46,551 bases of DNA, taken from contig JAFGOC010000146.1 in assembly GCA_016926705.1 (NCBI GenBank), forward strand, positions 1-46,551, read 5' to 3'. The stretch comes from Dehalococcoidales bacterium (GTDB taxonomy: Bacteria; Chloroflexota; Dehalococcoidia; Dehalococcoidales; RBG-16-60-22). The notes under the pieces are model-generated. The model made no database searches. It saw nothing but the letters and a program-made list of their open reading frames with translations, and had not been told where the DNA came from. This document shows positions 1-46,551 of the stretch, piece by piece. Positions within the stretch are counted from its first letter, which is position 1. The number at the start of each line of letters is the position of its first letter. Made by a program: the position numbers and the translations under genes.

Positions 1-2
1 CG

Positions 3-320
3 GATAAAGTGCCTCCGCAGATAGAGGTTGACATCAGTGTATTGGCCGAGTTGGACCAGTCTATTTTTGTTAAAGATATCGTCCTCGACCCGGAAATAGA
101 TGTCCAGGACGACCCCGAGCAACTGGTGGTCAAGGTATCCGAAATCATTGTCAAGATAGAAGAAGAAGAGAAACCGGCTGTCGAGGAAGAGGAAGAGTCT
201 GAAGCTGAAGAGGGTGCTGAAGGGGAGGTCAAGGCCGAAGAAACCGAGGGAAAGCCCGAAGCGGAAGCTGGAGCCGAGAGGAAGATGCCGGAGAAGCAGG
301 CACCGGATAGAAAAGAATAG
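3..320 (+). CDS. rplY: 50S ribosomal protein L25/general stress protein CTC, C-terminal part (5' truncated by window)
   Basis: In-frame from window edge; DKVPPQIEVDISVLAELDQSIFVKDIVLDPEIDV..VVKVSEI matches the L25 CTC C-terminal domain, followed by a long acidic tail. Confidence 0.8.
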   Translation, partial: DKVPPQIEVDISVLAELDQSIFVKDIVLDPEIDVQDDPEQLVVKVSEIIVKIEEEEKPAVEEEEESEAEEGAEGEVKAEETEGKPEAEAGAERKMPEKQAPDRKE

Positions 321-356
321 ACCAGCCTTTTTCCTGATACGGGTTGGCAGTTTGAG

Positions 357-1196
357 ATGATTATCGATTTCCACGCGCATGTTTTACCGCCGCGGATAAA
401 AAAAGACCGCGGCCGGTATGTGGAAAAAGACGCAGCCTTCGGCCAGATTTACTCCGGCGAAAAGGTTAAAATAGCCACCGCGGAAGACCTTATCAGCAAT
501 ATGGACCGGGATGGGGTCGATATTTCCGTCATCGTCAATTATAGCTGGAGCACGCATGAGCTTTGCGTGGAGACCAATGACTATATTCTTGAATCGGTCG
601 CCCGTTACCCCAAGCGCTTAATTGGCCTTTGCGCCGTCAGCTCTTATGCGGATGACGCCTCACTGAAAGAAATAGAGAGATGCGCTAGCGGGGGTGCAAA
701 AGGGGTGGGCGAACTCCGGCCGGATACCCAGAAACTGGATTATACCAGAAAAAATGTCATCAAGCCTTTCACCGACCTTTTACGGAAACACAAGTTAATT
801 ACGTTAACCCACGCCTCGGAACCAGTGGGGCATTTTTACCCTGGAAAAGGGGAGGCGACTCCGGATGTGCTGTACAAGTTTATCGCGAATTTTACCGGCC
901 TGCCGGTGGTCTGCGCCCACTGGGGCGGTGGCCTGCCGTTTTATACCCTGATGCCGGAAGTGCGAGATGCCCTGAAAGATGTTTATTACGATACGGCCGT
1001 TTCGCCGTTTCTTTACCGGCCGGAGATATACCTTCAAGTTAGCCGGCTGGTAGGGGCGGAGAGGATACTTTACGGCAGTGATTTCCCCGTGGTAGCGCAG
1101 GGCAGGATTATCAAAGAAATAAACGAAGCGGGTCTCCCCGATGACGCGAAAGATAAAATCCTAGCTGGAAACGCGCGCCGGCTACTGGGTCTATAA
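357..1196 (+). CDS. Amidohydrolase family protein (TIM-barrel metal-dependent hydrolase)
   Basis: MIIDFHAHVLPP N-terminus, THASEP, CAHWGGG, LYGSDFPV motifs of amidohydrolase_2. Confidence 0.85.
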   Translation: MIIDFHAHVLPPRIKKDRGRYVEKDAAFGQIYSGEKVKIATAEDLISNMDRDGVDISVIVNYSWSTHELCVETNDYILESVARYPKRLIGLCAVSSYADDASLKEIERCASGGAKGVGELRPDTQKLDYTRKNVIKPFTDLLRKHKLITLTHASEPVGHFYPGKGEATPDVLYKFIANFTGLPVVCAHWGGGLPFYTLMPEVRDALKDVYYDTAVSPFLYRPEIYLQVSRLVGAERILYGSDFPVVAQGRIIKEINEAGLPDDAKDKILAGNARRLLGL

Positions 1197-1204
1197 GCGG
1201 GACT

Positions 1205-1780
1205 ATGGAAAAGATACGCTCTTTTATCGCTGTTGAATTACCTGTAGAACTCAAGCAGGCGCTGTCCCGACTACAGGCGAAAATGAAGTCTGCCAGCGCG
1301 CCGGTAAAGTGGGTAGAACCCGGTAATATCCACCTGACGCTCAAGTTCCTGGGCGATATTAATGTTGAAATCACCGGCAGGATAGCGGCGGCTCTGGAAG
1401 ATGCGACCAGGGGCGAGCACCCGTTCGATATCGGGGTAAGCGGGCTCGGGGCATTCCCCGGTTTAAAGAACGCCCGGGTAGTCTGGGTGGGCTTGACCAG
1501 GGAACTGGAAAAACTGGAACAGCTCCAGAAACGTATCGAGGCAGGCCTGACACCGCTAGGGTTTCCGCCGGAAGGCAGGCCTTTTACACCTCACCTTACC
1601 ATCGGCCGCGTGCGTGATTACGCCAGGCCGGACGACAGGCTGGCGCTGGGCGAGATGATAGGCGGTATAAGCCTTGAGAAAGAATATGAAATAGGTGTGA
1701 AGGCGGTTCACCTGATTAAAAGTCAACTTACTCGGGAAGGCCCCATCTACAGTAAAATCAGCACCATCACTTTTAAGTAG
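1205..1780 (+). CDS. thpR: RNA 2',3'-cyclic phosphodiesterase (2H phosphoesterase)
   Basis: Two HxTx motifs: HLTLKFLG and HLTIGR; RSFIAVELP N-terminus. Confidence 0.92.
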   Translation: MEKIRSFIAVELPVELKQALSRLQAKMKSASAPVKWVEPGNIHLTLKFLGDINVEITGRIAAALEDATRGEHPFDIGVSGLGAFPGLKNARVVWVGLTRELEKLEQLQKRIEAGLTPLGFPPEGRPFTPHLTIGRVRDYARPDDRLALGEMIGGISLEKEYEIGVKAVHLIKSQLTREGPIYSKISTITFK

Positions 1781-1952
1781 TCAATTGTTCCTCCTCATAG
1801 ACTAGAAAAACTCCTCCTTCGTGCATACGTCCCCTTATAGCTCTTAATGTTTACATTTTGTTTATGTGCTGATGATTGAAATTAACGCATTGTTTAGCAT
1901 ATGGTGCCTACAATACTGGCATAAGCTTGACTGAATGCTGGGAGGTGAGAGA

Positions 1953-2978
1953 ATGACCATTCCAAAAGAAAGTATATTACTCGTAGATGATGAAGAAGCG
2001 ATACGCGGCATTCTATCCAAGGGTCTGGGAGCGCGCGGCTTTGTTTGTGATGAAGCCGAAAACGGCGACCAAGCACTAAAGAAACTCAAACAACGGGCTT
2101 CCGACCTGGTTATCATGGACATCAATATGCCGGGAAGAGCGGGCAGCGAGGTACTGCCGGAGATAACCCAGCGCTACCCGGAAACGGCTGTGATTATGGC
2201 CAGCGGCGTGACCGATACCAAGGTCATCGCCAAGTGTATCAGGGATGGAGCTCAAGACTATATCAGTAAGCCATTCAGGTTTGAGCAGGTACTAGCTTGC
2301 GTTAACAGTACTCTCGACAAACGGCGTATAGCGCTTGAGATACAGCGTTATTTCCAGGATTTAGGTAAGAAAATAGGCAGGAATAAGAACGAGTCCAGGC
2401 AGCTGTTCTTCGGGGCTATCCAGACCCTGGTAAACACTCTGGAATCAAAAGACAATTATACCACCGGTCATTCAAATTCCGTCGTTGAAACATCCATGGC
2501 CCTGGGCGAGAAGATGAAATTAAGTACCGAAGAGATGGAAGACCTGTGCTGGGCGGCCATGCTTCATGACGTAGGAAAAATAGTCGTCGACCCTAATATT
2601 CTTAATAAGCCCAGCGAATTAACGACCACCGAATACCGGCATATCATGACACACGCTATCGTCGGGCCGAACCTCGTCAGACCCTTTGTCAACGATAAAA
2701 TAGTGAATATGATTTCACATCACCACGACCATTACGACGGCGGTGGTCTCGACCAGACAATCGTCGGCAAGGACATTCCTCTGGGTGCTAGGATTATCGC
2801 GCTGGCTGATGCTTATCATGCCATGATTTCCGACCGGCCTTACCGCAGGGCATTATCCAAGATGGAGGCGATGGAGGAAATCCAGTGGTGCAGCGGTTCT
2901 CAATTCGACCCGATTATTGCCAATGTTATGATCAGCTTTATCAAGGAGCAAATATTCCAGCCGAGGAAGACAAAATAG
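1953..2978 (+). CDS. Response regulator: CheY-like receiver fused to HD/HD-GYP-like domain
   Basis: ILLVDDEEAIRGIL receiver, VIMDINMPG phospho-Asp; GHSNSV, MLHDVGK, HHHDHYDGGGLD. Start chosen at ATG 1953 after GGGAGGTGAG. Confidence 0.88.
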   Translation: MTIPKESILLVDDEEAIRGILSKGLGARGFVCDEAENGDQALKKLKQRASDLVIMDINMPGRAGSEVLPEITQRYPETAVIMASGVTDTKVIAKCIRDGAQDYISKPFRFEQVLACVNSTLDKRRIALEIQRYFQDLGKKIGRNKNESRQLFFGAIQTLVNTLESKDNYTTGHSNSVVETSMALGEKMKLSTEEMEDLCWAAMLHDVGKIVVDPNILNKPSELTTTEYRHIMTHAIVGPNLVRPFVNDKIVNMISHHHDHYDGGGLDQTIVGKDIPLGARIIALADAYHAMISDRPYRRALSKMEAMEEIQWCSGSQFDPIIANVMISFIKEQIFQPRKTK

Positions 2979-3005
2979 CCTGATATCAGGTAAGGTTGAT
3001 AAGTT

Positions 3006-3041
3006 AAGAGGGGTGGGTATCTTCAACCCACTCCTCTTTTG
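3006..3041 (+). terminator. Rho-independent terminator after REC-HD gene
   Basis: AAGAGGGGTGGGT-loop-ACCCACTCCTCTT followed by TTGTTTT. Confidence 0.8.
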
Positions 3042-3051
3042 TTTTGAAGTG

Positions 3052-4203
3052 CTATTTTAAAAAGGACGTTGCGCCGGTATGAGCGGTATCGTAGCCGCCT
3101 GCTTTATCAACCACCGCTTTAAATTCATCGGTGGTAACGGTGCGGAGGAGAGGAGCCAGCAGCTCGCTGTGGTAATTGGCTATCGGTATAACAAGGTCGT
3201 ATCGCTCACGAAATAAAGGCAGGAAATCTATATTGCAACTGCGCGCCGCGGCCTCTATTCCTAAAGCTACATCCGCTTCACCGTGGGCAATGCTTAAGCC
3301 CACGGCAAGGTGGGTGTCCATTTCACTCTGGTAGCCTTTAATATCTTTCGGACTGATGCCCAGGCGGCGAAGCTGTATATCCAGGAGCACCCTCGTCCCG
3401 GCGCCTTTCTGGCGGTTAACGAAAGTGATATCAGGGCGTTTTAAATCAGCGATTCCCTTGATACGCTTGGGATTGCCGGGAGCGAACATCAGTCCCTGAA
3501 TACGGTAAGCCAGGTGTACGATGGCGACCTCACGTCCCGGTAGCACTCTTTTTACATAAGGATAATTATACTCGCCCGTCTCTTCATCAAGCAGGTGTAT
3601 ACCAGCAAGATGCGCCCGGTCTTCCTGGATGGCAATGAGTCCCCCGAGGCTGCCGGCATGGGTTATCTGTATCTTGAGTTTCTTATTTTCCCTCCGGGTC
3701 AGGTCTACCAGAATATTAAGCGCCATGTCATGACTGCCGACAATGTGGATGGTATCATTATCTTTAGCGGAATCGCTGGTAATTTCTGGCGCACTCGAGG
3801 TTGCCTGTCTTTCTTCGCGCCAGCGAGCCAGCTGGAGATAAAAATCGGCTTCAATATCCTCCGGACTGTAGCCCATGCTAAGCGCTTTGAGGATATCATT
3901 GCCGACCATTTCCGAGAGACGCCGGCGTCTTTCCAGGAGTATGTTGGGGTCATCCGTTCTGGCGGTAACGACGGTGCCGCCCCGCTTGCGGGCGACGACG
4001 ACCTTCTCCTGCTCCAGTAAGAGATATGCCCGCAAAATCGTGTTCTGGTTGATGTTTAGGAATTCGGCAAGCTGCCTGACAGGAGGTAGGTGGTCGCCGG
4101 GCTTCAGCTTTTCCACAGCGATAAGGTTTCTAACCTGGTCCGCTATCTGCAGGTGGAGCGGGTCTTTAGAGTGCTGGTCAATCTGAAGATCGGCAATATC
4201 CAT
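3052..4203 (-). CDS. GntR-type HTH transcriptional regulator with periplasmic-binding-protein-like sensor domain
   Basis: LHLQIADQVRNLIAVEKLKPGDHLPPVRQLAEFLNINQNTILRAYLLLEQE wHTH, then PBP-like domain (GSHDMALNIL..FVNRQKGAGTRVLLD). Confidence 0.85.
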   Translation of the reverse strand: MDIADLQIDQHSKDPLHLQIADQVRNLIAVEKLKPGDHLPPVRQLAEFLNINQNTILRAYLLLEQEKVVVARKRGGTVVTARTDDPNILLERRRRLSEMVGNDILKALSMGYSPEDIEADFYLQLARWREERQATSSAPEITSDSAKDNDTIHIVGSHDMALNILVDLTRRENKKLKIQITHAGSLGGLIAIQEDRAHLAGIHLLDEETGEYNYPYVKRVLPGREVAIVHLAYRIQGLMFAPGNPKRIKGIADLKRPDITFVNRQKGAGTRVLLDIQLRRLGISPKDIKGYQSEMDTHLAVGLSIAHGEADVALGIEAAARSCNIDFLPLFRERYDLVIPIANYHSELLAPLLRTVTTDEFKAVVDKAGGYDTAHTGATSFLK

Positions 4204-4677
4204 ATGTAATAAGCCAAATGCATATATTATACGTGCTGTTAATATAGCCTAATGCCATCCCATTGTCAACGCTTCTCGATTACTAAACGGCTGTTATCAA
4301 CATAATTTCTACCGCGGTTCTTTCATAAAACAGGTGTAGTCATTCACTCATATCTACAGCAAGTTTTCATCGAATGCTGACGGTATTGATTTCTATAAAA
4401 TGTTGCCGGTTCAAAAAGACATTTATTAAGGTACATGTTTGCCTGTAATTTCAGGTACAGGGAAACCCTTATACCAACTTGCGGAAAGTTTCAGGGCATG
4501 GTTGGTAGTTACTTGGTTTAATGCAACGTATTTATCAGCTAATATTTTAATAAATCCCATAATCAATATAAAAAAATAATCATGAATCACATGTGCAGTT
4601 CATGTTTATGAGTTGCTTCACTATTTTTTTATTTAAAAATAGGGGGATGCCCTCATGGATAAAAAGGAGGCCAACAA

Positions 4678-7191
4678 GTGTCCGAGAAACTAAAGCAGAT
4701 TTTTGATCTCAAACAACTACTAAAACTCAATCTACAGACGAAGATACTGGCGCTGGGAATAGTGATTATAGCAGCTTTTATCGGCGTAATACTGGGTTAT
4801 ATGCTGCCCGGCGTACAGGATTCCATAATGACTGAAAGAGAAAACAAGATCCAGGAAGAAACGCAAATCGCCTGGGGCATTATAGATAGCTGCTATCAAC
4901 AGCAGAGTTTGCGTGTATTATCTGAAAAGGATGCCAAGGCTGAAGCAATCAGGTTGCTACGTGGCCTAAGATATGGGCCGGAGAATACCGATTATTTCTG
5001 GATTAACGATTACCGACCCTATATGATTATGGACCCATATAAAATAGCCCTTCAGGGGTCTGACCTTAGCGCTGTAACGGACCCCAGCGGCAGGACAATA
5101 TTTGTGGAAATGGTGGATATCTGTGCGCAGCAGGGCGAAGGCCTTATCAGCTACACGTGGCAATATTTGGATGATAATCAAAGGCAAGAAGAAAAAATCA
5201 GCTATGTCAAAGCATTTGAGCCCTGGGAGTGGATAGTTGGTACCGGCGTATATACGGTGGATATCCAGCAGGTAATCGATGCCCAGAGGAATCAATACCT
5301 CTTGGTAGCGGGCATTATGGCGTTGATATGTTTTGCCCTGATATACTTCCTCACCAGACCGATTTCAAGGAATATCAAGAGACTGGCCAGCGTGGCTGAT
5401 AAGCTGGCAATCGGCGACACAAAGCAGAAGGTAAAAGTAAAATCAAGTGATGAAACGGGTGAGTTGGCGGAGTCACTGACAAATGTCATCAACTATCTCT
5501 GGGAGACGTCACAGGTTGCGGAGAAGATAGCAGAAGGGGATTTGACGGTTCAAGTTACTCCGAAATCAGAGAACGATACACTGGCAAAGAGTTTTAACAA
5601 AATGGTGACGAACCTTAAATTAATGATTGAAGACGTCCGCCAGAAAATCAGTTATCTTAATCAGATTCCCAACACGATTTTAGTAGTAGATACTGACTAT
5701 AATATTCTCTTTGTGAATCGGGTTGCTGCCCGTGCCGCAGGTAAAAAGGCGGAAGAGTGCGTCGGGAAGAAGTGTTACGATTTGTTCAGCACGGCTGACT
5801 GTAAAACAGAGGAATGCGGGTGCGCTAAAGCATTCCAAACCAATAAGGTTATAACAAAGGAAACTACGGTGAAACTATCCTCCGGCGAGATTCCTGTTCG
5901 TTACACCTGTGCGCCCATCAAGGATGCCGATGGCAAGGTAATCGGCGCTACCGAGTACGTGCTTGATATCAGCAAGGAAAAGGCGGCTGTGGCGAGAATG
6001 ACCGAAATATCGGAGAGTCTGTCGAAAGCGAGTGAAGAGCTTAAGGCAGCTTCAGAGCAGTCGGGCTCGGCGACGGAGCAGATAGCCAGTGTCAGCCAGC
6101 AGGTGGCAAGGGGGGCGGAGGAGCAGACCAGGGGTATCAATGAGGTCAACCGTGCTATCGACGAGCTTGAAAAATCGATAGGACAGGTCGATAAAGGCAG
6201 CAAGGACCAGGCTAAAGCCGTGGAGCAAACCGCCGGCATCGTGCAGCAGGTCTCAAGCGCTGCGGAGCAGACAGCAGCCAGCGCCCAGGAAGCTGCTAAC
6301 GTTGCCGGTCAAGCCGCTGAAGTCGCCAAGCAGGGCACCGAAACGGTGGAAAAGACGATTGCGGGCATCAGACAAATCAATACCAGCATGCAGGACGTTG
6401 CTAATAAGGTAGCGGAATTAGGCAAGCATTCGGAAGAAATCGGCGGTATGATTGCTGTAATCGATGATATTGCCGCCCAGACAAATCTGCTGGCTCTGAA
6501 TGCTGCCATCGAGGCGGCGCGAGCCGGAGACCAGGGCCGCGGTTTTGCGGTGGTGGCTGACGAGGTCAAGAAGCTGGCGGAGAGGACGGCCAAGGAGACC
6601 AAAGAAATTGCCACACTTGTCAGCAGCGTGCAGAAGGGCGTCAATGAATCGATAAAGGCTTCCATGGAAGGAGCCAAACAGGCTGAAGAGGGTTCGGTCC
6701 TGGCCAATGAAGCCGGGACGGCACTCGACCAGATTCTGGATTCTATCAACGGCATGACTTCCCAGATAGAACAGATATCTGCGGCAGCCGAGGAAATGAG
6801 CGCATCTTCCAGCGAAATGGTTAAGGTGGTTGAGGAAGTAAGTATGATTGCTGAAGAGAACCTCAATGCTACGAAGCAGATGAGTGAAAGTAAGACCAAG
6901 GTAAGCGAGTCGGCTAATACCGTAGCCGCCACGACCGAGGAAAACAGCGCGGCCACGGAGCAGATGTCAGCTTCAGCACAGGAGATGAGTGCTCAAGTAC
7001 AGCAGGTGGTTACGGCAGCCCAGTCGCTGTCAAAGATGGCCAGCGACCTGAAAGATGCCATCAACCTGTTTGAACTACGAAACAGGGATACCATTGGAAA
7101 AAGCAAGGACAAGGACGCTGCCGAAAGCGAAAGTGGTAGCGGAAACGGAAAAAAGAGCAAGCCCAATATCAAGAATACCGTTGAAATGTAA
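4678..7191 (+). CDS. Methyl-accepting chemotaxis protein (Cache sensor, HAMP, Cys-rich PAS, MCP signalling domain)
   Basis: GTG start after AAAGGAGG; N-terminal TM, Cache-like segment, second TM, HAMP, PAS with CX..CX..CxC, and signalling tip [43 protein letters not shown]. Confidence 0.96.
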
Positions 7192-7200
7192 ACATGATAC

Positions 7201-7235
7201 AGCGAAGTTGGGGCGGACTACGCCCCAACTTCGCT
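7201..7235. terminator. 15-bp perfect inverted repeat between MCP gene and cheW (terminator-like or processing hairpin)
   Basis: AGCGAAGTTGGGGCG-GACTA-CGCCCCAACTTCGCT; no real T-tract. Confidence 0.6.
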
Positions 7236-7291
7236 TAACTGCCGGATAGTTACGGCACACGGAATCTTACCCCGGCACAGGAGGAACAGCG

Positions 7292-7798
7292 ATGGCAAAA
7301 GATACGTTAGCAAACGAAAAGCAAATGGTGTTGTTTGAGCTAGGAACGGAGACTTACGGTCTGGATATAGCATCCGTTCATGAAATAATACGTATGCAAC
7401 CGATAACCAAGGTCCCCAAGGCGCCTTTCTATGTGGAGGGGGTAATTAATTTAAGGGGCCGGGTCATTCCGGTAATCGATATCGGGAAGAGATTCGGCTT
7501 TGAGAAAACAGAAGAAGCTAAAAACAACCGTATCGTTGTCATTAATATAAAGGATACTACACTCGGAATCATCGTGGACGCTGTGACCGAGGTTATCCGT
7601 ATACCTGCAGAGTCTATCGACCCGGTTTCAGATATAGTCACTTCCGGGCAATCAGATTACCTGCAGGGAATTGCCAAACTGCCGGAAAAGATGATTATCA
7701 TTCTGGCACTGGATAAATTGCTGATGAAAGACGCTGAACTGGTCGACATGACCGCTCAAGATGAAGACGTAAAACAGGAACCGGCGAGTATAAAGTAA
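7292..7798 (+). CDS. cheW: Chemotaxis coupling protein CheW
   Basis: VLFELGTETYGLDIASVHEIIRMQPITKVPKAPFYVEGVINLRGRVIPVIDI. Confidence 0.96.
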   Translation: MAKDTLANEKQMVLFELGTETYGLDIASVHEIIRMQPITKVPKAPFYVEGVINLRGRVIPVIDIGKRFGFEKTEEAKNNRIVVINIKDTTLGIIVDAVTEVIRIPAESIDPVSDIVTSGQSDYLQGIAKLPEKMIIILALDKLLMKDAELVDMTAQDEDVKQEPASIK

Positions 7799-7982
7799 AG
7801 AAGAGGCTTCATCGTGCAAGTTGAAAAACCGGCCTCCTCCCGCGCCTTTAAAAAGAAAAAGCAGATAGTAACGTTCAGGTATTGTGAAACTTTACTACGG
7901 AAGTGGAATTAACCGCCGGGAGAGGTATGTATAAGTTGTAGTTGTATTAATCAAAGTAACCAGATAGTGAAAGGAGAACAGC

Positions 7983-10043
7983 GTGGATTTGGCCGCCGGC
8001 ATTACCCCGGAAGACCTGGACTTATTTATACAAGAAGCCGACGAGCAGCTGCAACTACTTGACGAAGACATCGTAAGGCTTGAGAAAGAATCCGGGAACC
8101 CGGACCTGATGCAGGAAATATTCCGGGCAGCCCACACACTCAAAGGGTCTTCGGCAATGGTGGGGCATCAGCGTTTGTCTGACCTGGCCCATGCCATGGA
8201 GAGTGTCCTCGATCAGGTGCGTAAAGGCATGCTGGCAGTTAGCCCGTCGATTATAGATGCTCTGTTGCATGGTCTCGATGTCATGAGGCTACTTCGTAAG
8301 GAGCTGGATTCTCCGGATTCCAAACCCGCGGATATTACCAACGCCGTTGCCGAGCTTTCTGCCCTTGTAACAACTAATGAACAACCTGTAAAGCAAGTCG
8401 CCGAGCACTCCGGCGTGCTAGTTCCGGATGCCGAAGCCCAGACAAGATTAGAGAAGGCCTGCCAGGAAGGCAAGCAGGCATATTTTATTAAAGTGTCATT
8501 TAATAAGGAGTCCCATTGGACCGCGGTACGGAGTTTTCAGGTAATCAACAGTCTCTCGGCGATTGGCGAAATAATAGTTTCTCTGCCGACCGCTCAGGAG
8601 ATAGAAGAGGGGAAGATCAATCATTTATTCCAGATTTTAGTTGCCAGCAAGAACAGTGCAGAAGATATCAGAGAGTTGCTGACCGGAATTTCTGAAATAG
8701 AAAATATTGAAATTAATGTTCATGAGAAGGAGATATCCGGGGAAGCCGCAAAGGCAACCGGGTCTGATTCTACTGTTACCGGTAAAGAAGATACAAAATT
8801 AAGTCACACGGTAAGGGTAGACGTAAGCCGTCTGGATACTCTGATGGAACAGGTAGGCGAACTGGTTATCAATCGTAATCAAATCAGTCAGCTCGGCAGG
8901 ATGCTGGCGGAGAAATATCATGAAGATGAAATAATCGTTGCTTTCGGCGACAGCCTGTCGCAAATAGCTAAGATAGTCAGCACCCTCCAGCAGGACGTGA
9001 TGTCAATACGCCTCCTGCCTGTGGAAATCGTGTTTAGTACTCTGCCGCGGATGGTCAGGGACATCGCGCGTAAAGAAAATAAAAAAGTTGAATTTATTAT
9101 CGAAGGTCAGGAGACCGAGGTCGACCGCAGCGTCATCGAGCAACTGCGGGACCCACTTATCCATATGCTGCGCAACTCGATAGACCACGGCATAGAGGCA
9201 CCGGATAAGCGTAGATCAGCCGGCAAGCCGGAGGCAGGCACGATACGTCTTTCGGCGATGCATGAACAGGACAATATCGTGATTACGGTGAAAGACGACG
9301 GCAAGGGGGTTGACCCCAAGTTGATAAGAAAATCGGCGATTGATAAAAAGATTGATATGCCGGAGAATATCTCAAAATTGACGGATCATGAAGCCGTAAA
9401 TCTAATTTTTAATTCCGGTCTCTCCACGGCAAGCGAGGTTACCGATGTTTCGGGCAGGGGAGTAGGGCTGGATGTAGTGAAAACAAATATCGAAAGCCTG
9501 GGAGGTTCGGTCAGTGTTGAATCGGTGCCCGGGCAGGGAACTACATTCACCCTTACGCTACCCCTGACGCTGGCAATTATACCCGCACTGCTGGTAAGCA
9601 CCGTAGGCACTATCTGCGCAATACCTCTATCGAGCATAGTTGAAGCCGGGAAACTGGATGTAAAGGAAATTCAGACCGTAAGAGGCAAGGAAGTGACGCT
9701 TTTCAGAGGCGATGTACTGCCCCTGCTGCGGCTCGATGAGGTATTCGGTTGGAGTGACAAGAATAACAGGTCAGGCGAGGCCCTTCATATGGTCGTGGTC
9801 AAGTTCTCAGGTTCCAGGGTAGGTCTGGTGGTCGAGGAATTACTGGAGCAACAGGAACTGGTGGTGAAATCGCTGGACCATTTCATCGGGGAGAGCAACG
9901 GCATAACCGGCGCAAGTATTCTGGGCGACGGCAGGGTTGTCCTGATTCTTGATGTTGCCTCGCTAATAAGAGGCGCTATTACAGAACGTAACAATAACAA
10001 GATTAAAATAAAGTCATCGGTATCCAGGTTAAGCATTAAATAA
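7983..10043 (+). CDS. cheA: Chemotaxis histidine kinase CheA
   Basis: Hpt motif AAHTLKGSSAMVGH, H-kinase dimer, RNSIDHGIE N box, DDGKGVD, GRGVGLDVV, CheW-like C-terminus. Confidence 0.97.
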   Translation: MDLAAGITPEDLDLFIQEADEQLQLLDEDIVRLEKESGNPDLMQEIFRAAHTLKGSSAMVGHQRLSDLAHAMESVLDQVRKGMLAVSPSIIDALLHGLDVMRLLRKELDSPDSKPADITNAVAELSALVTTNEQPVKQVAEHSGVLVPDAEAQTRLEKACQEGKQAYFIKVSFNKESHWTAVRSFQVINSLSAIGEIIVSLPTAQEIEEGKINHLFQILVASKNSAEDIRELLTGISEIENIEINVHEKEISGEAAKATGSDSTVTGKEDTKLSHTVRVDVSRLDTLMEQVGELVINRNQISQLGRMLAEKYHEDEIIVAFGDSLSQIAKIVSTLQQDVMSIRLLPVEIVFSTLPRMVRDIARKENKKVEFIIEGQETEVDRSVIEQLRDPLIHMLRNSIDHGIEAPDKRRSAGKPEAGTIRLSAMHEQDNIVITVKDDGKGVDPKLIRKSAIDKKIDMPENISKLTDHEAVNLIFNSGLSTASEVTDVSGRGVGLDVVKTNIESLGGSVSVESVPGQGTTFTLTLPLTLAIIPALLVSTVGTICAIPLSSIVEAGKLDVKEIQTVRGKEVTLFRGDVLPLLRLDEVFGWSDKNNRSGEALHMVVVKFSGSRVGLVVEELLEQQELVVKSLDHFIGESNGITGASILGDGRVVLILDVASLIRGAITERNNNKIKIKSSVSRLSIK

Positions 10044-10058
10044 CAAGGAGAATTAGAA

Positions 10059-10655
10059 ATGGAGCTGGAAAAGGGGAATCGGGTAATAGATTTTACCGAT
10101 ATCAATATGGCGGGTCTCTTCGGGGAGGGCGTGAACAACGCGATTGAAGGCCTTTCCCAGATGGCCGGACGGGAGGTTAAGGTCGTCAGCATGGATATCA
10201 AGAAAGTCCCGGTCAAAGATATTCCGGACCTGTTCGGCGGGGCCGAAGCTTTGATAATTGCCATATACGTGGAGATATTCGGCAAGACCAACGGGCATAT
10301 GGTGGTGGTATATAAGCCGGAAGTGGCTTTCGGGCTGGTGGATTTATTGCTGGACCAGGCGGCCGGTTCAACCACGGAACTGAATGATATGGAGAGTTCT
10401 ACCCTGGGCGAAGTTGGTAATATCATGGGCTCATTTTTCTTGAATTACCTTTCCGATACCACCGGCCAGCGACTCAAGCCGTCACCGCCTGCTGTGATGA
10501 TGGATATGGCCGGCGCTGTCCTGGACTCGACGCTGGCTAATATACTTGCATACAGCGATGAAACATATATTGTGGATACGGTATTCGGTACCAAAGACCG
10601 GCAGGTCTCGGGCACTTTCATGATTATACCCAACCCTAGTCTGGAGGCCAGTTAA
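10059..10655 (+). CDS. cheC: CheY-P phosphatase CheC
   Basis: STLGEVGN-x22-P active site, position in operon next to cheD. Confidence 0.85.
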   Translation: MELEKGNRVIDFTDINMAGLFGEGVNNAIEGLSQMAGREVKVVSMDIKKVPVKDIPDLFGGAEALIIAIYVEIFGKTNGHMVVVYKPEVAFGLVDLLLDQAAGSTTELNDMESSTLGEVGNIMGSFFLNYLSDTTGQRLKPSPPAVMMDMAGAVLDSTLANILAYSDETYIVDTVFGTKDRQVSGTFMIIPNPSLEAS

Positions 10656-11173
10656 TGGCAATAGTATTTAGTGAAACAGCCGCACCGGAGCGGGAACTGC
10701 ATTTGGTGGGTATGGGTGAGATTGTAGTGACGGATTCTCCCAATGCTGAATTATCCTGTATCGGGCTGGGTTCCTGTGTCGCAGTGTGCGCTTATGATGT
10801 AAGAGAGAAAATCGGCGGTATGGCCCATATTGTACTGCCGCAGTATAACGGCTTGCCTGGCAGCAATCGTGCCAAGTTTGCCGATACAGCTGTGCCAATG
10901 CTGATAGATGAAATGTTGAAGAAAGGTGGTGTGAAAAGTCGGTTGATTATAAAAATAGCCGGCGGGGCCCAGATGACAATAGCTCCGGGGCTAAGAGACA
11001 CCTTTAAAACCGGCGAGAGGAATCTGGAACAAATAATGTCGGTGCTGCGGAGAGAAAATATTACTCCTGCGGCGGCCGATACGGGTGGTAGCGTCGGGAG
11101 GACGGTGAGAATGTATGTTAAGACTGGTCGGGTTACGGTCAAAACTGCCTACGGCATGCCCCAGGAGCTTTAG
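10655..11173 (+). CDS. cheD: Chemoreceptor glutamine deamidase CheD
   Basis: GLGSCVAVCAYD, GGMAHIVLP, KIAGGAQM. Confidence 0.95.
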   Translation: MAIVFSETAAPERELHLVGMGEIVVTDSPNAELSCIGLGSCVAVCAYDVREKIGGMAHIVLPQYNGLPGSNRAKFADTAVPMLIDEMLKKGGVKSRLIIKIAGGAQMTIAPGLRDTFKTGERNLEQIMSVLRRENITPAAADTGGSVGRTVRMYVKTGRVTVKTAYGMPQEL

Positions 11174-11225
11174 GTATGGATGATAAATTACAAAACAATA
11201 TAACTACAGGGAAAAAGGAGATAAC

Positions 11226-11582
11226 ATGGCTACGGTAATGGTTGTGGACGATGCAATGTTCATGCGTAAAAAATGCGCGCAGGTTTTATCCCAAAACGGT
11301 TATGCCGTCGTCGAAGCTGCGAGCGGGGCGGAGGCATTAACAGCCTACCAGCAGGAGAAACCGGACTGCGTGTTGCTGGACATCACCATGCCGGATATGG
11401 ACGGTATAGAGGCGTTGAAAGAACTGCTTAAAGTTGACCCCAATGCCAAAGTTTCGATGTGCAGTGCTATGGGACAACAGGGTATTGTTATCGAAGCTTT
11501 AAAACTGGGGGCCAAGGATTTCGTTGTCAAGCCGTTCGATGTTGCTAGGGTGATTGGTTCTGTAAAGAAACTGATAGGCTAA
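11226..11582 (+). CDS. cheY: Chemotaxis response regulator CheY
   Basis: Stand-alone receiver: VVDDAMFMRKK, LLDITMPDMDGIEAL, VVKPF. Confidence 0.93.
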   Translation: MATVMVVDDAMFMRKKCAQVLSQNGYAVVEAASGAEALTAYQQEKPDCVLLDITMPDMDGIEALKELLKVDPNAKVSMCSAMGQQGIVIEALKLGAKDFVVKPFDVARVIGSVKKLIG

Positions 11583-11609
11583 AATCTTGAGATAGTAAGG
11601 TTTAGTGTT

Positions 11610-12671
11610 TTGGGAGAAAAGCAGGTGCAGAAAAAACTACGAGTGCTTGTTGTCGATGATTCCGGGTATGTAATTACGGCTGTTTCCAACAAGCTTAACG
11701 CCGACCCGGAGATTGAGGTTATCGGCTCTGCCCGTAACGGTATCGAGGCCGTAGAAAAGGTAAAGAGCCTTAAGCCGGACGTGGTAACCTTGGATGTTAT
11801 CATGCCGGAGATGGACGGCATCGCCGCTTTAAAAATAATAATGGAAGAATGCCCGACCCCGGTGGTTATGCTTAGCGCCTTAACCAGCGAAAACGCAGAA
11901 ACCACTATGAAAGCTCTGGAGCTGGGCGCGGTTGATTTCTTTCTCAAACCTTCGGCTATAAATCCGGTAGCCGATGATACCCTGGCGGCAAAAATAAAGA
12001 CGGCTGCCAAGTGTAATCTAATTAAGAACGGAAGGGTTAAGGCGGATACAGGTTCTAGGAAAAAGGTAATAAGTCAGGATAAATATTCAGCCTTTGAAAA
12101 ATTGGTAGTTATCGGTGCTTCTACCGGTGGTCCCAGGTCATTAATGCAGATAATTCCCGCACTGCCGGCGGATATTCCGGCGGCGGTTTTAATAGTCCAG
12201 CATCTTCCCCCGGTTTTCACCCGGTCGCTGGCGGAGAGGCTGGACCAGGTATCTCAAATAAATGTTGTGGAGGCGGAAGAGGGGAGTATCGCGAGCAGAG
12301 GCAGGATTTTAGTGGCTCCCGGCGATTTTCATATGCTGATAGAAAGCGGAGGCAAAATTAAACTCGACCAGGGGCCGCACGTTCTGGGAGTACGGCCTGC
12401 GGCGGATATAACTATGAAATCAGCGGCGGCCAAATTCGGCGATGCTGTAGTCGGTGTCGTCCTTACCGGCATGGGTATCGATGGGACACAGGGGGCCTCA
12501 TACATTAAAGCCGCGGGCGGCCAGGTCCTGGCACAGGATGAAGCTACCAGCGCAGTGTACGGTATGCCGATGAGCGTGGTAAAAGCCGGCTACGCCGATA
12601 AGGTATTGCCTTTACATAAAATTGCCGATGGTATTGTTAAAGTTTGCGCATCACGGGAGAGAGTTGCATGA
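11610..12671 (+). CDS. cheB: Chemotaxis protein-glutamate methylesterase CheB
   Basis: Receiver plus methylesterase domain: GASTGGP, VQHLPP, GMGIDGTQG; TTG or downstream GTG start. Confidence 0.95.
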   Translation: MGEKQVQKKLRVLVVDDSGYVITAVSNKLNADPEIEVIGSARNGIEAVEKVKSLKPDVVTLDVIMPEMDGIAALKIIMEECPTPVVMLSALTSENAETTMKALELGAVDFFLKPSAINPVADDTLAAKIKTAAKCNLIKNGRVKADTGSRKKVISQDKYSAFEKLVVIGASTGGPRSLMQIIPALPADIPAAVLIVQHLPPVFTRSLAERLDQVSQINVVEAEEGSIASRGRILVAPGDFHMLIESGGKIKLDQGPHVLGVRPAADITMKSAAAKFGDAVVGVVLTGMGIDGTQGASYIKAAGGQVLAQDEATSAVYGMPMSVVKAGYADKVLPLHKIADGIVKVCASRERVA

Positions 12672-13501
12672 ATGCGGAAGAATTCACCTATGTAAAAAAG
12701 AAGATACGTGAATTGACGCAATTCGACCTTGATAATTACGGCCATAACCAGATGATACGGCGTCTGGACGGCTACATTATGCGATTTAAAGTACAAAATG
12801 TTGCACAATATTTTAATTTAGTTAAACATGATAAAAACGAGCTGGAGAAGCTGAAGAAGTTCCTCACCATAAACGTGTCCGAATTTTTCCGGGACGCTGC
12901 TCAATTCCGGTTGTTACAAGACGAGATATTGCCGCCGTTATTGCAAAACAATCTGGGATTGAATATCTGGAGCGCCGGTTGTTCTAACGGGGCTGAAGCT
13001 TATTCGGTAGCTATGTTACTTGACAGGCAATCTCCTTATAGAAAGCATCGGATACTCGCAACGGATATCGATCAGGCTATTGTAAACCATGCGGCTGCCG
13101 GCGGACCTTATGGTGCGGCAGAGGTAAGAAATGTGCCGAAGCAGTTGCTGGAAAAATATTTCACTAAAGACGGCGGCAATTTCAGGGTAATTGAAAGGAT
13201 TCGAAATAAGGTCAACTTTGGGCTGCATGACCTGACGCGGGACCCGTTTGAAGATAATTTTGACCTGATAATATGCCGCAACGTAGTAATTTACTTCTCC
13301 ACTGAAACCAAGAAAATATTAAGGAAAAAGTTCCTGGATTCATTAAAAGTCCACGGAATACTATTTATCGGTGCTACCGAGACGATGTTGGACGCAAAAG
13401 ATAACGGATTTCAGCGTTTATCGGCATGCTTTTACAGGAAAAAGTCGGGTATGCCCGAAAAGTCTCAAGAGCCAGTGGTCTCTGGCAGAGGTATAAAATG
13501 A
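12668..13501 (+). CDS. cheR: Chemotaxis protein methyltransferase CheR
   Basis: ITINVSEFFRDAAQF-like motif, IWSAGCSNGAEAYSVAMLL, DLIICRNVVIYF. Start at ATG 12668. Confidence 0.95.
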   Translation: MNAEEFTYVKKKIRELTQFDLDNYGHNQMIRRLDGYIMRFKVQNVAQYFNLVKHDKNELEKLKKFLTINVSEFFRDAAQFRLLQDEILPPLLQNNLGLNIWSAGCSNGAEAYSVAMLLDRQSPYRKHRILATDIDQAIVNHAAAGGPYGAAEVRNVPKQLLEKYFTKDGGNFRVIERIRNKVNFGLHDLTRDPFEDNFDLIICRNVVIYFSTETKKILRKKFLDSLKVHGILFIGATETMLDAKDNGFQRLSACFYRKKSGMPEKSQEPVVSGRGIK

Positions 13502-14571
13502 GGCGTATTACGATAAAATATGCCAAACCGGGTATGGTCCTGGAGCAGCCTGTTTATGACAGCTTCGGGAATACGCTGGTGGAAAAAGGTAAGGAATTGG
13601 ATGCAGGCCTCGTCGTCAGCATGAAAGAAAAGGGAGTGACGGAGATATTTATCCGTGATTGGCGGGCTATGGACGTGTTAGCGGCCCCTCTTTTTACGCC
13701 GCAAACCGAGGGCGTACTGGCCAAGGCTTTCAGGCAGTTACTGCTGGATAGCGAAGGGAAACAGAGACTCTCTGTTATCAATCTCAACCCGCTGCATATA
13801 GCCATGATAGCGATGATCAGAGAGATGAACCTGAATATGATAGGTGATATCAATGTATCGTGCAAGATATCACCGAGAGACTACCTGTATCTACAGCCCG
13901 TAAAGACCGCCGGACTTTCCCTGGCGCTCGGCCACGGATTGAGACTATCCCCCGATGAATTGGCAGGCCTTGGGATGGCGGCTATTCTTAAAGATATCGG
14001 TTTGCCCAAGGAAACGATTGAAAATGTGGACTGGATAGCTGAAGGCAATACGCCGCGTATGGCTGAACATCCCGGCATCGGGTTTAAAATGCTTAATATG
14101 CACAAAATGACTTCAGGAGACACGGCTAAAGCGGTGCTGCAGCATCACGAATTCTGGAATGGCACGGGCTATCCTGAGGGTTTAAAAGGCAAGGATATTA
14201 ATCTATTTGCGCGTATTATCGCCGTAGCAGACTCATTTGTCGATTTACTGACGGACCGGCCGGGGAGGAGTAAAGTTATGCCGCACCAGGCCATTGAATA
14301 TATTATGGCGGGAGGCAATGACCAGTTCGATCCGGAAATTGTCGAGCTGCTGGTAAGGCGCGTTCCTTCGTATCCAGCTGGGATATCGGTCAAATTAAGC
14401 ACCGGCGATACCGGCATTGTTGCAAACCCTAAACTGGGATTTATAGCCAGGCCTATTATCCGTGTTTTTCACCGTCCTGCCCAGGGTACATTAAGAAATC
14501 CTTTTGATATCGACCTTGCCAAACCTGATTTTCAGCGTTTACTGGTGACTGAAGTACTGGAGTATGATTAA
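13498..14571 (+). CDS. Degenerate HD-GYP domain protein
   Basis: ATGA overlap with cheR; HHEFWNGTGYPEGLKGKDI present, HD replaced by KD (AAILKDIGLPKE). Confidence 0.85.
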   Translation: MRRITIKYAKPGMVLEQPVYDSFGNTLVEKGKELDAGLVVSMKEKGVTEIFIRDWRAMDVLAAPLFTPQTEGVLAKAFRQLLLDSEGKQRLSVINLNPLHIAMIAMIREMNLNMIGDINVSCKISPRDYLYLQPVKTAGLSLALGHGLRLSPDELAGLGMAAILKDIGLPKETIENVDWIAEGNTPRMAEHPGIGFKMLNMHKMTSGDTAKAVLQHHEFWNGTGYPEGLKGKDINLFARIIAVADSFVDLLTDRPGRSKVMPHQAIEYIMAGGNDQFDPEIVELLVRRVPSYPAGISVKLSTGDTGIVANPKLGFIARPIIRVFHRPAQGTLRNPFDIDLAKPDFQRLLVTEVLEYD

Positions 14572-15266
14572 TGGCACGTGAAGACAGGATATTATCGCAA
14601 TCAGAAATAGATTCACTGCTAAGGAAGATAGCGCCTAAGTCGGATGAACCGGCGGCTAAAGAGGAGCCGTCACCGGTTGAGCCTGTCGAGCTAGAGGTGA
14701 AACCTGCCAAGGCAGCAGTCGAACCCGAAGCAGCATCTTCAGGGACTCCCCAGGATCTGAAAACGGTATCGTTTAAGTCGATTGAAATAACAGAAGACGA
14801 AGAGCCAACAAGGGCTGGCGACCTGGAGACAGACTCGATAAAGCTGTCCGAATATAAGCCCAAGACCGCAGAACCGCCGGCATCGGTGCAGCCTATGGAG
14901 ACGGCGAGACAAAAATCCGCTCTTGGTGAAGCTGACGACCTGAAAACGAAGGTTGCCGAATTGACTGCCGAGGTGAATAAGCTATCAACTGCCCTGCAGA
15001 CAGTAGCACAACTGGAAGAAAAGATCAGACAACTGGAAACGTTGATGAAGAATGCACCGGAATCGGCTGGGACTCTTAAAGCCAGGATAGATAAAATAGC
15101 CGCTGAACTCGAAGCAGGCGAAGGGAAAAAGTCCGATTACGGTTTCCTCGAGGCGTTCAGATGCAGCCACTGCCGTTCCAAAGGTAATGTGGCGATTTAT
15201 ATCAAATGCACCAGCTGTGGCAAGGAAAACTGGATGGGCTGGTGGCCTGAAGAAGAAGAGAAATAA
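14571..15266 (+). CDS. Protein with FliM-like N-terminal CheY-binding peptide, coiled coil and C-terminal zinc ribbon
   Basis: DRILSQSEIDSLLRKI N-terminus; AELTAEVNKLSTALQTVAQLEEKIRQLETL coiled coil; CSHC..CTSCG ribbon. Confidence 0.75.
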   Translation: MAREDRILSQSEIDSLLRKIAPKSDEPAAKEEPSPVEPVELEVKPAKAAVEPEAASSGTPQDLKTVSFKSIEITEDEEPTRAGDLETDSIKLSEYKPKTAEPPASVQPMETARQKSALGEADDLKTKVAELTAEVNKLSTALQTVAQLEEKIRQLETLMKNAPESAGTLKARIDKIAAELEAGEGKKSDYGFLEAFRCSHCRSKGNVAIYIKCTSCGKENWMGWWPEEEEK

Positions 15267-15341
15267 AGTCGACGTCGTACACCAAACGCCGGCTGATACC
15301 TTTTTTGTTAATCATTACCCCTGGAATTTCCATTAAGTCTG

Positions 15342-16241
15342 CTATTTTTCCGCCTGCTCCAACTCATCCTGATTATCCGGGGTAAGGTCTATCTGATAAA
15401 AATCGCTATCCATACCGGGCAATATCATCATGAAATCCGGGGTATAATCGATAAAAACATCAGCCTGCCCGATAATAAACTCAAGCACATGACCGCCGGT
15501 ATCTTTATCTTTAGTCAGGAAATGCAGGTGGTAGCCTGGCATATTGAGACCGATGATAAATGGAGGCGAGCGGAACCCGACCAGAGTGCCTTCAACTTGC
15601 TCGAATTCAAAGACGGGCTGGTTTTTGGTGACTTCAACCAGCGGGGGGTAGGGCTTTTGCTGGGCGGGTACGCTCCGCGTTTTCATGTAACTGAACGTAC
15701 CCTCGATTTTGATGGCGCAGAAGGTATTTATGCTCGGTAGAATACCATCGAGGTATTCCTGGAGTGAAGCATAATTCAGCCCCTGCGCCAATTCTCCGGA
15801 ATAATCGATATCAAAGAACGTTACCATGGCAAAAGGGGTCTCCATATCATCGGTAACAGGGTAGGCGATGCCGTCGGCTTTTACCTGATAAAATTCTCTG
15901 TCGAAGGCCAGCATCTCGCCGTCGAGGGCTTTGAAAGTGCCGATACCGAAATCGCCGTACTCTTTAAGAACACCATATGTCATAACGCCGTCGTAAACAC
16001 CGTTGAGAAGAGCGTCAATCGTGGATATTTGCGTCATTGTTTCTCTTGCGGCAATGGGATTATCGGCATATTCTGCAGGACCGGCTTGAGACGTTGTTTC
16101 CGCCTGTCCGCAAGCTGTAATTAGAGTAATCACGGTAATTAAGGCAAGTAAAATCAAGTGGGATAAAAACCGCGGAATGATACCATTCTTGTCGTTAAGA
16201 CGTTTTTTCCCTTTCATAATTCTTAAAACCTCGATAATCAT
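15342..16241 (-). CDS. Acetolactate decarboxylase, predicted lipoprotein
   Basis: STIDALLNGVYDGVMTYGVLKEYGDFGIGTF, NTFCAIKIEGTF, GYHLHFLTKDKDTGGHVLEF zinc site; lipobox LITAC. Confidence 0.9.
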   Translation of the reverse strand: MIIEVLRIMKGKKRLNDKNGIIPRFLSHLILLALITVITLITACGQAETTSQAGPAEYADNPIAARETMTQISTIDALLNGVYDGVMTYGVLKEYGDFGIGTFKALDGEMLAFDREFYQVKADGIAYPVTDDMETPFAMVTFFDIDYSGELAQGLNYASLQEYLDGILPSINTFCAIKIEGTFSYMKTRSVPAQQKPYPPLVEVTKNQPVFEFEQVEGTLVGFRSPPFIIGLNMPGYHLHFLTKDKDTGGHVLEFIIGQADVFIDYTPDFMMILPGMDSDFYQIDLTPDNQDELEQAEK

Positions 16242-16300
16242 TTCTATGTTGAATCACTTATAATCAGTGTAATATATATAGGTTTTCAATGTCCACGAGA

Positions 16301-16330
16301 TTGACCGGTAAGTATGTTACATTGCATAAT
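16301..16330 (+). promoter_or_regulatory. Predicted sigma70-type promoter of the SAM-hydrolase-like gene
   Basis: TTGACC, 18-nt spacer, CATAAT. Confidence 0.5.
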
Positions 16331-16347
16331 GCTAGCGAGGGTTGAAC

Positions 16348-17253
16348 ATGAAAAGAAAGCTGATATCGTTTCTGCTTCTGCTGCCGTTATTATTATCAAT
16401 TTCAGGGTGTACTGTACCGGTCAATCCGGATATGCCTGTGGTTCTGCTGACCGATTTTGGAACCGATGATTACCGCGTTCCCAGGCTTAAAGGCGTCATT
16501 TATGACACCTATCCCGAAGCGCAGGTAATCGATGCCACTCACGGCATTGCATCCTTTGATATCGCCGCCGGCGCTTACGTACTCGGCCTGACGGCAAAGG
16601 AGTTCCCCGGGGGATTCGTGTTTATCGCCGCCGTCGGCGCCCACACCTCCGCTGGAGAAAAATCGCTGGTGCTGACCAATAATAAGGGCCAGGTTTTCGT
16701 GGCGCCGGATAACGGAATGCTTACCTATATTATTAAGGATATGGGTGTCAAGACCGTATATGAGGTCTCCAACCAGGCGCTTTTTGACCAGCCCATTTCA
16801 ACCCTATCTTTCCATTATTTACTGGGTAAAGTGGGGGCGCTTATCGCTTCCGGTTATAATCCGGCGGATATCGGGCCGGCGGTCACTTCTACCGTGATGC
16901 TGGATATCCAGGAAGGCGGGATTACCGATGGCAAGATAGCCGGCTCCGTGGTATTTATCGACCACTTCGGTAATTGCCTGACCAATATACCCGGCGAGAC
17001 TTTAGGAGAGTACGGACTGAATATTGGCGATACAGTACGGATAGTCCTTGATGGAAATAGCATAGAAGCAAAATACGGCGAGAACTATAATGACGTTCCT
17101 ACGGGGGAATGTGTTCTCATTATTAATTCGCTGGAAAAAGTACAGCTTTCGATAAACAAGGGCAGTTTTGCCGGCATTTACGGAGTCAAGACGGGGATAA
17201 AAGTCGAGCTTCATTGGCAATATAATTTCATGGTGATTACAATTGCCGATTGA
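16348..17253 (+). CDS. SAM hydroxide adenosyltransferase (DUF62)-fold lipoprotein, divergent
   Basis: VVLLTDFGTDDYRVPRLKGVIYDTYPEAQVIDATHGIASFDIAAGAYVL and FIDHFGNCLTNI; lipobox SISGC. Confidence 0.85.
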   Translation: MKRKLISFLLLLPLLLSISGCTVPVNPDMPVVLLTDFGTDDYRVPRLKGVIYDTYPEAQVIDATHGIASFDIAAGAYVLGLTAKEFPGGFVFIAAVGAHTSAGEKSLVLTNNKGQVFVAPDNGMLTYIIKDMGVKTVYEVSNQALFDQPISTLSFHYLLGKVGALIASGYNPADIGPAVTSTVMLDIQEGGITDGKIAGSVVFIDHFGNCLTNIPGETLGEYGLNIGDTVRIVLDGNSIEAKYGENYNDVPTGECVLIINSLEKVQLSINKGSFAGIYGVKTGIKVELHWQYNFMVITIAD

Positions 17254-17291
17254 ATTTTTCAGATACTTTAGTATATGATTCAAAAACGCAA

Positions 17292-17320
17292 TTGATTTTT
17301 TTGAGAATACTTGGTATTAT
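17292..17320 (+). promoter_or_regulatory. Predicted promoter of RHH-REC gene
   Basis: TTGATT, 17-nt spacer, TATTAT. Confidence 0.5.
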
Positions 17321-17365
17321 TTAGACAAAAGTTCAAATGTACCAAAATACCTAGACCTTTAGTAC

Positions 17366-17851
17366 ATGTTTGATACACAAAAAGATATACACATTAGGAT
17401 TCCGAAGGAACTTTATACAAGGCTAAAGGTTAAATGCGCCTATAACGGCAGTTCCATGCAGGACTATATGATTAAACTGATGAATCAGGACATTCAGAAT
17501 CCGACCGGGAGAAAAAAGTCCGTCCTGGTAGTAGATGATGAAAAAGTCATGCGTGAGGGACTCTGGGACTGGCTAAAGGACAGCTATAACGTGACTACAG
17601 CCGAAACAGGTGAAGAGACCATCGATATGGTGAAAAACCAGGAATTCGATGCCCTAATTATCGACGTTAAATTAACCGGCAGAAGCGGTATTGATGTACT
17701 GAAGGAAGTAAAACAGATACAACCAAATATTAATTCCATTGTCATGACCGCCTATCCTTCGGTGGAGACGGCCGTCGAGGCAATGAAAGCAGGCGCTATA
17801 GAATTCATTGTGAAGCCTTTTTCTTTAAATCAGCTCGAAAGACTCATCTGA
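17366..17851 (+). CDS. Ribbon-helix-helix (CopG/Arc-like) domain fused to CheY-like receiver
   Basis: N-term DIHIRIPKELYTRLKVKCAYNGSSMQDYMIKLMNQ (RHH-like), then VLVVDDEKVMREGL..LIIDVKLTGRSGIDVL..IVKPF receiver. Confidence 0.82.
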   Translation: MFDTQKDIHIRIPKELYTRLKVKCAYNGSSMQDYMIKLMNQDIQNPTGRKKSVLVVDDEKVMREGLWDWLKDSYNVTTAETGEETIDMVKNQEFDALIIDVKLTGRSGIDVLKEVKQIQPNINSIVMTAYPSVETAVEAMKAGAIEFIVKPFSLNQLERLI

Positions 17852-17932
17852 ATGCTCCCCAAAAGAAACAATGAAAAATAGCGGAAAAGAGTGAGAATGC
17901 GAACGCGTGTGAAAGCAGGGACAAAATGGTAG

Positions 17933-17970
17933 AAAAAAAGGTGAGGTGTTTAGGTATCTCACCTTTTTTT
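17933..17970 (+). terminator. Rho-independent terminator
   Basis: AAAAAAA GGTGAG..CTCACC TTTTTTT. Confidence 0.85.
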
Positions 17971-18027
17971 CTATTGCAATATTCGTGTCAAAAAGCTTCT
18001 TACGTTTCTATTGTTAGGAGGTAAAGC

Positions 18028-21000
18028 ATGGAACCGAAAATAGGTGTGTATATCTGCGACTGCGGTTCAAACATTCTGGGCAAGGTGGATGTTCCAAAAG
18101 TAGTGGAGTATATCCAGAACCTGCCGACGGTAACGATTGCCCGCGAATACAGGTTTATGTGTTCCGGACCAGGACAGGACCTGATTGAGCAGGATATTAA
18201 GGAAATGGGGTTGAACCGGGTGGTTGTTGCCTCATGTTCTCCGCAAATGCACGAGCCGACCTTCCGCCGCCTGATGCAGCGGGCCGGACTCAATCCCTAC
18301 CTTTTTGAAATGGCGAACATCCGTGAGCACGCGTCCTGGGTTACCGATGACCCTGACGCCGCCACGGAAAAAGCTAGGGCCTTGGTGAGTGCCGCGGTAA
18401 GAAGGGTATATTACCAGGAGCCCCTGGAGACGAGAGAAGTGCCGGTACACCCCGATACCCTGGTTGTGGGGGGTGGCATTGCCGGAATCCAGGCGGCCCT
18501 GGAAATCGCCGATTCCGGGCACAAGGTTTATCTGGTGGAAAGAGAGCCGAGCATCGGCGGGCACATGATTCAACTCGACAAGACTTTCCCCACCCTCGAT
18601 TGTTCTGCCTGTATCCTTACGCCGAAAATGACCTTGAGCGGCACACATCCGTTTATCGAGCTGATGACCTATAGCGAAGTTACCGAGGTCTCCGGCTTCA
18701 TCGGTAACTTTAAAGTAAAAATACGTAAGAAGCCCAGGTACATAGATGTCGATGAATGTAACGGCTGTTCCGACTGCGAAAAAGTCTGTCCGGTAACCGT
18801 GCCTTCGGAGTTCAATATGAAGCTGGGTACGCGGAAAGCCACTTATCGCCCCTTCCCGCAGGCTGTCCCCAGCGCCTATGTCATTGATAAGCAGGGCAAA
18901 TCGCCGTGTTCGGTTACCTGCCCGGCTGGTGTAAATGCCCACGGCTATGTAGCGCTGATTTCGCAGGGCAAGTTCAAGGAAGCAATAGAAGTCCTGCGCC
19001 GTACCATGCCTTTCGCCGGAGTTTGCGGACGGGTCTGCACACATCCCTGCGAGACAGAATGCGAGCGGGGCAAGGTCGACCAGCCCATAGCTATAAGAGC
19101 GTTGAAGCGGTTCATGGCCGATTACGAATTAAAGAACGGGCGCGAGAAAGCCCAGCCGGTGGAAAGGACCAAGAAGGATAAAGTGGCTGTCGTCGGCTCC
19201 GGTCCCGCAGGTCTTGCCTGTGCTTATGACCTGGTGAAAGCCGGCTATACGGTCACAGTCTTCGAGGCCGCCGATAAGGCCGGCGGCATGTTGCGCTACG
19301 GAATACCGGAGTACCGCTTGCCCAAGAGCATCCTCGATAGCGAAATTGATTACGTTAAAGAGCTTGGCGTCGAGATAAAGACCAAAACTACAGTAAAAGA
19401 TATCGACGAGATTAAGAAACAGGGATACAAAGCGGTGTTCCTGGCCAACGGCGCCTGGGTAAGTCAAAAGATGAACATCCCTGGCGAAGACGCCGAGGGG
19501 GTGATGCACGCCATTGAATTCCTGAAACAGGTAAGCGAAGGCAAGAAAGTTGAACTGGGCAACAAAGTGGCGGTGGTCGGCGGTGGTAATGCGGCCGTCG
19601 ATGCTGCCCGTACCGCGCTGCGGTTAGGCGCTAAAGACGTGAGTATTATTTACCGTCGTTCCCGGGCGGAAATGCCTGCCATCGCCAGTGAAATCGATGA
19701 AATGGAGGAGGAGGGCGTAAAAATACGCTATCTGACCAATCCTGTTGAAGTAATCGCGGCCAACGGCAAGCTGGCCAAGGTCCGGTGCATCAGGATGGAA
19801 CTGGGCGAGCCGGATGCCTCTGGGCGAAGGCGGCCGGTACCTGTTGACGGGTCCGAGTTCGAGATGGAAATCGGTACTCTGATTATGGCTACCGGCCAGG
19901 CGGTCAACAAATCGATGTTGCCCGGCAACATCGCATATTCCGAGTCCGGCACGGTCAAAGCCGATGAAATCACTTATGAAACAAGTGTCAAGGGAGTGTT
20001 TGCCGGCGGCGATGTTGTGGCCGGACCGGCTACGGTAATTGAGGCGGTCGCCGCGGGCAAGGAAGCCGCGATCTCTATTGACAGATACCTGCAAGGCACC
20101 GATATGAAAGAAGGACGACCGGAGGAAAAAGAGCGCGTCAAGGACGTGCCCAAGAAAGGCGTCGCCAAGCAACCGAGGGCGACTATGTCCAAGCTGCCTG
20201 TCGCTGAAAGGACCAGGTCTTTTAAAGAGGTGGAGGCGGGACTCGATGAAAACGCAGCCATTGAAGAAGCCAACCGCTGTCTTAACTGCGCCGTCTGCTG
20301 CGAATGCTTATTGTGTGTCTCCGCCTGTGAGCGAAATGCCGTTCGGCACGATATGAAAGAGGAAATTGTTGAGGTAGATGTCGGTAATATCATATTAGCG
20401 ACTGGTTTTAAGGAATTCGACCCCTCCGTGATGCAGCAATACGGCTACGGACGTCTGCCTAACGTAATTACCGGCCTGGAGTTCGAGCGGATGGTCAATT
20501 CCGCCGGGCCTACGAGCGGTAAAATCATGCTGAAGAACGGCGAGGAGCCTAAAAGCTTGGCCATAGTCCACTGCGTAGGCAGCCGCGATATTAATTATCA
20601 TGAATACTGCTCGTCAGTTTGCTGTATGTACTCGCTAAAATTCTCTCACCTGCTTAGAGAACACCTGCCCAATGCAGAAGTCTATGAGTTTTACATCGAT
20701 ATCCGGGCGCCGCGTAAAGGTTTCGAGGAGTTTTATAACCGCATCTTGAAAGAAGGAACGATTCTCTACCGCGGACGCCCAGGTGAAATCACCGACGTTG
20801 CAGAAACGCCTTACGAGCAGGGTAAACTAATCGTTAAATTTGAGAACACCCTTATAGGCGAGAAGGAGCGCCTGCCGGTTGATATGGTTATTCTTAGCGC
20901 TGCCCTGGAGCCCCATGAGAATGCCAGAGATGTTGCCAGGATATTCAATATCAGTTGCGGTGAAGGAGATTTCTTCATTGAGAGACATCCCAAGCTCGAC

Positions 21001-21372
21001 CCGGTGGCAACCATGACGGAAGGCGTTTTCATCGCCGGCTGCTGTGAAAGTCCTAAGGATATACGGGATAGCGTCGCCCAGGCTTCGGCTGCAGCGGCAA
21101 GGGTACTTGCCCTCATCAGTAAAGGCAAGGTGGAAACCGAGGCCACTATCGCGGAAATCGATGAGGAACGATGCTCCGGCTGCCGGGTCTGTAACCTGCT
21201 CTGTCCCTACGGAGCTATAGACTTCGACGAAGAAAAGAAGGTGTCTAAAATCAACGACGCCATCTGTAAAGGCTGCGGAGCCTGTGTGGCCGCCTGCCCG
21301 AGCGCAGCCATTAAGCATAAGCACTACACCACGCAAGAAATTATGGCGCAAATCGAGGGAATTCTGGCCTAG
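18028..21372 (+). CDS. hdrA: Heterodisulfide reductase subunit A with inserted GltD/NfnB-like NAD(P)H:FAD oxidoreductase module
   Basis: HdrA: GVYICDCGSNI, VVGGGIAGIQAALEIADSGHKVYLVEREPSIGGHM, YCSSVCCMYS, C-terminal 2x[4Fe-4S]; insert CPAGVNAHGYV..GSGPAGLACAYDLV..GGGNAAVDAARTALRLGAKDVSIIYRRSRAEMPA. Confidence 0.93.
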   Translation: MEPKIGVYICDCGSNILGKVDVPKVVEYIQNLPTVTIAREYRFMCSGPGQDLIEQDIKEMGLNRVVVASCSPQMHEPTFRRLMQRAGLNPYLFEMANIREHASWVTDDPDAATEKARALVSAAVRRVYYQEPLETREVPVHPDTLVVGGGIAGIQAALEIADSGHKVYLVEREPSIGGHMIQLDKTFPTLDCSACILTPKMTLSGTHPFIELMTYSEVTEVSGFIGNFKVKIRKKPRYIDVDECNGCSDCEKVCPVTVPSEFNMKLGTRKATYRPFPQAVPSAYVIDKQGKSPCSVTCPAGVNAHGYVALISQGKFKEAIEVLRRTMPFAGVCGRVCTHPCETECERGKVDQPIAIRALKRFMADYELKNGREKAQPVERTKKDKVAVVGSGPAGLACAYDLVKAGYTVTVFEAADKAGGMLRYGIPEYRLPKSILDSEIDYVKELGVEIKTKTTVKDIDEIKKQGYKAVFLANGAWVSQKMNIPGEDAEGVMHAIEFLKQVSEGKKVELGNKVAVVGGGNAAVDAARTALRLGAKDVSIIYRRSRAEMPAIASEIDEMEEEGVKIRYLTNPVEVIAANGKLAKVRCIRMELGEPDASGRRRPVPVDGSEFEMEIGTLIMATGQAVNKSMLPGNIAYSESGTVKADEITYETSVKGVFAGGDVVAGPATVIEAVAAGKEAAISIDRYLQGTDMKEGRPEEKERVKDVPKKGVAKQPRATMSKLPVAERTRSFKEVEAGLDENAAIEEANRCLNCAVCCECLLCVSACERNAVRHDMKEEIVEVDVGNIILATGFKEFDPSVMQQYGYGRLPNVITGLEFERMVNSAGPTSGKIMLKNGEEPKSLAIVHCVGSRDINYHEYCSSVCCMYSLKFSHLLREHLPNAEVYEFYIDIRAPRKGFEEFYNRILKEGTILYRGRPGEITDVAETPYEQGKLIVKFENTLIGEKERLPVDMVILSAALEPHENARDVARIFNISCGEGDFFIERHPKLDPVATMTEGVFIAGCCESPKDIRDSVAQASAAAARVLALISKGKVETEATIAEIDEERCSGCRVCNLLCPYGAIDFDEEKKVSKINDAICKGCGACVAACPSAAIKHKHYTTQEIMAQIEGILA

Positions 21373-21404
21373 GTCCGGTGTAATAGACCTGGAAAGGGGA
21401 AAAT

Positions 21405-21983
21405 ATGGAAACGGAAACCATCAAGGAAGCCAAAACATTCGTTGATGAAGTGGCCGCCGAGCCTGGCGGAGAAAAAATTAACGAGTGTATTCAATGCGGG
21501 GTATGCAGCGGCTCCTGCCCGACCGTCGAATGGTGGCAATATCCGCCGAGGAAAATCATTGCCATGATACGGGCCGGCAAGCGGGACATGGTGCTTTCCA
21601 GTACCTCTGCTTTCAATTGCGTTACCTGTTATTCCTGCATGGTGCGCTGTCCCCGGAACATTAACCCCACACAGTTGATTCATGCTGTCGAAGCCATTGC
21701 CGAGCGTGAGGGTTATAAGCCAAAAACTCCGACTCTGACGCTGCATCGAGGCCTGCGCGACGCAATGAAGCAAGGGCGTGTCTGGGAATTCAGCCTGGCA
21801 ATGCTTTTCTACTTTAAAACCAGCTTGCTGGAAGGTATTAAGATGATGCCAGTAGCCTGGGACTTGATATCGCGAGGGCTAATGCCTCTTTTACCGCCTA
21901 AGCGGACAAAGAAAGGCGGCCAGGAAGTCACGGCTATCATGAAAGCCGTCGAGGCAATGCAAAAGAGTGGAGGTGCCAAATGA
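21405..21983 (+). CDS. hdrC: Heterodisulfide reductase subunit C
   Basis: CIQCGVCSGSCPT and CVTCYSCMVRCPRNI [4Fe-4S] motifs; adjacent to hdrB. Confidence 0.93.
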   Translation: METETIKEAKTFVDEVAAEPGGEKINECIQCGVCSGSCPTVEWWQYPPRKIIAMIRAGKRDMVLSSTSAFNCVTCYSCMVRCPRNINPTQLIHAVEAIAEREGYKPKTPTLTLHRGLRDAMKQGRVWEFSLAMLFYFKTSLLEGIKMMPVAWDLISRGLMPLLPPKRTKKGGQEVTAIMKAVEAMQKSGGAK

Positions 21984-22873
21984 AACAATACACATATTTC
22001 CCCGGCTGTGCCATGGCCAGCACCGGGAAACCGATTCAAGCATCTATAGATGCGGTTTGTAAAGTGCTGGATATAGAACTCAAAGAGCTCGAGGACTGGA
22101 CATGCTGCGGCTGTCCCGGTGAGTCGATTAATGAACTTTCGGCAACTGCCATTGCCACGCGCAACCTGGCGTTGGCGGAAAAATTTCAACTTGATATGGT
22201 CACTGCTTGCAGTTGCTGCTACAGGAACCTGCTTGCCGCACATGTAACATATACTGAAGACCCCAGGATCAGGGAACAGGTTAAGAAAGCCCTGGCGGCA
22301 ACCGATCTGGAATATAAAGGGACACTACGCGTCAGAAACCTGGTGGATATTTTTGTCAATGATATCGGTCTTGATGTGATTGCTTCCAAAGTGCAGAGGA
22401 AATTGAACGGCATGAAGGTTGCCAATTATTACGGCTGCCACCAGACACGGCCTTACGGTCCGGACGACTTTGAATTCCCTGTTTGGCAGGACCAGGTAAC
22501 AGAAGCCCTGGGCGCAGAAACTGTCTTCTTCCCTTTGAAAGCCCAGTGCTGCGGAGGCACGCAGCTTTTCAGTAATAAAGAGATGATTTACAAGCTGCTT
22601 TACAAGATACTTGATAACGTTGAAGAGCATGGCGGCAAGTGCATATCCAGCACTCTTTGCCCGTTGTGCTTCACCAACCTGGATGCTAATCAGGGGCGGA
22701 TTAAAAACCGCGATGGCAAGAAATTTGATATGCCGGTACTGGCTTTAACGCAGTTAATGGGAATCGCTTTCGGTTTGAGTCCTAAAGATGTCGGGCTGAA
22801 CAAGAATATCTCCCCGGCCCTTAAGGCGGTTCGACCATATCTTAAATCGACGGCACAGGAGGTGTTGAAATGA
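21980..22873 (+). CDS. hdrB: Heterodisulfide reductase subunit B
   Basis: CCG-domain motifs: WTCCGCPGES..CSCCYRNL and CCGGTQLF..STLCPLCFTNLD. Confidence 0.94.
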   Translation: MKQYTYFPGCAMASTGKPIQASIDAVCKVLDIELKELEDWTCCGCPGESINELSATAIATRNLALAEKFQLDMVTACSCCYRNLLAAHVTYTEDPRIREQVKKALAATDLEYKGTLRVRNLVDIFVNDIGLDVIASKVQRKLNGMKVANYYGCHQTRPYGPDDFEFPVWQDQVTEALGAETVFFPLKAQCCGGTQLFSNKEMIYKLLYKILDNVEEHGGKCISSTLCPLCFTNLDANQGRIKNRDGKKFDMPVLALTQLMGIAFGLSPKDVGLNKNISPALKAVRPYLKSTAQEVLK

Positions 22874-23301
22874 GCTGGGAACCCAAGATAGTAGGGTTTT
22901 TGTGTAACTGGTGCTCCTATCGCGGCGCTGACCTGGCAGGTACATCGCGGATTCATTTCGCGCCCAACGTAAAAGTAATCAGAGTGCCCTGTAGCACCAG
23001 GGTAGAACCTTCTTTCGTCATCAAAGCCTTTCAGTCGGGTGCGGACGGCGTGCTTATCCTGGGCTGCCATCCGGGTGACTGCCATTATATCGAAGGAAAT
23101 TACAAGACAATGCGGCGTGTGCCGCTGTTAAAGAAAATGCTTAAGCAGTTCGGCATTGAACCCGAAAGAGTCCGCCTGGACTGGGTATCCGCTTCCGAAG
23201 GTCAGAAATACGCTACTGTCGTCAATGAAATGACGGAAAAGGTCAGGGAACTCGGACCGTTCAATGCGAATAACGGGGAGGGTCAACATGGCAAAAATTA
23301 A
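22870..23301 (+). CDS. mvhD: Hydrogenase/Hdr-linking iron-sulfur subunit (MvhD-like)
   Basis: IVGFLCNWCSYRGADLAGTSR, VLILGCHPGDCHYIEGN. Confidence 0.93.
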   Translation: MSWEPKIVGFLCNWCSYRGADLAGTSRIHFAPNVKVIRVPCSTRVEPSFVIKAFQSGADGVLILGCHPGDCHYIEGNYKTMRRVPLLKKMLKQFGIEPERVRLDWVSASEGQKYATVVNEMTEKVRELGPFNANNGEGQHGKN

Positions 23302-24244
23302 ACTAGCACTATATTGGGCCTCCAGCTGCGGCGGTTGTGAAATCGCCCAGCTACAGATCGGTGAAAAACTTCTGAAGCTAATAGAGGCCGCCGATATCGT
23401 TTTCTGGCCGGTGGCAATCGACGTGAAGTATAAAGACGTGGAAGCCATGCCGGAGAAAAGCATCGACGTCTGCCTTTTTAACGGCGCCATCCGTACCTCG
23501 GAGCAGGAGCACATGGCGAAAATGCTGCGCGATAAGTCAAAAACCATGATTGCTTACGGCGCCTGTGCCAACTACGGGGGTATTCCGGGGCTGGGTAATC
23601 TATATAACCGTGAAATGATTTTCGACCGGGCATATTTTGAAACACAGTCCACGGATAATGAAAAGAAGGTGACTCCCCAGACCAGTATTGATGTCCCGGA
23701 GGGGAAGCTTTCTCTGCCGGAATTCTACGATACGGTTAAGAGCCTGCCGCAAACGGTGGACGTGGACTTCATCATCCCAGGCTGTCCGCCGGAAGAAAAA
23801 ACCACCTGGCTAGCTTTAGAGGCGCTGATTCAGAATAAGCTGCCGCCCAAGGGATCGATAATTTCTCACAACGTGAAAGCCGTGTGCGATGATTGTCCCC
23901 GCACCAAGAATGAAAAGAAGGTCAAGAAGTTCTACCGCCCATTTGAGATTGAATCGGACCCGGAAGTCTGTTTGCTGGAGCAGGGAATTTTGTGTGCCGG
24001 TGTAGCCACCGCCGGAGGCTGCGGCGCACCGTGTCCCAAGGCCAATATGCCCTGCACGGGATGTTATGGGCCGGTCAAGGGAGTTACTGACCAGGGAGTG
24101 CATTTCCTGGGCGCGGTGGCCTCAATAATAGATTCCACCGACCCCGAAGAAATAGCTAAGATAATCGATGATATTGCTGACCCTGCCGGCACGTTTTACA
24201 GGTACTCGCTGCCGGATTCGATGCTAAGGAGGGCTAAGGTATAA
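23288..24244 (+). CDS. mvhG: F420-non-reducing-type [NiFe] hydrogenase small subunit (MvhG-like)
   Basis: ALYWASSCGGCEIAQL, GACANYGGIPGLGN, FIIPGCPPEEKTT; ATG after GGGGAGG. Confidence 0.92.
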   Translation: MAKIKLALYWASSCGGCEIAQLQIGEKLLKLIEAADIVFWPVAIDVKYKDVEAMPEKSIDVCLFNGAIRTSEQEHMAKMLRDKSKTMIAYGACANYGGIPGLGNLYNREMIFDRAYFETQSTDNEKKVTPQTSIDVPEGKLSLPEFYDTVKSLPQTVDVDFIIPGCPPEEKTTWLALEALIQNKLPPKGSIISHNVKAVCDDCPRTKNEKKVKKFYRPFEIESDPEVCLLEQGILCAGVATAGGCGAPCPKANMPCTGCYGPVKGVTDQGVHFLGAVASIIDSTDPEEIAKIIDDIADPAGTFYRYSLPDSMLRRAKV

Positions 24245-25707
24245 TGAAGAAAATAACGATAGACCCGATAACCCGCCTTGAAGGCCACGGAAAGATAGAA
24301 ATTTTCCTGGATGATAAAGGCGCCGTTGCCAATAGCTATTTCCAGGTGCCGGAATTAAGAGGTTTTGAGAAGTTCGCCGAAGGGCGTAATGCCGATGATA
24401 TGCCTCAGATTACCGAGAGGATATGCGGTGTTTGCCCGGAAGCACATCACCTTGCATCGACTAAAACACTTGATGCCCTCTACCACGTCGAACCAACGCC
24501 GACAGCGAGAAAGCTCCGTGAAATTCTCTACGACGCTTTCTACGTAACCGACCATACCACGCATTTCTATATCCTGGGTGGCCCGGACTTTGTCATGGGG
24601 CCAGATGCTCCGGTAGCCGAACGCAATATCATCGGCGTTATCGGCAAGGTAGGGCTGGAACTGGGCGGGGCCGTTATTAAGGCCCGCATACGCAATCACC
24701 ACGTCATCGAATTGATTGGGGGCAGAGGCATACACCCTGTATTCGGTCTTCCCGGCGGCGTCAGCCGGAGCATCAATGAAGAAGAAAGAAAAGAAATCGA
24801 GGAAATCGCCAAGGAGTCGGTAGAATTCGCCAAGCTGTCGCTGAAGGTCTTCGACGATATCGTTCTGAAGAACAAGGCATATGTGGATATGATTGTTAGT
24901 GATGCCTACACCCACAAGACCTACTATATGGGCCTTGTCGATGAGAACAATAAAGTCAACTATTATGACGGCAAGGTCAGGGTAGTGGACCCTGACGGTA
25001 AGGAATTTGCTAAATTTGCCCCCGCCGAATATCTTGACCATATTGCCGAGCACGTGGAGCCATGGTCATATATCAAGTTCCCCTTCCTGAAGAAGGTGGG
25101 GTGGAAGGGCTTTGTGGATGGCAAGGACAGCGGCGTTTTCCGCGTAGCTCCACTGGCTAGGCTGAATGCCGCCGACGGCATGTCCACGCCGCTGGCGCAA
25201 GAGCATTACGAAAAATTTTACGATACACTCGGCGGCAAGCCGGTACACCATACGCTGGCAATGCACTGGGCGCGTCTCATCGAGATGCTTAACGCCGCGG
25301 AACACATGCTGGAGTTGACTCGCGACCCAGAAATTACCAGTCCCGATATACACAATATCCCCGATAAAACTCCTGATGAAGGCGTTGGAATCGTGGAAGC
25401 CCCCCGTGGCACGCTTATCCATCATTATATAACCGATGAAAAGGGCGTGATAAAAAAGGCCAACCTGATTGTAGCTACGGTTAACAACGGCGCCGCCGTT
25501 AATATGTCGATTGGTAAAGCCGCCAAAGCGGTTATCCAGCCCGGTAAGGAAATCACCGAGGGTATTCTCAACCGGGTAGAGATGGCCTGGCGTCCTTACG
25601 ACCTCTGTCTTGCCTGCGCTTCACATGACTTAAACGGCCCTTCACCGATGCCGATTTACGTATATGACAGCAGGAAAAACCTGGTGATAAAACTGGGCGG
25701 CAATTAG
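24244..25707 (+). CDS. mvhA: [NiFe] hydrogenase large subunit (MvhA-like)
   Basis: ITRLEGHGKIEIFLDD, RICGVCPEAHH, C-terminal DLCLACASH: all four NiFe Cys present. Confidence 0.95.
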   Translation: MKKITIDPITRLEGHGKIEIFLDDKGAVANSYFQVPELRGFEKFAEGRNADDMPQITERICGVCPEAHHLASTKTLDALYHVEPTPTARKLREILYDAFYVTDHTTHFYILGGPDFVMGPDAPVAERNIIGVIGKVGLELGGAVIKARIRNHHVIELIGGRGIHPVFGLPGGVSRSINEEERKEIEEIAKESVEFAKLSLKVFDDIVLKNKAYVDMIVSDAYTHKTYYMGLVDENNKVNYYDGKVRVVDPDGKEFAKFAPAEYLDHIAEHVEPWSYIKFPFLKKVGWKGFVDGKDSGVFRVAPLARLNAADGMSTPLAQEHYEKFYDTLGGKPVHHTLAMHWARLIEMLNAAEHMLELTRDPEITSPDIHNIPDKTPDEGVGIVEAPRGTLIHHYITDEKGVIKKANLIVATVNNGAAVNMSIGKAAKAVIQPGKEITEGILNRVEMAWRPYDLCLACASHDLNGPSPMPIYVYDSRKNLVIKLGGN

Positions 25708-25781
25708 GTCGGCTCAAGAGTTTATTAGCAATCATTGATGGTATATAATAGAGAATCAATATAAACCGTTATCCGGATAAA

Positions 25782-26984
25782 GTGGTTGCTAATATGCAGT
25801 ATCAGTGGCTGAAAACGCTAAAAAACCTTCATTTATGGGTGGTTATATTTCTGTTTGTTGTAGGGATAATACTTCATTATCCCCAGCAGATTCTCGGTAC
25901 GGATTCGGCTTCTTTATTTTCCTTCCTCGGTCTTAGTCGCCACGCCGTGGAGCGAATCTACTTATTACTGCCACTTGGCTATGCCGGATTTTTTATCGGT
26001 ACGCGGGCGGGGCTGGCAAGCTTGGTAATAGCGGCCGCCATCATGCTACCGCGTGTCTTTGTGATATCGCAGTATTTCGCCGACGCTTTATTCGAGACTA
26101 TCGGAGTAATTATTATCGGTTCTCTCGTGATTCTATGGATTTACTTCGATAGGAAGCGAAAGGAACAAAAACAAAAGCTCCTTACAACACTTGAGGAATC
26201 AAACCGGAAGCTGGAGACGACGTTAAAGGCCCTGGAAACAAGCCACCGGCGGCTCAAGGAAACACAGGCGCAGGTAATTCAGGCGGAAAAGCTGACGTCT
26301 CTGGGGCAGCTGGTGGCATCCATTGCCCACGAGATAAATAATCCTTTATCCGGTACACTGGTTTACACACAGTTGCTGGCAAGGAAAGTGGAAAGAGGCG
26401 AAGCCGATAGCGAAGTGACTCTCGACTACCTGTCAAAAATGGAATCCGAACTCGTCCGCAGCACCAGGCTTGTCCAGAACCTGCTTAATTTCGCCAGCCA
26501 ATCGACGCCGCAATTTCAGTCGGTTAACCTGAATACCGTTGTCAACCATGCACTTGACCTGGTATCGCACTCGGTTGAGAAGCAGGAAATACGGGTGTTC
26601 AACGAACTTGATCCGTCATTACCGGAAATTACCGCCGACCCCGGCCAGCTTCAGCAGGTCTGCCTTAGTTTAATCATTAATGCAATTCAAGCTATGCCCC
26701 AGGGAGGCAGACTTACTCTACGTACCCATGTTCATAATTCTAAAGTCAGACTAGAGGTGCAGGATACCGGCGTAGGAATATCTCCAGAAAATATCGATAA
26801 GCTCTTCACTCCCTTTTTCAGCACCAAGGCGGACGTAAAAGGGGTTGGGCTCGGATTGGCGGTAGCCTATGGGATTATTCACCGGCATAAAGGCAGGATA
26901 GAAGCCCATAGTAAAGAGGGAGAAGGTTCCGTTTTTACAGTTACCATGCCTCTACAAAACGAATCGCTTGAAAAAGAAAGCTAA
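25782..26984 (+). CDS. Membrane-bound sensor histidine kinase
   Basis: N-terminal TM segments, SIAHEINNPL H box, NAIQAMPQGG, GVGLGLAVAYGII; GTG 25782 or ATG 25794 start. Confidence 0.92.
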   Translation: MVANMQYQWLKTLKNLHLWVVIFLFVVGIILHYPQQILGTDSASLFSFLGLSRHAVERIYLLLPLGYAGFFIGTRAGLASLVIAAAIMLPRVFVISQYFADALFETIGVIIIGSLVILWIYFDRKRKEQKQKLLTTLEESNRKLETTLKALETSHRRLKETQAQVIQAEKLTSLGQLVASIAHEINNPLSGTLVYTQLLARKVERGEADSEVTLDYLSKMESELVRSTRLVQNLLNFASQSTPQFQSVNLNTVVNHALDLVSHSVEKQEIRVFNELDPSLPEITADPGQLQQVCLSLIINAIQAMPQGGRLTLRTHVHNSKVRLEVQDTGVGISPENIDKLFTPFFSTKADVKGVGLGLAVAYGIIHRHKGRIEAHSKEGEGSVFTVTMPLQNESLEKES

Positions 26985-27197
26985 GCATTTATGGCACGGC
27001 ATTGCCTGAAATTCACAGACAGGGTTTTTACCTTCATTGAATCAGTCTAATAATTCGAAAACCACACCGCTAGATATAATAATATGCCATTATCTGCTAA
27101 AATATAAAATTAAATAGATGTTGTTTGTTGTTGCTCGACCATTGAATTATAACGTTAGGTTATCAACAATGGAGAAAGCAGTCGGGAGGTTTACATT

Positions 27198-28541
27198 ATG
27201 GAACAGACTTTTGGAGGACTGACGATTAAGGAGATAATAATAGCTGCGGTTATTGTGGTGGTCTTTTGCGGGTTGGCCTGGTTTATACGGTTCGCTCTGG
27301 AGAAATGGGTAAAACAATACACAAAAAAGACCGCAACCAAACTGGACGATTCAATTATATTAGTGATGCAGAAACCTGTTATCACCATTATCGTCTTGCT
27401 GGGTTTTTACATAGCGGTGTTGACTCTGCCGCAGGAAAAGGATGTATGGTCGTACACATTAAAAGGACTTGCCACGGCGCTTAGCCTGATGGGCATTTTT
27501 TCCGCCGTCGTTTTTATCGATACGATAATAAATTGGTACAGGCGCCAGGCTATCGCCAGTAATAATGTAGGTTTAAGTATACGACTTATCGGTCTATCAT
27601 GGATAGTGATAATACTTGTAGCTATCTGGCTGTCGGTGATGTCTGTATTGGGCATCTGGGGAAAGGATGTCAGTATAGTAACCGGCTGGCTTGGCGAACA
27701 CGGCTGGCGTATCGCTCTTATTATTGGCATTGCCGTAGTGGCTATCGTTGGTGTTGGAGAAATCATCCCGAGAATGGTGGTGCGGACTTTAGCACGCCGA
27801 CCTAGGGAAACGAAGAATGAGGTTAAGAAAAGAAGCGACACTCTATCCAAAGTGCTTGTCAGCACCAGCCAGGTTTTTATCGTTTTTATTGCTGCCTTTA
27901 TGATTCTTTCCGAACTTCGGATAGATATTATGCCCATCATGGCCGGCGTCGGCGTCGTGGGTATTGCTATCGGCTTCGGCGCCCAGAACCTGGTCAGAGA
28001 CCTGTTGGCGGGCTTTTTTATCATCATCGAAAACCAGTACCGTGTCGGTGATGTCATTAAAATAGCGGATGTCGGCGGTATCGTCGAAAGTATAAATCTA
28101 AGAAGAACGGTGCTTAGAGACCTCGACGGTATTGTTCATGTTGTACCTAACGGTGAAATTCGGGTTGCTAATAACTTAACCAAAGAACTATCAAGGATTA
28201 ATTTTAACGTCAGTGTGGGGTATGGGGAAGATCTGGATCATGTAATCAAAGTAATCAATCGGGTTGGCCAACAACTCGCTGAAGACCCTGAATGGAAAGA
28301 TATTGTCCTTATTGCACCTAAAGTATTGAGAGTGGATAATTTTGGCGATTCCGGTATTGATATCAGAGTAGCAGGGGATACACAGCCGATGCGCCAATGG
28401 GATGTAGCGGGACAACTTCGGTTAAGATTGAAGAGAGAGTTTGATAAAGAAGGTATTGAAATACCCTGGCCTCACACCAAAGTATATTTCGGCAATGCGC
28501 TGCCTATCCTTAACTCCAATCAAAAAGCTAAAGATAAATAG
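27198..28541 (+). CDS. Mechanosensitive ion channel (MscS family)
   Basis: AGVGVVGIAIGFGAQNLVRDLLAGFFIIIENQYRVGDVIKI pore/beta-domain signature. Confidence 0.95.
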   Translation: MEQTFGGLTIKEIIIAAVIVVVFCGLAWFIRFALEKWVKQYTKKTATKLDDSIILVMQKPVITIIVLLGFYIAVLTLPQEKDVWSYTLKGLATALSLMGIFSAVVFIDTIINWYRRQAIASNNVGLSIRLIGLSWIVIILVAIWLSVMSVLGIWGKDVSIVTGWLGEHGWRIALIIGIAVVAIVGVGEIIPRMVVRTLARRPRETKNEVKKRSDTLSKVLVSTSQVFIVFIAAFMILSELRIDIMPIMAGVGVVGIAIGFGAQNLVRDLLAGFFIIIENQYRVGDVIKIADVGGIVESINLRRTVLRDLDGIVHVVPNGEIRVANNLTKELSRINFNVSVGYGEDLDHVIKVINRVGQQLAEDPEWKDIVLIAPKVLRVDNFGDSGIDIRVAGDTQPMRQWDVAGQLRLRLKREFDKEGIEIPWPHTKVYFGNALPILNSNQKAKDK

Positions 28542-28723
28542 CCGAAAGTTAGAAAAAGAGTTTATACTTTGTCTTTAAGCTTGATTTTTTAGAGATGAGT
28601 CACTTTATTACTTAATTTATATCACAGGCCCTTGCGGAGTTTGACAAGTCGCTGGATTTCATATAGTCTATTCTGTACTCCGGGTATATCATTAAACTAA
28701 ATCTCTGATTAATTTGGGGCCCG

Positions 28724-29977
28724 ATGGTAAAAAGCAAACTGAAGTTGAAAACAGAGAGGAAGCCGTCCGAGCTTCTCGTATTGAGTCGTATATCCGCAGC
28801 GCTTAGCGGACTCTGGGACCTTGATGCTATCCTCGGGGTGGGGCTGGACAACACCCTCAACATTATGAACGGTACTATCGGCGAGGTCCTCCTCATCGAT
28901 GAAAATACGGGGGAACTCTCTCATGTCGTCCACCGGGGTTTGAGTAAGGAATTCGTGGAGAAGGTACGCCTTAACGTCGGCGAGGGCATTACCGGCAGTG
29001 TTGCCGGAAATGGTAAGGCTATCCTTCTCGAAGACATATCTTCGGACCCGCGCGTGGCGCACCGGGAAATGGTGACGAGTGAAGGGCTGAAAGCTTATAT
29101 TTGCGTGCCCCTGCGTGCCAGGGATAAGGTACTTGGTGTCCTTAATGTTGCCAGTCGCGTGCCCCGCAAATTCACCACCAGTGACATGCATCTGCTTTAC
29201 GCCATCGGCGACCAGCTTGGCATTGCTATTGAGCACGCCCGATTATATGAGCGTTTGAGAAAAGCGCGAGAAAGATTGCGTAAGCTGGCACGGCAAAACC
29301 TGGAAGCTGAAGAAGAAGAAAGGAGAAGAATTGCCCGGGAGTTGCATGATGAAACCAGCCAGTCTCTTTCCGGAATTGCCCTGCAGTTGCAGGCACTGAT
29401 AGAGATGGCGGCAATATCAGGCAAGGAGAACCCCGAGTACGTAGCCGGACTAAAGAAAGTTCAGGCTTTGACCGTGCAGGTGCATAATGAGGTAAGCCGT
29501 TTGATATCCAATCTACGTCCGGCTCTCCTTGATACGCTGGGTCTGGTGCCGGCAGTTCGCCAGTACGCCGAGACCAGGTTGCACCCTCTGGAAATGGAGG
29601 TTAGTGTAGAAGCCAAAGGGACTGAAATGAGGTTCCCGCCGGAAGTGGAGGCGGCTTTTTTCCGATTTATCCAGGGAGCTGTAGGTAACATCGCACAGCA
29701 CTCCAAAGCTAAAAAAGCAACTATAGTGCTGGAATATAAACCGCAGGAATTTGCACTTACCATTACCGATGACGGGAAGGGATTCGATGTTTCAGAAATT
29801 ACTGATGTCGAAGAAAGTGGGAGGGGGCGGGGGTTATTCAGCATGAGAGAAAGAATCGGCTTCCTGGGCGGCACCAGCGGCATAGAATCCGAAATAGGTA
29901 AAGGGACTGTTGTTTGGGCAAGGTTGCCCATAGGTCAGGAATTTGAGTATGCAGAAGATAAGAGTGCTGGTAGTTGA
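28724..29977 (+). CDS. GAF-domain sensor histidine kinase, NarX/HisKA_3 type
   Basis: GAF domain, EEERRRIARELHDETSQSLSGI, DDGKGFD, GRGLFSMRERI. Confidence 0.95.
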   Translation: MVKSKLKLKTERKPSELLVLSRISAALSGLWDLDAILGVGLDNTLNIMNGTIGEVLLIDENTGELSHVVHRGLSKEFVEKVRLNVGEGITGSVAGNGKAILLEDISSDPRVAHREMVTSEGLKAYICVPLRARDKVLGVLNVASRVPRKFTTSDMHLLYAIGDQLGIAIEHARLYERLRKARERLRKLARQNLEAEEEERRRIARELHDETSQSLSGIALQLQALIEMAAISGKENPEYVAGLKKVQALTVQVHNEVSRLISNLRPALLDTLGLVPAVRQYAETRLHPLEMEVSVEAKGTEMRFPPEVEAAFFRFIQGAVGNIAQHSKAKKATIVLEYKPQEFALTITDDGKGFDVSEITDVEESGRGRGLFSMRERIGFLGGTSGIESEIGKGTVVWARLPIGQEFEYAEDKSAGS

Positions 29978-30602
29978 CGACCATACCATCGTAAGGGATG
30001 GCATCTGTGCCTTACTATCGCTGGCAGGTGATCTTGATATAGTAGGAGAAGCTACCAATGGCAGCGAGGCTTTAGAAAAGGTCGGAGAGCTTCTACCCGA
30101 TGTTGTACTCATGGATATCTCTATGCCTGTTATGGGAGGGCTGGAAGCCACCAGGAGGATATGCAAGGATTTCCCCAAGACAAAAGTACTCGTTCTTACC
30201 CAATATGATGATAAGGAATATTTCTTCCCGGTAATCGAATCTGGAGCTTCCGGGTTTATCAGCAAGGCAGCTGCCTCACCGGAACTCGCCGCCGGGATAC
30301 GTTCGGTCTACCGGGGTGACTCATACCTCTCTCCTTCAGTAACCAAGCTGCTAGTAGAAAATTACCAGAATACAGCCAGCCAGCGCTCCAGCCAGGACCC
30401 ATACGATCAGCTGACAAGACGAGAACGTGAGGTATTTAAGCTGCTGGCAGAAGGACATAGCACCCAGGAAATAGCGGAGATTCTGGTTATAACTCCCAAG
30501 ACAGTTGATGGTCACAAGACGAACCTCATGGCCAAACTGGGTGTCCATAATCGAATTGACTTGGTGAAGTACGCCCTGCGCAAGGGTGTGATAAACATCT
30601 AA
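29943..30602 (+). CDS. NarL/LuxR-family response regulator
   Basis: VLVVDDHTIVRDGI, LMDISMPVMGG, HTH LTRREREVFKLLAEGHSTQEIAEILVITPKTVDGHK; overlaps kinase gene. Confidence 0.96.
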   Translation: MSMQKIRVLVVDDHTIVRDGICALLSLAGDLDIVGEATNGSEALEKVGELLPDVVLMDISMPVMGGLEATRRICKDFPKTKVLVLTQYDDKEYFFPVIESGASGFISKAAASPELAAGIRSVYRGDSYLSPSVTKLLVENYQNTASQRSSQDPYDQLTRREREVFKLLAEGHSTQEIAEILVITPKTVDGHKTNLMAKLGVHNRIDLVKYALRKGVINI

Positions 30603-30805
30603 AACTGAAACATATCTTTATCTGCGGTTCAATTAGAGTCACTAAATTTCTCTCTATCGTTTATCTGAAAATTCACTAAGAGCGAATGCGCGTATATTCA
30701 AGGGTTGTATTCCTCTATTTTTAGGGTAAATTCCCTATTTCTCCTCTGTTTAATGTGCTTTATAGTGACAAATATAAAGGTGCTTCCGCAGAAAGGAGGC
30801 TTAAA

Positions 30806-31621
30806 ATGGGAAAAGAGCAGACGATTCTAATTGTGGATGACGAAGTCGAATTTGTTGAAGACCTGAAAGAAACCTTGGAAGGTGTCAAATACATCGTCGC
30901 CGTTGCCTACGACCGCGAACAGGCTGAAAAGATGGTGCGTTCTCACGAGCCTGATATGATTGTGCTGGGCACTATCATGCCCCGCGGCGATGCCTTCCAG
31001 TTCCACAAGTGGATGAAACAAACCCTGGGTTTCAGCAATCTGCCCATCATGGTCATTAACGCTCCGCCGGAAAAACAGCTGCTTAAGGGCTGGAGAATGG
31101 ACGAAGGCATGCAGATGGATGCTGAAGATTTCCTGGCCAAACCTGTAGAACCAACCTCACTCATACCCCGTATCAAGGCTTTACTCGATAGGGCTACTAA
31201 GAAAATCAGAATACTAATCGTCGATGACCATGCCGTGGTCAGGGACGGAATAAAATCCGTAATATCTCTGCAACGTGATATGCAGGTAGTCGGCGAGGCG
31301 GTCAACGGTCAGGACGGTCTGGAAAAGACAATCGAACTCGTGCCTGATGTGGTAGTGATGGATATCGTAATGCCGGTGATGAACGGGCTGGATGCCGCCG
31401 CAGAAATCTGCCGTAAATGTAAAGCGGCTAAGGTACTTATGCTGACGCAGTACGATGAGCAGGAAAATGTCCTCGCCAGTAAAAAGGTAGGTGCGGTAGG
31501 GTTTATCCCCAAGGCCGCTGCCAGTTCCCGTCTCTTGACCGGGATACGGTCAGTAGCACGGGGCGACCAGTCATGGATAGAGTCGCTTCAGCCGCATATT
31601 GAGGGCCAGGGGAACAAATAA
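30806..31621 (+). CDS. Tandem receiver (REC-REC) protein without output domain; first receiver degenerate
   Basis: First REC ILIVDDEVEFVEDL but MIVLGTIMP (D to G); second REC ILIVDDHAVVRDGI..VVMDIVMPVMNG; AGGAGG RBS before ATG 30806. Confidence 0.9.
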   Translation: MGKEQTILIVDDEVEFVEDLKETLEGVKYIVAVAYDREQAEKMVRSHEPDMIVLGTIMPRGDAFQFHKWMKQTLGFSNLPIMVINAPPEKQLLKGWRMDEGMQMDAEDFLAKPVEPTSLIPRIKALLDRATKKIRILIVDDHAVVRDGIKSVISLQRDMQVVGEAVNGQDGLEKTIELVPDVVVMDIVMPVMNGLDAAAEICRKCKAAKVLMLTQYDEQENVLASKKVGAVGFIPKAAASSRLLTGIRSVARGDQSWIESLQPHIEGQGNK

Positions 31622-34327
31622 GTGGAAGCAATTACGATAGTCCTCAACGGAGTGGAAGTAAGCGGCTATCCGGGAACTACTATTTTGGAACTAGCCAGGG
31701 AATCGGGGGTGTACATACCCACCCTCTGCAATGACCCCAATCTGGTTTCTATAGGCGCCTGCCGATTGTGTATTGTAGAAGACGAACGCAATGGAGCTCT
31801 GCTGGCTTCCTGCGTGACCCCTATCTCACCGGGCATGATTATCAATACCAACTCACCGAGGGTACTGGAACACCGCAAGAAAATACTTAAATTAATGCTG
31901 GCAAGTCACCCCGATTCCTGTCTGGTTTGCGATAAAGGCAACCGCTGCCAGCTGCGTAAACTGGCGGCGGAGATGGGCATAGGGCTCGTTGAGTTTCAGA
32001 GGATTCCACAGTCAGATACCATTGAGGAGGTCAACCCTTTTATTGAGCGCGACCTTTCCAAGTGCATCATGTGCGGCAAGTGCATCAGGGCCGACCAGGA
32101 GCTGGTAGTCGAAGGCGCCATTGATTATATCCACCGGGGGGCCTCTGTAAAGGCGGCCACACTGAACGACCTGCCTCTGGAGAAATCGGAGTGTACCTTT
32201 TGCGGAGTCTGTGTAGCCATTTGCCCCACCGGCGCGATTATGGAAAAAGACAGGGCGTATACCGGCACGGCTACGACTATGGTTACAAGCGTATGCCCTT
32301 ATTGCGGCTGCGGCTGTGCTATTACGCTGGGAGTTAAAGACGGAAAAATAATTTATACCAGGCCTGTGCCGGAAAGCCCGGTAAGTCGTGGTACTTTATG
32401 CGTCCGCGGCAGTTACGGATATGATTTCATACATAGTAAAGAAAGACTAAACAAACCGCTGGTAAAGGTTAATGGTGACTTCCAGGAAGCGACCTGGGAA
32501 GAGGCCTTAGCTTTAGCAGCCGAAAATTTCAAGCGAATTAAAGAGATTTATGGCCCCGATGCCCTGGCGGTCTTCGGCTCGCCTAAGTGTACTAATGAGG
32601 AAAACTATCTTCTTCAAAGGTTCGCCCGTGGGGTGCTGGGCACAAATAACATTGATAACAGCAATCGCCTTTATTGCGCTGCCAGTTTGACAGGACTGGG
32701 CGTAACGGTCGGCTATGCCGGGACAACTGGCTCCATCAATTATTTAGAACGGTCACAGATCATCTTGGTAATCGGTGCAAACCCTGAAATATCCGCCCCA
32801 GCCGTAGCCTATGCTATAAAGCGGGCGGTTAAATTCAATGGGGCGAAACTTATAATTATAGACCCACGGTATACCCCGTTAAGTAATTTCGCGCAAATCC
32901 ATCTGCGTTCCAGCGTGGGCACCGACGTACCCTTGCTGAACGGACTGGCCAGGATAATTATTAACGAAAAAAAGCTGGACGAGGAATTCGTTACACGTAT
33001 GACAGATAACTTTAATAACTGGTCGAAGAGCCTGGAAAAATATACCGCAGTTTATGTTGAAAAGACAACTGGAATCCCTAAAAAGGATATACAAACAGCG
33101 GCGCGGCTGTTGGGAGAGGCCGAGAATACCTCAATTGTGTATGGCAACGGCATCACCCAGCAGGCGAACGGCACCGAGACGGTAATTGCTATAGCTAATC
33201 TGGCGATGCTCACCGGCAATGCGGGGCGGCGGGGTGGCATATTTGCCTTGCAGCGTCATAATAATGCCCGCGGCGCCTGCGATATGGGCGTTGTCCCTAA
33301 CTTCTTACCGGGCTATTTAGGCGTGAACGATACTCAAAACAGGCAAAAGTTTGAGGGGAGGTGGAATGTCAAGCTACCGGCTGATAACGGCCTGACAGCC
33401 CTGGAAATGATGGAGGCGGCCAGAAAGGGAAAGGTCAAGGGTATGTTTATCATGGGTGAAAATCCGGTCGCCAGTTTCCCGCAGCCCAAGCTTATTAAAG
33501 AAGCCTTAACATCGCTTGAATTCCTCGTCGTTACCGATATGTTTCCCGGTGAAGCTGTCCGGCTGGCATCGGTTGTACTGCCGGCAACAAGTTTTGCCGA
33601 AAAAGAGGGGACATTTACCAACTTCGAAGGGAGAATTCAGTCGGTAAGAAAGGCTATTATTCCATTTGGCGATAGCCGGCCCGATAGTGAAATAATAATG
33701 CAATTATCATTAGCAATGGGGTCTCCGATGCTTTATTCGTCACCCCACCAGGTGATGGAGGAAATAGAAGAGATGGTACCCTTCTACCATAAGGTTTCTC
33801 CCAAAGACGCTGATACAATGGGATTGGAGATGGGCGAGGTCGATGGTGATACACCGGGAACCAGGCGTTTTTATAAAGGCCTTTTCCCCAGCGGCTTTGG
33901 ACGGTTTCAACCTGTGGACTTTACGCCATTGCAGGAGAGTAAAAATGGATATAATTTCACATTAATAACAGGCTCCAGCAGGTACCATTTTGGTACCGGT
34001 GCATGGAGTCAGCGTTCTTCAAGGTTAAGGCGATTCTCTCCGGAATCTTTCCTGGAAATCAATCCCGCCGATGCTAAAGAACTCGGTTTTAAGGACGAGG
34101 ATAAAATCCAAATTATATCGGAACAGGGTGAAATTTCGACATCCGCCAAGGTAAGTAATGTGTTGCCTAAGGGGCTTCTCTACATGGCGGACTCTTTCCC
34201 GCAGAGTCCTGTACGTGAGCTGTTTGGTACAGTCATTGACCCCCGGTCCAAAACACCGGCGCTTAAGTCGTGCGCTGTGCGCTTAGAAAGGATAACTGCT
34301 GATGACCAAGCTAAAGGAAACCCCTAA
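31622..34327 (+). CDS. FdhA/NuoG-like molybdopterin oxidoreductase (formate-dehydrogenase-like alpha subunit, noncanonical active site)
   Basis: [2Fe-2S] ferredoxin N-term, CIMCGKCIRA, CTFCGVCVAICPTGAI, VCPYCGCGCAITLGV, HNNARGACDMG. Confidence 0.9.
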   Translation: MEAITIVLNGVEVSGYPGTTILELARESGVYIPTLCNDPNLVSIGACRLCIVEDERNGALLASCVTPISPGMIINTNSPRVLEHRKKILKLMLASHPDSCLVCDKGNRCQLRKLAAEMGIGLVEFQRIPQSDTIEEVNPFIERDLSKCIMCGKCIRADQELVVEGAIDYIHRGASVKAATLNDLPLEKSECTFCGVCVAICPTGAIMEKDRAYTGTATTMVTSVCPYCGCGCAITLGVKDGKIIYTRPVPESPVSRGTLCVRGSYGYDFIHSKERLNKPLVKVNGDFQEATWEEALALAAENFKRIKEIYGPDALAVFGSPKCTNEENYLLQRFARGVLGTNNIDNSNRLYCAASLTGLGVTVGYAGTTGSINYLERSQIILVIGANPEISAPAVAYAIKRAVKFNGAKLIIIDPRYTPLSNFAQIHLRSSVGTDVPLLNGLARIIINEKKLDEEFVTRMTDNFNNWSKSLEKYTAVYVEKTTGIPKKDIQTAARLLGEAENTSIVYGNGITQQANGTETVIAIANLAMLTGNAGRRGGIFALQRHNNARGACDMGVVPNFLPGYLGVNDTQNRQKFEGRWNVKLPADNGLTALEMMEAARKGKVKGMFIMGENPVASFPQPKLIKEALTSLEFLVVTDMFPGEAVRLASVVLPATSFAEKEGTFTNFEGRIQSVRKAIIPFGDSRPDSEIIMQLSLAMGSPMLYSSPHQVMEEIEEMVPFYHKVSPKDADTMGLEMGEVDGDTPGTRRFYKGLFPSGFGRFQPVDFTPLQESKNGYNFTLITGSSRYHFGTGAWSQRSSRLRRFSPESFLEINPADAKELGFKDEDKIQIISEQGEISTSAKVSNVLPKGLLYMADSFPQSPVRELFGTVIDPRSKTPALKSCAVRLERITADDQAKGNP

Positions 34328-34787
34328 AATCAATTTGAAAGAAATCGATAAAATTGTTGAAAGCCGCAGAAATAAAAAGTGGGGCTTGATACCTATGCTT
34401 CAGGAAATCCAGGAGCGGGCCGGCTATATTCCACCTGAAGTCATACCACGTGTCGCGTATGCAGTAGGCCTGTTTCCCAGCCAGGTACAGGCAGTGATTA
34501 CCTTTTATTCGCAACTTTATACTCATCCCCGTGGCAAAAACATCGTCAGGGTTTGCCGTGGTACGGCCTGCCATGTGCGTGGCGGAAAGACTATTCTGAA
34601 ACTGGTCAAGCAGCACCTTGGCATTGAAGAAGATGAAACCACTGATGATATGGAATATACCCTGGAAACAGTCGCCTGTATCGGTGTCTGTGCTCTGGCG
34701 CCTAACCTCGTGGTGAATAATAACATACACGGCAATATGAACCCTAAAAAAGTAGCTGCTATCTTCGGCAATTATAAGGGGAGTTAA
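34302..34787 (+). CDS. NuoE-like thioredoxin-fold [2Fe-2S] subunit
   Basis: LIPMLQEIQERAGYIPPEVI, VCRGTACHVRGGKTIL, VACIGVCALAPNLVVN. Confidence 0.94.
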   Translation: MTKLKETPKINLKEIDKIVESRRNKKWGLIPMLQEIQERAGYIPPEVIPRVAYAVGLFPSQVQAVITFYSQLYTHPRGKNIVRVCRGTACHVRGGKTILKLVKQHLGIEEDETTDDMEYTLETVACIGVCALAPNLVVNNNIHGNMNPKKVAAIFGNYKGS

Positions 34788-34788
34788 T

Positions 34789-37700
34789 ATGGCGAAACGA
34801 AAAACCGCAGCCTCTACCAGCGGACAACGCGAAGTTCTCATCTGCTGCGGTTCGGGTTGTCCCGGCTCGGAGCAAATTCTTCAACGCCTGAAAAAGGAGA
34901 CGGCGGGGCTTGGACTTAAAATCAAAATCAAGCCGACCGGCTGCCACGGTTTTTGCCAGCAGGGTCCGACGGTGCTGGTCCAGCCTGACGATATACTTTA
35001 CTGCAAAGTGACCGAGGATGATGTTAAAGAGATAGTACAGAAACACTTACAAAATAACGTAATTGTTGAAAGACTATTGTATTCCGACCTCATCACCGGG
35101 GAGAAAATACCCCATTATACTGACATCAAGTTCTTCCGGGAACAGAAACGGATTGTCCTGCGCCATTGCGGTAGTATCAATCCGGAGCGGATAGAAGAAT
35201 ATATCTCCAGTGGTGGGTATAAGTCATTAAAAAAGGTTCTTACTTCTCTGAAACCTGCAGAGGTAATTGACCTGATAAAGCGCTCCGGTCTACGGGGGCG
35301 AGGAGGAGCCGGTTTCCCCACCGGCACCAAGTGGGAGTTCTGTCATAACGCCGCAGGTGATAAAAAGTACATGATATGCAATGCCGACGAAGGCGACCCT
35401 GGTGCTTTCATGGACCGCTCCATTCTAGAGGCTGACCCGCACGCCGTCCTGGAAGGGCTAAGTATAGCTGCATATGCCATCGGAGCTGATGAAGGCTATA
35501 TCTATATCCGCGCCGAATACCCGCTGGCTGTTAAACGCCTGCGTACCGCATTGCAGCAGGCAATCGATAAAGGATTTCTGGGCAATAATATTCTTAATTC
35601 AGGATTTAACCTGAAAATAAATATCATGGAAGGAGCCGGAGCTTTTGTTTGCGGGGAGGAAACGGCGCTGATTGCCTCAATAGAAAGTAAGCGTGGCATG
35701 CCGAGGCCTCGTCCTCCCTTCCCGGCAAATTCAGGACTGGACGGCAAGCCTACTATTATCAATAATGTGAAAACTTTAGCTACCGTCCCGGTTATAATTG
35801 AGCGGGGTGCGGAGTGGTTTGCCGGCATCGGAACGGAGAAGAGTAAAGGGACAGCGGTATTCGCGCTTTCCGGTAAGATAGCTAACAGCGGTCTGGTAGA
35901 AGTGCCTATGGGGACCCCCTTATCGAAAATAGTTTATGAGATAGGGGGAGGTATTCCAAAAGGGAGGCGTCTAAAGGCAGTACAGACGGGCGGACCTTCG
36001 GGTGGGTGTATCCCTGCACGTTTTATCGATACGCCCATTGAGTACGAAACACTCGCCAAACTCGGCTCAATCATGGGCTCGGGCGGCATGGTGGTTATGG
36101 ACGAGGCTACCTGTATGGTAGAGGTAGCAAGGTTCTTCTTGAGTTTCACCCAGAGTGAGTCCTGCGGGAAATGCACACCATGCAGGTTGGGTACGCGGCA
36201 GATGCTGGCGATACTAACCCGCATTACCGAAGGTCGTGGCCGCGATGAGGATATCGACGCTCTGCTGGCTATCGGCAAGACCGTGAAAGAATGCTCGCTT
36301 TGCGGACTGGGGCAGACCGCCCCCAACCCGGTTATTTCAACCATCAATTACTTCCGCGACGAATACGAGGCGCATATCCGCGAGAAAAAATGTCCGGCGG
36401 CGGTGTGCGAGACCTTAATGATATCGCCCTGCCAGCATACCTGCCCGGCGGGTATCAATATCCCCAAGTATGTCGCCCATATTGCAGACGGTGATTATAA
36501 GGCGGCTATCGAGACCATAAGGGAGCGTAATCCCTTTGCCGCCGTATGCGGCCGCATCTGCCACCACCCCTGCGAAGAAAGGTGCCGCCGCGGCGAGCTG
36601 GACGACCCCGTTGCTATCAGGACACTGAAACGTTTTGCCGCCGACTGGTATGCCGAACACAGCGGTGAGATTGATGGTATAAAGCCATTCCCGCGAACGA
36701 AAAAGCAGAAGGTGGCGGTGGTGGGGGCCGGGCCGGCCGGTCTGGCCTGTGCCTATTTCCTGGCACAGCTGGGCTACGGTGTGACGGTCTATGAGGCTTT
36801 ACCGATAGGTGGCGGGATGCTTTCGGTGGCGATACCGGAATTCCGCCTGCCGCAGTTGGCTATCCAGCAGGATATTGACTATATAGTAAAGCGGGGGGTA
36901 GAAATAAAGTACAACACACCGATAAATATCAACTTTACCGTCGACCACCTGCTCAAAGACGGTTTTGCCGCGGTCTTCATCGCCGCTGGTGCCCAGCGCA
37001 GCCAGCGGTTGGGAATCCCGGGAGAGGTGGAGGATATTGAAGGAGTTTTCTACGGACTGCGCTTCCTACGGGACATCAGGCTGGGAAGGTCGACTAAATT
37101 AGGACGGCGTGTCGCAGTCATCGGCGGTGGCAACGTGGCACTTGATGCCGCCAGGACTTCCTTAAGACTGGGAGCGAAGGAAGTAAATATATACTACCGC
37201 CGCTCTCGCGATGAAATGCCGGTATCTGATATTGAGTATGATGAAGCCGTCGATGAGGGTGTAAGAATCAACTTCCTGGTCACACCGACAAGGATAACCA
37301 GTGCTGACTGGAAAGTGACCGGACTCCAGTGTACCCGCATGGAGCTGGGAGAACCTGATGAAAGCGGTCGCCGCCGTCCCATCCCCATCTCCGGCTCGGA
37401 GTTCACCGTAGAAGCCGATAACGTAATCGCTGCGGTAGGGCAGGCGCCCGATCTTTCTTTCCTTCCTCCCGATAGTGAGTTGGAACGCACCCGCTGGGAG
37501 ACGCTGGTGACAGACAGCAATACCCTGGCGACTAATATACCCGGTATCTTCGCGGGTGGTGATTTCGTCACCGGACCGGATATGGTGGTTAATGCTGTCG
37601 CTGCCGGTAGAAGGAGTGCTCTCGCTATCGATAAGTACTTAAGAGGCGATACCTCACGCGTAGAAGTACACGACCGCAAAGCCGAGGCAGTGGAAGAACG

Positions 37701-37866
37701 ACCGGCAGAGCTCGATGAGACCTGGGAGACGAAGCCGCGCAGCAAGGTAAAGACGCTGCCGCTGCCGGAGAGACGCAGCAGCTTCGCCGAGATAGAACTC
37801 AGCTTGACCGAGGGAGTAGCCCAACGTGAAGCCAAGCGCTGTCTGCGCTGTGACCTTGAAGGATGA
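34789..37866 (+). CDS. NuoF-like NADH-binding subunit fused to C-terminal GltD/NfnB-like flavin oxidoreductase module
   Basis: NuoF: GLRGRGGAGFPTGTKWEF, CNADEGDPGAFMDR, ESCGKCTPCRLG; module: CPAGINIPKYV, GAGPAGLACAYFLAQLGYGVTVYE, GGGNVALDAARTSLRLGAKEVNIYYRRSRDEMP. Confidence 0.94.
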   Translation: MAKRKTAASTSGQREVLICCGSGCPGSEQILQRLKKETAGLGLKIKIKPTGCHGFCQQGPTVLVQPDDILYCKVTEDDVKEIVQKHLQNNVIVERLLYSDLITGEKIPHYTDIKFFREQKRIVLRHCGSINPERIEEYISSGGYKSLKKVLTSLKPAEVIDLIKRSGLRGRGGAGFPTGTKWEFCHNAAGDKKYMICNADEGDPGAFMDRSILEADPHAVLEGLSIAAYAIGADEGYIYIRAEYPLAVKRLRTALQQAIDKGFLGNNILNSGFNLKINIMEGAGAFVCGEETALIASIESKRGMPRPRPPFPANSGLDGKPTIINNVKTLATVPVIIERGAEWFAGIGTEKSKGTAVFALSGKIANSGLVEVPMGTPLSKIVYEIGGGIPKGRRLKAVQTGGPSGGCIPARFIDTPIEYETLAKLGSIMGSGGMVVMDEATCMVEVARFFLSFTQSESCGKCTPCRLGTRQMLAILTRITEGRGRDEDIDALLAIGKTVKECSLCGLGQTAPNPVISTINYFRDEYEAHIREKKCPAAVCETLMISPCQHTCPAGINIPKYVAHIADGDYKAAIETIRERNPFAAVCGRICHHPCEERCRRGELDDPVAIRTLKRFAADWYAEHSGEIDGIKPFPRTKKQKVAVVGAGPAGLACAYFLAQLGYGVTVYEALPIGGGMLSVAIPEFRLPQLAIQQDIDYIVKRGVEIKYNTPININFTVDHLLKDGFAAVFIAAGAQRSQRLGIPGEVEDIEGVFYGLRFLRDIRLGRSTKLGRRVAVIGGGNVALDAARTSLRLGAKEVNIYYRRSRDEMPVSDIEYDEAVDEGVRINFLVTPTRITSADWKVTGLQCTRMELGEPDESGRRRPIPISGSEFTVEADNVIAAVGQAPDLSFLPPDSELERTRWETLVTDSNTLATNIPGIFAGGDFVTGPDMVVNAVAAGRRSALAIDKYLRGDTSRVEVHDRKAEAVEERPAELDETWETKPRSKVKTLPLPERRSSFAEIELSLTEGVAQREAKRCLRCDLEG

Positions 37867-37906
37867 TTATAACGTTAATGGTAAACCAAGCAGAGGGGGG
37901 TTGGCT

Positions 37907-38551
37907 ATGAAGTCGATAACTAAACAAAAACCGATAGAAGAAATCGAGAATTCTCTGCAAGGCATGGACAAGGTGTTCGTCATAGGCTGCGGGACCTGCA
38001 CCACGCTTACGAAGACCGGCGGTGTGGAACAGGTTGAAGCAATGAAGGAGAGCCTTCAGCAGATAGGGAAACGCGTTACCGGCGGGACTGTCATTCCCAC
38101 GGCCTGTGATGATATGACCGAGGAAACCATGAAAGAGAATGAACAATATATCCGCAGCGCCGACTGTGTCCTTTCGATGAGCTGCGCCCTGGGGGTACAT
38201 CGGATGACACTCTACCTGGATAAGCCGGTAATTCCGGCGGTGGATACACTATTTATCGGGGTTGAAGAAAGCCCCGGGTACTTCCGCGAGGTATGCTCCC
38301 AGTGCGGGCAGTGTCTCCTCGGCGAGACGGCCGGTATCTGCCCCATCACCGCCTGCCATAAAGGACTGGTCAACGGTCCCTGCGGCGGTACAAATAACGG
38401 CAAGTGCGAAGTTGATAAAGAGAAGGACTGTGCCTGGACTCTGATTTACAATCGTCTCAAGGAACAGAACAGGCTCGATTTGATGCGCCGATACCAGCCG
38501 CCCCGAAACCACCACGTTACCTTGAAACCGGGCATCATGAAGATTGAATAA
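37907..38551 (+). CDS. metV: Methylenetetrahydrofolate reductase partner protein (MetV-like, MTHFR_C zinc/FeS domain)
   Basis: VFVIGCGTCTTLTKTGGVEQV, CSQCGQCLLGETAGICPITACHKGLVNGPCGGTNNGKCEV; adjacent metF. Start at ATG 37907. Confidence 0.9.
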   Translation: MKSITKQKPIEEIENSLQGMDKVFVIGCGTCTTLTKTGGVEQVEAMKESLQQIGKRVTGGTVIPTACDDMTEETMKENEQYIRSADCVLSMSCALGVHRMTLYLDKPVIPAVDTLFIGVEESPGYFREVCSQCGQCLLGETAGICPITACHKGLVNGPCGGTNNGKCEVDKEKDCAWTLIYNRLKEQNRLDLMRRYQPPRNHHVTLKPGIMKIE

Positions 38552-38556
38552 GGGGG

Positions 38557-39450
38557 GTGAAGACATTGATATCTCGTTTCGAAGAAGTTATTAATTCAGA
38601 TAAATTTATCGTTACTACCGAGGTCGCTCCACCCAAGGGTACGAACCTAGAAAAAATGCTTCACCATATCGATATTCTCAAGGATAAAGTAGATGCCATT
38701 AACGTTACCGATCATCAGAGCTCGGTGATGCGTTTTCCGTCGCTGGGCGGTTGCCTGGCTATCAAGGAGAAGGGCGGCGAACCTATCATGCAGATGACCT
38801 GCCGCGACCGTAACCGTATGGCTTTAGAGGCCGACCTTCTTTTTGCATATAGCCGCGGCATCAGGAATGTACTCTGCCTTACCGGCGATGCTGTGCCGGT
38901 GGGTGACCATAAAGAGGCCAAAGGCGTGTTTGACCTGGACTCGCTGCAGCTATTAATGGCAATCCGCCAGCTGATGTCCGGCAAAGACCTGGGGGGTAAT
39001 GAGCTTGAGGGGACAGTGGAGTTCTGCATGGGGGCTATCGTAACACCGGAGGCGCAGCCCCTTGAACCGCAGCTTGTCAAGTTTGAAAAAAAGATAGAGG
39101 CCGGCGCCCAGTTTTTCCAGACACAGGCCATCTACGACCTGGAAAATTTTGCCAGCTTTATGAGATACGCCCGCAAGTTCAATACCAAAATACTGGCGGG
39201 TATCGTCCTGCTGTCATCGGCGCGTATGGCTAAATATATGACGGAAAACGTGCCGGGCATCTTCGTCCCTCAAGACCTGATTGATGAAATGTCTGGCACA
39301 CCTAAAGAAGGGATGTTAGCCAAGGGTATCGAGATTGCCGGCAGGACAATCGCCATTTTGAAAAAGGAGGCCCTGTGCGACGGCGTACACATTATGGCTA
39401 TCGGCAGGGAGGAAGTGGTCCCGGATATCCTGAAAGCTGCGGGACTTTAA
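38557..39450 (+). CDS. metF: Methylenetetrahydrofolate reductase
   Basis: FIVTTEVAPPKGTNLEKMLHHIDILKDKVDAINVTDHQSSVMR, GAIVTPEA, AGAQFFQTQAIYD. Confidence 0.93.
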   Translation: MKTLISRFEEVINSDKFIVTTEVAPPKGTNLEKMLHHIDILKDKVDAINVTDHQSSVMRFPSLGGCLAIKEKGGEPIMQMTCRDRNRMALEADLLFAYSRGIRNVLCLTGDAVPVGDHKEAKGVFDLDSLQLLMAIRQLMSGKDLGGNELEGTVEFCMGAIVTPEAQPLEPQLVKFEKKIEAGAQFFQTQAIYDLENFASFMRYARKFNTKILAGIVLLSSARMAKYMTENVPGIFVPQDLIDEMSGTPKEGMLAKGIEIAGRTIAILKKEALCDGVHIMAIGREEVVPDILKAAGL

Positions 39451-39490
39451 AAAGGTCTTTTAGGAATCTTACTATAAGGATTCTATCTAC

Positions 39491-39502
39491 ATGGTGGGCG
39501 GT
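39491..39502. repeat. 12-bp direct repeat of the tRNA-Val 3' end (putative att site, other copy 43067-43078)
   Basis: ATGGTGGGCGGT identical at both places, same orientation. Confidence 0.5.
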
Positions 39503-39606
39503 GGTAAACGAAAGGTAGAACTTATACCTTGGCATTTACAATTACATTCTAATAGGACTTATTACTTAGTTTATGCTATTTGTACGGTATTATATATAAG
39601 AGAACC

Positions 39607-39676
39607 ACGTAAGCTTGTAGGATGTCCTGGATAGCTTCCTCTGGACGGGGAGTTCGACCCTCCCCCGTCTCCACCA
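39607..39676 (+). ncRNA. tmRNA (ssrA) 3'-end fragment: T-arm and acceptor 3' strand with CCA
   Basis: ACGTAAGCTTGTAG..CTGGACGGGGAGTTCGACCCTCCCCCGTCTCCACCA resembles tmRNA 3' domain; no 5' tmRNA half found upstream. Confidence 0.55.
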
Positions 39677-39682
39677 GAAACA
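39664..39682. repeat. 19-bp direct repeat overlapping tmRNA-like 3' end (other copy 40969-40987)
   Basis: CCCGTCTCCACCAGAAACA identical in both copies. Confidence 0.75.
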
Positions 39683-39849
39683 CGGGAGAGCCCCCAAAGG
39701 AAGGTGGTTTTTGTATTATCTTCATAATTACGATAATGATTGAGTATATAGATATTGTATATAAATATTAATTAACTTATTTTTAACCAAAAATATGTAC
39801 ATAATATGTACATAAAATAAAGACTAAAGTATTTTTTAAATATGTTTTC

Positions 39850-40044
39850 TTATTTTGTTACCCAAAAATATATACCAATTCCGATAATTACTAAACCACT
39901 AATAGTAAAGTACAATCTTAATCCTTTTCGTGATAGTGTTATAAGTAACGGATTTGCTCTCTTAAAAAACCAGTCCCAGTTTTTATAAGATGTGATAATA
40001 AAAAAAACTCCAATAGCTATAATAATAATATAAAAAGGGTCCAC
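39850..40044 (-). CDS. Small two-TM membrane protein, candidate immunity protein (Imm17-like)
   Basis: MDPFYIIIIAIGVFFIITSYKNWDWFFKRANPLLITLSRKGLRLYFTISGLVIIGIGIYFW: two TM, NWDWFF motif, directly downstream of Rhs C-terminal cassette. Confidence 0.6.
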   Translation of the reverse strand: MDPFYIIIIAIGVFFIITSYKNWDWFFKRANPLLITLSRKGLRLYFTISGLVIIGIGIYFWVTK

Positions 40045-40093
40045 GAAATTACTCCTTCTATATTCATATATTATTTTTAGATGAAATTATATT

Positions 40094-40898
40094 TTATCTA
40101 AACGGGTAACCATATATTTCTGCTAATTGATAGAATGTCCTACTACATTGTGCGAAATTAAATATCGTCATGAGACCTGATGCAAATAATCCTGCGGGAT
40201 AATTATACCATCCAATAAGCGCAGCATCAGCATATAAAAGGGCGTCCGAGAAGATCATCTGTCCAGAATTGTATTGTTGTGCAGCATTAACGAGAGAATA
40301 TACGGTGCCGATAACAGGAATTAGCTCTATAGGATTAGGTAAGGAAATGCTAGGATAGCATCGGAGGATGTGGTCTTCCACCTGCATATTAATTTCAATC
40401 CCTACGAACCAATCCTCGGCTTTTGAAAGATCATTATACATATTATTATTGAGAACTATTTCATAGTTATCTCCGACATGATTAGTTGTGGCTTTTTGTT
40501 GATATCCGAGGTCATCAAATGCTATAGTTACAACTCTTTCACTTTGTTCTAATGTCTGTGCACGAAGTGGATCCCACGAACTTTGTTCGCGAAATGCTTC
40601 GTACGCCTGATATTCCGGTGATTCTACAACGTCAACTACAGAGTCTGCAATATCCGGCGGAAGGAAAGCAATATACATTGCCGCGCCTCTAGTAACCCTT
40701 ACATCCACTCCCCCAATTTCAACTATATTTCCGCTTGGGTCTATATACTTCAGAGGGTTATTCATGGTATAAGAGTATCTATTGAGACTTTGCGGATTGA
40801 TAAAGCTTTGCACTATAGTATCCGCGCTGATAAACCTCCCTATGGTAACATCATAGTACCGCGCGCCGTAGTAGTAAAGGCCGGTGGCGTCAAGGCGC
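40094..40898 (-). CDS. 5'-truncated Rhs core with variable C-terminal domain (orphan toxin-tip cassette)
   Basis: RLDATGLYYYGARYYDVTIGRFISADTIVQSFINPQSLNRYSYTMNNPLKYIDPSG core, then non-conserved tail; reading frame open upstream of the listed ORF start. Confidence 0.8.
40607..40898. repeat. 292-bp near-identical direct repeat encoding Rhs core (other copy 42581-42872)
   Basis: Side-by-side reading: same length, high identity, both ending at GTCAAGGCGC. Confidence 0.85.
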
Positions 40899-40924
40899 CC
40901 TCCTACGCTAAAGCTTTGGTGGGC
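40897..40924. repeat. Imperfect palindromic repeat at the Rhs homology breakpoint
   Basis: GCCCTCCTACGCTAAAGCTTTGGTGGGC. Confidence 0.5.
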
Positions 40925-40968
40925 AAGCTGGTTAAGGGTGAGCTGTTGGTAATAAGGAAAGGATTTAA

Positions 40969-40987
40969 CCCGTCTCCACCAGAAACA
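40969..40987. repeat. 19-bp direct repeat, second copy of tmRNA-like 3' end
   Basis: CCCGTCTCCACCAGAAACA. Confidence 0.75.
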
Positions 40988-41045
40988 AAATTAAGCCACT
41001 GAGGATAAAGAACGGGGGTTTATATTGGGTTGTACTGTAAACAGC

Positions 41046-42005
41046 CTATTCCCAGGTCTTAAGGTATGTATATGTTTTATTTACACAACCAGCGAATTCA
41101 GCTTGTACCAACATTATAAAGGGATGGTTGTCAGGATTATCAACGTAGGTTTTTCCATTGATGTCTTTAAGTTCCCGATTTTGTATTTGCCTGGTTTCAT
41201 GGCTACGAATTCCCGCAATATCATGGGACTCATATCCAGTAGATAAATTATTATCAATATAGTTTAATATTACCTTTACCTCACATAGCATAACATCTTC
41301 ATTATTGGTTAAATAAAAAACACCATCTCCGTATTCAATAGTAATGTTTAAATTGGTAGTAGAATCATTATTATAGTTTGTATCTAATAATTTGAACGTA
41401 TTAATGATGTGATTAAAAGACTCTTGGCATTCTAGTGGTTCCGGGTAAGTAGAATATGTCATCATATATATTTGCCACATCAGGCCAGCATAATCAAAGA
41501 CGACTAATCTATGTATATATTGCTTTCTGAAATCACTAGGATTTGGTGTTGATGCAAAATAGTTGGCTTCTATTCCTGATACCATGACTTTTTTCATAGT
41601 ACTGTTATCTACACTCGACCCAGAAAACCATCGATTTATATAATAATTCTTTTCGTTATCATAGTTAGAAGCTGATAACTCATTGACCTTTACATACAGG
41701 GAAAGATAAGGCGAATCTTGCTTATAACACCAAAAACCTAATTCAGATTGTCCGGCAATAACAACATCCGGTTCAATATCATAGACGTGTATACCATATG
41801 CTATTGGATATTCAAAAGAAAACAAGGGTTGATTGATACGCTTAAGTCTGTAATCATCAGCTTTCATCTCATATGTATAATATTTACTTTGTGGTATTTC
41901 TGTTTGGTTCGTGTTCTCGTTTTTACAACCTGGTAAAAATAAAATTAAAATAGACAAAATAAAAGACAATGATAAAGTTACTGAAATTTTATTTTTTACC
42001 ATCAT
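41046..42005 (-). CDS. Predicted lipoprotein of unknown function, candidate immunity/cargo of Rhs cassette
   Basis: Signal peptide with FLPGC lipobox; 29 bp downstream of Rhs-metalloprotease ORF. Confidence 0.7.
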   Translation of the reverse strand: MMVKNKISVTLSLSFILSILILFLPGCKNENTNQTEIPQSKYYTYEMKADDYRLKRINQPLFSFEYPIAYGIHVYDIEPDVVIAGQSELGFWCYKQDSPYLSLYVKVNELSASNYDNEKNYYINRWFSGSSVDNSTMKKVMVSGIEANYFASTPNPSDFRKQYIHRLVVFDYAGLMWQIYMMTYSTYPEPLECQESFNHIINTFKLLDTNYNNDSTTNLNITIEYGDGVFYLTNNEDVMLCEVKVILNYIDNNLSTGYESHDIAGIRSHETRQIQNRELKDINGKTYVDNPDNHPFIMLVQAEFAGCVNKTYTYLKTWE

Positions 42006-42034
42006 TGAGTGAGTTCCTTTAAAAAATGAAATAT

Positions 42035-43003
42035 CTACATTCCAAAGGTAGTTAACAATAAAACCATATAGGGTAAGCCATATTCCAAGTTGTTCCCACC
42101 TTCTGTAGGATATAGTGGTATACCTGGTTGTGTTATTCTATGGTCTGATGATGATGGATTGTACGAGGGAGATAATATTTTAGTATAAGGAATATGTAAT
42201 TTATTACAGATTGATCTTGCGTAAATATCAGCTAGATTCTCTTCAAAAACTGAATTTTGTACTCTAAAATCTCTGTTATTATTCAACCCAAAAGCATGCA
42301 CCATCTCATGTGCCATATTCGCCGTCCATCTTTGACTGCTTTGGTCGATTAAATTGTTATTATTAATTACTATATTCAATCCAATAAAACGATTGCCATC
42401 TTCGCTTATTTCAATTATACGTTCAGTTTGCGCTCCTAATATCTCGGTTCGAATTGTTCCATCGGGGTCAACCGTTGTTACTAGGGCACCCAAATCACGG
42501 CTGGTAATTGTAATTACTAAATCGGTATTTTCTAACACATCTGTAACAGTATTATCTACTGATCTTATGTTCTCATATATCTGATATTCTTCTGATTCTA
42601 CAACATCAACTACAGAGTCTGCAATATCCGGCGGGAGGAAAGCGATATACATTGCCGCGCCTCTGGTAAACCTAACATCCAATCCCCCAATTTCAACTAT
42701 ATTTCCGCTTGGGTCTATATACCTAAGAGGATTATTGAAAGTATATGAGTATCTATTGAGACTTTGCGGATTAATAAAGCTCTGGATGACCGTATCCGCG
42801 CTGATGAACCTCCCTATGGTAACATCATAGTACCGCGCGCCGTAGTAGTAAAGGCCGGTGGCGTCAAGGCGCTGGCCGGTGAACTTTTTATCGGTTGGCA
42901 CATTACCCATTATTATCTCGCCAAAGGGCAGGTACTTCATCGTCTCGTCGATTTGTGCGCCGGAGGCATCAGTCATCATGGAAGTGCCGGTCAGATGGTC
43001 CAA
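42035..43003 (-). CDS. Rhs core fragment with C-terminal HExxH metallopeptidase-like domain
   Basis: GQRLDATGLYYYGARYYDVTIGRFISADT core; C-term NMAHEMVHAFGLNN..FEENLADIYA; TTG start directly after in-frame stop. Confidence 0.8.
   Translation of the reverse strand: MDHLTGTSMMTDASGAQIDETMKYLPFGEIIMGNVPTDKKFTGQRLDATGLYYYGARYYDVTIGRFISADTVIQSFINPQSLNRYSYTFNNPLRYIDPSGNIVEIGGLDVRFTRGAAMYIAFLPPDIADSVVDVVESEEYQIYENIRSVDNTVTDVLENTDLVITITSRDLGALVTTVDPDGTIRTEILGAQTERIIEISEDGNRFIGLNIVINNNNLIDQSSQRWTANMAHEMVHAFGLNNNRDFRVQNSVFEENLADIYARSICNKLHIPYTKILSPSYNPSSSDHRITQPGIPLYPTEGGNNLEYGLPYMVLLLTTFGM
42581..42872. repeat. 292-bp direct repeat, Rhs core copy 2
   Basis: See 40607-40898. Confidence 0.85.
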
Positions 43004-43066
43004 TTAGATTCAACCACCCGTGCTTTTCACAACTTACTTCAGGTCTATAAAATTTTCCCAGCTTCG

Positions 43067-43078
43067 ATGGTGGGCGGT
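43067..43078. repeat. 12-bp direct repeat at tRNA-Val 3' end
   Basis: ATGGTGGGCGGT. Confidence 0.5.
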
Positions 43079-43144
43079 AGAGGACTTGAACCACTGACCT
43101 CCGCGATGTCAACGCGGCGCTCTAACCAGCTGAGCTAACCGCCC
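43068..43144 (-). tRNA. tRNA-Val (anticodon GAC), CCA encoded
   Basis: Reverse complement GGGCGGTTAGCTCAGCTGGTTAGAGCGCCGCGTTGACATCGCGGAGGTCAGTGGTTCAAGTCCTCTACCGCCCACCA folds as cloverleaf, loop TTGACAT. Confidence 0.95.
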
Positions 43145-43329
43145 TTAATACAATTCAATTCTACTAAAAGCCCCTATTAACGTCAACTTATATCGCCTTG
43201 AGGATGTATTTTAGTAATCGGATATGTTAAAATCTATGCACGATATTGAAAATCTATTATCAATTTCAGGAGTGGTTTATAATATTGCTGAATAATCTGA
43301 AAAGCTACGGGAAGGTATGGATATAACAA

Positions 43330-44424
43330 ATGAGTATTTTTAGAGGTATTGCTACAAGTCTATTAAGCTTTATACTTTTCTTAACCCTGGCCGTTTTCAG
43401 TATTGCCTTCATGCTTCAAGGCACTGTACTGAATTATAATTTCGTTTCAGATCAGGTGGATACACTACCGATAGCCGATATCGCCCGTGACTTCGGTGAT
43501 GAACTTATTACGTCCGAGTTAACTCAAGATATGCCTTTTGCTAAAGATGTGGCTCTAAATGTCCTGGAAAGAGAGGAGCCATGGATAAAAGACCAGCTTA
43601 AGGACGCAATGGACGGCGGATATGACTATTTGCTGGGTGATACAGAAACACTGTATATTGTTATTCCGCTTTCAGAATTGAAAGCAGACCTGCAGACTTC
43701 ACTGTGGGATGAAGCCAGGGTTTATCTCCAGCAGGAGCTTGCCGGGAAGTCCGAGCCGGAAATATCAAGATACCTGCAGGATATAGTAAGCCAGATTCCA
43801 AGCGACTTGATGCCTCCTGAACTTGCTACTTTGCCTCGAGACGTGCGTAATCTTGCTGTTGAACAGTATTTAAGAGATTTTGCAGGACTAAATTCCGTTA
43901 TCGGCCTGCCGCCTGAAATCACTGCCTCGGTGGAGGAAAGTGCCAGGCAGTATTTCGACGCGTTCTTGGAGGATTTCATTGATGAAATTCCGGACACCTA
44001 TACCATCGATGAAAGTTCTCTTGGCAGCGAGACAATGGATGCGATATCTACAGCAAGGACGGCGGTAGGGTATTTCCAGACCTACTACCCGTGGATGATT
44101 GTCCTGATGGTTGTTTTAGCAGCTTTGATTTTCGTAACAAACATGAACATAAGAGCCACCGCTCGGGCTCTAGGGATTAACCTGTGTATTTTCGGGGGGC
44201 TCGACCTGATAGGAATAATCGTCGTCAAGGTTGTTAAACCATTCCACTTTATTACGGATGCCTTCGATGTTCCTGATACGCTATCCAGCTGGGCGGAGGG
44301 TGTGGCTAATGATGTGACCTCGGTAGCCCTGCCTCTGGCTATCGGTCTGCTGGTGGTGGGTGTGGCTTTACTTGTGGTATCTTTTGTTGTCAAGCCTAAA
44401 GCTACTCGGGAGGCTGGCGTGTGA
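43330..44424 (+). CDS. Hypothetical membrane protein (N-terminal and C-terminal TM segments)
   Basis: Long ORF, one N-terminal TM and three C-terminal hydrophobic segments. Confidence 0.75.
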   Translation: MSIFRGIATSLLSFILFLTLAVFSIAFMLQGTVLNYNFVSDQVDTLPIADIARDFGDELITSELTQDMPFAKDVALNVLEREEPWIKDQLKDAMDGGYDYLLGDTETLYIVIPLSELKADLQTSLWDEARVYLQQELAGKSEPEISRYLQDIVSQIPSDLMPPELATLPRDVRNLAVEQYLRDFAGLNSVIGLPPEITASVEESARQYFDAFLEDFIDEIPDTYTIDESSLGSETMDAISTARTAVGYFQTYYPWMIVLMVVLAALIFVTNMNIRATARALGINLCIFGGLDLIGIIVVKVVKPFHFITDAFDVPDTLSSWAEGVANDVTSVALPLAIGLLVVGVALLVVSFVVKPKATREAGV

Positions 44425-44801
44425 AATATAAAATAACTGCTTTTGCCATGATTTTGCTATTACTGCCGGTCTGCGGCTGCTCTTTCCTGCAAACTACAGA
44501 GGGCGTTCCAAGGAAAGCGGAACTGGCCATTCTAAAGCAGGAATTGACCACAGACCAGGATGGCAACGTAGTTCTTTTTGTGTCCGTAAAAAATATCAGC
44601 CAGGTAACCGTTGAGCTCGCCGAGGTTAAGATCAGCTTCTATGATTCTCATGACAATATCATCGACAGCTCAACGGATAGCGTCCTGAATCTTGAGCCGG
44701 ACGATATTTGGGACTTTTATTTCCACTGCCAGGGGTCCTGCCAGGACGTCAAGCGCTACGATATAGAGGTCACGGCGGGGACGAGTACCGGAATACCTTA
44801 G
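44421..44801 (+). CDS. FxLYD-like domain lipoprotein
   Basis: Lipobox PVCGC; VSVKNISQVTVELAEVKISFYDSHDNIIDSS; ATGA overlap with upstream gene. Confidence 0.75.
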   Translation: MKYKITAFAMILLLLPVCGCSFLQTTEGVPRKAELAILKQELTTDQDGNVVLFVSVKNISQVTVELAEVKISFYDSHDNIIDSSTDSVLNLEPDDIWDFYFHCQGSCQDVKRYDIEVTAGTSTGIP

Positions 44802-44833
44802 ACAGATAAATTCAAATATCATTTATTTTTTGC

Positions 44834-45520
44834 TTAAGCCAATATGTTTTTATATTTCCTCCACAGCCACCAGCCTACCCCTCCCAGTATCAGGGCGGCG
44901 ATTACCTTAGCCACGGAGCAGTAAATAGCGGCATCGAACCAGAAACCCTCCGGGAAAAGCATTATCAGGTAGTCCGTTGCTGGATTAAGCAGCCACAGGT
45001 CGTTGGCGAAGCTGATGATGTGAAACTGCCAGAACAGCCAGTGAAAATCAATAATAGCCGCCAGTCCCAGCGCCACCATCAACGCTATAGAAAGGCCGCT
45101 GCCCCACAGGAGCCCCAGCCCCAGTCGTCTTTTGTCTTTCCACCAGAAAAGCATGATGCCAGCAAAAATCAGGACGTAGATACCAGTCCCCATCAATAGC
45201 CTGTACACCAGCTGGAATATTGCCTTCACGTCCTTAAGATGCCCCACCTCCCGCTGGTTGAAGACGGTGAAAGGCTGCCCGTCCTTCGTCACGGTGATAT
45301 TGAAGGTCTTGTCGCCGGAGTTCCAATACCCAATTAGCCCTTGTGCTACCTTCGTCAACTGCGACGGCTCCAGTCCCGTCACCTGGCCGGCTTCATATTT
45401 ATCGAAGCCGTACTCATAAAGCCAGATGCAGTTGGCGGCCGCGCTGACGCTGGCGGTAAAGAGCATTACTGGCAGGCATAAAACGAACAGCCAATGGGTT
45501 ATTATTTTTACTATTTTCAT
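44834..45520 (-). CDS. TIGR01906/DUF1461-like integral membrane protein
   Basis: LIGYWNSGDK, FNQREVGHLKDVKAIF, DFHWLFWQFHIISFANDLWLLNPATDYLIMLFPEGFWFDA. Confidence 0.8.
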   Translation of the reverse strand: MKIVKIITHWLFVLCLPVMLFTASVSAAANCIWLYEYGFDKYEAGQVTGLEPSQLTKVAQGLIGYWNSGDKTFNITVTKDGQPFTVFNQREVGHLKDVKAIFQLVYRLLMGTGIYVLIFAGIMLFWWKDKRRLGLGLLWGSGLSIALMVALGLAAIIDFHWLFWQFHIISFANDLWLLNPATDYLIMLFPEGFWFDAAIYCSVAKVIAALILGGVGWWLWRKYKNILA

Positions 45521-45584
45521 CTAAAAATCTGTATAAATCCTGTTACTCTTAGTCTTTTAATAATACTCTAAAAAATGCGTGCTG

Positions 45585-45593
45585 TGCTATAAT
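45585..45593 (+). promoter_or_regulatory. Extended -10 promoter element upstream of dnaE
   Basis: TGCTATAAT 27 bp before ATG. Confidence 0.45.
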
Positions 45594-45619
45594 AATGAAG
45601 AACATTCTCGGGGGGCATC

Positions 45620-46551
45620 ATGTTTACCCATCTCCACGTTCACACCGAATATAGCCTGCTTGACGGGATGTGCTCTATTCCCAAGCTGGTCGCCCGCGCC
45701 AAAGAACTCGGCATGGATGCCCTGGCAATAACCGACCACGGCGTAATGTACGGCGTTATCGAGTTCTATCAAGCGGCTAAAGAGGCCGGCATCAAGCCCA
45801 TTATCGGCTGCGAAATTTACATAGCTCCGGGGAGTCGTTTCAGCAAGAACACCGTCGACAGGAATAATTACCACCTCGTGCTGCTGGCTAAAGACCAGAC
45901 CGGCTATCAGAACCTTATCCAGCTTACCACAAAGGCCCACTTGGAGGGGTTTTACTATAAACCCAGGGTGGATAAAGAGCTGCTCGAGCAGCATAAAGAC
46001 GGGCTCATTGCTTTGAGCGCATGCAACTCCGGCGAACTTAGCCAGTTGATACTTGGTGGTCGCTATGAAGATGCCAGGCAAACGGCCCTCTGGTACAAGG
46101 AGATTTTTAAAGACTATTATCTGGAAATCATGCGGCACCCCATTCCGGAGCTGGAAGCCGTAAATAAATATCTTGTCGAGATGGGCAAAGAACTCGATAT
46201 CCCCATCGTCGCCACCAACGACACTCACTACGTAAAGAAAGAAGACGCCTCTGCCCACGATATTTTGCTTTGCATAGGCACGAACGCGACCATTCATGAC
46301 GACAAGCGTATGAAAATGGCGGGCGACTTTTTCTATCTTAAAAGTCCGGAAGAAATGGCGGAGCTCTATAAAGATATTCCGCAGGCGCTGAAGAATACTG
46401 AACATATTGCCGAAATGTGTAACTTGGAAATGGAGTTCGGGCGGCTGCACCTGCCGGAAATCGGTATTCCCGAGGGCAAGACCCCCGACCAGTTTCTGGC
46501 CGACCTGTGCTATGAAAACCTGGAAAAGTATTACCCCAACCCCACCCCGGA
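45620..46551 (+). CDS. dnaE: DNA polymerase III alpha subunit, N-terminal part (runs off window; absent from ORF track)
   Basis: MFTHLHVHTEYSLLDGMCSIPKLVARAKELGMDALAITDHGVMYGVIEFYQAAKEAGIKPIIGCEIY; GGGGGG RBS. Confidence 0.97.
   Translation, partial: MFTHLHVHTEYSLLDGMCSIPKLVARAKELGMDALAITDHGVMYGVIEFYQAAKEAGIKPIIGCEIYIAPGSRFSKNTVDRNNYHLVLLAKDQTGYQNLIQLTTKAHLEGFYYKPRVDKELLEQHKDGLIALSACNSGELSQLILGGRYEDARQTALWYKEIFKDYYLEIMRHPIPELEAVNKYLVEMGKELDIPIVATNDTHYVKKEDASAHDILLCIGTNATIHDDKRMKMAGDFFYLKSPEEMAELYKDIPQALKNTEHIAEMCNLEMEFGRLHLPEIGIPEGKTPDQFLADLCYENLEKYYPNPTP

Follow-up and report, generated by a model that had tools for sequence, protein, structure and literature searches.

The Chemotaxis Operon and Its Last Gene

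The window, by which we mean the whole 46,551-nucleotide stretch of DNA that was analyzed, belongs to a 1.73-Mb Dehalococcoidales MAG that is 78.6% complete. On its forward strand Pfam identifies a chemotaxis (che) operon comprising, in order, genes for a methyl-accepting chemotaxis protein (MCP) with sCache, HAMP, and PAS domains (4678-7191), CheW (7292-7798), CheA (7983-10043; also placed in a CheA tree), a CheC-type phosphatase (10059-10655), CheD (10655-11173), CheY (11226-11582), CheB (11610-12671), CheR (12644-13501), and a degenerate HD-GYP protein (13498-14571). As the original prediction stated, the cheW-A-C-D-Y-B-R-HDGYP series is closed by one further gene (14571-15266, forward strand). 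It encodes a protein of 231 amino acids that we regard as a candidate adaptor between CheY-P and the archaellum (hereafter, the adaptor), and its ATG overlaps the stop codon of the HD-GYP gene directly upstream.

The closest solved relatives of the CheY are Thermotoga maritima CheY entries, and the CheY proteins of adaptor operons conserve the alpha4-beta5-alpha5 sequence found in that species. In the HD-GYP protein of the window the HD dyad reads KD, and HHE and GYP are kept. Every adaptor operon checked shows the same loss of the HD histidine with retention of the HHE and GYP motifs, confirming the degenerate neighbor that had been proposed; this protein may be a pseudo-enzyme that binds c-di-GMP and is linked to the adaptor. 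Convergent with the adaptor gene lies a lipoprotein gene (15342-16241, reverse strand), whose product presumably resembles acetolactate decarboxylase and which is kept beside the adaptor in two other loci (L002 and L003). Farther along the window, two repeated RHS/YD-repeat-like fragments (RLDATGLYYYGARYYDVTIGRFISAD) occur on the reverse strand (40097-43003).

Architecture of the Adaptor

The adaptor consists of four parts, all encoded on the forward strand. A FliM/FliY-type CheY-docking peptide, recognized by sequence comparison and AlphaFold2, occupies residues 7-17 (ILSQSEIDSLL; 14589-14621). It is followed by a variable, acidic, proline-rich linker that is predicted to be disordered (residues 25-114; 14643-14912; AlphaFold2 pLDDT <50), by a predicted coiled coil (residues 116-185; 14916-15125) formed of helices 116-161 and 163-185, and by a C-terminal Cys4 ribbon (residues 195-226; 15153-15248) that ends in WMGWWP and whose four cysteines are invariant in the alignment. 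AlphaFold2 and the alignment thus uphold the earlier description of an acidic linker, a coiled coil, and a CxxC...CxxC ribbon. Models of four orthologs predict the N-terminal helix (residues 10-20) fairly confidently and the coiled coil confidently. Overall confidence is low (mean pLDDT 57), as expected for a protein of this type. In the ribbon the two CxxC knuckles align, and strands 208-212 and 219-224 are predicted with low confidence; a sequence search of the PDB with the ribbon returned no match.

No part of the adaptor scores above cut-off in Pfam or NCBIfam. Pfam finds in it no FliM, FliN, CheC, or CheF domain, and the FliM middle domain and FliMN_C (SpoA) are absent at E values up to 1, so that the lack of a FliM/FliN domain, chosen beforehand as a test of the prediction, stands. 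The CheF family gives no match in Pfam or NCBIfam, and the AlphaFold2 model has no beta-rich N-terminal domain of the kind that the PH-like domains of CheF would require. Nor does the adaptor match ArlC/D/E models, among which PF04659 also misses the ArlDE-like protein of the class itself.

A FliM-Type Peptide and a Conserved Ribbon

Residues 8-17 of the adaptor read LSQSEIDSLL. Within the same class, the FliM proteins of flagellated members begin with ADNAVLSQREIDALLN, ADGKGLSQEEIDALLA, or ADSRALTQAEIDALLN, and their peptides are VLSQREIDALL, GLSQEEIDALL, and ALTQAEIDALL; the adaptor of genome G120 begins with SDNAVLSQADIDALLN. By comparison of sequences, the adaptor peptide is therefore nearly identical to the FliM peptides of its own class, which bears out the assignment of a FliM-type CheY-binding peptide to this gene, and the adaptor shares with FliM an N-terminal LSQxEIDALL-type docking peptide. 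The LSQxEID pattern recurs in orthologs from within the genus and family. A profile search across the class recovered relatives with only 21-31% overall identity; these open with LSQ or LTQ..ID and close with CxxC...CxxC, and most carry a WxGW motif near the C-terminal end. Because no distant ortholog has lost the peptide, a point on which the original prediction had been made to depend, it is not a chance resemblance. Among 16 sequences of the family, Q10 and D14 are invariant and L8 and I13 are at least 90% conserved. Mean pairwise identity among orthologs is 60% in the peptide and 50% in the ribbon, compared with 24% in the linker and 20% in the coil; in these alignments, conservation within the family is limited to the two ends of the protein. 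The strict motif falls within the first 70 residues in 20 of the 1155 distinct ORFs of the loci examined, all of them adaptor-family members or FliM, and beyond the first 70 residues it occurs once in 290,795 residues of the same ORFs.

These patterns bear on the idea that the adaptor is a functionless, truncated FliM retained through descent. The likeness of its peptide to that of FliM and the presence of flagellated relatives in the class would suit such an origin, but a protein that lacks both the middle and the C-terminal domain of FliM, holds a fixed position in its operon, and conserves peptide and ribbon at 20-30% overall identity contradicts it, and we reject this explanation as barely credible.

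Peptide and ribbon are also found apart from one another. Genome G220 encodes, directly before its full adaptor, a second peptide-bearing protein of 131 amino acids without a ribbon (L111:9103-9495). Paralogs in family f73 (L114:11307-12779, L123:9814-10827, and L120:2927-3628) start with a membrane helix where the adaptor has its peptide, and a coiled coil and the adaptor's type of ribbon follow; in genome G173 such a paralog lies two genes after the adaptor, and it could be a membrane-bound partner. The same type of ribbon is present on a ParB-like protein and on short proteins whose N-terminal portion differs and may be a helix-turn-helix (L017, L018, L024, L020 set). The ribbon is thus a wider module in the class and, since it occurs on unrelated proteins, need not be specific to the archaellum.

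Motors in the Genome and across the Class

Flagellar genes were originally noted as absent from the window, and no FliM/FliN (PF01052) was found in the whole genome (MAG 78.6% complete). A single locus on another contig (C134) encodes archaellins, ArlF/G-type proteins, ArlJ, an ArlDE-like protein, ArlH, and ArlI. The ArlI scores above its curated cut-off; the ArlDE-like protein matches no model and is a putative assignment from its sequence. PilT and a PilB-like ATPase are also encoded, so that of the three kinds of motor genes that were to be sought, those for an archaellum and for type IV pili are present, and the flagellar FliM/FliN was not found. The arl locus and the che operon are on different contigs, and the adaptor gene belongs to the latter.

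Co-occurrence was surveyed in 295 genomes of the class, many of them incomplete drafts. PF04659 (Arch_fla_DE) was discarded as an archaellum marker: it has no match in the class although an archaellum locus is present, and ArlI (NF058587) was therefore used instead. ArlI was found in 51 genomes, CheA in 40, and FliM/N in 26. A full adaptor, with peptide and ribbon, is encoded by all 12 genomes that have both ArlI and CheA, which come from eight families; it was found in none of the 20 genomes with FliM/N and CheA, and no full-length adaptor was found in the 39 with ArlI and no detected CheA (Fisher p 4e-9 and 6e-12, respectively, for 12/12 against 0/20 and 0/39, both ignoring relatedness). One of the latter, G257 (68% complete), contains a che fragment that encodes a ribbon. 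The adaptor is thus present where chemotaxis occurs together with a non-flagellar motor, with family f55 as the exception, and the proposal that it passes CheY-P to a non-flagellar output is supported.

Three such outputs had been suggested: pili, an archaellum-like motor, and the degenerate HD-GYP protein. The archaellum emerges as the likeliest. That the adaptor instead passes CheY-P to type IV pili, acting on twitching or pilus retraction, would agree with the PilT of the window's genome and with f55, which has the adaptor and PilT and no ArlI. Five of the 12 archaellated genomes with the adaptor, however, yielded no PilT (G120, G220, G221, G242, and G314), among them the single-contig assembly of G220, and pili are therefore rejected as the general output. 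The adjacency of che and arl clusters in three genomes, described below, also argues against pili, and we consider this explanation unlikely.

An alternative is that the peptide does no more than sequester CheY-P, serving either as a phosphate sink or to scaffold CheC or the degenerate HD-GYP protein, which would make the adaptor a regulator of its cluster and no motor adaptor. Its place beside the degenerate HD-GYP gene, in an operon with cheC, is what such a regulator might show, as is the persistence of the peptide without the ribbon in two f55 genomes; yet capture leaves unexplained both the conserved ribbon of the archaellated lineages and the absence of the adaptor from 20 of 20 genomes with CheA and FliM/N, which also need CheY-P turnover. 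On these grounds we judge it improbable.

Synteny, Descent, and Family f55

Wherever the end of the che operon is assembled, G120 included, the adaptor gene follows cheR and the HD-GYP gene. Three genomes carry their che and arl clusters side by side. The two operons are convergent in G142; in G041 and G174 a single strand holds the che genes, the adaptor gene, a group of three signalling genes, and the arl operon. In the CheA tree the adaptor operons are separated from the flagellated clade (support 87/83, with one row undetermined) and two remote CheA rows also fall apart from them. A single origin, followed by retention through descent, is probable for the adaptor, and for this reason the survey counts are not independent events; the association of adaptor and archaellum largely follows one CheA lineage, and independent events are few.

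Genome G161, which carries the adaptor system, also has a second, divergent che cluster (L138, on contig C57, about 1-14400) encoding CheB, CheA, CheC, and CheD. Its CheA lies on a very long branch, and beside the cluster are archaeal-type pilus genes (Pilin_N PF07790, an ArlI-like protein at 283 bits, and T2SSF).

In family f55, genomes G243 and G211 encode a full adaptor; the version in G200 and G178 has the peptide and lacks the ribbon. No ArlI was found in the f55 genomes with CheA, which are up to 95% complete, and PilT exceeds its cut-off in five of the six f55 genomes that bear CheA or the adaptor. Since the CheA tree joins f55 to archaellated G142 within the adaptor set (98/100), the natural reading is that the archaellum was lost in this family and the ribbon subsequently in one genus.

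A Candidate Link between Chemotaxis and the Archaellum

Our preferred interpretation, to which we assign a probability of roughly 0.65, is that the adaptor recruits CheY-P to the archaellum by means of a flagellar docking peptide set on a new scaffold. Like the N-termini of FliM and FliY, its N-terminal helix would dock CheY-P on the alpha4-beta5-alpha5 face; CheY-P would thereby be concentrated at the archaellum motor, whose rotation would be switched or biased, and the adaptor would take the place of archaeal CheF. The steps of this scheme differ in strength. A strong case can be made that the peptide binds CheY-P; it is reasonable to suppose that the adaptor targets the archaellum and docks on it; that the ribbon might be the motor-docking end is a guess backed by its conservation; and the effect on rotation is likewise tentative. 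In a broader scenario, for which we see the odds as evenly balanced, a lineage that had its archaellum from archaea rewired bacterial chemotaxis to it through a peptide-bearing coiled-coil/ribbon protein, a non-homologous replacement for CheF that may form a two-part, c-di-GMP-reading switch with the degenerate HD-GYP protein.

A functional archaellum in bacteria was first demonstrated in 2025; CheF is reported there to be absent from Chloroflexota, and the authors suggested that another component may have evolved (PMC12488501). The adaptor is a strong and direct candidate for this missing link between chemotaxis and the archaellum in archaellated bacteria, and its family offers a concrete and widely conserved candidate for the component suggested there. 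If this is true, an old signalling pathway was wired to a motor that had come from a different domain of life, and the wiring was achieved when a docking peptide roughly a dozen residues long was reused on a new protein.

Comparison with Known Systems

In flagella, CheY-P docks first on the EIDALL peptide of FliM or FliY and then acts on the switch (PMC9126983); a complex of T. maritima CheY with a FliM peptide is cited there as published (reference 25 of PMC9126983). In the adaptor, as in FliM and FliY, the peptide is N-terminal, lies on a (here predicted) helix, and is followed by a flexible linker, and the CheY of its operon has the alpha4-beta5-alpha5 sequence of the T. maritima protein. 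Unlike FliM, the adaptor has no middle domain and no FliMN_C, bearing instead a coiled coil and a Cys4 ribbon, and FliM/N is absent from the genomes that carry it. We found no mention of EIDALL outside FliM/FliY in the literature searched, which held few subscription papers and no preprints.

In archaea, the partner of CheY-P is CheF, itself seated on ArlCDE; CheF carries two PH-like domains at its N-terminus and contacts CheY-P near the phosphorylation site via a dimeric C-terminal tail (PMC9126983). CheF and the adaptor would have in common the role of linking CheY-P to the archaellum motor, whereas CheF binds CheY-P without an EIDALL peptide, and we found no sequence relation between the two. 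The ArlCDE switch complex of Euryarchaeota is the cytoplasmic part of the archaellum that receives the chemotaxis signal, as we propose for the adaptor; in the window's genome, however, the ArlDE-like protein is encoded separately, in the arl locus, and the adaptor in the che operon. By the Pfam and NCBIfam searches, the PDB search with the ribbon, and the literature covered, the adaptor appears to stand outside known families. It would work like a CheY-P adaptor, as CheF does, while belonging, to judge from its sequence, to neither the CheF nor the FliM family.
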